Positions 1 to 64,000 of a stretch of 64,000 nucleotides of DNA are shown piece after piece. Location: assembly GCF_000001735.4 (NCBI RefSeq), contig NC_003070.9, positions 5,022,001 to 5,086,000 of the forward strand. The letters are read 5' to 3'. Position 1 is the stretch's first letter, and the number at the start of each line of letters is the position of its first letter. The notes beneath the pieces were generated by a model. The model ran no database searches. It saw only the letters and a list, made by a program, of their open reading frames with translations, and had not been told where the DNA came from. A program made the position numbers and the translations under genes. Source of the stretch: Arabidopsis thaliana. Taxonomy: Eukaryota > Streptophyta > Magnoliopsida > Brassicales > Brassicaceae.

Positions 1-1390
1 ATTTTAGGCAACAAGCTTTCTTATCTATATGTTCGAAATACTTAAATGATTATTAATTATTACCATATAGTCAATATTCTTAATGTATCATATCGAAAAA
101 TCTAAAGTGGATTTTACTTTTAAAATTTGAATTGAAAGAATAAACAAGTCTATAATTAGTAATTTTAAAATTACCAAGCTTCTACTACAATTTTTGAATT
201 ATAACAAGTACAATGAATCATTTTGTTTCAGCAAATTTAAATTTCGAATTAGAACAAGTATTGTCTCCAAATTTTATTTTATACTAAACCACCAATGTAT
301 AATTAGTTTAAATTAAATGAAACTAAAATATAATATAATACCTATTTTGTAAGATCAATGTCATTATGGGCCCGATGGTAAGCCCAGGTCGATTTGCACA
401 CAGTCAAATACATGACGTCATATAACATATATGACGTTTGTCAGCATTTTCTGGTCCGGGACAAAAGATCAGCAATCACTCGTACTGTAGTCAGTACTAG
501 TAATGTAATGCTCAAGTGTTTAGCATGTGGGAAAAATAAAACACATTTTCAGGTGGTTAGTGACGTGGATTGGTTAATAATTAACAATCGCTAGTGCTCT
601 CTTTTTTAAAGATTTCTTGAAATTAAATGGAACACCTTTTTTGTCAATCAAATGGAACACCTAACTACTAATTTACCGGTCCTTTCCATTATTTTTCATC
701 TCCAAACGACCAAGATCAACGTAGCTTTTGACCTTAGTGGGTTGGGTCCATGTTGGTAGACCATGGTTAAAAACTTAAAATTAAGTAATTAACAAAGCTG
801 AATAAACAACAATATTTTGAATTTTTTTCTTTCCTCATTTTTTAAAATATTGTTTTTGGGGGTGAGAATAGAGTGTTTTTTTCTTTAATTAAATAGATGA
901 AATACAAAATCAAACATGTAAAACTCCATAATATTATGTAACTTTGACTTGTAAATAACATCCAAATTTGATAAAACCTAATTTAAAATCAAGTATTTAT
1001 CAAATTTCAGTTCAAGATAAAATATTGAATTAACACCAGATTTAAGCCAACAATTCAAAATTTTAACCTAAAAACTTACATAATCTTTTTTTTTCCAAAT
1101 AAATTTAGATTAAATATAGTATGAATTTAGGATTTTTAAAAAAATATTATGCTATTATAATAAAATATATCTTTCTAATTTATATTCATGCATTTGATTC
1201 CTTATCTGTATCAACCATATACAATCAAATATAAGTCTCTGTTGTTAACAGAAAAAAGAAAAAGAAATGATTTTTTTATAAATTAATATAATGATGCAGA
1301 TCGTTGACGAATCGAAAATAGTCGGTTTAGGCGTCTAGCAACTTATATGGAACAACTTTTTAAGCCCAAGTGAAAAAGCCCAATAACAAA
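1..1390. other. Intergenic, upstream of the first SF3A1-like gene
   Basis: AT-rich intergenic DNA. The short open frame at 394-594 has no recognisable domain and I do not regard it as a gene. No transposon ends, tRNA or hairpin stood out. The last 100 bases hold promoter-like motifs, described separately. Confidence 0.6.
1361..1384 (+). promoter_or_regulatory. Paired AAGCCCA (site II-like) elements
   Basis: Two AAGCCCA motifs lie close together just upstream of the presumed leader exon of the first SF3A1-like gene. Such TGGGCY/GGCCCA elements are typical of broadly expressed plant genes for ribosomal, splicing and other housekeeping functions. The assignment rests on motif and position only. 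Confidence 0.4.
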
Positions 1391-1655
1391 CTTGAATACA
1401 GAGTATATATATATTCTAGGGTGCGGTTTCTTCCCTCGAAGATCGATTTCCATTGAATCCGTCTTGTACGCTTTTAGATCACGATTTGCTCCGTCCCTCT
1501 CTTCTTCTCCACGTCACGGCGATTCTCGCGGCGGTGCTATTCCTTATCGGTTGAGATACGGTATGTTTCTTAGGTCAATTATGCTCAATTTTGATTTTCC
1601 CAATGTCATCAGAATCTGATGCTAATGTGTTTTTTTTTTTTGCTCGCTGCAGAAA

Positions 1656-3955
1656 ATGTTCAATTCGATGAAGATACTACCACTGGAGGCTCCTCCTGCT
1701 GACGGGAATTTAGGTCCACTTCCTCCGTCGCAATTAACGGATGAAGAAATCAAAGAGAATGAGTTTCAAGGAGAGCAAAACAATTCAATTCAAACTCCCA
1801 TAGCTGTGGCTACTCATACGAATCCAATCGGAATCATTTATCCACCTCCAGAGATCCGAAAAATCGTCGAGACAACGGCTCAATTTGTTTCGCAAAACGG
1901 TTTGGCGTTTGGAAACAAAGTTAAAACAGAGAAAGCCAATAATGCTAATTTCAGCTTTTTGAAAAGTGATAATCCTTATCATGGCTTTTACCGGTACAAG
2001 GTCACTGAGTATAGTTGTCATATTCGTGACGGAGCTCAAGGTACTGATGTAGATGATACAGAAGATCCCAAACTTGATGATGAGTCTGATGCAAAACCTG
2101 ACCTTCAGGCTCAATTTAGGGCTCCTCGTAAGATTTTAGAAGCACCTGAACCTGAGAAGTATACTGTTAGACTTCCTGAAGGGATCATGGAGGCTGAGCT
2201 TGATATTATTAAGCACACGGCGCAGTTTGTGGCGCGGAATGGTCAATCGTTTTTAAGGGAATTGATGCGTAGAGAGGTGAATAATTCTCAGTTTCAGTTT
2301 ATGAAGCCAACACATAGTATGTTCACTTTTTTCACTTCTTTGGTTGATGCGTATTCTGAAGTATTGATGCCTCCCAGAGATTTGAAAGAAAAGCTGAGAA
2401 AGAGTGTTGCTGATTTGACGACTGTTCTCGAGCGTTGTTTGAATCGGCTTGAGTGGGATCGTTTCCAGGAGGAGGAGAAGAACAAAGAAGAGGATGAGAA
2501 AGAGAAGGAGAGAGTGCAGATGGTTATGATTGATTGGAAAGATTTTGCAGTTGTTGAGTCTATAGATTTTGCAGACGAGGAGGATAAAGATTTGCCAATG
2601 CCTATGACACTTGAGGAGGTTATTAGGAGGAGCAAAGTTTCAGCCATGGAAGAAGATGAAATTGTTGAGCCTGGAAAGGAAGTTGAGATGGATATGGATG
2701 AAGAAGAAGTTAAGCTTGTTGCAGAAGGAATGAGAGCAGCGAACCTGGAAGAGTATGTTGGCTCTGTGGAGATTGAAGAAGAAGCACCAATGAGAATTGT
2801 TAAGAACTGGAAGAGGCCTGAAGATAGGTTTCTGACAGAGAGAGATTCGAGTAAAGTTGTTATATCACGGATTACTGGTGAGCTGATTCCCATTACCGAG
2901 ATGTCTGAGCACATGAGGATTTCTCTTATTGATCCTAAGTTTAAAGAACAGAAGGATCGGATGTTTGCTAAGATTCGTGAGACAACTCTCGCACAAGATG
3001 ATGAGATTGCTAAAAACATTGTCGGGTTGGCCCGCCTCCGTCCTGATATCTTTGGAACAACAGAAGAAGAAGTTTCAAATGCTGTAAAAGCAGATATTGA
3101 GAAAAAAGATGAGCAACCGAAACAAGTAATATGGGATGGTCACACTGGAAGTATTGGTCGCACAGCAAACCAAGCCTTGACTCAGAACTCCAATGGAGAG
3201 CAAGGCGATGGCGTTTATGGTGATCCCAATAGCTTCCCTGGTCCAGCTGCTTTTCCTCCTCCTCGACCAGGTGTCCCAACTGTCCGGCCACTGCCACCAC
3301 CTCAAAATCTCGCCTTGAACCTTCCTCGTCCTCCTCCTTCTGTTCAGTACCCTGGTGCACCAAGGCCATTAGGTGTTCCAATGATGCAGCCCATGTATCA
3401 ACAACACCAGCTCTCTATGTCTGGGCCACATGGACATCCTTCAATGATGATGAGTCGACCACCACAAATGCAACCTGTTATGCGTGTGCCGCCTCCACCG
3501 GGATCTCAGTTTTCTCATATGCAAGTTCCTCAACCTTATGGTCAGCTTCCACCGCTTTCGATGGGGATGATGCAACCACCACCTATGGCTGAGATGCCTC
3601 CTCCTCCACCACCCGGGGAGGCACCACCGCCTCTTCCTGAGGAGCCAGAGCCAAAAAGACAGAAGCTCGATGAGTCAGCCCTTGTTCCAGAAGACCAGTT
3701 TCTTGCTCAGCATCCGGTAATATTTTCTTCGACTCTTGATTCATTTTCTTATCTTTTATCTTTCTTCTTTCGTTTGAGTTGTATCTTACCTGTTTTACAC
3801 ATTTTCAGGGTCCGGCTACAATCAGGGTTTCTAAGCCAAACGAGAATGATGGACAAGTCATGGAGATCACAGTGCAGTCGTTATCCGAAAACGTGGGAAG
3901 TTTGAAGGAGAAAATAGCTGGGGAAATGCAAATTCCAGCAAACAAACAGAAGTAA
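1656..3955 (+). CDS. SF3A1/Prp21-like SURP-domain splicing factor, C-terminally truncated copy
   Basis: Coding exons 1656-3716 and 3809-3955 give 735 aa, as I remember for AT1G14640. A leader intron runs 1561-1652, ending just before AAA-ATG. SF3A1 is the large subunit of SF3a in the U2 snRNP and helps branch-site recognition in the nucleus. Two SURP modules are visible (about residues 65-120 and 180-235, each with TAQFV..NG), then an acidic region and a Pro/Met-rich tail. The sister gene downstream encodes an 85-residue ubiquitin-like C-terminus. Here the frame stops after 48 residues of that exon, at TAA 3953-3955. Sister homology continues past the stop to an intact-looking terminator at 4063-4065, so the copy carries a 1-bp deletion. 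It may be a partly functional or decaying duplicate. The family call is secure; function of the shortened protein is unknown. Confidence 0.9.
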
Positions 3956-4065
3956 GTGGAAAATCTGGATTCTTAAAGGACAACATGTCGCTTGCTCATT
4001 ACAATGTGGGAGCAGGAGAAATCCTTACACTGTCTTTGAGAGAACGTGGTGGGAGAAAGAGATAG

Positions 4066-4679
4066 AGACAACTGGTGGATTCAGGGAAATGCCTTTTAAT
4101 CTCTTAATTCAAATTAGGTGTTCCTTAATAGATGTTTTTTATTGGTGGCCAAAGCTATATGTACTGCCTGCTCTTTATTCTAGCTCATTATATCTCTACT
4201 GTTACTGACTTAGGTTTGTTTTGGATTTGCAGCTAGTTTTGGGGCAACGCTTTGCTCTGTAATCTTAAAATAACATATTGGATACTTTGGTTTATGCGTT
4301 CTTACTACTGTTAAGCATTTTTAGTGAAGCTTTGTTTCTCTTCTTTGTAGGTACCATACGAGGATGCTGCCTTGCTTGTTTTCTGCGGGATCATCATTGT
4401 CGAAGGTACACACGCAATTAGAATAGCTAAGATGTTAGTTGAAACATTGAGAACCTTGTAGGCTTTAAAAGATAGGTTATCTTTTCTGGTTGTAGAAATT
4501 GTTTGGTTCTACGCTGATGCTGCCACCTCCTGAGACCAGAAGTCCTTGTCTCGGCTAAGTTTGTTTCCAAACACGGTTAGAGTAGAGTATGAGAAGAGGA
4601 TTATAAATATTATCGTCCATAGTGCTAAAATTTTAACTTTTTGAGATGCTCAGATCAAGTTTTTGATAGAGTTCCTCTA
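4066..4679 (+). other. 3' flank of the first SF3A1-like copy, part of the duplicated unit
   Basis: Up to about 4460 this stretch still aligns by eye with the 3' flank of the second copy. One example is the GATGTTAGTTGAAACATTG block near 4432, matched near 8920. The tandem duplication therefore included about 400 bases of 3' flanking DNA. Nothing coding is seen. Confidence 0.6.
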
Positions 4680-4892
4680 AAAGATACGGTTAGACTTTTG
4701 TGAAGGGATATTATCAAGCTTACAGTACAGTCAGTGGCGCTTAAATGGGAGATCGTTCTTCAAGAGATTGATCACGAGTAGAGAGATTAACAATCGTTGG
4801 TTTTACTTTTTGAAGCAAACTCATAGATTGTTTGCATTTTTCACTGATTTGGTTGATGCGTATACGAAATTATTAATGCCTCCCCAATAGTT
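4680..4892 (+). pseudogene. Relic of a third SF3A1-like copy (second SURP module)
   Basis: About 210 bases align by eye with the SURP2-coding part of both neighbours (about 2160-2375 and 6605-6825). Shared blocks include GGTTAGACTT...TGAAGGGAT, ATTATCAAGCTTACAGTACAG, AGAGAGATTAACAATC, and TTTTTCACTGATTTGGTTGATGCGTAT followed by ATTAATGCCTCCC. About 20 bases are missing near the start, and in-frame stops occur. It resembles the second gene slightly more (GCTTACAG/GCTCACAG, AACAATC). No start, splice sites or flanking exons remain. I infer a remnant of a third tandem copy, or of a partial duplication with deletion. Confidence 0.8.
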
Positions 4893-5640
4893 TGCAGCTG
4901 AATTGGAACAGATTTGAGGAACCGTGGTTAAGCTTTCTGAATTCCTTACTCATAATAATAACACTGTGCATAAGCTTTTTAGATTAGGTTGTCCGGTTAA
5001 AAAACAACAAAATTGGTTTAAGTTCTCTGTTTTGCATTTTCGTGCTTTTTGTTCTTTGGCCTTTTCCCCCTTAGCAAACCTCTTTGTTCTTTTAACAAGA
5101 ATAATCGATTGACCCTGGCCTTATCCTGAAAATTTAGATGGTTTATAATGTGACGCAACAAATCATCTATATATTCTTAAATTTGTGTTTGTTCACCCAA
5201 GGTTTCAGGTGATATTCCTTCCACAGGTTCATTTGACTTTAACTCATGAAGTCTCTAGGACTTTTTTCGAAAGTGTGATCTCAGAAGAGCAAATGAGTTT
5301 TGCGATTGAGTCAACGAATAGTTAAAATGTTTGGAAATTGGAACACTGTTATGATGTAGTTCAATAGCACTCCCAGCTTTAGAGTAAAAAAACATGATCA
5401 TGCGACTTTGCAGAGACAGCGGAAAAAAACAGAGAAAACTTTGTCATTTAAGTACCTAGTTTTGTTGATAAAAAAAAAAAAGTACCCAGTCCTTCCGGAT
5501 CCAAAACTTTCAAGCTTGTATTACAGATCGGATCCAAAACTTTCAAACTTCTACCATTATTCCTGTCTAATCGAACGAAATTCCAAGCCCGTTAAAGGCC
5601 CATTAACCAGCTGGATACGAAGTTTGGTTCATAAATCCTA
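4893..5640. other. Intergenic between SURP relic and second SF3A1-like gene
   Basis: Mostly unstructured AT-rich sequence. A near-duplicate of GATCCAAAACTTTCAA occurs at about 5498 and 5531. The small open frames here look like chance frames. No further SF3A1-like blocks were recognised. Confidence 0.5.
5584..5603 (+). promoter_or_regulatory. AAGCCC / GGCCCATTA (site II / UP1-like) promoter element
   Basis: An AAGCCC and a GGCCCATTA lie 10 bases apart, roughly 50-100 bases upstream of the presumed leader exon of the second SF3A1-like gene. The first copy has the related paired AAGCCCA arrangement, which fits housekeeping promoters on both copies. Confidence 0.4.
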
Positions 5641-6076
5641 GGGCTCAATTTAATCTGTTTCATTAAAGAGAGTATCTTCTTCTTCATTTTCCTTCTACTG
5701 TTAGTTCTATCGACTTTCATCAAATCGTCCGTCTTGTAAGCAAGCTTCACATCTCCAACTGGTTCGTCCGCCGGTTCTTCTCGACGTCGCGGCGGAACTG
5801 TTTCTTCCCGACTGAGGTGCGGTGTTTCTAATCCCTTTCTAAAACCCTCAGCTGGATTCCTTTGCCGTTTCCTCTTTTTTTTTTCACTGTCGATCTCTTT
5901 CTCTCGCATCTTAGTTTCCGGATTTTATCCTTGTCCAATCGGAATAATCATAGGACTTTAACTTTTATCAACCGATTTCAGTAGATTTGATAGTTTATAC
6001 TTTCTACAGCTGAGTTTTAACCAATGAATTAGGTCTAAAAGTTATCATGAACTTTGATGTTTCTGGTTGCAGAAAA

Positions 6077-8520
6077 ATGTTCAGCTCGATGCAGATACTG
6101 CCACTGGAGGCTCCTCCTACGGATGGGAAGTTAGGTCCACTTCCTCCGTCGCAATTAACAGATCAGGAAGTCGAAGAGAGGGAGTTGCAAGCAGAGCAAA
6201 ATAATTCAAATCTAGCTCCTCCGGCGGCTGTTGCTACTCACACGAGGACTATCGGAATCATTCATCCACCTCCAGATATCAGAACTATTGTTGAGAAAAC
6301 GGCTCAGTTTGTCTCCAAAAACGGTTTGGAGTTTGAAAAGAGGATTATTGTTAGTAATGAAAAGAATGCTAAGTTCAACTTTTTGAAGAGCTCAGATCCT
6401 TATCATGCCTTTTACCAGCACAAGCTCACTGAATACCGTGCTCAGAATAAAGACGGAGCTCAGGGTACTGATGATTCAGATGGTACTACAGATCCCCAAC
6501 TTGATACTGGAGCTGCTGATGAGTCTGAAGCTGGTGATACACAACCCGACCTTCAGGCTCAATTTAGGATTCCTTCTAAGCCTTTGGAAGCTCCGGAACC
6601 TGAGAAGTATACAGTTAGACTTCCTGAAGGGATCACGGGTGAAGAGCTTGATATTATTAAGCTCACAGCACAGTTTGTGGCACGGAATGGGAAATCGTTT
6701 CTAACGGGATTGTCGAATAGAGAGAACAACAATCCTCAGTTTCATTTTATGAAGCCAACACACAGCATGTTCACTTTTTTTACTTCTCTGGTTGATGCGT
6801 ATTCGGAAGTATTAATGCCTCCCAAAGATTTGAAAGAAAAGCTGAGAAAGAGTGCTGCTGATTTGACGACTGTTCTTGAGCGTTGTTTGCATCGTTTGGA
6901 ATGGGATCGTTCCCAGGAGCAGCAGAAGAAGAAAGAAGAGGATGAGAAAGAGCTTGAGCGAGTGCAGATGGCTATGATTGATTGGCATGATTTTGTGGTT
7001 GTTGAGTCGATAGATTTTGCGGACGAGGAAGATGAAGAGTTGCCACCGCCTATGACACTTGACGAGGTTATAAGGAGGAGCAAAGCATCAGCCATGGAAG
7101 AAGATGAAATTGTTGAGCCTGGAAAGGAGGTCGAAATGGAAATGGACGAAGAAGAAGTTAAGCTTGTTGCAGAAGGAATGAGAGCAGCAAACCTAGAAGA
7201 GAATGTTAAGATTGAAAATGTACATGATGAAGAAGCACCTATGAGAATTGTTAAGAACTGGAAGAGGCCAGAAGACAGGATCCCAACAGAGAGAGATCCA
7301 ACTAAAGTTGTTATATCACCAATTACTGGAGAGCTGATTCCCATTAACGAGATGTCTGAGCACATGAGGATTTCTCTTATTGATCCTAAGTTCAAAGAAC
7401 AGAAGGATCGGATGTTTGCTAAGATTCGTGAGACCACTCTTGCACAAGATGATGAGATTGCTAAAAACATAGTCGGGTTGGCCCGCCTGCGTCCTGATAT
7501 CTTTGGAACAACCGAAGAAGAAGTCTCAAATGCTGTAAAAGCAGAGATTGAGAAGAAGAAAGATGAGCAGCCCAAGCAAGTGATATGGGATGGTCACACA
7601 GGAAGTATTGGTCGCACAGCAAACCAAGCCTTGAGTCAGAACGCTAATGGAGAGGAGCAAGGTGATGGCGTTTACGGAGATCCCAATAGCTTCCCTGGTC
7701 CAGCTGCTCTTCCACCTCCTCGACCAGGTGTCCCAATAGTCCGACCATTGCCACCACCTCCTAATCTCGCCTTGAACCTCCCTCGTCCTCCCCCTTCTGC
7801 TCAGTACCCCGGTGCACCAAGGCCACTAGGTGTTCCGATGATGCAGCCCATGCATCAACAACACCAGCTCACAATGCCAGGGCCACCAGGACACCCGCAG
7901 ATGATGATGAACCGACCACCACAGATGCAGCCTGGTATGCATGTGCCACCTCCACCGGGATCTCAGTTTGCTCATCATATGCAAATTCCTAGACCTTATG
8001 GTCAGCTTCCACCATCTGCAATGGGGATGATGCAACCACCACCTATGCCTGGGATGGCTCCTCCTCCACCACCCGAGGAGGCTCCACCACCTCTTCCTGA
8101 GGAACCAGAGGCAAAGAGACAAAAGTTCGATGAGTCAGCCCTTGTTCCAGAAGACCAGTTTCTTGCTCAGCATCCGGTAATGTGTTCTTCAGTCTTTTGA
8201 ATCATTTTCTTAGCCATTTTCTTTCCTCTGAGTTGTATCTTACCTGTTTTGTACATTTTCAGGGTCCGGCTACAATCAGGGTTTCTAAGCCAAACGAGAA
8301 TGATGGACAATTTATGGAGATCACAGTGCAGTCGTTATCTGAAAACGTGGGAAGTTTGAAGGAGAAAATAGCTGGGGAGATTCAAATCCCAGCAAACAAA
8401 CAGAAGTTGAGTGGAAAAGCAGGGTTCTTAAAGGACAACATGTCGCTTGCACATTACAATGTCGGAGCAGGAGAAATCCTAACATTGTCTTTGAGGGAAC
8501 GTGGTGGGAGAAAGAGATAG
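6077..8520 (+). CDS. Splicing factor 3A subunit 1 (SF3A1/Prp21 homologue), full-length copy
   Basis: Exons 6077-8176 and 8263-8520 give 785 aa, the length I recall for AT1G14650. A leader intron is likely at 5822-6072. The in-frame ATG at 6047 lies inside that intron, so I chose 6077, which matches the sister protein (MFSSMQ against MFNSMK). Domains: SURP1 about 68-120, SURP2 about 188-242, a Glu-rich charged region about 280-420, the conserved SF3A1 core (MRISLIDPKFKEQ), a Pro/Met-rich linker about 545-690, and a C-terminal ubiquitin-like domain 701-785 ending in GGRKR. In the family, SURP2 binds SF3A3 and the ubiquitin-like domain contacts U1 snRNA stem-loop 4. It acts in the nucleus in U2 snRNP. 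This is probably the copy that keeps ancestral function. Confidence 0.95.
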
Positions 8521-9499
8521 AGAGACAGCTGGTCTACGCAGGGAAATGCTTTTTGATCTCTTATTCTTCTCTAGATGTTTAAATTGATGGCCAAAACTAT
8601 ATGTACTACTCTCTCGTTCACACATCTTTACTCTTGGCTCATCATATCTCTGCTATCTATGGAGTTTTAGAAAAAGTAGAGTGATTATTACTGACTTAAG
8701 CTTGTTTTGGATTTGCAGCTGAGGCAACATTTCGCTCTGTAATCTTAAAAAAAGAATGTGATACTTTCCTTTGTCTCTGTCTTTGTGTGTTCTTACTATG
8801 GTTAAGCTTCTTTTAGTGCAGTTTGGCTTCTCTTCTCTGTAGGTACGATATGAGGATGCTGTTTTCCTTTTTTCCAAGGGCTTATCGTTGTCACAGGTAT
8901 GGAATTAGATTAGATAAGATGTTAGTTGAAACATTGGGAATATATTGCTTTAGCTAGTGTACTAATTTTGGTTTTTACCGTATCAGTCACTTGTAGTATT
9001 AAACAAGGCTACATAAGATTGGTAAGCTTGAAATGATATGAGAAAATTAGAAAAACTGAAACAGACTTCGAGTTTGTGTTGAAAATTCAGAATTACTAAA
9101 GAAAAGTAAAGTTACAAAAGCTGAGTAGCTTATACATGAACTATTACAAGAAGTTGAATAAAAAGAGCTGAGTAGCTTATACAAAAGCTGAGTAGCGTAT
9201 ACATGAACTATTACAACATTCTGAGATGACCCCTTCCCTCTTGGTGACTCAGAGACCATCCATTGAGCTTATGGTCTTTGACTTATTGGTGGTACAAAAC
9301 AAGTTGAATAAAAAAACTGAGAATTGGGTTTTGAATCTAATTTCATCCTAATTGAGTTTTGGTTTGGTCCTATAAATGTCCTTAAGGCTTGATGGTTTCA
9401 AGAGAAGGTGTGACATAAGAAGATGAGGGAGATGATCGGAGACATGATTGTGTATTTTTACGAGAAGGGAAACAAAGACAAGAAAAGAAGACAACACTC
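8521..9499. other. 3' flank of the second SF3A1-like gene and intergenic DNA
   Basis: The first about 425 bases (to about 8945) align with the 3' flank of the first copy and mark the right edge of the duplicated unit. After that comes AT-rich DNA with a short direct repeat at 9117-9217, listed separately. Confidence 0.5.
9117..9217. repeat. Short direct repeat, about 30-bp unit, 2.6 copies
   Basis: The unit AAAGCTGAGTAGCTTATACA followed by TGAACTATTACAA starts at 9117 and returns nearly intact at 9184 (one base changed). A partial copy, AGCTGAGTAGCTTATACA, lies between them at about 9166. It is non-coding and looks like local slippage or duplication. Confidence 0.85.
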
Positions 9500-9799
9500 A
9501 TGACTCTTTTAAGAACTTGTCCTCTCTTTGGGACTAGACAAGCTTCTCTTTCACCCATTTCTCTCTCTCAGCCCGGTTTATGTCGGTTTGGTTTTAGTAC
9601 TAGAGATGATGATGTGTCTCTGCAAGCTGGAACTGCCGACGTGAGAGTTTATAGTGAAGAAGAGTTGGGTGAGTTAAAAGAACCGCGTGAAAATTCTCAA
9701 GACGCGTTGGCTCGTTCTTATATTTTTGTTCCTATTGCAAATTCGTTTATAATTTGGGAATTTATATATTTCTGGGATCTAGATTTGTTTTGCATATAA
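9500..9799 (+). CDS. Small hypothetical ORF with presequence-like N-terminus (doubtful)
   Basis: An ATG-initiated 99-aa frame. The first 40 residues are rich in Ser, Leu and Arg with few acids and end in GFSTRDDD, resembling a mitochondrial presequence. An acidic stretch (about residues 52-66, EEELGELKEPRENSQD) follows, then a hydrophobic end that may be intron read-through. I do not recognise the family. It could be a first exon, a gene fragment or chance; no downstream exon was found before the NHX8 3' end. Low confidence that it is translated. Confidence 0.25.
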   Translation: MTLLRTCPLFGTRQASLSPISLSQPGLCRFGFSTRDDDVSLQAGTADVRVYSEEELGELKEPRENSQDALARSYIFVPIANSFIIWEFIYFWDLDLFCI

Positions 9800-10162
9800 G
9801 TGATTAATATAGGTTTAACTTTAAAGTGTACTGTCAGAGTTTGAAGTAGTCAAGACTTTTTCTTTCTTTGGTTCCAAGTTAACGCGTTTTTGGCTTAGAG
9901 AGCGACCATGATTTGTTTTTTCGTTGATGTTTTTTTCCCTTTACGGATTTAACCATTATCGTTCTTATTTTCCTTTTCAAAGCCAAAAAGGATTGATTGA
10001 AATGATTATACGAGTTCATGAATTCGATCCCTGTAATTATGAAACAAGTTAAAAACTATACGAATGGACTGTTTTTGGTCATAGATCGAACGAGCTCATG
10101 ACTCGATCCTGGAACCAGATTCTACTCTAGTTGATTCTGACAAGGATACCTAAAGTCTCAGT
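9800..10162. other. 3' flank of NHX8
   Basis: No gene recognised. A degenerate pair, ACGAGTTCATGAATTCGATCC near 10009 and ACGAGCTCATGACTCGATCC near 10090, is present. I looked here on the minus strand for remnants of the SOS1 cyclic-nucleotide-binding tail and saw none. Confidence 0.4.
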
Positions 10163-13100
10163 TCATGCATCTGTTTCGCCAATGGCCAAACTCCTGAAGC
10201 TTGAGCGATCTTTCAATAAAGGATTGCTGGTGATCAGATCGTCTACATTTGGAAGTTTTAGTGAAGGAGGATGTCTCAGGAGCTTCTTCAAGTCAGACTG
10301 AAGAGGGAGAGTAGAGTGAGAGTGTTAAGCTCAATCATGTGGCTAAAACATGGATGGCAAAGAATCTACAAATTTTACCTGAACAACATCATGAAGATGA
10401 GAAACTTCTTTTCCCTCTAACAAGCCAACCTTCTCAAGGTTTTTAATATAACCATTTAGATGATTCAGCACATAATGTGTTACTTGTCTTGTTTTCAAAA
10501 CACTCAAAACCTGACAAATATATTGGCCAATATCAGCCTATCAGTTAATCCTGACAATTTAATGGGTTTCAAAAAAAAGTATATGGTTCCAAACCTGAGG
10601 AAATGAATCACGGACATCTTCCAAGAACTGTTTTGCTTCTTCTCCTTCCACCTCACTTTCATTGATTACAGTAGAGGCAATGTTACTGTTACCTGTGTAA
10701 AGAAAAAAGCACATTCTCAGGTAAATGATGGACCAAAGGTTTTCATTCAAGTCTGTATTCGTGAGCTAATATGCAGAGTCTTAAACGAATTTAACATAGA
10801 GATATTATTTAACAGAACAGAGTGATGCATACCTAGAAAGATATGCAATTGCTGTCGCGCAATCCTATGGGCACGGAGAAATGCAGAAGAAATGTAACAA
10901 GCAGATTCCAGTCTTTCAACGATCAAATGCGTGACTAACTTGTGGGGGATAATTTTTGACTGAAGAAACTTGTAGTAATTTGGGAAATGAACACGCGGTT
11001 CTAAACCCCTCCAGTCGCTTAAAGAACTGGTAGAAACAAGGTCAAGTGCCTCATCTACTGATTGCATCAAAACATTAGCAGTACATTGTGTTATTCTCCC
11101 ATCATCAAGCATCTCCCAGTAAGCTGCCTGGACACCTGATACAGGCAAGAGTCTCGAATCAATAGCTACTTTTGGAACGACACTAGTTTGACAATGAGAA
11201 GAATTTACTACGCATTGTGAAATACCATTTAAGAAGCGTATACGTATGTCCATTATATTCGTAGGGTCAAGACTTCCAGCTTCGTACCCATCGTGAGGAT
11301 TAACTTGTCTCCCTTCTAAATCTTTCAAGCTTGAAATATGTCTTATAACTGTAGGCCAGTCAGCAGATCCAAGCTCCTCGTCATCTCCAAGATTTTCAAA
11401 AGCTTTTAAAGCAGTCTTCATCATTTCAAACTTTGTATACTCCAATATTCGTTTCTGTCAATAGAAAAAGAGGAGCATTATCATTATATTTCTGAAGCAT
11501 TAGTTGCAAAGATTGTGCGTGTATATACATTAGAAGGATCGGTGACAGATTCTGAAGCAGGTTGATTCCCAATCTCTAACTACCTATTCTCGGTTTGTAA
11601 AACGCACAAACCTAAGCTAATATACCCACAACTGCAGAAGGATGCAGTCATTTGTGCATGTATAAAGACGGATGATCAGAGGTTCCATTATCTACCCATA
11701 TATCCTGTCTTTGCTTTTTAGATTTGAAAAGTAGCAGCACAAGAGAATATAGGATTAACATACTGACCTTAGTGGCCGTTAAAGTGTCCATGCGAAGAAG
11801 GTGCAAGAGCAATTGGGTAGTGGATCCATTAACAACCAAAGTTAGGAAAACAATCCCACCTGTGAGGAATAGAAACTGCAAAACAGCTGAAACACATCAA
11901 GATAACAAAAAGAGCCTCCAGAAAGAAATTCAAAAGTAGTTCATACTGTGTTTCAGAACTCACCCTTGTTCCCGTATCTGAACTGAGATATGAATTTCCA
12001 CTTGATTGCTGAATCATATGACCGAGAGCTATAGTATGTCAGAGAAAAGGAAATGGGAACATGAATATAAAAGATTTGAAAACAGATTTGAAATTAGTAG
12101 ATATTGCTCTTGCATGAATGAAATGCCATTTCTTCAGAACTCACTTTTACAGATAGAGCGAGCGACAGCGAAACAGCACCCCTTAATCCAGACCACGTGA
12201 GTATGATGGATTCCTTCCAATCCAACCCATAGCCAGAACGGCATAGCAATGGGTACAAAACTCCAACAACAACACAGCGGGAAAGTTGGACATACAAGTA
12301 TAAGAGGAAAAGGAAGCTCCACGAGTTTCCTGAAAAGAACGTTACGAGTAATGAATGGTCCTCTTAACCCCAATATATGTCAAAAAGAAAGCTACTGCGG
12401 TAATGGTATCAGGAATTAGCGATGTTATCCGTTAATCATGACGAATTCTAGGAGAAAACCTCCCTTTACATCTTCCAAGAACAAAATAAAAAAAAAATCC
12501 GGACGTAGAATAATAAATTGTGAAGAGACACCTTTGTAAGATATTGTCTGACCGCTAAGAACGCTTTCAGCGATAATAACTCCACTGCAATTCACAAGAG
12601 ACACACATGCAATGATCTTGTATCAATCAGGTATCGGCTAAAACATCGTCTGCAGTATTTTGTTTGTAAAATAACCAGTAAATTTTTGTTTTCGAATCTT
12701 GCCAGACAGTTCGTACCTGAGCATAAAAACTAGTGTATTTGCAATGTAAGCGGCCATTTCCCTACAAAAGTTATAGGGCAATCATAAAAATATAATATAT
12801 ACATGTAAAGATTTCCTTTGATTTGACGAAAAAAGAACACTGAGTTGTGAAATACCAGAAGTGATGCAGACTCTGGTGACTGTCCCCCTTAAAAGCTGTC
12901 CTTGCAAATGCAGCGAAAAACCTATTACAATTATGTTATGAACAATGGCTTTTTGACACATAACAACAGAAAGAAGGGATAATTTACCACGACTTACATC
13001 CCCAAAATCATGACAGTCAAAATTCCAGAAACCCCAGCCCACTCTTGAGCCTGTACATAGTAGAAATTTCTTAGGTTTCCTAGAGATTTAAGATTCTCCA

Positions 13101-14439
13101 TTGGGGACTAAGTTATGTAGAAGAGAAGAGCATACAGTGTAATAGGCGAAATAGCTCGCTGAAAGTGTTACAGTGATCTGAGCCACCGTGTCATTGAATA
13201 TGAATTTAAGCCAAAAAACTGATGCAATTCCAAAAGCTAGACCAATGCCTACACTAAAAAACCAGAACAACATAAGCGGAGAAAAGAAGACAGCGACATA
13301 CAATACTACTAACAAAGGAAAATAATCCATACGCTCCGAATGAGTTTTGGACAAGAAATTTGATTATGGAACCCCAATCAGAGTTATGCCCCATCACCAT
13401 CTTGAAGAATAATTGAAAAACCACAACCGATACCCTGAATAATCCAAACAACTAAGCTTGATCATATATGACATAACATCACCTTGATGCTAAACATAAG
13501 AGTTTGACATGGTTACCCATCGTTCATGAGAGATTCCCCATCAATTAACGTGGTCATCTTCTTACTAGCACCAAGCTCCTTTAGCAAAGCAACAACAGCC
13601 ACGGGGTCGGTAGCTCCTAAAAGTCCTCCAAGCAACAATGATGTTTTCCAGTCCCAGTTATATGGAAAAGTAAGCTACAAGAGCATAACTCGAAAAAATT
13701 GTTAAGTTAATTGAAGCTCACTTAATCACAGTCGAAAATGTTGAAGCTAGTTAAAGTACCTTTATAAGAGCTCCGAGACAAAAGGTGGAAATCAGAACTC
13801 CAGGTCCAGCAAGCAGAACCATTTGTCCCATACATCTCTACCAATGATGTAAAACAATCAATACCAGGAACCAACACAGCCAAGGAAGTAGCTCAATCAG
13901 GAAAGTAAAAACCTTGATCTGGTGCACATCCATGGAGAATGAGCTCTCGAAAAGAAGAACAGGGAGAAAAACAGCCAAAAGTAGGTCAGGGTTGATACCA
14001 TTCCCTGTAAAGTTGCCATTTTTTAGAGCTCGTAATCTAACAGTATGGAGAAGAGAAAATACAGTAGCTTACAGATACGAATTCCATGGCCGAGCTTCCC
14101 AAGGTTATGCTTAGTTCCATATTCTACAGAAGCAAAAAAATCCAAAATTTAACTACTTTCTAAAATCTTCCACGAAATTGAAACTGAGCTATAAAGCTTA
14201 ATGAGCAAACAAATAAGACCTAGGGATCCGAGAAAAATGCCGATGACGAGAAGAACGACGGTGTACGGAACTCTAGTGCCGTTAAACAAATATCTACAAG
14301 CGGTGCCGAGAACCAGCGAAGTTCCCGCGAAAATAACAGCATCAACAGGACTCGAATCGTTCTCAGCTGAATACGAAGAAGATGCAATTGCTTTCTCCGG
14401 TGATTTGTACGGCAACGCCGCGCCGATTATACTCGTCAT
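10163..14439 (-). CDS. NHX8: Plasma-membrane-type Na+(Li+)/H+ antiporter, SOS1 paralogue without long tail
   Basis: Nineteen phase-compatible GT-AG exons join to 756 aa: 14439-14220, 14123-14073, 14004-13913, 13837-13760, 13674-13517, 13434-13333, 13253-13136, 13050-12998, 12921-12856, 12761-12717, 12584-12532, 12329-12145, 12008-11964, 11875-11768, 11454-11226, 11135-10833, 10692-10595, 10510-10379, 10297-10163. The N-terminal 450 residues form the CPA1 exchanger membrane domain, with FLPVLLFESSF, GATDPVAVVALLKELG and the ND motif in ESLMNDG. A cytosolic stretch matching the proximal SOS1 tail follows and ends at ETDA-stop, where SOS1 (about 1146 aa) continues into its cyclic-nucleotide-like and autoinhibitory regions. 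NHX8 is known as a plasma-membrane Li+ exporter. The intron 11225-11136 is 90 bp and free of stops. Confidence 0.95.
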
Positions 14440-15575
14440 CTCCGGTAGAAAGAAGCAAACGATCAATCTTTCGTTTTGCCAGTGATTACGGTCAAAGATG
14501 CTTTTACCGAACCGAATCTGCTTCGTTTAAGAGTGAACCAAGATTGAATCTAGTCTGGTTTGGCTTGACCTGTTTTATTTCGGTTACGTCTGGTTTTCTA
14601 TCACTAATTTGAACGAAAATTTGAGAAATCTTAATACGTTTTTGATTAGGTTTCTGTTTTCTTTGCTAGATATGAATGTAGTTACTGGATTATACTACTC
14701 TGTTCAAATGAAGGGTACATATATTTACATGAACCAAATTATGAAATAACAAAACCGACTCACTCTAGTCTCTAAACTTAACTAGTGTCACTTTTGTTTG
14801 TTTGTTTTGATCCATACTTCAATGTATCTTGTTCAAATTGTTTGATTTTATTTTTGGTATAAGTGGCTACATTGTAATTTCTTGCTGATTCAATCTATAA
14901 ATCGAAAACCTTAAATTATCCATGCCTCAAAACGATGCACGTTGTGTATAAATGAGAATTTTAAATTGTTTAGTTTCTATAATTGCTGTCATGACGTGAG
15001 ATCATGCAAAGCAATTACGTACGATAACGCACGTAAAGGAAAAATGATTATCAGATTCATATATTTTTTTTTTCAAAAACTTGGTCTCGTGTAACATCAT
15101 TCGTCATTCTTCATATTCACTATACTATAACCACAAAAGATATTAAAAAAATAGTCACTCCACTCCACATCTAATACAAAGAAGTAATAATTTAACTATT
15201 CAAAATTTATGAAGTGTTAATACGATAAGATTTTCGACCCAAGGAAAAAAAACACTATAAGATACATAGGTTTGGCAGAACAATTAGTTCGCTCACTGCC
15301 TACATATTCTTTTTTTGGTTTAATTAGCCTACATATGGGAAAATGATTTGTATTTTGTTAAATGCCACTCACATTTGTTATAAATAATTAGTCTTGGTTT
15401 CAAAAGCCATATATTTATGAATTTATAGACATTGATATTTATTTTTATGGTTGGAAATGGTATAAAGTATTATTGACTATAGTTTTTTTATGTATTTTTC
15501 TTATGAAATAAAGTGAGAAAATAATAAAAATATTAAAATTTGTGTAGCTGACTCGAGTTTGATTGAAGTCTTTGG
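14440..15575. other. Divergent intergenic region NHX8 / TMN2
   Basis: Shared upstream region of two divergent genes. It is AT-rich and nothing coding was recognised. The minus-strand leader of NHX8 must lie just right of 14439, and the TMN2 core promoter sits at the right edge. Confidence 0.5.
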
Positions 15576-15584
15576 TATATAAAT
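15576..15584 (+). promoter_or_regulatory. Putative TATA box of TMN2
   Basis: TATATAAAT lies 85-93 bases upstream of the TMN2 start codon, followed by a CT-rich stretch (CCTCCATTTTTCTCCCTCTTC) that would form the leader. Confidence 0.5.
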
Positions 15585-15668
15585 ATTGTCGTTATTTCCT
15601 CCATTTTTCTCCCTCTTCTCCCAAATAAAAAAAGTTACTCAGATCTCACGATTTGAGCAGAATACGCA

Positions 15669-18199
15669 ATGAGGACACCGACGACGATTCTCCTTCTTGT
15701 CGGAGCTATCCTCTTCTCCGGCGCCGGCTATGTCAGATCCGACGCCTCCGACCACCGTTACAAGGAAGGAGACACCGTTCCTCTCTACGCCAACAAGGTC
15801 GGCCCATTTCACAATCCAAGGTAAACGGAAACATCTATTCTAGATCTGAGCTTCAGATCTGAGGTTGTTTCCCATTCTTAAGCCTGAGGATGATAAATTG
15901 ATCGTTTATTGTTGAATCTGTTGCTATTGAATTGAGTAACGACATTGATAACTGAGTACACTGCAAAATGCGTAATGTTAAAACCAAAGAGTGAAAGAAG
16001 AAACTACATTTGGAATGTTTTTCGTTTATGTGATGGATCTGTCTTAGATTTGAATACTATTATATGACTGATTTTGGTTTTGTTCAATGATGATTGCAGT
16101 GAGACGTATCGATATTTTGATCTTCCCTTCTGTATCCCAGGTATGCTTATATCTTTACTAGCTTAATCACACGATTTGTGTTTAAGCCGCAACTGATTTG
16201 TGTGACATCTCCTGATTCGATCATCCCATTATTGAATATGGTTTATAGAGGGTGTGAAAGAGAAGAAGGAAGCTCTTGGCGAGGTTCTAAACGGGGATCG
16301 GCTAGTTAGCGCTCCATACAAGCTCAACTTCAGAGATGAAAAAGAGTCTGAGGTATACTGCAACAAGAAGTTGAGTAAAGAAGAGGTCAAACAGTTCAGA
16401 AAAGCTGTTGAGAAGGACTACTACTTCCAGATGTACTATGATGATCTACCTATCTGGGGATTCATTGGAAAGGTTGACAAGGATATCAAATCTGATCCGA
16501 GTGAATTCAAATATTTCTTGTACAAGCACATTCAGTTTGAGATTCTATACAATAAGGACCGTGTGATCGAGATCAGTGCTAGAATGGATCCTCATTCGCT
16601 TGTGGATCTCACTGAGGATAAGGAAGTTGATGCAGAGTTTATGTACACTGTGAAGTGGAAGGAAACTGAGACTCCTTTTGAGAAAAGAATGGAGAAGTAC
16701 TCTATGTCTTCTTCTCTTCCACATCATTTGGAAATCCACTGGTTCTCCATTATTAACTCCTGTGTCACTGTCCTTCTTTTGACTGGATTCCTTGCAACTA
16801 TCTTGATGCGAGTCCTCAAGAACGATTTCATGAAGTAAGTTTCAAGTTTCCTCACTGTCGACTGTTTTACACTTGTCTATCTCATCTAACCTTATTCCAA
16901 TGCTTAAAAGGTATGCTCAAGATGAGGAAGCTGCTGATGATCAAGAGGAAACTGGATGGAAGTACATTCATGGCGATGTGTTTCGGTTCCCTACTCACAA
17001 TTCTTTATTTGCTGCATCGCTCGGTAGTGGCACTCAATTGTTCACGCTGTAAGTCTCTCATAACTCGAATACTTTCCATCTGGATACACTTTCATCCATA
17101 TCCGCATTTCTTCTTACTGTAACTAACTGTAGCTTTTCCTTTTATTCCATGTCATCAGCACCATATTTATTTTCATGCTTGCTCTTGTTGGAGTGTTCTA
17201 CCCATACAACCGAGGAGCACTCTTTACCGCTTTGGTGGTCATTTACGCTCTCACTTCTGGAATTGCCGGATACACATCTGCCTCTTTCTACTGTCAACTT
17301 GAAGGAAAAAGCTGGGTAAATATTTACACATGATGAGAATCATCCCTGTCTCTCAAAAAATCATCTTCAACTGAAATAAACAACTTCTCCCTTTTTTGAC
17401 ATTATTGCAGGTGAGGAACTTGTTACTCACTGGATGTCTCTTCTGTGGCCCATTATTCCTAACCTTTTGCTTCCTTAACACCGTAGCCATCACCTACACT
17501 GCAACCGCTGCATTACCCTTTGGAACCATTGTGGTGATCGTCCTTATATGGACTCTAGTTACCTCACCTTTACTCGTTTTGGGTGGTATCGCGGGTAAAA
17601 ACAGCAAAGCAGAGTTCCAAGCACCATGCCGTACAACCAAATATCCTCGTGAGATTCCACCACTCCCTTGGTACAGAAGTGCTATTCCTCAGATGGCCAT
17701 GGCTGGTTTTCTTCCTTTCAGTGCCATCTACATCGAGCTTTACTACATTTTCGCTAGTGTCTGGGGTCACCGGATCTACACCATCTACAGCATCTTATTC
17801 ATCGTTTTCATCATTCTCATCATCGTCACTGCTTTTATAACCGTTGCCTTGACTTACTTCCAACTCGCTGCTGAAGATCACCAATGGTGGTGGAGGTTCG
17901 TTAAACTCAGCTAATCGTCTCTATTCTTTTCTCTCTGACCATGAGAACTTGAGTCTGATTCTACAAATTTCTATTGCAGATCATTCCTATGTGGTGGATC
18001 GACCGGTTTGTTTATCTACGCATACTGCTTATACTATTACTACGCACGATCAGACATGTCGGGTTTTATGCAAACCTCGTTTTTCTTCGGATACATGGCT
18101 TGCATTTGCTACGGATTCTTCTTAATGCTCGGAACAGTTGGCTTCCGCGCAGCCCTCCTCTTTGTCCGTCACATTTACCGGTCGATCAAATGCGAGTAA
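15669..18199 (+). CDS. TMN2: Transmembrane 9 superfamily (endomembrane protein 70) protein
   Basis: Seven exons (15669-15820, 16100-16140, 16249-16834, 16911-17048, 17159-17315, 17411-17895, 17980-18199) join in phase to 592 aa, as I recall for AT1G14670. A cleavable signal peptide (about 1-25, ILLLVGAILFSGAGYV) precedes a luminal domain of about 240 residues with YFDLPFC. A nine-span hydrophobic C-terminal half follows, beginning at HWFSIINSCVTVLLLTGFLA. The extreme C-terminus RSIKCE contains KCE, which fits the KXD/E Golgi-retention signal of this family. Members are Golgi/endosomal proteins implicated in trafficking and membrane-protein sorting; the biochemical activity is not established. 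The TMN2 symbol is from memory and less sure than the family. Confidence 0.93.
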
Positions 18200-18860
18200 G
18201 AAGGTCTGTACACCAATCTTCTTATGTTGATTTCCTTCTTCTTCTTCTGCCTTCTTACGAATTTTGCTTAGAACAAAGAAGATAAAGAGATAGGTTGTTA
18301 GAAAGAAGAGAGACACAAAGACAATGTCTGATTATTTTCTAAAGAAGCATCTCTTCTCATTAGAGGTTTTAGCGAGAGTCTCTCTTCTTCTCTCTTTATT
18401 TTGGGCTACAGAAATTAAATTACTTGTATCCTTTCTATATATTTTACCTATTGTAAAAGACTATCAATACCTTTGAATTCGAGTTTCTTTGTATCTAATA
18501 AATTTCAAAACACACATATTTTCTCCTTCATATATATCTTCAGTCTATACTGCACAATAAAAATAATAATTTGAAGATGTAACTAAATAAATATTGGAGA
18601 GCTAAATTGAAGTAAATTGCATATTTTTGTACTTGTTTGGATCCAATTGAAAGATCCAAGGTTGATACCACCGACATACAAGGACATAGTGTTAGCTCTT
18701 TAATGGGCCAAAATCTCGGCCCAACTATAAATGGTTTCATTGACCAATAATTAGTGCCACTGATTTCAATTTTGAAATTCGAATCCTCCTCCTTTGGAAT
18801 TCAGAAACCCTAGAGTTCTTCAGCGAGCGAACTCTGTCTGCGATTTCTTGTTGATTCTAA
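18200..18860. other. TMN2 3' flank and promoter of the coiled-coil gene
   Basis: The TMN2 3' untranslated region probably fills the first 300 bases, with a TCTAATAAATTTC signal near 18494. The rest holds the promoter of the next gene. Spacing between the two same-strand genes is about 660 bases. Nothing else recognised. Confidence 0.5.
18704..18732 (+). promoter_or_regulatory. TGGGCC / GGCCCAA site II pair with TATA-like CTATAAAT
   Basis: TGGGCC at 18704 and GGCCCAA at 18718 are oppositely oriented GGCCCA-type elements. CTATAAAT follows at about 18725, 130 bases upstream of the coiled-coil gene's ATG. The arrangement is typical of broadly expressed, proliferation-linked plant promoters. Confidence 0.5.
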
Positions 18861-19733
18861 ATGGATCTCTCGCGAGAAGTCGATGACTTTATCAAAGAGA
18901 CAATCGATCACTCTTTAGGGCTTCCGATATCCATGGACGTTCTCCAGAAAAAGCTCTACACGGCGGAAGAATCTCAGCGTCGTCTCCGTGAACAGTATCT
19001 ATCTCTGGTTTCGAGATTGAAAGAGAAAGAAAAAGTAATCGATCTCGTTAGATCCGAAGCGAGTATGAATGCCCAGTCGCTGAAGAAATTCGTCGAAGAG
19101 AATCAGAAATTGGGAAGCGAGCGCGAGGATTTGGTGAATCAGTGTAAGAAGTGGGAAAAAGAATGCTTTCTTTATCATCAAGATCGTGAATCACTCATGG
19201 AGTTCGGGAACGAAACTGACGAAAGGGCTAGAGAAGCAGAATCTAGGGTTCGTGAATTGGAGGAAGAAGTTAGAAAAATGTCTGATGAAATCAAGAGCCG
19301 GATCGAATCTGAAGAAGATTGTTTGGTTGATTCAATATTGGCATCGTTCGTTAGTAAAGATGAGAGTATATCATTGGGGCGTATCTTCTTGGAGGCTAAT
19401 AGTGAAGAAGACAAATGTTGTGAAACTTTGTTGAGGAAATGGGATCAGTTAAAGCCAACGACGCAAAAGTTTGTGTCTTTAGTGTCAATGGTGAAGAGAA
19501 TTGAAAAGGAGAAAGAATGTCTCATTATGAATCTTGCTAAAGCAGAGCAAGAAGTTGAACTTGTGAGCGAGCAAAACAGAGAGCTGGATAGAGAAAACCG
19601 CAAGTTTTTGAGGCAATGTTCTGCAGAGAGAAGCCATGGATCTAACAAGTTCAACAAGAGAAAGAGTATCAAGATGATGAGTAGTCCGATTGAGAAGAGG
19701 ATTGAATTGAGCAGCCAAGAATTTATCGATTGA
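18861..19733 (+). CDS. Coiled-coil protein of unknown function
   Basis: Single-exon frame of 290 aa from ATG 18861 (AT1G14680 by position). The protein is very polar, with long predicted coiled coils at about residues 28-145 (heptad-like LKEKEKVIDLV, RVRELEEEVRKMSDEI) and about 205-255 (RIEKEKECLIMNL, EVELVSEQNRELDRE). A basic C-terminus follows (NKFNKRKSIKMM, then KRIEL), which could be a nuclear localisation signal. No enzymatic domain, membrane segment or signal peptide is seen. I do not recognise a characterised family. A structural or chromosome/cytoskeleton-associated role is possible but is speculation. Confidence 0.85.
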   Translation: MDLSREVDDFIKETIDHSLGLPISMDVLQKKLYTAEESQRRLREQYLSLVSRLKEKEKVIDLVRSEASMNAQSLKKFVEENQKLGSEREDLVNQCKKWEKECFLYHQDRESLMEFGNETDERAREAESRVRELEEEVRKMSDEIKSRIESEEDCLVDSILASFVSKDESISLGRIFLEANSEEDKCCETLLRKWDQLKPTTQKFVSLVSMVKRIEKEKECLIMNLAKAEQEVELVSEQNRELDRENRKFLRQCSAERSHGSNKFNKRKSIKMMSSPIEKRIELSSQEFID

Positions 19734-20379
19734 TGAAGTTTAGATCCAATGCTGATGAGTGGTTTTGTTTGAATCTCTTTTGGTAATTATTATGAATATG
19801 AATGAGCAGTTCTGGCTATTGTTTAGATTGGTAGAGAAAACAGTAATGGAATGTTTGTGAGGGACAAGCTCTGACTATAAGCACAATGCAATATGTATAA
19901 AATATGAGACTTGGAACATTCTCTCTCACATTGGAAACACTGAATTTTAAAAATTATACATTTCCATAATGGTCTACCTCTACCACTAGTATAATTCATT
20001 TGACCATTAGTGTGCTAACCAATGTGGTTGTGTTTTTACCATCTGTTTTGTACAATATAAGTCTCTAATTGGCTTCTTCATCATCTTCTTTGTTTCCAAG
20101 AAATCTCTTTAGGCTTTAAAAAAGATGTCTAAAAGACTAAAAAGAGTGGGCTTTGGTTTTTGTCTTCTTCTCAAATGGCTTTCTTAATCAGTTTGTGATC
20201 GTTCACTTACCAAACGTAAAAAAGGTAAAGTCTTCATAGAAAGCCCTTTAGATATTTTTATATTATTGTGAGAAGAAGATATTTTCTTTTTTTAAAATAG
20301 AACAATTTTTTAGGGTTGTCTCTTCCGAGTCGGGGACTTAAAATAAAAACGCTGTCTTTCCCTATCTTTGAGATCTCTC
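19734..20379. other. Intergenic / BPC2 promoter
   Basis: 3' flank of the coiled-coil gene and upstream region of BPC2. Runs of A/T are present. No gene recognised. Confidence 0.5.
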
Positions 20380-20557
20380 TCTCTTCTTGTGTTTTTTTTT
20401 TCTTATCTTCTTTCTCATAAAAAGTCTCTCTCCTCTCTCTTCCTTGCGTCTTCTCTTTCCCCAATCTCTCTCAGGTTTCTCTTTCCTCTCTCACCAGAAG
20501 GGCAAAAAAATTCCCTTAAAGAGTCCCCCGTTTTTGTTTAACCCCCTCTTCTCTCAT
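20380..20557 (+). promoter_or_regulatory. CT-rich leader exon of BPC2 (GA repeats on the opposite strand)
   Basis: Dense TCTCTCTC/CTCTCTTC tracts run through this region before a donor at 20558 (CAT|GTAAGT). The open frame seen here is only polypyrimidine sequence, not a gene. BPC proteins bind GA/CT repeats, so this leader is a plausible autoregulatory target of the protein it precedes. That regulation is inference. Confidence 0.55.
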
Positions 20558-21076
20558 GTAAGTTTTCTCTCTCCTAATCCATTTCCCATCTTAACTAACA
20601 TCATCTCTCTCCCTTTCTCTTTCTCCAATTTCTATATTACAATGGGTCCTTTTTGTGTGTACTGTACCTCGCTTTTCTCCATTTCTTAGTATTGGGTTTT
20701 GGAAACCATTGATTCATGTCTTGTTTCATTAGATCTTGCTCTGGATTTCCCAGATCTATGGATCTGCATGTGGGTTTTGGTCAAAAATGTCTAATGGTGT
20801 TGCAATTCCCTAAAGGAATTCATCTTTATCCATTTCACCTTATTTTTGTTTCTGGGTATCTCCAAGATCTAATCTTTTTCCTATTGAATCATAATTACAT
20901 TGTTTGTTGCTGAAAATATAGAAATGTTTAGCTTAATTCAGATATAGATCTTTGTGTATTTCTGTGCATTTAGGACAGAGAACTCTTGAGTTTGATTGGT
21001 TCTGTCTGAATTTGGATCTGAATCTCTTAATTGTTATGTGTAGTTGAATTTTGTTTTGTAATGATGTTTTTTGTAG
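20558..21076 (+). other. Leader intron of BPC2
   Basis: A 519-bp GT-AG intron with donor CAT|GTAAGT and acceptor TTTTTTGTAG|ATC, ending 9 bases before the BPC2 start codon. It is T-rich, as expected. Leader introns of this kind often raise expression in plants. Confidence 0.7.
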
Positions 21077-21085
21077 ATCTTTGAA

Positions 21086-21925
21086 ATGGATGACGATGGG
21101 TTTCGTAATTGGGGTTACTATGAACCAGCTGCTGCTACCTTTAAAGGTAATCTCGGTTTGCAGCTAATGTCTACCATTGATCGGAACACTAAACCGTTTT
21201 TACCTGGGCGGGATCCGAATCTAATGATGGGGCCTAACGGGTCATATCACCACCAAGAGCCTCCTATCCACATGAGCTACAATTGGATTAACCAACAGAA
21301 GGATAAGTTCTTCAATATGTTGCCTGTTACAACAGCCACTCCTAACTACGGTAATGTCCTTCCCGAAACTTCGTCTGCTCCGTCGATGCAGATGAATCTC
21401 CATCATCATCTTCAAACCGAGGAGAATCCGGTTAAGTTGGAAGAAGAGATTGTTGTTCAGACTAAGAAGAGAAAGACCAATGCAAAAGCTGGCTCGACTC
21501 CAAAGGCTAAGAAGCCAAGGAAACCAAAGGATGAGAACAGTAACAACAACAACAACAACAACACGAATGTTACTCGAGTTAAACCCGCTAAGAAAAGTGT
21601 TGACTTGGTGATCAATGGAGTGAGTATGGACATTTCGGGTCTTCCTGTTCCTATCTGCACTTGCACTGGAGCTCCTCAGCAATGCTACCGTTGGGGATGT
21701 GGCGGTTGGCAGTCTGCTTGTTGTACCACAAACATCTCAATGCATCCATTACCAATGAGTACTAAACGCCGTGGAGCGAGGATCTCGGGAAGGAAGATGA
21801 GTCAAGGCGCGTTTAAGAAGGTTCTTGAGAAACTTGCTTCTGATGGGTTTAACTTTGGGAATCCGATTGATCTTAAGAGCCATTGGGCAAGACATGGAAC
21901 TAACAAGTTCGTCACAATCAGATGA
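21086..21925 (+). CDS. BPC2: GAGA-repeat-binding transcription factor, BASIC PENTACYSTEINE class I
   Basis: Uninterrupted 279-aa coding exon. The N-terminus MDDDGFRNWGYYEP is the class I BPC signature. A Lys-rich nuclear localisation region (KKRKTNAKAG, KAKKPRKPK, about 128-150) and an Asn run (about 152-160, encoded by AAC/AAT triplets) follow. The C-terminal DNA-binding domain carries the five conserved cysteines in ICTCTGAPQQCYRWGCGGWQ plus CC, and ends in WARHGTNKFVTIR. BPCs bind GA-rich sites, recruit Polycomb components and control homeotic and KNOX genes. Start choice is firm because the N-terminal motif begins at this ATG. Three class I paralogues exist; BPC2 is chosen from locus order and sequence memory. 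Confidence 0.95.
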   Translation: MDDDGFRNWGYYEPAAATFKGNLGLQLMSTIDRNTKPFLPGRDPNLMMGPNGSYHHQEPPIHMSYNWINQQKDKFFNMLPVTTATPNYGNVLPETSSAPSMQMNLHHHLQTEENPVKLEEEIVVQTKKRKTNAKAGSTPKAKKPRKPKDENSNNNNNNNTNVTRVKPAKKSVDLVINGVSMDISGLPVPICTCTGAPQQCYRWGCGGWQSACCTTNISMHPLPMSTKRRGARISGRKMSQGAFKKVLEKLASDGFNFGNPIDLKSHWARHGTNKFVTIR

Positions 21926-23780
21926 TTAGTTGCTTGATTAGTAAAACAGAACAAGTGAGTGTTTCTCTTCCGGGATGGAATCTCTCAATGATGGTGTATG
22001 TATATACAACAAATCTGAAATCTGTGACCTTTTCAAAAATTCTGTCTGCAATCTGAGTTCGATTCTGTTTTCAGGTAAACCATCTTCGTTGTAGGGTTTG
22101 GAAGCAGAGTTCTCTGTTTTCTTTACCACTTTTTTTTATCACACTTTTGCTTTGTTTTTTGTTTGTTTGTCTATCTGTGTGTCTGAGGAAGAAGAAGGTG
22201 TCTGAGAAAAAATGGGAAATTTGCATCTATAACATACAAAAAAACTTTAATTAAGTAACTAACCAAAACAAAAAATGTATGTGATATTCTGTGTATATTC
22301 TATAATATAGACCATCGTACCCCTTATATAAATATCACATACACTTTTTATCTTTCTTCTTTGTTTTCACCCTCACTCTCTTCTCTTTTTTTCCCAATAT
22401 ATCTCAGGATTTCTTCAGCTTTATTCTCACATGACCACTATTTATTCTCCTTGACCAAACTCTAACCTTAATAATAATACTGATTCTAGATCTGCTTAAG
22501 AGTACTTGTAACTGTATTTGTACTATTCTATTTTGCTGCCATACAATTTACGTTTATACGGTAAAACTAGTTGGTTTGATTAAGTATTAATTATGATTGA
22601 AAAGATTAATAAATTAAAGAAACTTGGATTGAACCCTTTTTATTCAATCTCTTTAATTTCAGCTAATAAGAATTTGCCACCAAATAAAAAAAATCATTTA
22701 ATTAGAAAATCTAATATGCCACCAAAACAAAATTATATATAAGTTGATTTATGAAATATGATTAGGGTTTAAATTTTATGATTAAATATAGTGAAATATT
22801 GGTTTGAGTTTATAATCAAGTTTAGATTTTACAAAAAAATGAGGTTAAATGTCGGTTGGGGTTTATAAACAGATTTAGATTTTATAATTAAACAAAGTTA
22901 AATATCGGTTTGGGTTTTGAAAATATGGTTAGAGATTAGATTTTACAATTAAACTCGTTTAAATGTCGGTTTGGGTTTACAAAAGAGAATTAGGGTTTAG
23001 ATTTTGTAATTAAACTAGATTATGTATGGTTTGGATATATACTATAATTATTAAAGTTTAGATTTTATAATTAAATTATTTTTATTTATTTATTAGATGA
23101 CATCTAATAAAAGAGGATGATAAAAGGGTTTGCCCCTAAATCCAAGTATTGTTCATAAATTAATGTAAAAACAAAATTATTTGGATATATTCAAATGTTA
23201 ATTTTTAAAGATCGTACATATATTTTGTGAATTCTATATTATTTACACTTTCATATGGTATAATCTAACTCTGATTTCAAAACCAAATAGTGATAAAATA
23301 TTTTAATCCAGGTTGATTCTAGTTATGCTACGTCATACCCACACTTACCTTGCCTCAATTATGCATCTCAAGCTTTGGAGGATAGTTTTGTATTTCCACT
23401 CATCAACATGGTTACTTACTACATTATGAGTATTATGGTGTTACTTTCTTAATATTTTATTGAAAAAGTGATATTCTTGCAATTGACCCAGAAAAAATCT
23501 GCAGGGAAATTTATTTTTTTGTACTTTTTTTTTTTCTTCCTTTTGTTATCTTTTTATAAACATTTTACTGACTTGTAACAGATATTCTTTTAATTAAATG
23601 TTTTTATTTTTCAGATTACCTTTATTTGTACTTATATATAGTTGAAAAACATACTAGAATTGATGTCTGAATAATCATTAACTAAAGGAAGTATAGCTTT
23701 GTCCCAAGCGCGAAATTAATTTGAATGTGTACCATATGAACAATAACAACAATCGAAATTAATACAGAATATAATCATAG
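21926..23780. other. Convergent intergenic region BPC2 / ANTH gene
   Basis: Tail-to-tail spacer of 1.85 kb. The left 250 bases probably hold the BPC2 3' untranslated region. The middle contains a diverged minisatellite (22760-23080, listed separately). No gene recognised. Confidence 0.6.
22760..23080. repeat. Diverged minisatellite, about 52-63 bp unit, six copies
   Basis: The anchor TTTAGATTTT (first copy TTTAAATTTT, fourth ATTAGATTTT) recurs at about 22768, 22821, 22873, 22934, 22997 and 23057, so the spacing is 52-63 bases. Units share GATTTTATAATTAAAC, AAATGTCGGTTTGGGTTT and, in two copies, TTAGGGTTTAGATTTT. Copies differ by substitutions and small indels, so the array is old. It is non-coding. 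Confidence 0.85.
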
Positions 23781-24800
23781 TTAAAAGCTAATTAAGTCTG
23801 GAATATCAACGACAACAACTCTCGGAGGAGAGGCAGGAGCTTCCTCATTATGATCAAGTGTTATCAAATCAGAAAGCTTCGTCTCTATCTCTTCCTCTTC
23901 TTCTTCTTCTTCCTCAGCAATCTCTGTTCTCTCCGCACTTTCCTCAGACGACTCCATCGCCGTCCTTACGAGTTCATCGAGATGAATCACATCCGCTTCA
24001 GGAATCCTTACGAAATTAGGAATCTCTTGAGCATTAGAAACTCCCAAGTCTTTACAAAACTCAAAATACTTTTTTAGCTCTCCTCCTTGCTTCATGGATT
24101 TAGCAACAATCTTCAACGCCAAGTCTGCCTCTGTTTTACCTATCTTGGAGTGCACGTTAGGTAAAACTTCAGCAATACGACGACAAATCCAACCGTAAAT
24201 CTCCATAATCTCACTAACCACATTCTCCATAGCTTCATTAATCACAGGTATCATCATGTTTTCACCAATCGGTTTGATTCTAATCAAAGAATCAACAATA
24301 ATCTGCATCTTACGAATAATCACAAGTCGAATCAGAACCGATGATTCTTCGTTGTATCGATGACGATTCCCATCGTGAAACAGAATCGATCTTCGATCAA
24401 GAAACGCGAAATAAGCACGTACGAAGAGATTAAACCCACCGGATTTGCTCATAATCCGTGAATTACCTTCGCCGAAACTCGAAAGATCGAAAGGTAACCG
24501 TCCGATCGATTCTGCTACGGTTGATTTACAGAGGAAGAAGCCGTGCATTAGCATTAAGCCTTTTAAAGCAACCGCCCAGCTTCGCGTGCGTTTCACGCGA
24601 GACGAGATTAAGCTTACGAGAGGCTTGAGGCTTGACGGGCTAGAGAGAACGTGACGGTAGATGAATTGAGCGCTCTCTGTATCAATGGAGAGCTCGTCGT
24701 GGCTTGTAGCTTTCACAACGGCTGCTGTGAGAATGTCATCAGCCGCGATGAGACTAGGTCCGTCTTTGAGAACTACGGCGGCGCGTTTCCAAAGCTTCAT
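23781..24800 (-). CDS. ANTH/ENTH-domain putative clathrin assembly protein (PICALM-like)
   Basis: Single-exon 339-aa protein (AT1G14686 by position). An ANTH-type helical domain covers about residues 1-270 (KLWKRAAVVLKDGPSLIAADDILTAAVVKATSHDE... RSWAVALKGLMLMHGFFLCK). A Glu-rich linker (nine consecutive Glu, about 295-303) leads to a short tail. The tail holds LITLD (about 312-316), a clathrin-box-like motif, and ends in DLISF. Family members bind PIP2 and clathrin at the plasma membrane or TGN and select SNARE cargo. After KATSHDE, where other members have a basic PPK.RH-type PIP2-binding motif, this protein has SIDTES, so lipid binding may differ. At 339 aa it is shorter than the 500-600 aa plant AP180 proteins. 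Confidence 0.88.
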   Translation of the reverse strand: MKLWKRAAVVLKDGPSLIAADDILTAAVVKATSHDELSIDTESAQFIYRHVLSSPSSLKPLVSLISSRVKRTRSWAVALKGLMLMHGFFLCKSTVAESIGRLPFDLSSFGEGNSRIMSKSGGFNLFVRAYFAFLDRRSILFHDGNRHRYNEESSVLIRLVIIRKMQIIVDSLIRIKPIGENMMIPVINEAMENVVSEIMEIYGWICRRIAEVLPNVHSKIGKTEADLALKIVAKSMKQGGELKKYFEFCKDLGVSNAQEIPNFVRIPEADVIHLDELVRTAMESSEESAERTEIAEEEEEEEEEIETKLSDLITLDHNEEAPASPPRVVVVDIPDLISF

Positions 24801-26045
24801 CTTCCGACTAATGTGTGTGGTTTCAAATTGTTAGTTTCTATTTCGCGCTTTATAATTTTCATTTTAAACCGTGTTTTGTTTTCTTTGATGTCAATTCTTT
24901 GCTGGTTTAAAACGAATTAGATAAGGATAAGCTAAAATTAAGAAATCTCAGTTTTGACCAAAATAAAAAAAGATATTTTTGATGTCGTTACTAAATTATT
25001 ATCTTCCATTTTTCAGTTTAACTCGATTGATTACGTAATAAGTTCATTAGATAAGTGTTGTTTGGTTGGCTTTTCTATATGTTTCGTTGATTTTGTTTTG
25101 AGGCAATTTTCTAGTGTAGTAGTGTTGTAATCGTATATAATGTATGTGGTTTGAGCAAGTCAAATTATGACTTTGTTTGTACAATATGGAAATATACATA
25201 TCTTAATTATTAATGGTGTGATTGATATCGTTAAGCCGTAAAATAATCGTTTAGCTTGCTAAATTACACACAAAACATAAAGTAGGCAAATGAACATATA
25301 CGATAGTGAATAGTCAACTCGTGGGTCACACAATTGCTTTTTTGCTAAACCTCTTAAAAGAAAGCGTTTCAGACTTCTTTTTGCAATAAAATCAGATTCT
25401 TTGAAAACTTTTGATCTTTGCTTCTTAATTATAGTTTCATTTTAGTTACAATATATTATTGATATTTCTCAATTTTACAAAATTAGTTTCTTAAATCTTA
25501 CTTTTATAAATCAAAATACTTCTACTTATTTAGAAACATGTGACCTCTATACAATCCAAACTTATTAAATTTGTTTATACCTATATTAAAAACTTATTAC
25601 TAATATATTAGTACTAGTTTACTAGTACTAATTAGCCGCTATAGTTTTACAAAAAGTGGTTTAGTTTTCTTATTCCTCATTATTGCTACTACACTTAACC
25701 CAATGGATTGAAAGAGTTAACTATGGGTAGAGATGACAACTTTATGAGCTGAGAGGATACGAAATTATGGATGTGTAGAAAAGCAAAGCCAGTGAAACAG
25801 TTCAAAAAGTGGGTTTTTCACATTTATTATGACAACTAATAAACACGTAAGTACAAAATCTTAAAGCAAGTAAGTAACAATAATTTTTGCTCTTTTTGTA
25901 ACTCCCAACTCTTTCTGACACAAAAAAACACCATATCATAACTTAAGTAACCCAAAACCAAACTCTTCCAAAACAAACCCTAAACGCAAAAATCATTACT
26001 CAAAAAAAAACAAAGTCTCTCTCTTCTAATTAGAGAGCCAAGAAG
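24801..26045. other. Divergent intergenic region ANTH gene / ZHD14
   Basis: Head-to-head spacer of 1.2 kb, AT-rich. A small inverted motif, ACTAGTTTACTAGT, is near 25613. Nothing coding recognised. Confidence 0.5.
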
Positions 26046-26552
26046 ATGCAGAGTACTTGTGTCTACAGAGAATGCATGCGCAACCACGCCGCGAAGCTCG
26101 GCTCTTACGCCATCGATGGCTGCCGTGAATACTCTCAACCATCCACCGGCGATCTCTGCGTCGCCTGTGGTTGCCACCGCAGCTACCACCGTCGTATAGA
26201 CGTCATATCTTCTCCTCAAATCAATCACACGCGCTTCCCGTTCACGAGCTTAAGGCGCGTGAAGCAGCTGGCGAGGCTGAAATGGAAAACGGCTGAGGAA
26301 AGAAATGAGGAGGAGGAGGATGACACGGAGGAGACTTCGACGGAAGAGAAGATGACGGTGCAGAGGCGGAGGAAGTCAAAGTTCACGGCGGAGCAGAGAG
26401 AGGCGATGAAAGATTACGCGGCGAAGTTGGGATGGACGTTGAAGGATAAGAGAGCGCTTAGAGAAGAGATAAGAGTCTTCTGTGAAGGGATTGGTGTTAC
26501 TCGTTATCATTTTAAAACTTGGGTTAACAATAATAAAAAGTTTTATCACTAA
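26046..26552 (+). CDS. ZHD14: Zinc-finger homeodomain (ZF-HD) transcription factor
   Basis: Single-exon 168-aa protein. The N-terminal ZF-HD dimerisation domain (about 4-53) shows the spaced Cys/His pattern YRECMRNHAAKLGSYAIDGC, then CVACGCHRSYHRR. An acidic linker (EERNEEEEDDTEETSTEE, about 82-99) follows, then a homeodomain at about 105-165 (RRRKSKFTAEQREAMKDYAAKLGW, recognition helix VTRYHFKTWVNNNKKFYH). The protein ends two residues after helix 3, among the shortest ZHDs. These proteins dimerise through the zinc finger and regulate transcription in the nucleus. ZHD14 (also HB32) is from memory. Recognition-helix residues (TRYHFKTWVNNN) differ from the commoner PR..FKVWMHNNK, so DNA specificity may be shifted. 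Confidence 0.93.
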   Translation: MQSTCVYRECMRNHAAKLGSYAIDGCREYSQPSTGDLCVACGCHRSYHRRIDVISSPQINHTRFPFTSLRRVKQLARLKWKTAEERNEEEEDDTEETSTEEKMTVQRRRKSKFTAEQREAMKDYAAKLGWTLKDKRALREEIRVFCEGIGVTRYHFKTWVNNNKKFYH

Positions 26553-27653
26553 CTAATTAACTAATATCCTTAATTGAGATAATACTATAATTTAGTTCCA
26601 ATTTCATTTTCATCCCTTCTGTGTTAATTTCTCCTCCTTGATCGCTTATTTTAATGGATTATTATTTTATCATTAGTGGGTTTAATGTGTTTGATTTGGA
26701 CATGTCCTTAATTACTAACTGGTTCACTCTTTAATTGGTCTTTATGATTCTTCTTTTTACGTCGGTGGGATTTGAGTTTTGACAAGACAACTAGCTGACG
26801 TTTTATTTATGGTCAATACTGTTCGCCAATCAGAATATTTATACGTAATAATATTGAAGTAGTTGAATAGTAGTACTAATTATTATGGGAAAGGATGGCA
26901 AAATGACATTTTGTTTTGATAGAAAATTGTAAAGATTACATATCTAATTCTAAAATTTGTAAATAATTAATGGTAAGATATATTTCACGTAATGAAAAGA
27001 CAATTAGTTACGGAAATAACACAACATTGTGTTTTTTCGAGGTTTGTTACTAAAAATTATAATGACATCATCAAAGCCAATAAAAGCTGTTATGCTTTTT
27101 TTTGTAGAAATAGTCATTTCAAAAATAATTTTTATACTTTTTGCTTTTTTATAAAGTCGTAAAACCATATACTTAAAAGTATATACCAATAAAATTGTGA
27201 ACTAATTGATTCATAAAATTGTAACTTTGCTACCATTATACCAAGCATCCCATTCCCACGAAAGTTTCAACTTTAATTGGGCTTTTGTTGGCATTTCAAG
27301 GCCAATAAGAACACCTTTGAGAAAACTAAAAAACATAGCTCTAGTCTACAATTATTCTAGTGTTTACCTACTGATTTAGAAAATGATTAGGATTTAGGAC
27401 CAGGTTAACTAAAACCAGAGACAGTCTTGCCCGGCTCGATCTGAACCAAGCTTGCCCGTAATCTCAATCCAACGTACAAAAAACAAATAAACAAAACTGT
27501 ATAAAAAAGTTTCACCATACAAATTGTAGACATGATTACTTGATTAGATTCAAATACTCGTTAAGATTTGCCTAAACACAGATTACAAGTGTGTTTTGTG
27601 AAATCAATTCGTTGCGTAATTCTTCTCCCTGAGACTTTTCTTGCCAGAAAGTC
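26553..27653. other. Convergent intergenic region ZHD14 / GIDE-like gene
   Basis: Tail-to-tail spacer of 1.1 kb. AT-rich 3' untranslated regions of both genes. No gene, repeat or RNA recognised. Confidence 0.5.
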
Positions 27654-29205
27654 CTAGAAATCACTGATGTCGGTATCTTCGCTGTCTGAGCTACCATTCT
27701 GTGAACTGCTGTCACCTAAGTCCTTTTTCTTCCACACGAATGGTAACAAAACCTTTCTTGCATAATCCACACCGTACACGACGGCTATAGCCACAGCAAT
27801 AGATCCGAAGATCTTGGCGAGTATTACACAAAGCCTGCAAAAATAACACAACAAAATATGATTCATCACCTCACCTCCCAAAGTAAGTGTATAACAAAAA
27901 AACATGAGTCTGTCCTTACTCTGACTGTGACTTCATGTTATTAACCATCTCATCAAAGGAGCTCTCTTCACTAAACACTATTAAAGACTGTTCCTTGGAT
28001 TTTTGAATCATGAGATTACCAGCTTTGTCTCTAACAGCCTATACAACAGTACAACAGAAGAGGGAAAAAAATGTAACTGAACTAACCGCTAAAACGCCAC
28101 TCTTGCAGGATCCACATTTCCTGAATAAAGAAACAAGTCAAAAGGAACACTTCCTTTACCTCACCAACAAAAGTCAAAGAGGTACCAACTTTAAGAGCCT
28201 GCCCAAAGATAACCTAAAGAAAAACATCACGTTGTTGGTTTCAACTTTCAACACAAGGAATTAGAGGTTTTCTAGGGAACAAAACAGAGAAGGAGAAAAC
28301 AATGAAGGAACAAAGAACCTTAGAGCCTTCTTTGGGTGAACAAAGACTTTTGAAGGATTCACCAAGTGATTTTACTTCATACGGTCTTACAATTTCATTA
28401 AAACCTAGAGCACCTTCAGCTCCCACTACATTCACCCGACCCGTACTGTCTTCCTAATTGTGTGTGTGAGACACACAGAGAGAGAGAGACAACAAATCAA
28501 GAAGGCAGGCTTAAGTCGTGGGTGGGGGGGGGGGGGCAAGAAATAGCAAATGAGTTGTATTTTACCAGATACCAAGGAGTCTCCTTTCGTTGTAGAAGAA
28601 GATTTACAGACTTGTTTATCAAACCACCATCTTCCAACTTGTTCTCATAAACCACTTTGGCCCGAAGACAGTATATGTGTTATGACTTATGACTACACAC
28701 CACCAAACCAGAGAATTTAAGCACACATGATTGCCAACTTTACAAAAAAAACAATCTTACCGTATTCTCAAAAACAACACCCAAAAGATCACCATCTTTG
28801 GAGTTAAAGGTTGTTGCAGATGCAACTCTTCCGGATACCAAAACAAGAAGATTCGTTGTTTTTTCTTTAAGCAAATCATCTGAAAACACAAAAATAATAC
28901 AATAACTGGTTCACATTGTAACCTGAAAGGCTGAAACCAATACAGAATGAAGTAGGCTTTGAATTCCATACTAAGAGAAACATACCTAACTTTTTTAAGT
29001 CAATAACGCGGGTAATACTGTTAAAATGTTCAAATCTCCTGCACCATCCCAAAAGCAATCATACATTGATTGATTGATTTATTAAAAAAAAAACATTCAA
29101 ATATGCAAAAAGGATTGGGATGAGACTACTAAACTCTTTAATGCTCTCCCCCCAAAGATAAAATACTGTGGCACATGTAACACATATAGCAAGTCCTTCA
29201 AGCAT
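27654..29205 (-). CDS. GIDE/SP1(MUL1)-like membrane protein lacking a RING finger
   Basis: Exon fragments on the minus strand encode a GIDE/BAM domain like that of SP1/MUL1 E3 ligases. Readable blocks: a membrane helix (29205 leftwards, LEGLAICVTCATVFYLWGES), FNSITRVIDLKKL (about 29038-28988), the exon ending LLGVVFENT (28880-28761), VVYENKLEDGG...ETPWYL (28660-28566), EDSTGRVNVVGAEGALGF (28454-28319), VIFGQALKVGTSLTFVGE (28215-28162), AVRDKAGNLMIQ (28038-27920), and a second membrane segment with tail SDSEDTDISDF (27838-27654). Most junctions are phase-compatible GT-AG. Two are not in my reading: helix exon to FNSITRV, and FENT to VVYEN. So the first exons, or gene integrity, are uncertain. 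The protein ends where family members carry the C3HC4 RING, so 'E3 ligase' (AT1G14688) would be by homology only. Confidence 0.65.
28524..28536 (+). repeat. Run of 13 G (C in the transcript)
   Basis: An uninterrupted G13 tract, preceded by GTGGGT, sits in an intron of the GIDE-like gene. It is striking in such AT-rich DNA and likely to vary in length. It could form quadruplex-type structures on the non-template strand. Confidence 0.95.
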
Positions 29206-30089
29206 TTGAAAAAAATTCAAACAAGATTTTTGCATCAAAACGATAATAACTTCCTCCACAAGTTCTGCATAACATGATCACAAACACAAAACGTTACACA
29301 CCCTAACCTAATCGAACCTCTAAAAGTCCCACCACATTCCCAAAAACAATTATGCTAGTTGAGAATAAGAAGCAACTATTTTAAAAACAATAACAAACAA
29401 TGATTACGAAACAAAGGAAACGAGAGACGTACTGTCGAAGATTAGGAACCTAGGAGAAATAGCACGAGAGATCAATTGCTTAAACCCTAGTGTCTCTCAA
29501 GTCTCAAACCTCCGAGCAAAAAGTGTCTTTTTCCTTTCTTTCTTTTTTTCTTTGCCAGCGAAATCATCAAAATCGTGTTAATCCGTATTTATAAGAATTC
29601 GATTTCGATTTGAACCAAACCGTAATAACCGATCTCAAAACCGAACAGAACCAAAATATCTAAAGATATAATTTCACTACAACCCGAATCCGACGAACAA
29701 ACCGATCCGAAACCAAATCAATGTGTTGGATGGAACTAGGAAGTGTTAGAGAAAAGGAATTCTAGGAGAGTAAGTAATCTGTATAAAATATACACACATG
29801 ACACATCCACACAAATTGAACAACATACCAAAGAAAAGATGAAATTAAAAGAAATATTTTGAAGCTACTATAACAAATTAACAACTCAACATAACATCCA
29901 TTTTCTACTCTTCTATTACCCTGAAGTATCCGTCACAAGTCAACTCAAAGTCACACACATACGACCACTAATTGTCTACGGTTACTTGATCTGTATCAGT
30001 AACTCCTCCTTTTGATTACATTCATCTAACTCCCAACTCCTACTCCATCTCAAGTTCTTGTGGTTGAACCAACTGCTGCCTAATGAGAC
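29206..30089. other. GIDE-like 5' region and MAP65-7 3' flank
   Basis: Leader of the GIDE-like gene (a probable leader exon ends near 29435, ...TCGACA|GTACGT on the minus strand), followed by intergenic DNA and the 3' untranslated region of MAP65-7. No further gene seen. Confidence 0.45.
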
Positions 30090-32936
30090 TTAGTTATATA
30101 ACGGTGAATCTGGTTCAGAGCCGCAAACCGAAGTGTATGTAGAGACAGAGTCTTCCTTTGGTATTGCCACAAAGTTCAAAGGAGCTGTTGACAGTCTTCT
30201 TACTTCCTTGAAATATCCGTTTTGGCGATGGCTTGAGTATGATCTTGGGGTGGTCATTATGTCGTTATTTGTTGCTCCAGCTGAGTTTCTGCGGGGCGTA
30301 GGAGGCACAGATGCATCCCCATTGTATCCGTTGGTCTTTCTTACACTGTTGCTTCTTCTTGGACTCGGTTTTGATCCATAAATTGATTCCCTCCGCTTTA
30401 TTAACAGATCCTGCATCTTCTTTTGATCCTGCAGAGAAAATGAAATAAAATTGTTTAAAAAGGCAAGCAGTATTACAAATCTTCAAGGGTTATGTAAAAG
30501 AGAGCTTTTTGACAAACCCGGTATCGTCTCTTTTCCTCTTCCTGTTGTTTCCTTGTCAATTTATAATCTTCAAGTATGGATACCAATCGAACCTGGAGGA
30601 AACCAGTAACCATATTTAAAGGATAGACCTTGTGGCTGTGTTTACTATAAAGTTACTTTAACTTACACCATCATATAGAAATGATTTCCGTGTTTCGTCC
30701 TCCCATAGAAGTGTTTTCTTGATGAGATTGTCAACCATTGCTACAGAAAACAATAAAACAATGCAACAATAAGCTAAAGATCTCATAAGAATATTTGGTG
30801 GAAACTACAAGAACATACATGGGATCTTGTTTACTGTGATCCGGGCGCGTTCTGCATGCTTGAGGTTTACATGTCCACCTCTTCCGGCACTATACCGGGT
30901 TTCATCCTAAAACCAAGGAAGGAATTTCTCAGTTACATCCTCCAACAAACCTATTTGCCTACAAGGAAAATTTACCTGATTGTATTCTTCTAGCCAGTTT
31001 TCCTCTTCGCACGCAGATAACCAGCGGTCAATCCTATCGATTATTTCTTTCCGGCTATGTGCTTCTTCTTTGATTTTGTTTATATGCAATTCAATATTTG
31101 TAAGAAGCTCTGAAGGGTCCACTAATCCTGAAGAAACATGAGGAAATATATTAGCAAGAAAATAAGCTACTCATATTTCTGAGAAGAAGAAGATAAGCTC
31201 TATCACTTTTAGTACCAGAATCAATCAAAGCAGTTGATTTCTCAAGCGATGTGCTTGTGTCAGCCTCAATGTGAGCCAATCTGCAAAGATTCTCTAACTC
31301 AGTCCTTCTTTTCATCACAAGCTCCTTCATTCTGCTAGCTTTCAGCTTATTAAAACAGTCTACTTCTGCAGACACCTGAAGTCCAAGGGAGAAACAAGAA
31401 CTCAGAGATCCTGAATAACATTAATGGCAATTAAAAGTTGGGAAAAGAAAAGAGCTGTGTCCTAACCTGTTCAATTGTTTCACTAGAGAGGATATTTGGC
31501 TCAGTGATATCAGATTCTGATGATCTTACAACATAACTGACACTTGCAAATTTCGTTCTTTCTTCTTGAGATGTGTCCATTAGATTCCATAGCTCAAAAA
31601 GTGAACCCGCTACATCCTTTAACTGCACACTCAAAGGCGAAAATGCTAAGGCATCAAAATGATAATCAGTTACAAAGAGAAGAATAGCATTGCAGGCATG
31701 TTTATCTACCTTTTGAAACCGAACGCTCCTTTCGGTTTTCAGCTTATGAATCATGTGGTGTAGACCATCCAATGTATCATCAGAAATGTTTGTAGACTGC
31801 TCATGGTCAGTCCTATGTAAGCTCGGATGAACCTCACTAACAGTTTGACCAAAGTCGACTCCAAGAACACCACATAGAGTGTGCACCTCATTCACATAGT
31901 CCAAAACCTTGTTCAGACGATCCGACTGCATAAAAAACAAGAACATATGAGTAAGCAAGCAGCTTGACTTAACAAAGTAAAATCTGAGTTCATCTTCTTA
32001 TTGTATTCATGAAAACTTCCTTACCTTCTCTTTCTGGAGCGAGCGGAGATGTGTTTGATACTCGTTAAGCTTCCGAAGAGTCAGGTCTTGTTCATCAAGA
32101 GCCAAAGAACCGACCATCGTTTTGTTGAGTTGGTCACTGTATCCAGATATTTCACCACTCATCTTCTCAATTTGTGCTTTTATATCCACAAATTGCTTCA
32201 TTCTTTCATCTTTTTGCAATCTTAAGTCCTCAAGCATTGGCCTCACAGCAGCAAGTTTTTCTTTCAATGATTTTGAACCTTCCTTTGCTTTCATCTGTAA
32301 CCATAAAAACACATTTTAAAAACAAAAAAGATGGAAACTTTCCTTTCATTACCAATAAAAAGAAACCAAGTAGACTAGCTCATACCGGTGAGTGGCTGTT
32401 GAACACTCCAAGAGCAGCCAGTAAAGAAGCAATTTCAGCTTCAATTGATACCAATGACTGATGAAGCTGTGCCTTGGAATTAGCAGCCTCGTCCACTTTT
32501 CTTCTGTAGATTTCAAGACATTCCTTCTCCAATTCCATTAGCATCCGGTCTTTCTCAGCATCACTCTCACCAATATCAACCCATATTTTCTGCTCCAAAC
32601 CAACAAATTTTGCCATTAAACCATGAAATATATAGATACTCCAAACATAAAAATCAGATACTTGTAGAAAAACAGGTCAAAAGAAGTCTCAGAAACTAAG
32701 AAGAGGTACCAAAATTCACAGTAACCCTTAAACCTATAGTTGACAGAAAAAAAGGAGAAGACTTTACCTATAAAGACCCTAAATTTGTCCTTGAAGCATC
32801 ATTATCAAGAAACCCTAAATTTTCCAAGAAACAGAGAAGAAGAGGGTGAAAGAAAAACCTGAAGCTCTCGAAGCAGAGCATTACAAGTAGTGTTTGTACG
32901 GAAACAGAGACTCGTAGGGCTTTCAATCTCCAGCAT
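30090..32936 (-). CDS. MAP65-7: Microtubule-associated protein, MAP65/Ase1/PRC1 family
   Basis: Eleven phase-compatible exons (32936-32859, 32589-32386, 32294-32025, 31925-31710, 31622-31467, 31375-31216, 31127-30976, 30906-30819, 30740-30667, 30592-30518, 30428-30090) give 603 aa, as I recall for AT1G14690. The N-terminus [19 protein letters not shown] is typical of plant MAP65. The first about 340 residues are coiled-coil dimerisation rods ([24 protein letters not shown]). The conserved microtubule-binding block lies at about 400-500 ([22 protein letters not shown], then LLWEDE). The C-terminal about 110 residues are basic and Ser/Pro-rich ([21 protein letters not shown]) and look like Cdk/MAPK target sites. 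MAP65s crosslink antiparallel microtubules in cortical arrays, spindle and phragmoplast, and phosphorylation of the tail usually weakens binding. Confidence 0.95.
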
Positions 32937-35900
32937 TTCAGCTAATTTGTCCTCTCTCTGACTTGCTTACTTGCTCCAAAGTTAGAATCTTGAACTAGAG
33001 AGAAAGAAAGAGAGCTCAGCTTGTGACAATGGCTGCTTAAGGTCTCAAAGAAACCACACAAGATATAAAAGACTCACAGGAACAAATAATAGCAGATCTA
33101 AAGCTTAACATAGCAAAAAGCTTCTCATTACTTTTGCAGAGAGAAAACAATAGATCAGCAAAGCATAGAATTCCGAGCAAAAGTTTGCAAGAAAAGAGAG
33201 AGGGTTAAGTTGGAAACACTAAAGAAAGAAGAAGAATGTGGAGAGAAAAAAAGTCTGAATAAAACTGAGCTTCTTTTTGTCATATTTACACTATTAAAAA
33301 TTTATACTACATTAATGTTATTTATTATTTTGTTATTCTCTTTTCTAATTTTCTTTTGTCACCTACTTTATCTTGTTATTCTCTGATATTAGTAGTATTT
33401 ATTCGTCTTCATGAAAATACGATAAAATAAAGTAATTAAAGTGACGGATTCTCGGGAGCGCGTGGGTTTTAGAGGAGCGTTGGTAACACGTCCCAATAGA
33501 ATAAAGAGAATAAGATTTGTCTTCTTTGATGATCAGATGTATAAAAGTATTTATAGAGTACTCAATTGTTTAGGTATATCGTATTTGTACGTTGCATGAC
33601 GACCTTTTGGACCAACCAAATTTTTTAGAATTAGTCTTATGCATCCAAAAAAAAAAATTGTAATTTAAATACTACTATCGACGTTGAAATGAACCTTTAA
33701 TCATGAGAATAAAGAGGTAAATCACTTTTGAATGATGAAATGCAGAAATAGTATTTGTTTTGAGTGAAGCTAAAATTAATAGAAGATGTGTGTATATTTT
33801 ACAAGAAAAATATGCCAAATTGGTCTAATCAAAAGCAAGGAAGTGGTGGTGGCCAATGTCACTCCACTCCACTAATTTCATTAAGAATAAGTTGAAAATC
33901 TTATTTCTATATTTAATTTAATCAGCAAAAAAATTAGTATCATTATCCAAACCTTTCATTATTGCTTGCCACAACTGCTAATTTTTTTTTTTTGTTGTCT
34001 GAATTTTATTAAAAACCCAAGGTAGAATACCATTTGAAATACAAACGCCGGCAGACCAACTAAATGTCTCCAAAAACTAAGCCCAAAAGAGGAAAACTAA
34101 GCCTCAACGGAACGGAGAAACTATTTAGACCAACGAAGAAAACAAAAGACAAATATCTAAAAAAGATCAACCGTTAAGGGAAAACGAAGATCTAAGCACT
34201 AAAATTGCGCAAAAGAACCAGGAACCCTCACAAAGCTTCCCCAAAGAAACGGAAAACGTCGGAAACACCAATAAGATCGGAAAGAACTCACATCGAAGTC
34301 AAACCACTAGCAATCCGACAGGGAGGAAAGCAAGAAGCCACCAGAGCGAGAGACACAACTACTAATCAAATAAGCAATTATTATGACATTATATATTGAA
34401 TTTCTGATATTTATGTTTGTCTTATAACTATGTTAATATCTCACACGTACTGACAGAACAAGCAGCCTTACTTTAGAAAGTTTAGAAGAAGACAGAAACA
34501 GGATAATCCCAAACATTGTGTTGGGTTGCTTGAATTATTAGCCGACAAGTTGAGTTCTAACCACTTCATTCATAAATAAAGAAGTCAGCTGATGAAGATT
34601 ATACAACAATCTTTGTCATAAACTACGTAAAGATAATGAAGTAGCTAGTCCTGTATATATTATCTTATGTTTCCTGGTACTAGTTCTGGTGCGACTGCTA
34701 AAATCTAAATTGTCGTCTTTAGATTAACATTTGTTTTTTTTTTCTCTCTATGAAAGTACTAAATTTTCATAGGATAAGCCATTCAAAATATCAATTACAG
34801 TGACTATTGAGTATTGACTAATATTATTTGAACTCACAACTCACCTACATGTATTAATGTTTGCATTATTTTAGTGATTGCTAAAACACATAAGTGTCAC
34901 ATGACATATATATCATTGTTTAGGCTAAACATATTATATATATGGTCTATATTATAGATATCGATCCAAGTCTATTAGCCAATCCAACACTAAAACAATC
35001 CTCTTGTAAATGAGTAGCTCATGACGACATTATTCTGTTTCATTTTGGAAGCATTAGCATCATTTCCACACACACGTGTTGACCTAAAAAGGCCTATATT
35101 TGTTCTATTTATAAAGCCTTAAATTAAAGACTCAAGCAATATCACATGGATCTAATATATAATCATATGTTGCATAGAAAAAAAGAACAAAAAAGAAATA
35201 GAGAGAGGTGGTTGAATGATTTAGGCTTTACATCAAACCCACTGTTTCAATAATTTTGTTAGGTGTGTGTGTGTATGTGTGAATACAGCTAGAGAGTTTC
35301 ACGAAGAAGCTGGTTGGTCAAAACTTTTGACTCGAAAGGAATTGCTGACAAATCGATCAATCAATTTGCTTCAGAGAGAAAAAAAAAACACATAAACACA
35401 ATTGACATCTCTCTATCTATACGGTCCGATACTAGACTTGGCGAACCAAACTAAAGATACAGTAGGACACTGTGACTGTCTAGGACCACCAGAGATATTC
35501 AGTGAAGTTTCTATAGTCATCATAAGTCAATCTTGCTGACTACATCATACTAATAGGAACTATAGTCGTAAGGAACATATATACCACATTAAGCTTGTTT
35601 CTTTTGATTAACTCCTCAAGTTGTTTTCAAAATACTCGACGAACTAGACTGAATCAGCAATAAGACCAAACATGTAAAATAAACGTTGCAGAAGTTAATG
35701 CTCATTAGTTTTCTCTTTTGTAAGAACATACAAACACACAGGTGACAAGTTTTGGCCAAGAATTACAAAATAATATGATACCTTCATAGTCATACCTCAG
35801 AATTAATGTCCTAGTCGAGAAGCAGAAGTTTGTTTTTATAGATCTTTCTTTTCATTAGAGAAATGGGTATCGGCCCAATAACATAGGCCAACCCATTTGC

Positions 35901-36679
35901 ATTTATTTTCTCATATCCAGTAAGGATATACTTTCAAATTTTTGTATAAATGGGATTTTGATTTTTCTTTAATATGTTGAACGAATTTAGTAAACTATTC
36001 ACATTATTTTATGTTCAGAACTATACTGTAAAATAACTAACGGTCAACAATAATTGAGAGAATTTGGAAGTTTTCGTTAGACTCACATCAATAATGTGAC
36101 TCAAAGCTAATAATTGCAATTTCCGACAAATTTGTGGCATGGGCGTTTATGCTGTCTTCTACTCTTCTTGTATGACAACGCACATACCCGAGCTTCGTAA
36201 ATTTTATTTCTATTTTTTTCAAGTATATTTTGTTTTTAAAATGCGATTTTAGAAAGAATTTGTGTGATCAGAATTCACGGTGTAATAATAGTTTGTATGC
36301 ATACTGTTGTTTGATGTGTCATAATCCAAATTTAGATAATATGTTTATGTATAATGTTAGAAATAAAAATGTAGTAGAAATTTACGTATATTTTCACTGA
36401 TAATAGAAATTTTCAAATATCCTTAAACTGTCAATATCCAATTTCTTTATGTTTAAAATATTTCAACAGCTAATTTTCAACCGCTATTTATTTTATTTAA
36501 ATTTATCTTGTCATTATATTTCGTTATTGATAAATATCTGAAAAAGTGGGTGACAAAAAAATTACCGATTCAAATTATTGTAATAAAATTGACAAATCAA
36601 AAGATTGAAATAGAAAACAAAAATGGACTACATTTCTCAAAATGGCAAATAATTTTTATTCATATTTATCAACCTCGAA
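32937..36679. other. Long divergent intergenic region MAP65-7 / PAP3
   Basis: About 3.7 kb. The MAP65-7 leader probably runs to about 33250 and is GA-rich. A retroelement-like insertion is at 33983-34352 (separate entry). The rest is AT-rich, with a (GT)n tract near 35265. No protein gene recognised. Confidence 0.5.
33969..34366 (-). mobile_element. 5'-truncated non-LTR retroelement or retroposed transcript with target-site duplication
   Basis: Read on the minus strand, about 370 bases of distinctly more GC-rich sequence end in AATAAAATTCAGACAAC followed by a run of A (T12 on the plus strand, 33982-33993). The insert is flanked by CCACAACTGCTAAT (33969-33982) and ACACAACTACTAAT (34353-34366), 12 of 14 identical, as expected of a slightly decayed target-site duplication. 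Poly-A end plus TSD indicates LINE-machinery retroposition. There is no reverse-transcriptase coding capacity, so it is a 5'-truncated LINE tail, a SINE-like element or a retroposed non-coding RNA. The family is not recognised. Confidence 0.75.
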
Positions 36680-38988
36680 ATGACCTACATATATAGAGAC
36701 ACAAAGATCACAACAAAATCAACCATTCCTTTCCTTATCTTCTTCCTCTTTTGCTTTTCTAATCTCTCAATGGCTACCTTAAAACACAAACCTGTAAATT
36801 TGGTATTTTACGTTTATAATTTGATTATTATATTCTCCTCCCATAGTTCCACGGCGGAGCTCCGCAGGCTACTGCAGCCATCAAAAACCGATGGTACAGT
36901 GAGCTTTCTCGTTATCGGAGACTGGGGAAGAAGAGGCTCCTATAATCAGTCCCAAGTAGCTCTTCAGGTTACTTCTTATTTTCATTTACAAGTTATTTAC
37001 TATATTTCTCGCCTGTACGCATATATATAAATATATAATGCAAATTCAATAGTGTATAATTAATACGTATTACGTAAACATATATATGCGTATGCCTTCA
37101 AGAGCATACGTGATATGAGGATCAAATTTACTGGTCTTCATATTAATGCCGGCCCTTATGTTTTTATATTATTCTTTTTTTTTCTTTTTTTTATTATTAT
37201 TATTCAATTTCAATATATATTACTAATTCTTGAACACCATGTTATAAGATACCATAAAAAGAAAGAAAGTCATGTTAGAGGAACTTGAAAGATTCGGTCT
37301 GTGTTAAGAAAACAGCTTTAGTGTACGAAGATATTCTACATATGATTTTTGTTTGTACTGTTGTTTTGCAGATGAACTCAATGTGGTAAATTTTATGCTA
37401 GTTTGATGTTTTCTTTTATACTGTTGTTTTTAGTTATTTTATGCTAAATTATTTCACACGAAATTTAAACAGATGGGAGAAATCGGAGAGAAATTAGATA
37501 TCGATTTTGTGATTTCTACTGGAGATAATTTTTACGACAATGGTTTAACCAGCTTGCACGATCCTCTATTTCAAGATTCTTTTACCAACATTTATACCGC
37601 TCCGAGCTTGCAGAAACCTTGGTATAGTGGTAAATGTGTGGTTCAATGTGTACATTCGTCGTTGGATCTTAATTATTAAACGATATGTGGTTCAATGTGT
37701 TAATTACATTTTCTTTAACCTAAAGTTTTAGGAAATCATGATTATAGAGGTGACGTCAGGGCACAACTTAGCCCTATGCTCAGAGCTCTGGACAACAGAT
37801 GGGTTTGCATGAGATCTTTCATTGTAAATGCTGGTAATTCCTCCTATATAATATTTCTTCAAAAGTTAGAAATATTTTATTAATCCTCCAATTATTTTTT
37901 TATTTTTGTTAATTTCGTTAACTGAACAGAGATCGTCGATTTGTTCTTCGTCGACACAACTCCGTTCGTCGATAAATACTTTATTCAACCAAATAAGCAT
38001 GTTTATGACTGGAGCGGTGTATTACCTAGGCAAACATATCTGAATAATCTCTTAAAGGTAACAATTTTTTAAGTAAATCTTCCTTTCTTTCTTTTTTCGT
38101 CGAAATAGAATTAATATTAACTTAGGAACGTCATTATATACGTGTTTTGGGCAAAACATTCCTTTTTCTTTTGTTATGATTGGATTTTTTTATAAAGTTA
38201 TGATTGGATGTTAAACGCAGCTTTTATTTTGTCTATTTTCAAATGGAATCGCGTTTTAATTAGGTATGTAATGCGATATGATTAGAGAACAATCTGCCAA
38301 TGCAACTTTTTTTCTTTTTACGAGCGAGTGACTAACGAAAGCTATAATGTAATAATATAGGAACTCGACGTGGCGTTGAGAGAGTCAGTCGCAAAGTGGA
38401 AAATAGTGATTGGTCACCATACGATCAAAAGCGCAGGCCACCACGGGAACACCATTGAGTTGGAGAAACACCTTTTACCTATTCTCCAAGTAACAAAACC
38501 ATTCCATTCATATAATAAAGTTTATGCACCAATAGAAAAAATCTATCTAATTAAATCTGTTTTTTTTGTTCTCGATTTACTAGGCAAATGAAGTGGATCT
38601 CTACGTAAACGGACATGATCATTGCTTAGAGCACATAAGCAGCGTGGACAGGTAGAATAAATTTATTTATTTGTTCGTTAATTATTTTCTTATTAATCAA
38701 TTATTGTAACGTAAGGGTCCACGTACGGGAGGATATAAAATGTCACCATTTTTGGTTGCATATAGTAACATACAATTTATGACAAGTGGAGGTGGATCCA
38801 AGGCCTGGAAAGGAGGTGACGTGAACTACGTTGAACCAGAAGAGATGAGGTTTTACTACGACGGACAAGGTTTCATGTCGGTTCACGTTTCAGAAGCTGA
38901 ACTGCGTGTAGTCTTTTATGATGTTTTTGGACACGTTCTGCATCATTGGAAGAAGACTTACAAGGAGGCGCTTTATTTCGCTTCTTGA
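36680..38988 (+). CDS. PAP3: Low-molecular-weight purple acid phosphatase
   Basis: Seven exons (36680-36967, 37473-37629, 37726-37833, 37930-38057, 38361-38489, 38584-38651, 38766-38988) give 366 aa, matching the length I recall for PAP3 (AT1G14700). Metallophosphatase motifs are all present: GDWGRRG (I), GDNFYDNG (II), GNHDYRGD (III), [13 protein letters not shown] (IV) and NGHDHCLEH (V). They supply the Asp, Tyr, Asn and His ligands of the Fe-metal centre. Such small, mammalian-type PAPs are secreted or vacuolar and hydrolyse phosphate monoesters; some are induced by phosphate starvation. Two in-frame starts exist. ATG 36680 precedes a TATA-like ACATATATAGAG, whereas ATG 36770 (MATLKHKP, 336 aa) gives a single clean signal peptide, so the shorter product may be the real one. 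Confidence 0.93.
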
Positions 38989-40167
38989 TTCCAATTTAAT
39001 CGGACGTAATTGTTTATGATCGATGTACTATGAAATTATCAATATCGTACTTCGTCGAATTTTCGAATCACATTATGATATGACAAGAACATATCAGCAG
39101 CATCAGAAAAAAAAGTCAATGAAATCTTTATTGCGTAAAAGTACAGTTTCAAACAAGATATTATTGAAAATTTGTAAGATGTGAGATTAACTAGAAATAC
39201 TGCATGCATATACTGTATATACATATCGAATCTAAGCATATTAAAATGTAAATATCATCCTCTCTTACGCTTCCATATTAATTAAGTTAATTAATTTTCG
39301 TTATTCTTATCCAATTTGATTAACAAGTTTTCCCGAAGCATGCGTGCATACAGTACTCTTGTGTAGTTTGTAGGGACACAAAATGGGTCCGATTCTCATC
39401 TATAAAGATAGATAATGATTTTGTTACATGTCTTTTGTCCTGTGCTCAGATTCTCTTCAATCATGTAATATATATAGATAAGTTATAGTGAATTATGGAT
39501 TATATGATAAGATAAATGATATACAACTCTATGTTGTGGATGAGATTCTGTCACATAATTTCACAAGCCCCGGATCTCTCATATTTGATCGCAAGAACAC
39601 TTTTGCTCATACCAAAATTATCTCCCAAAAGAAATATAATAGTCATTCTATTAAGGCTTATCTTATTTTACTTTTGGTGAGACTTAATAGAGTGGACAAA
39701 GGAATGAAGACATGGGCCACTGCCATGAACCATGGGACCGAACACACAGCTGAACTTGTATCACACAACAGAGATAAAGGCTTCATATCTTAGCTTTCGA
39801 ATCCCAAAAAATATTCCAAGAAGAAAAAAAAAAAGTAACTTTCTTGAGAATCTTGAGACACTTTGGAGAAAAACAAAGGTATATATATATATGCATGTGT
39901 AAGAAGATATTATGATTCAGTCGAAACGAGGCAGAGATAGAATTTGAATAGAAAGGAAAGGATATAGATGAATGATTTTAGAGAAGAGAGTAGAAAACGG
40001 GTAACTTTTCCTTGTTTTGACTCTCCTAAAAATAATTTCTCAAGTGGCAAAAACAAAACGACATTTCATCGAATTCACCGCTCTTTTAACAGTTTGTAAA
40101 CTGCACCTCAGATTTCATCTCCCAAAAACTATTCTCTCTCTTTGCTCTATCTTCTCTTCTTCAGCTA
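38989..40167. other. Convergent intergenic region PAP3 / ALKBH10-like gene
   Basis: Tail-to-tail spacer. 3' untranslated regions are presumed at both edges. The open frame at 39488-39793 has no recognisable features and is not called. No repeat or RNA found. Confidence 0.5.
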
Positions 40168-42697
40168 CTAATTGCTCTGTTTACCGTTACTGCCATCGCA
40201 TTCCCCTTCACCAAATCCGTTACGAGCTTCTTCTTTCGCCTTCAAATCTAATTTTCCTTCTGTTCCGTTGCTGTTGTCAGCCAGTTCTTGATTTGAACCG
40301 GGTGGGAGGAACACACCAGTGCCTGGGATGGGCATTCGAGGTTGTGGTGCTGTCTGGTGTCGTGGATGAGGTGGCAGCAGTGGCCAGACAGGCGGCCCGG
40401 TTGGTACACCACCTGGGAACGGCATTGGAGAGGCAAGTGGAGGAGAAGGAGGGATGAAAATCGGTTGAACAGCTCCGTTTGGTGGGCGGTGAGACGGAGT
40501 GGGCAAGACACCAGTGGACGGGATAACAACAGGGTAGTGTTTAGGTGGGCCGGTTGGGTGACGGATGTGCTGATTTGGCGATCTGCTCGGCGGTGGTCCC
40601 CAGTTAGAGTTTCTCGGTTTAGATTTGATGAAGCTAATGAGTATCCGTTGCTTTCGGGTTGCGTGAATTGCATACTTAGCAAGATTTGCGGATTTGCCTT
40701 CCACCAAAAGAACCGATCTGTTCAAAGTTCAAAGTACCAAATATAATTGATGATAAAAGGATTGAAAGATCTTGATTTTACAGAATAAGTGATATGGATC
40801 GGTTACCCGGGAGTGAGAGACAGCTTGAGAGAGCCTTTGTAGTCGCCGGGATTTTCAGAGACAATGACTCTTCCAAATGTATAATCACATTCAGACAAGG
40901 ACAAGACACTGATGGGTCGTCCAAACCAGGGAACAAACATATGAGGCTGCGAGTGATCTCCCTATGGTTCACAATAACAGAGAAGACACAAGAAAACTTC
41001 TACTTTGTTAAGAAAACAGAAACAGATAGTTTTAGGGGTTGCAAAGAATTTAGCAATCAGTTTAACCTCGCTGAAGAAATCAATGATGCATGCGTCTGGT
41101 TTCACAGGTATGATTTGCTTTGAGACCAAACGTTCAATGATGTCTGAAAGAGCTGATGGGATTGGCTCTATTCTTCGATCTGCATAAAGCCCATATCTCA
41201 TGTTAACCAATACACAGAAATTATAAGTAAATAACATTTTAAAGGACTTGCCTTTGATACTATCATCATCAGGCGGCGTATCAGCTATAGGAAGACCGAG
41301 TTGGATCATCTCACGTCCATGTCCTCTATTTGGCCGTTTATAACCCACATATGCCTCACCTGTTTCCCATTAACCAAGGGTTTAATACCTGACTAAAACA
41401 AGTTAAATCATTATTGTAGGGCAAACAAGATTCTTACTTTGAAGTTGACCTCTTCTTCCAGCAAGTCTCAGATTGGTTACAAGAGAAACGAGTTGAGAAA
41501 CTTCGTTTGCGTCAAGCATTTTGTCGTATAGCTTCAATCCTTCGACAACATTAACCTACTCAACAAAACTAAGGAATTAGGTGTCGTAGGCATAAACTCT
41601 AAACAGATATATAAAAGAAAACCAACTCACCATTTTTGCATCATACATCTCTTGAACCACAAAAGTCTTTGCCATGCTTGCAGGACACTCTTTATCGTTC
41701 TCCTCCTGCTTTTGCTCAGAAATGAGACTGTTATCTGAAAGCAAGAAGCAACACATAATCAGAACATTTCAACAAAGTCTAATATCAGGTGTAAAACCGA
41801 GAAGTCAGGTCTTCCAAAGTACCTTTAGAACCCGAGTTACACTTATGGTTCTTCACTATCTCCTCTTGAGTTTCAGATTCTTCCAATTTTTTCTCAACTT
41901 TACTATCACTCCTCGGTTTCTCGCTACCATCTATCCCACAAACAAACAAAAAACTTACATTTTCACTAAAGCAGAGAGTCTAGAGACTAAACCACAGATT
42001 AAACCCAAATCTTCCACTCTCATCATGTTCAGCAACATACAATGAACTTTCTCAGAAACAATTGCAGATAGGATTTCACAACAAACAAGTTTACTTTCCT
42101 TACAAGCAAGCAAAGCATTGAAGCCAAAACAAAGACAATTTGATTACCTCTCTTCTCTTCTGCAACAGACAATGCCTTAACATCACTTGCCAACTTAGCT
42201 TCCTCCCGATGCTCAACACGATCACTGTTAACGCCATTGAAATTATGCCCATTTCTCGCCATCGAATCAGCTCCTCTGTAACCCCCACCACCACCATGAT
42301 GCTTGTTAAACCCAGGCCCTGATCTCCTTGCTCCAAATTTCCCAACTTGATCAGAATTGTAATGCCTTTGAGGTGGCATTTGCTGTTGCCTTTTCCAAGC
42401 AATCTGCTGAAGATTGTAAGAAACATCTGCAACTGGGAAAAACTGCTGCATAGTAAGCACTTGAGACCAGGCTAAGCGACGATGATGAATGCTTCCGATC
42501 ACGGATTCGTACTCGTTGTGATCCCCAACCGCTTGTAGATGCTGACAAAGCGAATCGATGATCGCGTTAGCCGCAGCGAACTCCGCACGAAGCCAGGAGA
42601 TAAACCCATCTCGCTCGTCTGGGATCCAATTTGCCGGAGGAGGAAACTGCAATTTCTCAGACGGAGTAGTAACATTTCCAGGTGGTGGCATTGCCAT
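40168..42697 (-). CDS. ALKBH10-like AlkB-fold protein with Pro-rich tail, probable pseudoenzyme
   Basis: Eight exons (42697-42148, 41930-41823, 41734-41631, 41555-41438, 41359-41252, 41179-41067, 40961-40807, 40717-40168) give 601 aa; AT1G14710 is usually labelled hydroxyproline-rich glycoprotein. The N-terminus (WIPDERDGFISWLRAEFAAA, NEYESVIGSIHHRR, QQIAWKRQQ) and the core (YDKMLDANEVSQLVSLV, AYVGYKRPNRGHGREMIQLG) match plant ALKBH9/10 m6A RNA demethylases. In ALKBH10B, as I recall, PPHLEQP supplies two iron ligands; here it reads VPWFGRP. The distal His (AKH in ALKBH9B) is Tyr (AKYAI), while the 2OG-binding Arg (QRILISF) remains. Catalysis is therefore unlikely. The last about 140 residues are Pro-rich. 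The intron at 41251 uses a GC donor. RNA binding without demethylation is a reasonable hypothesis. Confidence 0.9.
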
Positions 42698-43106
42698 TTT
42701 CGTGGCAACAATTAAGAACAAACAAATAAAGCAAATATCTTTATATAAAAACTGTTCCTTTTTTTGCTTCTCTCTTTATCAAACACAAGTCATAGCTTTC
42801 TTCAAACAGATCTGCAGAATCAAGAGTAAAGATCAGATTTTTAACTCGATTTCAACGAGATCATACACTAGAACTTGGGAATTAACGGAATTCAGATAAA
42901 ACCCACGAAGAAATGAGGTAAATTTCAGATGGAAACAGTAAAACCCAGAACGAAATTAGAGAAGCAATCACCAGAAATGTGAAAGATAACAGATCTGGCA
43001 AATAGAGAAACTCGTCTTCAACGTGAAGCTGAGTGAAATAAAGAGAGCTGAGAGTAATGTATAAACTAAGGGAAGGGAAGCTTCGTAAAAGGCAAAGACA
43101 AGAGAT

Positions 43107-43135
43107 GGAGAGAGAGAGAGAGAGAGAGGGAGAGA
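43107..43135. repeat. GA microsatellite in leader/promoter of ALKBH10-like gene
   Basis: An almost perfect (GA)n tract with two GGG-type interruptions, just outside the presumed leader. GA tracts are BPC binding sites and recur near several genes in this window. Confidence 0.85.
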
Positions 43136-43526
43136 TCTAGGGTTTTTGAGGAAAGAGAGGTGTGTGTAAAAAGGGTAATAAGAGAGATTTGGTTTTGGCT
43201 TAGTTAAGACGCATGTCTTATTTTCACATTTCTCACTCTCTTTATCACTCTTCTTTTTTTCTTCATGAAAATTCTTCGGATTGTCACAAAAAATAAAAAT
43301 TTCAATAATTCCAACTTTGACAATTACGCAATTTTACAATTTTCTGTAGTCAAATGCTAAATTTCGGTTAGTTCATTATACATTTATACTGTACTAATCA
43401 AAATTGTTTATATTAGGTCCCTCTAATTTATGCATATCAGATTTGAAACGAAATCGAGATTCCGCATCTTTTTAAAGATGCTGATTAATTTATGATTATC
43501 ACGTCGCTTTTTTTGCTTTGGGATAA

Positions 43527-43544
43527 ATGGGCCTTATGGCCCAT
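43527..43544 (-). promoter_or_regulatory. Inverted ATGGGCC...GGCCCAT element
   Basis: Perfect 7-base inverted arms (43527-43533 and 43538-43544) separated by TTAT form two opposed site II/UP1 elements, roughly 400 bases upstream of the likely transcription start of the ALKBH10-like gene. Regulation of that gene is inferred. Confidence 0.45.
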
Positions 43545-44805
43545 AGTATTAAGATAAAGATAAAATATGAATCTAATATGGCCCCATGAGATTTTGTAAG
43601 TTACGGCATTTTGTTAAAGTTTTGGTCCCTTTGTCGACATATTTCTAAAAAGAATACGAATTTTGGTGATTTTTTCTAAATAAATGAGATTTGACTTTAT
43701 GTGTTGTTCCAAACTTTCATTGATGATACTTTAGATAATTCAGATTAGTAGTAGTCGACAAACAATTATGTAAAAGACTAAAAGCTGATCTTGACTAATA
43801 CTACAAGCTTTACCTCCCACTAATTACGAGTTTTATTCTTTCTTTACCAAAGTCATTGATATCATTAATTAATGGTCGGAATATGAACTATATACATATT
43901 CAAGTCCGCAAATACTAAAATGACACGCTTAAAGATCATTTTTGCCGTTGTTATCATACTTTTGATGTAATCCTAACCAAACCACTAATTAAGTTTTTGT
44001 ATGGTATTGAGTTTTTTAAGAAAAGAGGTATGGCATTGCCGCATTGGCCAATTACATGAGTGGTAAGTCCTAAAACAAATTATATGAATCAAAACATCAT
44101 TTTTTTTTTTGGCTATATAAAAAGCCTTCACTAAGAAGATGCTATGTGGATACACCACTTGGTAAACCATATAAACGACACTTCAGGACTACGATCGACC
44201 AATCTCTTTGACAAATGTGTCCATTGGACTCCATAAAATATGATGTACCTCGCACGCAACACAAGTCACCCCAAACGGACCCACAAGTTATATCATCGAT
44301 GTACCTCGAAATGACATTATCAATTGACACATTGTGTATATGTGAATGAACTTAATGTGTAAATATGGTCAAATAAAATATCCCATTGAAGTCAACAATA
44401 TTTATTGGAGTTGGACCCGTCTTTGAACATTTGTACAAGGTAAACAAACCTACTCAATTTTGTTGAAAACCAAAATAATGAGAACATATATATATGCATA
44501 GCTAGATGAAGAAGATGCAAGAAAAGAATCATTGTATGCACGGTATACATTATATTTTTAATGTACTTTAGTATTCTCATCATTCTATTATTTCTCATAC
44601 GTAAAATATTCTAAAATTATAATCCCGATTTTGTTTACTTATAGAAAAATGAAATTTTATTATTATGTTAAAACGATAATGTTCATAAAATGGAGGAAAT
44701 CAAAATATAGCGGTGTCATTCCATTATTCAGTCCATAATTCATAGTATTCCTATACAAGACAGAAAATGCCAAAAATGCCCTCTAGCCGAACAATATACA
44801 CCGAT

Positions 44806-46466
44806 TCATATCGACTCAGTTCGAGCTAATCGGCTCCTGCTCCGATGCTTCCCACGACGGTGGCCGTGAGGAATCCCACCGAACGTGACCGGATCATAGA
44901 CCCTGAGACGCTTAGCCTCAGCCGGATTCACAACACACTCCGACAAAACCACCTTGTACCTCATATGATCGTAACAATACGAATAAGTCATGTGTTTCTG
45001 TCGGAAAATCTCCATCTTGTTCCTCTGAGACTCCGTTATCTCCGATGCTAGCCGGAGATTCTGAACCGCTTCATCTTTGCAGCTCGGAAACTTCTCGGTG
45101 GGGTCAACGGCGCAGCCGTGGAGGATCAGATCAGTGAATTGAGAGACGTAAGGGGCATATTTGTAATTTACACCGTACTTGCCTCCATCAGTCGCCCATT
45201 TGGAACCATCCCATATGGTTGAATATAAAGACATTGGCTTCGCCGGGAAGTCACCGCCCATCGACGCCGTACGTTTGACTTCTCTGATCGGAACATTGTC
45301 TACATAAAATCTGCAATAAATGCAAAAAACATTACTTGAATGTTATCAGTTTTGGTAGAAATTCCAGCTTTTAGTGAACTGGAGTTTAGATTATTTCTTT
45401 CAAAATTCTCTGTTTGGGTCTCTGTTATAGATCAAATAACTTTCCAAAACAAGAAACTAAAGCGACCATCTTTACATATAAAATTAAATTCAAGTCACCA
45501 TCTCGCAAAAACCCAACTTTCCTTAAATAGAAATATCAAGTAACGGCTAAAGATTCTCCATCCCGAAGAGCCAAGAACATCAAAAGACTCATAAAGCCTA
45601 ATCTAAGGGATTTAATTAGCCATCTAAATCCTCTGTTTTTTTAATCCAACTACTGCGAATACCTAGTTAAGTTTCAAAGTCATGAGGAGCTTTGGGAGAT
45701 TGTTAAACTATCAACTATGTATAGTTAAATTAAGAGGATGATTAAGAATCTAATTAAGATGGGTTTTTTTTTTTAACTTACATGATGTGAGATAGAGACC
45801 AAAGGATACTGTATTGATGGAAATCCTCTGTTGGATCAAACCAAAGATTGTATCTTTCTTCTCTGCCCAAGTGTGTGCTTCCATTACCGTATATATTGGT
45901 CTGAATCCTCCATTCTCTGCCTCTAATATTCCCCAAAAACTCAAAATCAATCTCGTCATGATTCTTCTCATATAAGTCCCCATTTGATAACTGAGAAGAA
46001 CATAAAAAAGTTTCAAGATTTGTGCTTTCTAAAATCAGTGGAAGAAAAAAACAATTTTCATGAGAAATCTAAGAGATTAGAGATTGTTGCTTACATAAAA
46101 GGCGATAACAACTCCTGCAGAGTAATCTGCTGGCAATTTGATAGAGGAACTGAAGAAGCCATGCAAGTAAATATCATTTGAGACAAATCCAGAACCTGTA
46201 AACATCATTTAAGAAGAATACTATGTTAATAACAATTAAAGAAACAGAAACGGAACATACTCAGAGGAACAAGAACACAAACCGGTTCTTTCATCAAGCG
46301 TTAACCGGACAGATTTTCCATCTCTGTGAACAATAAGATTCTGGTCACCAAAGAGCTGTGTGTAACCTTCGTCGAACTGTATAAGAGGAAGCTTTTGTAG
46401 AGCAAATCCAGAAACCAAACTGGTGAAGAGTGACATGAAAACTAAAAATCGAGTTATAAAACCCAT
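44806..46466 (-). CDS. XTH28: Xyloglucan endotransglucosylase/hydrolase
   Basis: Four exons (46466-46283, 46195-46095, 45990-45782, 45310-44806) give 332 aa. Residues 1-21 are a signal peptide (FLVFMSLFTSLVSGFA). The GH16 catalytic motif HDEIDFEFLG is intact at 106-115, with nucleophile and acid/base Glu present. WSLSHI/FYVDNVPIRE and the C-terminal XET domain with its Cys pairs (HGCAVDP..FPSC; YCYDHMRY; SECVVNP) follow. A His/Arg-rich tail (GHRRGKHRSRSRLARTE) is characteristic of the longer group III members XTH27/28. The enzyme cuts and religates xyloglucan in the wall and acts in the apoplast. XTH28 is known for stamen filament elongation. A (GA)n tract lies at 46580-46603, just upstream of the ATG. 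Confidence 0.95.
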
Positions 46467-46579
46467 TTTTTGTTATGAATGAAAAACGTTTCTGTGTATA
46501 AGAGTATTATGAGGACGAAAAGAGAAGAGACTTAAATGGATAAATAGCGTCTTGAGGACGAGTTTTGGAGCTGTATTGA

Positions 46580-46603
46580 AAGAGAGAGAGAGAGAGAGAG
46601 AGG
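46580..46603. repeat. GA microsatellite upstream of XTH28
   Basis: An (AG)n tract about 115 bases upstream of the XTH28 start codon, probably in or near the leader. It is a candidate GAGA-factor site. Confidence 0.9.
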
Positions 46604-46784
46604 ATAGTGAAAGAAATAGTATGAGTATGAATATGAGGCAGAGTACTTCTGGCTATGGTTGGTTTATACTTTTAATCTTCATAAATATGTCAGTTTGTTT
46701 TTTCCATAATTACTTTTATTTATTTATTGCATTGGACCAGTAAAAGATCAAAAGGCTATGCTGTAACTTTTTTTTCAAGAGATT

Positions 46785-46921
46785 CTAATTTGCAATTAGA
46801 CTGATGGAATCTTAAACTAGGATTATTATTCTATTTTACATGTTTTAAAGATATACTAATTTGCAATTAGACTGATGGAATATCTTAAACTTGGATTCTT
46901 TTTCCATTTTACATGTTTTAA
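46785..46921. repeat. 71-bp tandem duplication
   Basis: CTAATTTGCAATTAGACTGATGGAAT...TTACATGTTTTAAA occurs at 46785 and again at 46856 with a few substitutions and small indels. It is a simple local duplication containing the palindromic core CTAATTTGCAATTAG. Confidence 0.85.
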
Positions 46922-48588
46922 AAGAAAACCATGGCATATCGACTGATAGCTAAGGTTATTACAATTTTGTTAGCATATACTACAAAATTTACCGCATTGA
47001 AGGATCAGATCTTTTTTTTTTTTTTCTACTAAGGATCAGATCTTTATTAGTGGGAAAAGGGGTCCTTTTATATTTGGACGATCAGATCTTTTTTTTTCTT
47101 AAAGATATTAAAGACAGGGGAGAAAAAAACAAGAGTAGCAATAAAGCATAGGGTGCTTTGCTGCTTACACATGTGTCCCGACAAATAGTCACAGGTAGAG
47201 TCACTAACACTACAATCTTTTTTCTTTTCAGACAAAAAGAAAAAAAAACTACTATCTATACAGATATAAGTTTACAAGCTCTTTAAAACAAAATAAGTTT
47301 CAATCATTGTAACATTTCATGTAGGGATTTTTAAAAAAATTGATTCAAATCCGTTTGAAATTGTAAAAGGAAAAAAGAAAAAAAAAATCTTATCAATTGA
47401 AGTATTCTTATAAAAGAATCATAAAACAAAATTGTTTTAGCTGATCAAAATACATATCTAAATCGAAGAAATTTATTTACATATGCAAGTGTGGATAGAT
47501 ATGGTGAGTTGGGGACACACGGGTACATTTTAAGAAAAAGTGAAATCATTGAGTATGAAAAACAACAACAAGTTGTGTCGAAGCTTTATATGTAGAGGAA
47601 ATATTAAAATAAAATTAAAAAAGAAAATAAAAGTGATGTAGCCGTTACCTGCTCCATTTGCCGTGACATTTTGATGATACATTTCTCAAATCTTATTGTC
47701 ATCAAGTGATCATAAATCATAATTCAGGGATTTGCCTTTACTAAACAAATGACCCGCGATAAAACTAGATTCACGTGCAGAAGAAACCCATCACCAACAA
47801 AGATTTAAACGTTGCTCCGACACGTGAGGCGGTGAGGGTAGCATCATCGAACGAGTGGTTAGGACTTAGGCTGTAACGTTTGACACCACGTAGATGTGTC
47901 AATGAATGCCCGATAGGTGCCGGCCAGTTGACAAAACGGAGTCGTAACTCGTAACGTTAATGACTTAATGTAATGCAACTTTAATAAAGTAACTATGAAC
48001 ACCTAATCCCTGCAAAAGCTACAACAAGTGAGTCGGTGAACTGGAGGTATTTAAAGCATATATATTCATGATTTTACAATTTCGTACTATTTAACGTAGC
48101 ATGAAGACTCTTTTATTTTTCGTTGAAATATCATGAAATTTTGTCTGTAGTCTGTCAGGACAATTACTGCACAAAATATCATTAATGGATTCATATTAAA
48201 AATTTAGGTTATTCAATCAAAATTCACGAGCTTATTCTTGTCTCTTGGTAAGACTTAAGAGCGTCTCAAGTCTCAACATTCCATAAGATTCTCTGAGCAA
48301 TGTCTCGTACAGTTGCTTGTTTAATATTTAGGCATAAATCATATCTATATATTACTCTTAACTTAAGCCGACATATTAACTTGATTATCAGGGATTATTA
48401 ACAATTAGTTGTCACAGTCCCAACTAAAACTTTGATGTAAGAGACCCGATTAAGTGATTAAATAAAAAGATCCTCCAAACTCTTACTAAAAAAAAAAAAA
48501 AAAAAAAAAAGAGTAACTTTGTATGAACTATGAATGATACATATCATACATTACATGAATTTGACTACTTTTGTGAATGGCCTGTGAG

Positions 48589-48775
48589 TGCTGACGTATA
48601 CACTTTTGTCCACGTCAGCATCAAGTAGCCGGTGGACCTCTCTCGATGGTGCCCACTGGTAAGTAATGTCACTGAAACGGATAAATTATTTCTGCAGCGC
48701 AATTAACGGCAATATTGACGCCGTTAATACCCTTTGTGGACGAATACCACTGTCTGTCAGGTAAGTAGGTCCACA
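48589..48775. repeat. Cluster of perfect short inverted repeats
   Basis: Three inverted pairs sit within 190 bases. TGCTGACGT (48589) pairs with ACGTCAGCA (48612) over a 14-base loop. ATTAACGGC (48702) pairs with GCCGTTAAT (48720) over a 9-base loop. GTGGACC (about 48633) pairs with GGTCCAC (about 48768), enclosing the second hairpin. The first pair contains two TGACGT bZIP (TGA-type) cores. The stretch is more GC-rich than its surroundings. Confidence 0.8.
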
Positions 48776-51073
48776 TCAATTCACGCGTCACATAAACAAA
48801 GCAATTTACATTATCATTGTTGTGTATAGATTTGGTAACGAAAACAAAATAAACATTTGTTTCTTATTGTTTTTTGTTAGAAAAGTTAAAAATGATAATA
48901 ATTTGGGAACTCACAACAACGGTCATCGTCCCAACAAGTCTGCTGGGAGCAAATTAGCGAAGAAAAAGAGTTTTCTGCTAACGTGTGCGTCGTTTGATCT
49001 GAGCTCATGGAATCTAATGGAAGATCCCAATGTGGAATATTCATTCACGTGAGATTTTTTTTTTGTTTGCATCAAATCTCACGTTGGCCAATCGCAGCCG
49101 TTCATTTCTTCATGGGGATTTTCCTCCCATGCATGTGGGTACTTTTTTAAGTTTTTGCTGGATCCAACGGCTACGATCCGAAATTTGGCTATGTGCAATT
49201 AAGCCAAATAAAAGAACTCGGGTTAACAAGTCTAATTAGTAATTAGCTTTAACTATCCTAGCAATGAAAGGCGTTGGGAGATTCAAAGGTAAACTAGTGT
49301 CTAGTGATATGATAATTGTATTTGTAAGCTACAAAGGCCATGCGATTACGTACCGTTTTTTGAAAAAAAGTACCGTCGGAAACAACTATGGAATGGGCCT
49401 TCATTTTCAAAGCCTGATACATAGTGATATGTAATAATAAGAAAACTATATCCAAAAATTGCCATGTCACCGTACATCAACTCATATGCCATCCCTCTAA
49501 ATATTTGATTGTACTAAAACTCAGAATAATTGACGATAATATAGGTTATTTCATATATTTATTATATTTGAATGATCGAATTCATTTGAAAAACTATCAA
49601 AATACAATTTCTTGATCAGATTATTCAAAGAGTTTCTATACTTTTGGGTCAATTTTAGATGTATCACATAAATATTTAGATTAGAGTCAACGAGGATAAT
49701 TATACTAATACTGTTGAATTGTTCAAAGTTTCAGTTTGATAATATTGTGGTCAAGATAGTTGACCATTAATTGACATTGTATTAGTCAAAAGACATAACA
49801 AACAAATTCTCGGTCTATTGACCAAAAAATTTCCAAGTTTGAGAAAATCTGATATTTATATAGGAGCGAGCCATGCAGCGAATCTTAGTTTAACTCTACT
49901 TTGAAAAATACCATGGAAAAAATTAAAGACCTAATAAGCATAAGCCTGTGATTTATCCACTTTGTTGGTGGTATATAAGGTACGTAACATAGAATCAGCC
50001 TCCATCTTCCTTTGATATAAGAAAATCTATATAAACCAAAACTAATACTCGGTTAGCTCAGCAAGTACAATTTATTTATGATATTTCTTGTGTATCCAAT
50101 CCTTAATTAGTGTAATTAGTTAGTATAATCATTTTTATTGTATAACATAAAAAACGATTACATAGTTTGGTTGCGGATACCTTCCTTGCCTCTCACCCTA
50201 GTCTAATCCATCTTTATATTTTGCAAAAGTTATAAACTATTATTCAGCCGCTCTTTATGTTAAAGCGATCACCAGCCTTGTTTCTTACATCTTTAACTCT
50301 GCCCTACCTCTCAAAATTTAAGAATAAACATAACATCTTTGGACGACGTATAGTAATGGAGTTATATGTTTGATCTATTCGTACGTGTTTGTTCTCCCTC
50401 TTTATTCAACATAAAGATAAATAATTTCTTACATCAAATAATTAAGATTGCAATTCTAGAAAAAGGCAATAGAAGGTAGGGCCAAAGTGAGTTAGATATA
50501 TGAGATTAGAATCAAACGTACAAAAAATTCCAAAACATTGAAAGTTCAAACCCTTACACATTAGCTGTCTTCGTTATAGAAGCCTCTTCATTTTTATTCC
50601 AAACCCTTACACGTAAGCTATTAATTCGTTCACCAATATCTTAAATCACTAATTATAAAGTACGTAGTAGGAAAAAATACCAAATTTTATAATTTTCCAC
50701 CAATTCTTAAAAATATTTTATTCCCTTCAGAAAAACAATAAACCATCGCTTTGGATACTTCAACATTTTAAAACGTCATTTTTTGGGGGAAAATAGCGAC
50801 AAATTTTACATTAACAAAAACATATAAAAATGGCACATTTCAATTTTGTGCAGGGCATTCGAAAATTCGAAATTGCGAAGTTTAAAGATTCTAAACCACA
50901 GTTTTTTCCGGATTGTGGTCGAATCAACCTTTCGGGTTAGATCAATTTTAACAGCATTGGTTAGAGGTATATACTATTAATTAGACATCTGGCGTACATA
51001 TACGTACTTACGTGTGATTCTAAGTTTCCATTTATATATTGTTTGTGTTGTTTTCACAAAATAATCACTTTAG

Positions 51074-51080
51074 TATAAAT
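51074..51080 (+). promoter_or_regulatory. Putative TATA box of cytochrome b561 gene
   Basis: TATAAAT lies 170 bases upstream of the start codon, followed by a leader with a CT repeat (51166-51182). Confidence 0.5.
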
Positions 51081-51243
51081 AACCCTTTTAGATATCATCC
51101 TTACCCGACAGAACAGGTGATACTCAATCTAGCACATTCTCTTCTCTTTTGTTCTCTGTATCGCGCTCTCTCTCTCTCTCTTCATTGATTGAGTCATCAT
51201 CTTCTTGGACAAGAAGTGGTCCGAACCAAAACCAAGCCAGAGA

Positions 51244-52568
51244 ATGAATCTCTCAGGGGATCGAACAACTCTAAAGCGTCACTCGTCGCTTTCAACACTT
51301 GTGGCTCATTTCTTTGGCATCTTAGCTGTTGTTCTGATGCTAATTTGGCTTCTCCACTACCGTGAAGGCATCGAGTATGGCTCCGACAACCCCCTTAAGG
51401 TTTTAAATGTAAGTTTTTATTTTATACACTTTCTATATGTTAGTATGTATACATGTGAACAAATTAAAAAAAAAAAAAACTATACACGTGAACCTTTGAT
51501 CTAAAAATGTATGTATACATGCATGAAATAATTAAATCCTTTACCTATTAACTGTAATGAATATCTTTTGCTAATTAATTATATAGGTGCACCCATTTCT
51601 CATGTACTGTGGATTTCTCTTCCTCGTGGGCCAAGGTAATTTCTTGACGATCTAAGAAAATAACAATTAAAAAACTTCCCGAATAGAGATTAATTTTGCA
51701 TACGGTTGATTCGAGTATAGAACCAGTTAAGTTTAGTTGAAATTTGCCCCCAAATTATATAGCCCGTTCAAATTCGTTAGAACTCGTCCATATACTGAAA
51801 TGTGTTTTCTTTTGGCATAGTGTTATTCATAGAATAATTTTGCTATCGATATATTGATTTTTTCCCCTCGAATTAATAAATCTGGACACACGTGATTTTC
51901 TGCAGAACAAAAGTTACATTCGTGATTTTGCATGTGTGTGTTTTTTAAATGTTTTTGACAATGATTGGTTGATTATGGGATGAAGCAATGATGACTTACA
52001 AAACGGCGTACGCGTCGCACCAAGTTCAGAAAATGGTTCACGGTGGGCTTCACTTAATAGGCTTAGTTCTAGGTATTGTCGGAATCTGCGCCGCCTTTAG
52101 ATTCCACGACAAAGTAAACCTAAAAGACATGGTCTCTCTTCACTCCTGGATCGGTCTCACCACTTTCATCCTCCTCGGCGTCCAGGTTATTAAACTACTA
52201 TACTTCATAAATACTACTTTAACGTTACCTAAACTTTCATAAAAATGGAAAAAAAAACTTGCATAAAAATAACTGAACCTTATGGTGCTTGCGTATAAAT
52301 TTCACAGTGGCTATTCGGTGCGTTCACATTCTTAGCGCCGCAATCATCGTCGGGAACAAGGACGAGGATGATGCCGTGGCACGTCTTAGGTGGTCGGGCT
52401 CTACTTTATATGGGTATTGTCGCAGCACTGACCGGACTCATGCAGAGAGCTACGATGCTTGGTCAGAGCACAAACGCTGAGTCACGTCTAATTAACTTCC
52501 TCGGGTTAGCCATTCTACTCTTTGGCGTTTCCGTCGACTTCTCCGTCGCCCTTGGCCGTTACAACTGA
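51244..52568 (+). CDS. Cytochrome b561, transmembrane ascorbate ferrireductase type
   Basis: Four exons (51244-51408, 51587-51635, 51986-52185, 52308-52568) give 224 aa (AT1G14730 by position). Six transmembrane helices are expected. The four haem-b His residues are visible: His57 (VHPFLMYCG) with His124 (LHSWIGL), and His90 (VHGGLHLIG) with His163 (PWHVLGG). They form one haem site on each membrane face. The family moves electrons from cytosolic ascorbate across the membrane to monodehydroascorbate or Fe(III). Upstream in-frame codons lack an ATG, so 51244 is the only sensible start. The basic N-terminus (TTLKRHSS) before helix 1 suggests a cytosolic N-terminus. Membrane location (tonoplast or other) cannot be read from the sequence. 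I believe it is one of four plant ascorbate ferrireductase paralogues. Confidence 0.92.
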
Positions 52569-53449
52569 CCGGAGTACTATATTAGTCTCACCTTTAAATC
52601 TTGCTTTATTATTTTATAATTCTACGAATTCTTGTTTGTTTGTTTGCGTGTGTAGATGTAATTCGTGTGATATCTAATTGATCACGAGAGTGATTATTTG
52701 ATATTTAAATTTAATTTTGGATATTATTTATCTTCTTTTGTGTTTGATCTTTGATGCTTACTTAAAGTCTTAAAGTGATAATTTGCATATGTTAATTGTA
52801 GTGGTAAATTTACAGGTCAGAAAGCAACTTAAACGGTCCAGAAAATTACATTTAAATCCCATTCACTTAGCTTTATACTCTTTCTCAGTATAATATTTTT
52901 AATGTTTTTGTGGTATTATTTAACAGGAAAGATGTTTTGAGTGGTATATATTTTGGTGAAATAGAACTGTATAAGTGAATATTTTTTTGCAAAAAAGAAT
53001 GATAAACTTTGTTTATATGTGTGGCTATATTTATCTGAAACTTATAAGTTTGGACTTAAAATAAAGTCTACAAATAGTCACTTAATGAGTAATGAGAAAT
53101 ATTTAAGTTATCTAAAAACTAAATTTTCTATCCAAATTTAAATTCTTATCTACTAGTTGTACTTTCATTTTCATATTCTTTTTTATGATTAACCTTTAAA
53201 ACCAAAATATGTACGGCAGTACAAATGATTTACTTTATACAAAATACATGTATTATATAATCATATAAAATATATATAGTTATAAATATAATCAAAAACG
53301 GAAGTTATAGATTAAAAAAAAGATTTAGAAGACAATTTCCAGAGAAACATATAAAACACTTATCACTAATTTTGTATTTCCCACAAAACGAAACAAGGAG
53401 CAGAGTGCAGAGAAATGGATAATTGAAAGGCTCTGTTTTTCGGATTCCT
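52569..53449. other. Convergent intergenic region cytochrome b561 / TTA1
   Basis: Tail-to-tail spacer with the 3' untranslated regions of both genes. Nothing else recognised. Confidence 0.5.
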
Positions 53450-55732
53450 TCATACCAATTGTTGTCTTGTAACTTCCATTCTCTTCAACAATCCAGCAAT
53501 CTCAGCCTCCATTCTCAGCTTCATGTTCCTGTAATCGCAGTGCGAATTCTCAAGCTTCTTGAGCTCCTCCAGCTTATTCCTCCTTCTCTCCTCCGTCTCC
53601 TGCAGACACAGACGCGCTAGTTTCTCTGTGTACTCCTCCTCCATCTTCTCCGTCTTCATTTCTATCATTCTCTTGAAACTCTCTGCCTCTATTCTGGCCT
53701 CGTCTGCTTTCTTCTGGAACATTCTTGTTTCAGCCTCCTTGATTCTCACCATGCTCTCTAAACTATCAAAACTGTTCATCATTGCATCTGTTAACGCAAA
53801 GCTCTTCTTCTTTTGATCCTTTGATGTTGAAGGCGTCACAGATGCCTCGTCTTTTCTGTAGCTCGTTTCCGCTGCAACGGTTAGCTCTCTCGGTGGGTCG
53901 GGAATTTCTGGTATTGACTCAGCATCTGCAAGAAATTGTGATAAGAGAAGGATATAATCAAACTTCAATCTATAGAATCTTATACAAGTAGAAATTAGGA
54001 ACTTACAGTTGAAGAACTGAATGATGAAGTTAGAAGCATCAAGAGGGGAAATCTGTTTACTCTCTAGCTTCTTAACCATTTCATTGGCTTTAAGATGCAA
54101 TGCTTTGCCTTTTGCATCATCACTTCCTCGGAAAACCTTTCTAACACAATCAAGCTCCTTGATCAAAGTCTCAAGTCCCCAATTCTTAGCGCAACACACA
54201 AAAACATCCTTAACGAATCCAAACATCTCTGACTTATGAGCACATCCAATGCAATGAAACATCATCTCAGTAGTACCTCTCTGACCTTTCAAACTATGTC
54301 CCGGTTTGATCAAATTCTTCTGAATCCCACAAGCAGCATGACACCAATGCGAACACACATCACAACCAACCCAACTACAAGTATTGCTAGCTGAATCAAA
54401 TCTCAAACAAACAGGACACATACAAGAGCTACAAAAGCCTTTGTTGTTGGAACAGATCTTGCATTCACAATCATCAACAGGCAAGAGACTCTTACAATTC
54501 ACATTCCTACATCTCAAGAAGAGAAAGATCTCTACCAATTCGTTCATAGGGATTCTGATCTTACCAGAGAGGAAATACTTAAGCCCTGTTCTTACAGCTA
54601 CCAAGATATCAAGCTGATCTTTAACACATTTCGATAACGTCTCCTTACTAAGATCAGACCTTTTATCAATCTGGTTCTGAAGATTCACCAGCTTCTCCTT
54701 CTTCTCCGGTGAATCAATCAAGTTCCTTAGATACTCTTTAGCTGATTCTAGAGTTTCATCAGCCATCCCTTGAATAATCAAAGCCACAGAAGAAATCGAT
54801 TTCGAAACGATGTCGTATAACACCCTCTCCGATCTAACCGCATCGTTATCTTCCAAGTTAGCTACTTTCTTCCTCGAATCGCCGGAGATCGTGACTTCAT
54901 TCCCCGGCCGAGCCGGTAACTCCGAGGGAAAGAAAGAGTAATCAGCAGAGCTTGAAGGTTTACCGGAAACTGGATTGTTCGCGAGCGCTACGCCGCCGTC
55001 ACCGATTGGTCTGAATCGGCTATGAACAGATCCGTTGGTTCCTTCGCCGGCGCACCAGATGTGATCGTCTTTACCAACGGAGCAATCGAAATCTGTGGAG
55101 TTTCGAGTCATCGAGCAGCTAATGTTGTGAGAGAAAGGATGAGAGTAAGAGTAAGACATCGACGGCGCCGTCGCCGTGAAATCGTTTGAAAACGACGTCG
55201 TTGTTCTCTCGCTCGTCACCACTCTCGGCCTTTTCACGGCGTTTGACGCCGTTAAAGACAGAGATACATCAGGTAAAGCTAAAGAGAGATTTAGGGTTTC
55301 GATTTTGTTACTTTTCTTATCTTCTTCTTCTTCAGCTTCTTCTTCTTCTTCGTGAGCCTTACGTTTAGAAGAATTAGGATTCATTTCTCTCAAATTGAAG
55401 AAATCTCTCTCGACCCATTTATCATCGTAGCTTGAATTCTCAGAAAAGGTGACTACTTCTTTCCCCTTTTGACCAAGACTTTCAGCGAGTTTACCGGAGT
55501 TTTCACAGAGATAGCTAAGAGTGAGCTCGTTTCCTGATCTGGGTGATGATTTTGAAGAAAACCCACCATCGAGATTGTTGGACCGGACGTTGAGAAAGTC
55601 GACGCCTTTCTGATGATACTGACCGGTTTTGTCGTCTTGATGAGTTTGGTTGTTTAGATTAGAGAATCGAGGCTTTGATGTTTTGGTTCGAGAACACTCT
55701 CCATCTCCGGCGAGATCTTTCTCTCCGATCAT
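53450..55732 (-). CDS. TTA1: OBERON/TITANIA-type PHD-finger protein
   Basis: Two exons (55732-54007 and 53925-53450) give 733 aa, as remembered for TITANIA1/OBERON3 (AT1G14740). The intervening 81-bp intron (54006-53926) has GT-AG ends but no stop and a length divisible by three, so the frame reads through it. The N-terminal third is Ser/Asn-rich and disordered. The OBE-specific PHD module (about 418-498) shows CKICSNNKGFCSSCMCPVC, then CDVCSHWCHAACG and HCIGCAHKSEMFG. The last about 130 residues are a Glu/Lys coiled coil (RIKEAETRMFQKKADEARIE) used for OBE/TTA heteromers. These nuclear proteins are needed for embryonic root meristem formation and auxin-dependent patterning. A GA tract lies at 55793-55811, 60-80 bases upstream of the ATG. 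Confidence 0.95.
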   Translation of the reverse strand: MIGEKDLAGDGECSRTKTSKPRFSNLNNQTHQDDKTGQYHQKGVDFLNVRSNNLDGGFSSKSSPRSGNELTLSYLCENSGKLAESLGQKGKEVVTFSENSSYDDKWVERDFFNLREMNPNSSKRKAHEEEEEAEEEEDKKSNKIETLNLSLALPDVSLSLTASNAVKRPRVVTSERTTTSFSNDFTATAPSMSYSYSHPFSHNISCSMTRNSTDFDCSVGKDDHIWCAGEGTNGSVHSRFRPIGDGGVALANNPVSGKPSSSADYSFFPSELPARPGNEVTISGDSRKKVANLEDNDAVRSERVLYDIVSKSISSVALIIQGMADETLESAKEYLRNLIDSPEKKEKLVNLQNQIDKRSDLSKETLSKCVKDQLDILVAVRTGLKYFLSGKIRIPMNELVEIFLFLRCRNVNCKSLLPVDDCECKICSNNKGFCSSCMCPVCLRFDSASNTCSWVGCDVCSHWCHAACGIQKNLIKPGHSLKGQRGTTEMMFHCIGCAHKSEMFGFVKDVFVCCAKNWGLETLIKELDCVRKVFRGSDDAKGKALHLKANEMVKKLESKQISPLDASNFIIQFFNCKFLISTCIRFYRLKFDYILLLSQFLADAESIPEIPDPPRELTVAAETSYRKDEASVTPSTSKDQKKKSFALTDAMMNSFDSLESMVRIKEAETRMFQKKADEARIEAESFKRMIEMKTEKMEEEYTEKLARLCLQETEERRRNKLEELKKLENSHCDYRNMKLRMEAEIAGLLKRMEVTRQQLV

Positions 55733-57673
55733 AGCGTTGGATGAGAGAGAATGAGAGATAGAGATAGAGACGGAGAGTGGATATTACGATGCGGAGAGAG
55801 AGAGAGAGAGATTGGTAAAACGGTGGGAAAAAGTTTGGTCGTCTCAATGGCAAAAGTGTAATAACGTGAGATTTTTGAGGGTACTTTTGTCATTAAAAAT
55901 TCGGCAAGTTCGAGCATAATAATATATCTAACGGGTTTTTTTTTTTGGGGGGTTCAAAGTGTTCACACGAGTCACTAGACGCGGTTTTTCGTCATGCTTC
56001 GATGCTTTAAAATACAGTACAAGTTTTTGTTTTTTCTCGGACATAATGAAATTTGGGATGACAAATAAGTCTCGTCTTTGTACTCAAATCAAAGCATATA
56101 TTCCCATCGACTGAACTTACCACGTTTAAAGAAAAATGATTACATAATATTATTGAGATATATAGAAACATAAGTAAAAATAACCTAAATTTGATGGGCT
56201 ACTGATTAAGATATTGTTTAATTGTATTTATAAGAACTAAATCGATAATACAATCCTGTGAAGTGATTTACGTTTCAAGAATATAAATGGACCAGGTCCG
56301 AATATATATTAAAAGTATATAATTTAAAATTTGAAAAGTCAACACGTAACGTATTATTGATGCCCAACTTGTCATATTCTTCTTACCTTTGTTTTGTAAG
56401 CATTTGGCATATTTTTGGCAGTGTCGCACACAGCCGTTGACTTTTTTTTAACAATGTTATTAATTATAGGATATGCAATTGTATGCAAATAATCGTATAT
56501 TTATTTGCACAAACTGAATTTATGGTTTAGGATTTTCTTAATGGATTCAGTAAATGTAACTAAGCTCCACTTAAGATACGGTCTTTTATAATATTGTTTT
56601 AAGTGAAGGCCCATTATCTAAGCTATGGTAGTCTCGTACTTACGAGTGGTCTCAACTCTCACGTAAATTAGATTCACGCTAAAGGGCCCATAACCACTAT
56701 CTCTATTTCTTCTTATTTCTCACTTCCTTCTCTACCCCCACACTAGCACTATCCATCTAGGATCATATCATGGACTCATGGTCATATGATATTCCTAACT
56801 GAAATACATTCTTCATGATCAACCTTCAGTAGAACGACACTCCCACTCTCACATAGCCGTAAAGCTGACATTTCAACTACTTGGGCTTTAAGTTTTACGT
56901 ATATAGTTTTATTTTATTTTAATTGTTTGATGTATCATGAATGTACTGGTTACTTAAACGAATGGGTTGAAAGGTTTAATCCCAACCGTAATGTTAGAAA
57001 ATTAAAATTGAGATTTTATAACACATAAGATTATAAGTTTATAACACATAAGATTACCATATTTATTAGAGAATTAGACTGACTTTTATGTACGTACATA
57101 CATATATGCTAGTATTTATTCTATAATTGTTACATACATAAATCTCTAATTTTTGATCGAAAAAAAAATCTCTAGTTTACAAGCATGTTTTGCTTTAACC
57201 ATTTTACAAACTGTTTAATTTGATTACCGTCGAGAATGCATCCTATAGCGTGTGTGAAGAAAAACATTACCATTTTTAAATCTTTAGTTAAATTCGACTA
57301 CACTCTCTTTTTAAGCTGGATTTGATAAGCTTTTTCATATTTGAGATCAGAAACAGTGAAGATTAGAAAAATTGAAAACCTTTCATACGTAATAAAGAGG
57401 AAATATCAAACAAGGAAATATTCTTTTTAAGAATATGAGAGTCTAATGAATTAGGGAAAATAAGAAATAAATGTGTATGAGCGACACAAATGGTGGCACT
57501 AATAATTGGTATACTAAGAGCTAATTAAGTCCAGCTCGATTAAGTATATAAATCTGTAGAGGAGTTCTTATTACTTACCTTGTGTTTGTTTTTGTAAATA
57601 GTAATGATAACCTGTGTGTTGGTATCGGAGTATACTGTGTCCTGGTTTTAGGGTTTTTGTTCTTTTTGATTGC
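55733..57673. other. TTA1 promoter and SDS 3' flank
   Basis: AT-rich intergenic DNA of about 1.9 kb. A small direct repeat (TATAACACATAAGATTA twice) is near 57015-57055. No gene supported. Confidence 0.5.
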
Positions 57674-60423
57674 TTACTGCCCAAGCAACCAGTCCAGACT
57701 CTGTTGTATAGGGAACAAAAATGTGAAAACAGTCACTTACCTTACGTTTAGTGGTAAAAATGAGATTTGTATATAATGAGAGTGTTACTGAAAACACCTT
57801 AACGCATTCAGGCAACTCGTTATCTGTTGTTCTAACATGGACCTGGAGAGAAAGAGAGGTTTTGGGATTGTGAAGATTCTTGTATATTCTCGATACTAAA
57901 AGGTATTAAAGTGTTATTGAAGGGACTGATGATACCTTTATGACTCGTTGGTATGCAGAGATTTTGTTGTGTTCGATGCAGGCGAGAACCACGAGTGCAG
58001 CTGCTACAGTTGAGGGCCAAAAACAGAGTTGAGTTTGGTCGGATAGTGAGGTAACAGCCAAGGATTTGGCTTTCCTTTCAACTTCTGGATTGGCTCGAGC
58101 AGCTTTTAAGTAGAACCTGACATGTATAAATGATAGTCATATGTATCTTTCTGTGTGGATAATGTGTCTTGGAACATGAAAATATATAGTCAGAGAGGTT
58201 TTACCACAAGAAGTTGAAGATTGTGGGTGTGAAGCATTTGAAGTTGAGGACTTCTTGAACCAGCCACTCCATTGCCACCACTTCATGCCGGCTATATCTT
58301 AGGTTCTGAATGGTGAAGTTCCTTTTCCGGATGCTAGTTAAAAAGAGCAAGTATCAGGTGAGCAGTTGAAGAAAATTGAACTATTCCTGTGTATTGTGGA
58401 AGGTTCTTTCCAGTAAAGAGTGTTTTTGAGAAACATAATCCAATATTCGATACCCACATGAAATGCCAATTCATTGAACCATAAGGGTTTGTATTAGACC
58501 ATTATTAGTCCTTGATTTGGTTAAGCGTAATACTCAGTTTCTTGTAATGGTCCTAATCTTTTTCCTACTCAGAACACTTTTCTAATGAACATTGGAAGTC
58601 AGAATCATGAAGATGGAATATGGTTGGTACCTGTTGTAAGGTTGATTTTCTTCAATTCTGGTGGCCAGAGTAAGACTCGCAATCCCGACTAGTATTAGAG
58701 TCCTTTCGCTTTTGAATGATCCTTTGCTCAGGAATCGATCCAACAGACCAACTCCTAGAAACAATGTCTCTTGCTGAAGCCCCATGTCAGAACATTGCTG
58801 CTTGTAATCAGGGAGCAGACAATCAGCAACAAAGAATATCATAGCTGACTGATACATAAACCTTAAAAGATTCCAAAGTAAGCTATAGATTTCCTTAGGC
58901 TAAAACATTCTTAAAACCAGGAACAGGATCTCCAAATATTCATTTACTTCATAATCTTCTGCTACTGATACATATTTCTGAGCTTCAACATTCAGAGATC
59001 AATGTATATGTAACTAAATGCATTTGAACAGAAAGTTAAAATTCACCTTTACAATCCATTGAACCATGATGGAGCGTAGACGAGGGATGAGACCAGTATT
59101 GTCCATCCTGGAGCAGTATGCCTTAGCACAGTCCCGCATATATGCATGACTTCTTTCTCTTTCCCTCAGCCTTAGATAGCTCTCTTCCACCTCCTCATCA
59201 TCAAACCTTAGCAACTAAAACGAAAATGTATACTTAAGATTCATTCCAGAACAAAATTTCAGAATCAAACACAGAGCAGAACAAGTCTCATATCAAAAAT
59301 AGACTAGTAATCGAATGAAATTTCAACCATATAACCACATACATCTTCAATCTCTAACCACTAGCAATTATTCCAAGAGATATGAAATCATTATACCACT
59401 TACTTCAGAGTGAATTTCTTCCTCGCAAGAAGATCCAAAATCGTTGGGAATCGTGGATCTACAGAACTGTTCCTTGAACTGGAGGTACAGAGAGCGAGAA
59501 TGTGAAATAGGAGAATCAGAGGAAGATTTCTCAGAGAATTCGCTGCCAGAGTCGAAGAAGATGGACGGAGTGTAATCCGAGTAATCGAAGTCGGAATACT
59601 GTGAATATATCTCTGAACGTTGCTCAGATGACTCATCATCGAGAGAATCCGAAACCTCTTCCGAGAATTTCTCAGAGCAAGCGAGATCAGAGACGCATCC
59701 GACTATCTCAAGCTCCGGCTTCAATTCCTTGGCCGATCCAAGAGAGGAATCAGCTTCCACGAAGCTGCTCGGCTTGGAGATTTCAATTTCTTCGTTATCA
59801 GCTCCTCCGGTAACGCTCCCGAACTTGGAACAGTACTCAACTCCAGATATGACAGAAACGACGTCGCTCTCCTTATTCTCCGATTCGAAATTCAAACTCC
59901 GGCTGTTGGAGACATGTCCGGCGAAGGTCACATCGGATCGTGAGAAAGAGATCTCATCGTTGTCGTTAATTTTATTTCCCTTCACATTCAATCTCCTTAA
60001 TCCAGCACCAGAATTCGAATCAACACAAGACGATTCGCTTACTTCGATCTCATCTCCCTCCTTCTCCTTGTGTAGCTTAGAGTAAGACCTCGTAATCCTT
60101 CGAAATTTCGAATCACCAATCGTCTCCTTCACATTATAACCAGGTTTAGAAACTTCTACCTCTTCAATTAGAGTCTTCTTCGGATTCGAGCTCTTCTCGA
60201 CTCTGCTCGAACCACAGGAAACGTTGTCATCAGCTAGCAAATCGGAGCAGGAATCGACAGAAGCAGCAGAGACTCCGATTTGTTTGCTCCAGAGAGGTGA
60301 TTGAACAAGAACGGGAGAGATCTGTGCTCTCTTCCGGCGTAATCGCGTCGACCGGAGCTTCTTCCCGGCGAACGGCGTCGGCTCAGGCTTGCGCTTTGAA
60401 TTCCTCATCGCGATCTCCTTCAT
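57674..60423 (-). CDS. SDS: Meiosis-specific cyclin SOLO DANCERS
   Basis: Seven exons (60423-59404, 59214-59047, 58797-58631, 58333-58205, 58116-57936, 57842-57798, 57700-57674) close in frame to 578 aa, the length I recall for SDS (AT1G14750). The last exon has only nine codons (SLDWLLGQ-stop). The N-terminal 340 residues are a Ser/Glu-rich, low-complexity region with a basic start ([16 protein letters not shown]). The cyclin box begins about residue 365 ([49 protein letters not shown]), with a second cyclin fold after it. SDS pairs with CDKs in early meiotic prophase and is needed for homologue synapsis and DMC1-dependent interhomologue recombination. The cyclin box is diverged from A- and B-type cyclins. 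No classical destruction box stood out. Confidence 0.95.
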
Positions 60424-61764
60424 TTTTTCTCCGTACGAAAGCTTGAAACTAGAAATTAGAAATTCGAATTTTGAAAATGGAAGTTCGTTAGTCAGAGACT
60501 AGAGAGTGGGCTGATGCAGTTATAGAAGTTTCTTGGGAAGAGTGGGGATGTTGGAGAGTGAGAGAGAGATATTATACCCTACGGTTTGGTGCACGTGAAA
60601 CCAGTCGTAAATTTGGACGCTATTCTTGTTTGGCTAATGTAGAGATCAGCGTTTGCGTTTGAATTTATGCATCTGCGTCAGTACAATCACAGATTTAGCT
60701 AAAAAAGCATGCGGTTTTGATAATTACTTCAACTGATTGATGTTTTATAATTAATTTCTCTAGTATGCTTTTTAACATACAGTCTAATCATTTTTCTTGC
60801 ATCAAATCACGTGGAAGAACTAAAAGAAACATAAATTGAGCACACGTGTGAATTTTTTTTTAAAAAAATCATAGATAAGTTTGTGAATGTCATATTGTTG
60901 GAATTAAAAGATGATTTAAGAAGACTTTTTTTATACACTGAAATTGATCACTGTTAATATATTATAGGTACACTACTTTATAGGTACACTACTTGTGTAA
61001 CATTTGTTATGTCGCAATGGCATGGTCAAGCAGATTATATTAGGCCCTGTAAATTTACATTTTCTGCATATGTTTTACTGGTTTTTTTGTTTCTTTTTCC
61101 ATTGGTGATCTTATTTTAGTTGATTAATTTTGGGCCAAAAAAGTAAACTTTTAAGCCCAATACAACAAATAGTATACCCAATATCTAAATATCACCTTTA
61201 GTTCTTTACGAAGCCCAAAACATTTCGGAAAACGGCAAAATGTAAATCTCGTTCATGGTTTGGTTGAATCCGATCCAAATTATATATTATATATATCACA
61301 TTAGAGAATTTAGGGATAAAACAAAAAAAACTTGTATATATTTCAACTTGAATGGTATAATATAATTAGTAAACCCCATCAAAAACATATAAACCAAGAT
61401 TAGATATAAAATCAAATAAACTCTAAACTTTTAATGTTGGAAAGTTCGTAATCACTTCTTTATCAAAATTATCTTCTTTTTAAAACATCAGTTATCAGAG
61501 AATCATCTAAATATAGTAAATACAGATATAAGACACGGAATCAGGTCACAAAATCCAGCCTATTTAAAATTCTAAGATCACATTGACCAGAAAATTCATA
61601 ATTTCCAAAATAAACACCTCTTTTAGCAGAAACAAGTTTATCATCTATTTCACTAAAAGAAAGAAAGAAAAGGAGATCCTATCTTTTCCGGTTTTCTCTG
61701 TCAATTTCGCATATAAAACGATTCAAGTTTACGTCTTTGTTAAGAAAAAAAAAAACATAAAACC
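60424..61764. other. Divergent intergenic region SDS / defensin-like gene
   Basis: The SDS leader carries a short GAGAGTGAGAGAGAGA tract (about 60555-60570). A 16-bp direct repeat (TTATAGGTACACTACT twice) lies near 60963-60995. TGGGCC/AAGCCCA motifs are near 61131-61160. A TATA box for the peptide gene is at 61710-61719. No gene recognised. Confidence 0.5.
61710..61719 (+). promoter_or_regulatory. Putative TATA box of the defensin-like gene
   Basis: CATATAAAAC lies about 50 bases upstream of the ATG, leaving a short A-rich leader. Confidence 0.55.
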
Positions 61765-62098
61765 ATGAGAAACCTCATAAATTTCGCTGTTCTTATCATG
61801 ACCATCTTCATCGTTTCAGCCTCAGGTACAGATTATCTTTTAAATAGTAGTTTTAATCTTATCTTTATAAGAAGCCAAATCCTGTTAATTAATGTCACAA
61901 ATTTTCTGATGTTTGTTTAAAGGTGCGAGAGAGACGAGAATGATGGAACAAACTTGCCCCGTTTTCTGGCCAATGGTTCCATGCGATGCTAACAAATGCG
62001 AACAAATGTGTCGCGATTATTACGGTTCTGTTCCCTCTTACTGTAATAGAATCGGAACTCCAATTGCTGAATGCGCCTGTAGTCTTACACCATGTTAA
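61765..62098 (+). CDS. Defensin-like secreted Cys-rich peptide
   Basis: Two exons (61765-61825 and 61923-62098) give 78 aa (AT1G14755 by position). The intron splits the codon at the end of the signal peptide (FAVLIMTIFIVSASG), the standard layout of plant DEFL genes. The mature part has eight cysteines, ending in the close-spaced pair CAC then C (AECACSLTPC). That fits a CS-alpha-beta fold with four disulfides, although the usual GXC before the third strand is not clear. Such peptides are secreted and act in defence or reproductive signalling; the role of this one is unknown. The second exon alone is only 58 residues, so the gene is easily missed. Confidence 0.88.
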
Positions 62099-62529
62099 TG
62101 ACCCAAAGGCTTTTTCAAGGATATTTTAAGCTTAGTCACTTTTTATCTTTGTGTATAAATTTATGTACACAAAAATATGCAACAACCGTTACATAGTAAG
62201 AAAGGCAATGCGTTACAACTTACAAGATGACGCAATTATAAATGGTTATGAAAAATAATCATGGAAGCTAGTGTTGTTTTTATATTTAAATTTTACTGTT
62301 GTTTTCTAAAGAGTGTGACTAAATGATCAATGCAATATTTACAATATAATTAGTTTTATTTTTCTTAAATAAAAAAGCAGGAGGGCATGCCATAAATTAC
62401 GGTTACCAATAAACGATCATACAAACGCGTTACGTAAACGCAGTACAATAAATCGTGAGTAGACTGAGTAGTAATTTGGCAAAATGCATTGACATAGTAG
62501 CACCGAACAGTTGTTCATGTTACCCTTTT
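62099..62529. other. Convergent spacer, defensin-like gene / KNATM
   Basis: A 430-base tail-to-tail spacer containing both 3' untranslated regions. Nothing further seen. Confidence 0.5.
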
Positions 62530-63213
62530 TTAAGGGGGTGATGACATAACGATGTCGTTTAGCTGAGTGTACACCGCATCCACAAAACGATGCGTTTCGG
62601 TAAGAGGCTTCTCCATTGCTTCCTTGAGCTCCCGTAGAGTCGAGCAATACGCTTCCTATTATGTGAATCAATTTACAAGTATAAGTGCTACTGTTTTTTT
62701 CTTGGCAAAATAAACTTAGAATACTTGAAAGTCAAATTAATTTGCAAAGGAAAAAATAAAAGAACGTGAAAAGTTGTTTTTTGTTGTGTAAATATGTTTT
62801 GGCAGGGAGAAAAAAAAAAAAGAACCATGAATTGATCAAGTTCTGAAGAGGTAGCTTCGGAGGAAGAGTCAGGGTGGAGAGAGAGTTTGGATAGGGCAAG
62901 ATCATCAGCCGTGTTCATGATCTCCGGTGAGTCAAAGTCGCCGGAACACACCTGGTCGTGGTTGGGTCCAAATACATAAGAGATAAACATTTATACTCAT
63001 ACATCACTTTAATAAAAAAGAGAGAGAGGGAAGCATTAAGAGGGGTACCTTTAAACAATTGAGATGTGAGTGAAGAAGAAGCCCATACAAAGGGTGGCTT
63101 GAGATTCTCTTCTTTAGAATCTCTTCTTCTTCTTGTGCTTCTTCTTTTAGACTATGATTAATCTCTTGTTTCATGTTTTCTAAGATACTGTTCTCATCTT
63201 TCTTCACATCCAT
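62530..63213 (-). CDS. KNATM: KNOX-type MEINOX protein without homeodomain
   Basis: Three exons (63213-63049, 62951-62826, 62655-62530) join in phase to 138 aa from ATG 63213 (MDVKKDEN). The codon upstream at 63222 is GTG, so the longer frame is not an ATG start. Residues about 33-56 match the KNOX1 half of MEINOX (SSHPLYGLLLHSHLNCLKV). Residues about 92-137 match KNOX2 (LDQFMEAYCSTLRELKEAME ... VDAVYTQLNDIVMSS). The protein stops where KNOX factors continue into ELK and the TALE homeodomain, as known for KNATM. It dimerises with BELL partners and modulates KNOX/BELL activity in leaf polarity and organ boundaries. Splice variants are reported for this gene. Confidence 0.93.
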
Positions 63214-64000
63214 GTTTAACACTAGTAAATTTCACTGTCTCACATGCTCTACAAGTATGTGTGTATATATACACACATGTATAGAAACATATCTAAGTGT
63301 GAAGCTAGGGTTTTAAGATTACTTTCTGGTCTTGTTGTCGGTCTACGAGACATTACTGTACAAAAAATAATTGAATCATACGATAACATTAGTCATTGGT
63401 CAAACTCTGGTCGACATGTCACGTATCATATTTCATAACTATTAATTAAGATGCTAACAATATTCAGCTAAATAAAAACAAATTTATGGGTTTTATAATC
63501 TATTAGAAATGAATTTGTCTCATAATCAATTGTCATTGATTTACACATAAAAACACAATAAATGTGATACAGAATAAGTAAAAGTTAAGGAGATGAAAAA
63601 GGATGAGAAATAAGCAAAAGGAGATAGAGATGAAGTGAAAGGAGAAGAGAGGAGGAACAGTGGAATTAAGAAGAAAAGAGTGAAGCATTGTATCATTGCT
63701 TACGAAAGCACTTTGAGTCAGACTGTCGATAAATAGAATTACGCACAAGTTTCATTGCCTTCAATTTTTGCCTTTTTCGTTTCCATCCTTTCTATCTCCT
63801 AAATATTGCAAATTATATGTATCCATTTACATAACATAAGCTAACAACAACAAATGTAGAATAATCTCAAATCTACACGTATATACATTGATTATTTATT
63901 TGGTATTGTTTTATTGAAACAATAACACAATCGCATAATCAAAATTTGTGTTAATCTAGCAATCTGATGAGTTTTGATTTGGGAATTAGTGGGTTGATCT
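63214..64000. other. KNATM promoter and window end
   Basis: Upstream region of KNATM to the end of the window. It contains a perfect 22-bp palindrome (63257-63278). The minus-strand frame at 63533-63748 is low-complexity and not supported. No part of the next gene is recognised. Confidence 0.5.
63257..63278 (-). promoter_or_regulatory. 22-bp palindrome containing the likely KNATM TATA box
   Basis: ATGTGTGTATA joins its exact reverse complement TATACACACAT with no spacer, giving a central TATATA 44-65 bases upstream of the KNATM ATG. If this is the core promoter the leader is very short. Confidence 0.55.

Follow-up and report, generated by a model that had tools for sequence, protein, structure and literature searches.

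The closest described systems to the protein considered here are human ALKBH5 and the plant ALKBH9 and ALKBH10 proteins. ALKBH5 is represented by solved structures (e.g. PDB 7v4g, 4nrm and 4o61) and its HxD...H ligands are given as H204, D206 and H266 (PMC6112310). The Asn of the NxY motif is named as stabilising 2-oxoglutarate (2OG) (PMC8287571), and elsewhere the cofactor pocket is given as N-Y-R-R (PMC8868631). The three Arabidopsis ALKBH9 proteins contain a canonical NxY, HxD and distal His. ALKBH10B is reported to be an m6A demethylase (cited in PMC11332222).

The Arabidopsis gene AT1G14710 is counted as an ALKBH in gene surveys of potato and wheat, is used as the ALKBH10B query in one paper and is entered under ALKBH10B in another. 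The cotton locus Gbar_D02G014700 and the potato StALKBH10C are both assigned to AT1G14710, and a poplar gene is called ALKBH10C. The poplar paper describes an Fe2+-binding domain in all PagALKBHs, and the potato paper describes the relevant domains as conserved in most members, with a few that differ. AT1G14710 is absent from a 2012 table of 13 Arabidopsis homologues (PMC3265494) and is not among the five ALKBH5 homologues of a 2024 rice paper (PMC11332222). In one accession list At1g14710 is printed for SID2, apparently a typing error (PMC4028246).

Gene model and placement in the ALKBH10 group

The window is the whole 64,000-nucleotide stretch of Arabidopsis thaliana DNA that was analysed, and all features of the gene given below lie on its minus strand. 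Splice sites and an open frame define a coding region at 40168..42697 with 8 coding exons: exons 1–4 at 42697..42148, 41930..41823, 41734..41631 and 41555..41438, and exons 5–8 at 41359..41252, 41179..41067, 40961..40807 and 40717..40168. The spliced model has 601 codons and a stop, with the frame open throughout. Its introns have GT-AG ends with the single exception of a GC donor (GCAAGTCC, 41244..41251) in the intron after exon 5, while the introns of the ALKBH paralogues as modelled are GT-AG without exception. Exon 7 (GDHSQPHMFVPWFGRPISVLSLSECDYTFGR...) is exactly the interval 40807..40961 in which a preliminary description had located an AlkB-fold protein with all of its iron ligands replaced; the position of the distal His and the 2OG Arg, which also formed part of that description, lie outside it, in exon 8.

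We take the gene to be AT1G14710 from its position and from the two genes that flank it, one purple-acid-phosphatase-like and the other XTH-like, and we presume this to be the locus that goes under the name ALKBH10C in a few papers and is called a “hydroxyproline-rich glycoprotein” in others. Residues 527–534 of the 601-residue model read PPVWPLLP, which fits the type of hydroxyproline-rich motif printed for At1g14710 (PP followed by two units, each of two hydrophobic residues and a proline; PMC4441748) and gives independent agreement with this identity. GA tracts at 43105–43135 and 46580–46603 are presumed to lie in the 5' leader or promoter of the two minus-strand genes, and a tandem repeat (46772–46922, period 73, 2.1 copies, 88% matches) lies upstream of the XTH-like minus-strand gene.

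Five paralogues were identified by searching the same genome, and their AlkB-like regions were spliced by protein-to-genome alignment. They are named here ALKBH10B (AT4G02940), 10A (AT2G48080), 9B, 9C and 9A; the AT1G14710 product is referred to below as 10C. Exon 1 matched 10B with an E-value of 2.1e-18 and the AlkB-like exons matched 9B, 10B and 10A with 1.9e-12, 3.7e-6 and 1.7e-4, and because of these values the homology is judged to be beyond chance. Across the AlkB-like region 10C is identical to 10B at 84/217 positions (39%) and to 10A at 78/207 (38%), compared with 33–36% to the ALKBH9s (9B 78/215, 9C 75/215, 9A 70/209); 10A and 10B are identical to each other at 145/209. Features that 10C has in common with ALKBH9A, 9B and 9C are LSEC and the AK ahead of the distal ligand.

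The N-terminal domain (residues 23–106, 42380..42631, with an EFAAANAIID core) is closer to 10A and 10B than the AlkB region is, at 45–46% identity (39/84 to 10A and 38/84 to 10B) against 38–39%. A search of the same genome with this domain at E-values up to 10 gave three matches, 10A, 10B and AT1G14710 itself, so that 10A and 10B are the sole other carriers found in the Arabidopsis genome and no ALKBH9 gene was recovered. Both have the same order of domains as 10C. The part of the linker that follows at 42239..42337 (GARRSGPGFNKHHGGGGGYRG...) is rich in Gly and Arg, and the net charge of the linker is +4 over residues 108–183 and then −6 over residues 184–252. This differs from the linker of 10B, which is acidic (−18 over 116 residues). 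The AlkB-like double-stranded beta-helix region occupies residues from about 254 to 450, encoded by exons 4–8 (40624..41555), and the proline-rich tail includes the motif GTGVFLP (40303..40323). These seven residues recur in the 10A and 10B tails, which are otherwise divergent, and GTGVFLP is possibly a docking motif. In a hydropathy scan of the first 60 residues the most hydrophobic 12-residue window (mean 1.46) starts at residue 40, which is inside the N-domain. A reading as a cell-wall hydroxyproline-rich glycoprotein was set aside.

The AlkB regions of the three ALKBH10 genes each have five introns, with exon sizes of 118/108/113/155 in 10C, 118/123/116/155 in 10B and 118/102/110/155 in 10A. 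In an unrooted LG+G4 tree of seven sequences (three ALKBH10s, three ALKBH9s and an ALKBH5 fragment) the ALKBH10s stand apart with 97% ultrafast bootstrap. Within this tree 10A and 10B are joined at 98%, and 10C would thus have split off before those two parted. As judged from its sequence, the AT1G14710 product belongs to the plant ALKBH10 group, because the N-domain, the exon and intron layout, the GTGVFLP tail and the grouping in the tree were all found.

Against Pfam 2OG-FeII_Oxy_2 (PF13532, cut-off 31.2 bits) the whole 10C protein scores 24.9 bits with an E-value of 2.8e-5. When domains are compared with domains 10C scores 27.2 bits, 10A 22.4, 10B 18.1 and 9B 47.8, with only 9B above the cut-off, and by this score the predicted fold signal of 10C is at least as strong as those of 10A and 10B, to which it is most closely related. 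The isolated domains of 10A (29.8 bits) and 10B (26.2 bits) pass the cut-off of 23 for PF03171 (2OG-Fe(II) family), while the 10C protein gave no match to this profile at E-values up to 10. Searched at full length with E-values up to 1, 10B gave no hit to a 2OG family. The link to human ALKBH5 runs through 9B (E 2.9e-15) and 10B (E 1.8e-4, best chain); 10C alone, searched against solved structures at E-values up to 10, retrieved no ALKBH5 chain. A match to the structure of a TFIID subunit at an E-value of 2.3 involves a low-complexity stretch only and was set aside as chance.

The iron and 2OG sites and their register

The motif that reads PPHLEQP in 10B and PPHVDQP in 10A reads VPWFGRP in 10C, and the segment of the distal ligand, ARHVM in 10B and AKHCV in 10A, reads AKYAI. 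In this motif register W379 (40926..40928) replaces His366 of 10B, G381 (40920..40922) replaces Glu368 of 10B or the Asp of 10A, and Y434 (40672..40674, exon 8) replaces a distal His that is present in all five paralogues. The Arg that binds 2OG, R443 of QRILISF (40645..40647, exon 8), is the same in 6/6 proteins, and the flanks PISVLSLSEC and FGR are found in exon 7. Comparison with the five spliced paralogues therefore bears out the preliminary description in its reading of VPWFGRP in place of PPHLEQP, of the distal His to Tyr change and of the retained Arg and fold-defining flanks, and many other fold residues also persist.

A further loss was missing from that description. In the NxY/NxF motif that contacts 2OG, the Asn found in 5/5 paralogues is Asp in 10C (D363, 41079..41081). 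The site reads D363-F-F365, and at its third place the ALKBH9s have Tyr while 10A and 10B have Phe. As the iron ligands are lost and this Asn is now Asp363, the binding of 2OG by 10C appears doubtful.

How many ligands have been replaced depends on the register in which 10C is aligned. Between the Asn of NxY and the next RP or QP the ALKBH9s and ALKBH10s are of equal length, and when this segment is aligned without gaps the HxD columns contain F and K in 10A and 10B. In 10C the first iron ligand column of the ALKBH9s is then occupied by H374 (40941..40943) and the Asp column, which is D in 9A, 9B and 9C, by F376 (40935..40937). One His is left in this register, so that two of three ligands would be replaced and not all three; the earlier statement that all three had gone holds for the motif register (W379/G381/Y434). 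The preference for one register over the other can be expressed as the score of a free alignment minus that of an alignment forced to pair the motifs. Against the three ALKBH9s this difference is 0 for 10A, 2 for 10B and 26 for 10C, while against the ALKBH5 fragment it is 13, 24 and 17 respectively. In the latter alignment the two HxD places are occupied by F and D in 10A, F and K in 10B, and H370 and Q372 in 10C. A profile alignment that included ALKBH5 also put H374 of 10C at the first ligand.

The preliminary description had named the placement of other residues in the metal site, such as the HSQPH stretch that contains H370 and H374, as an outcome that would speak against it. This was half borne out: the column of the first ligand is taken by H374 when 10C is aligned with the ALKBH9s and by H370 when it is aligned with ALKBH5 alone, with no carboxylate to accompany either. 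An active or Zn-bound enzyme of altered chemistry, in which H370 and H374 together with H437 serve as substitute ligands, would draw on these placements, on the position of H437 three residues past Y434 and on the retention of R443. We regard such an enzyme as very unlikely, however, since the column two residues past the first ligand holds no acidic residue in any register (F376, Q372 or G381), 10A likewise has His at the H370 position, which is therefore not peculiar to 10C, and the NxY Asn has gone. The HxG/A pattern is that of the halogenase type, which would need HxG; 10C has WxG, HxF or HxQ, and an HxG-type halogenase was set aside.

Across every register seen, the sequence of 10C provides neither a carboxylate ligand nor the distal His, and at most one ligand His. 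The facial triad HxD/E...H is thus incomplete whether it is read as W379/G381/Y434 or as H374/F376/Y434, and of the HxD...H of ALKBH5 at most one His is kept. These replacements make it very probable that 10C has lost dioxygenase activity.

The same alignments raise the question of whether the correct ligands are being compared at all. If PPHLE were not the iron site in the ALKBH10 group, 10A and 10B would be as irregular as 10C. A phmmer alignment places the HLE of 10B on the HIFE loop of ALKBH5, before the RPI strand, and the profile alignment that includes ALKBH5 adopts the ungapped register for 10A and 10B, so that in both the F and K of 10B fall at HxD and its HLE on that loop. In addition, the two registers of 10A and 10B against the ALKBH9s differ by only 0–2 score units. 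Against this, the profile alignment made without ALKBH5, with the ALKBH9s alone, pairs PPHID with PPHLE; PPH-x-D/E and the distal His are both kept in 10A and 10B and both lost in 10C only. The 10A and 10B domains also pass the PF03171 cut-off where 10C has no match, although these matches are reported without an alignment and do not fix the register. A home-made profile from PF03171 loci of the same genome (9/13 loci, as passed by a motif filter) paired the PHVD of 10A with the AHTD of these ordinary plant 2OG oxygenases, but its score of 1.2 bits lacks significance. With 10B and 10C this nine-locus profile did not align usefully, and it was too weak to bear on the register.

Experimental work on 10B also speaks against a mistaken comparison. 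In our 10B model of 569 residues the motif is numbered H366-L-E368, and in 2017 Duan et al. reportedly identified H366 and E368 as the catalytic pair of ALKBH10B; an H366/E368 mutant is reported to be inactive. Together with the reported demethylase activity of 10B, this leaves the comparison of wrong ligands, in our estimate, a decidedly unlikely explanation. The PPH-x-D/E of 10A and 10B lies five residues past the HxD columns, directly ahead of the next strand. The appearance of an ALKBH10 metal site is uncertain, because 10A and 10B fit the HxD register of ALKBH5 and the ALKBH9s poorly.

Retention of the gene

The loss of ligands could also mean that the gene is itself on the way to being lost, with catalysis decayed and the protein functionless. 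Columns that are invariant in four paralogues are changed more often in 10C than in its relatives (21/62 compared with 10/62 for 10B, and 18/60 compared with 8/60 for 10A), a comparison biased in favour of 10A and 10B because each four-paralogue set contains the sister of one of them. The reading frame, however, has stayed open over 601 codons despite synonymous differences close to saturation (pS 0.72 to 10B and 0.78 to 10A), while in neutral simulations at 0.2, 0.5 and 1.0 substitutions per site the frame stayed open in 0/200 runs each. All introns retain GT-AG or GC-AG ends, and Tajima-type relative rate comparisons of 10C with 10A or 10B found no difference in 6/6 cases (p 0.27–0.89). Branch lengths in the LG+G4 tree are about 0.76 for 10C and 0.54+0.22 for 10B.

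Outside the gene model, the AT1G14710.2 protein was quantified by mass spectrometry in a paper that calls its function unknown (PMC11546460), and the naming of a 10C gene in the potato and poplar papers and the assignment of the cotton locus to AT1G14710 also count against gene loss. A pseudogene was set aside on the open frame, the intact intron ends and the detected protein, and we consider a functionless gene in the course of decay to be highly improbable. Nothing in the gene as modelled points to decay: the frame is open, the relative rates are equal and the N-domain and GTGVFLP are kept. Scans for orthologues in viral contigs (with the AlkB-region and the N-domain alignments), prokaryotic genome contigs (with the N-domain alignment) and plasmids (with the exon-1 protein) gave none, a result that covers viruses, prokaryotes and plasmids and has no bearing on conservation among plants.

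The preliminary description had further proposed that catalysis was lost selectively from a conserved scaffold. The triad is incomplete, and the frame, the introns, the fold residues and the N-domain persist, so the loss of the catalytic site within a conserved scaffold stands. The word “selective” does not: of 52 columns that are invariant in the five paralogues 37 are kept and 15 are changed in 10C, and the change of 2/3 invariant cofactor columns is not significant by comparison (P = 0.20). Both of these cofactor changes are conservative (N to D and H to Y).

Possible roles of a probable pseudo-dioxygenase

On balance these features favour a reading in which the AT1G14710 product is a non-catalytic pseudo-dioxygenase of the ALKBH10 type that acts by binding. 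In such a protein the AlkB-type double-stranded beta-helix would have no functional Fe(II) site, and it would be combined with the N-domain, a linker that is in part Gly/Arg-rich and a proline-rich tail. With its ligands lost, 10C would not demethylate m6A, and would instead work through binding, as an adaptor or as a competitor or brake beside 10A and 10B. The N-domain and the GTGVFLP tail, common to 10A and 10B, could bring it to the same partners, while the linker or tail and the AlkB-like cleft could provide contact with RNA. The retention of the N-domain and the tail motif is the reason for proposing an adaptor, and a role as adaptor or competitor in the pathway of 10A and 10B is a tentative suggestion. 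The preliminary description had likewise suggested that the protein could bind m6A RNA or compete with active ALKBH9 or ALKBH10 proteins.

Alternatively, 10C might bind m6A RNA in the old active-site cleft as a reader or protector, without being a partner of 10A or 10B. This proposal stems mainly from the persistence of the fold, in which R443 and the LSEC and FGR strands remain, and the linker is partly Gly/Arg-rich. In ALKBH9B, RNA binding is ascribed to a disordered segment of the tail that carries an RGxxxRGG motif (PMC8287571), but the RG content of 10C is small and W379 may fill the cleft, and on the whole we think an m6A reader of this kind unlikely.

Returning to a pseudo-dioxygenase that acts by binding, the ALKBH10 group as a whole could be a set of erasers and a pseudo-eraser. 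The protein 10C would have lost its metal site before 10A and 10B split and been retained as a dedicated binding partner of ALKBH10-type demethylation or a brake on it; in 10A and 10B the HxD/E in use would lie five residues away from where it is in the ALKBH9s. We put this forward as a speculative scheme that is rather less than likely.

The gene is already known as a member of the ALKBH family, and the added observation appears to be the missing iron site. A limited search of the literature gave no passage that mentions a lost metal site in the AT1G14710 product. The alignments show that the register of the metal site in ALKBH10B merits a structure. If the reading proposed here is true, the annotation of AT1G14710 would be corrected, and among the proteins that gene-family papers count as ALKBHs plants would have a naturally occurring, catalytically dead relative of an m6A eraser. 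The protein would then provide a readily available means of testing whether ALKBH10 proteins bind as well as demethylate.
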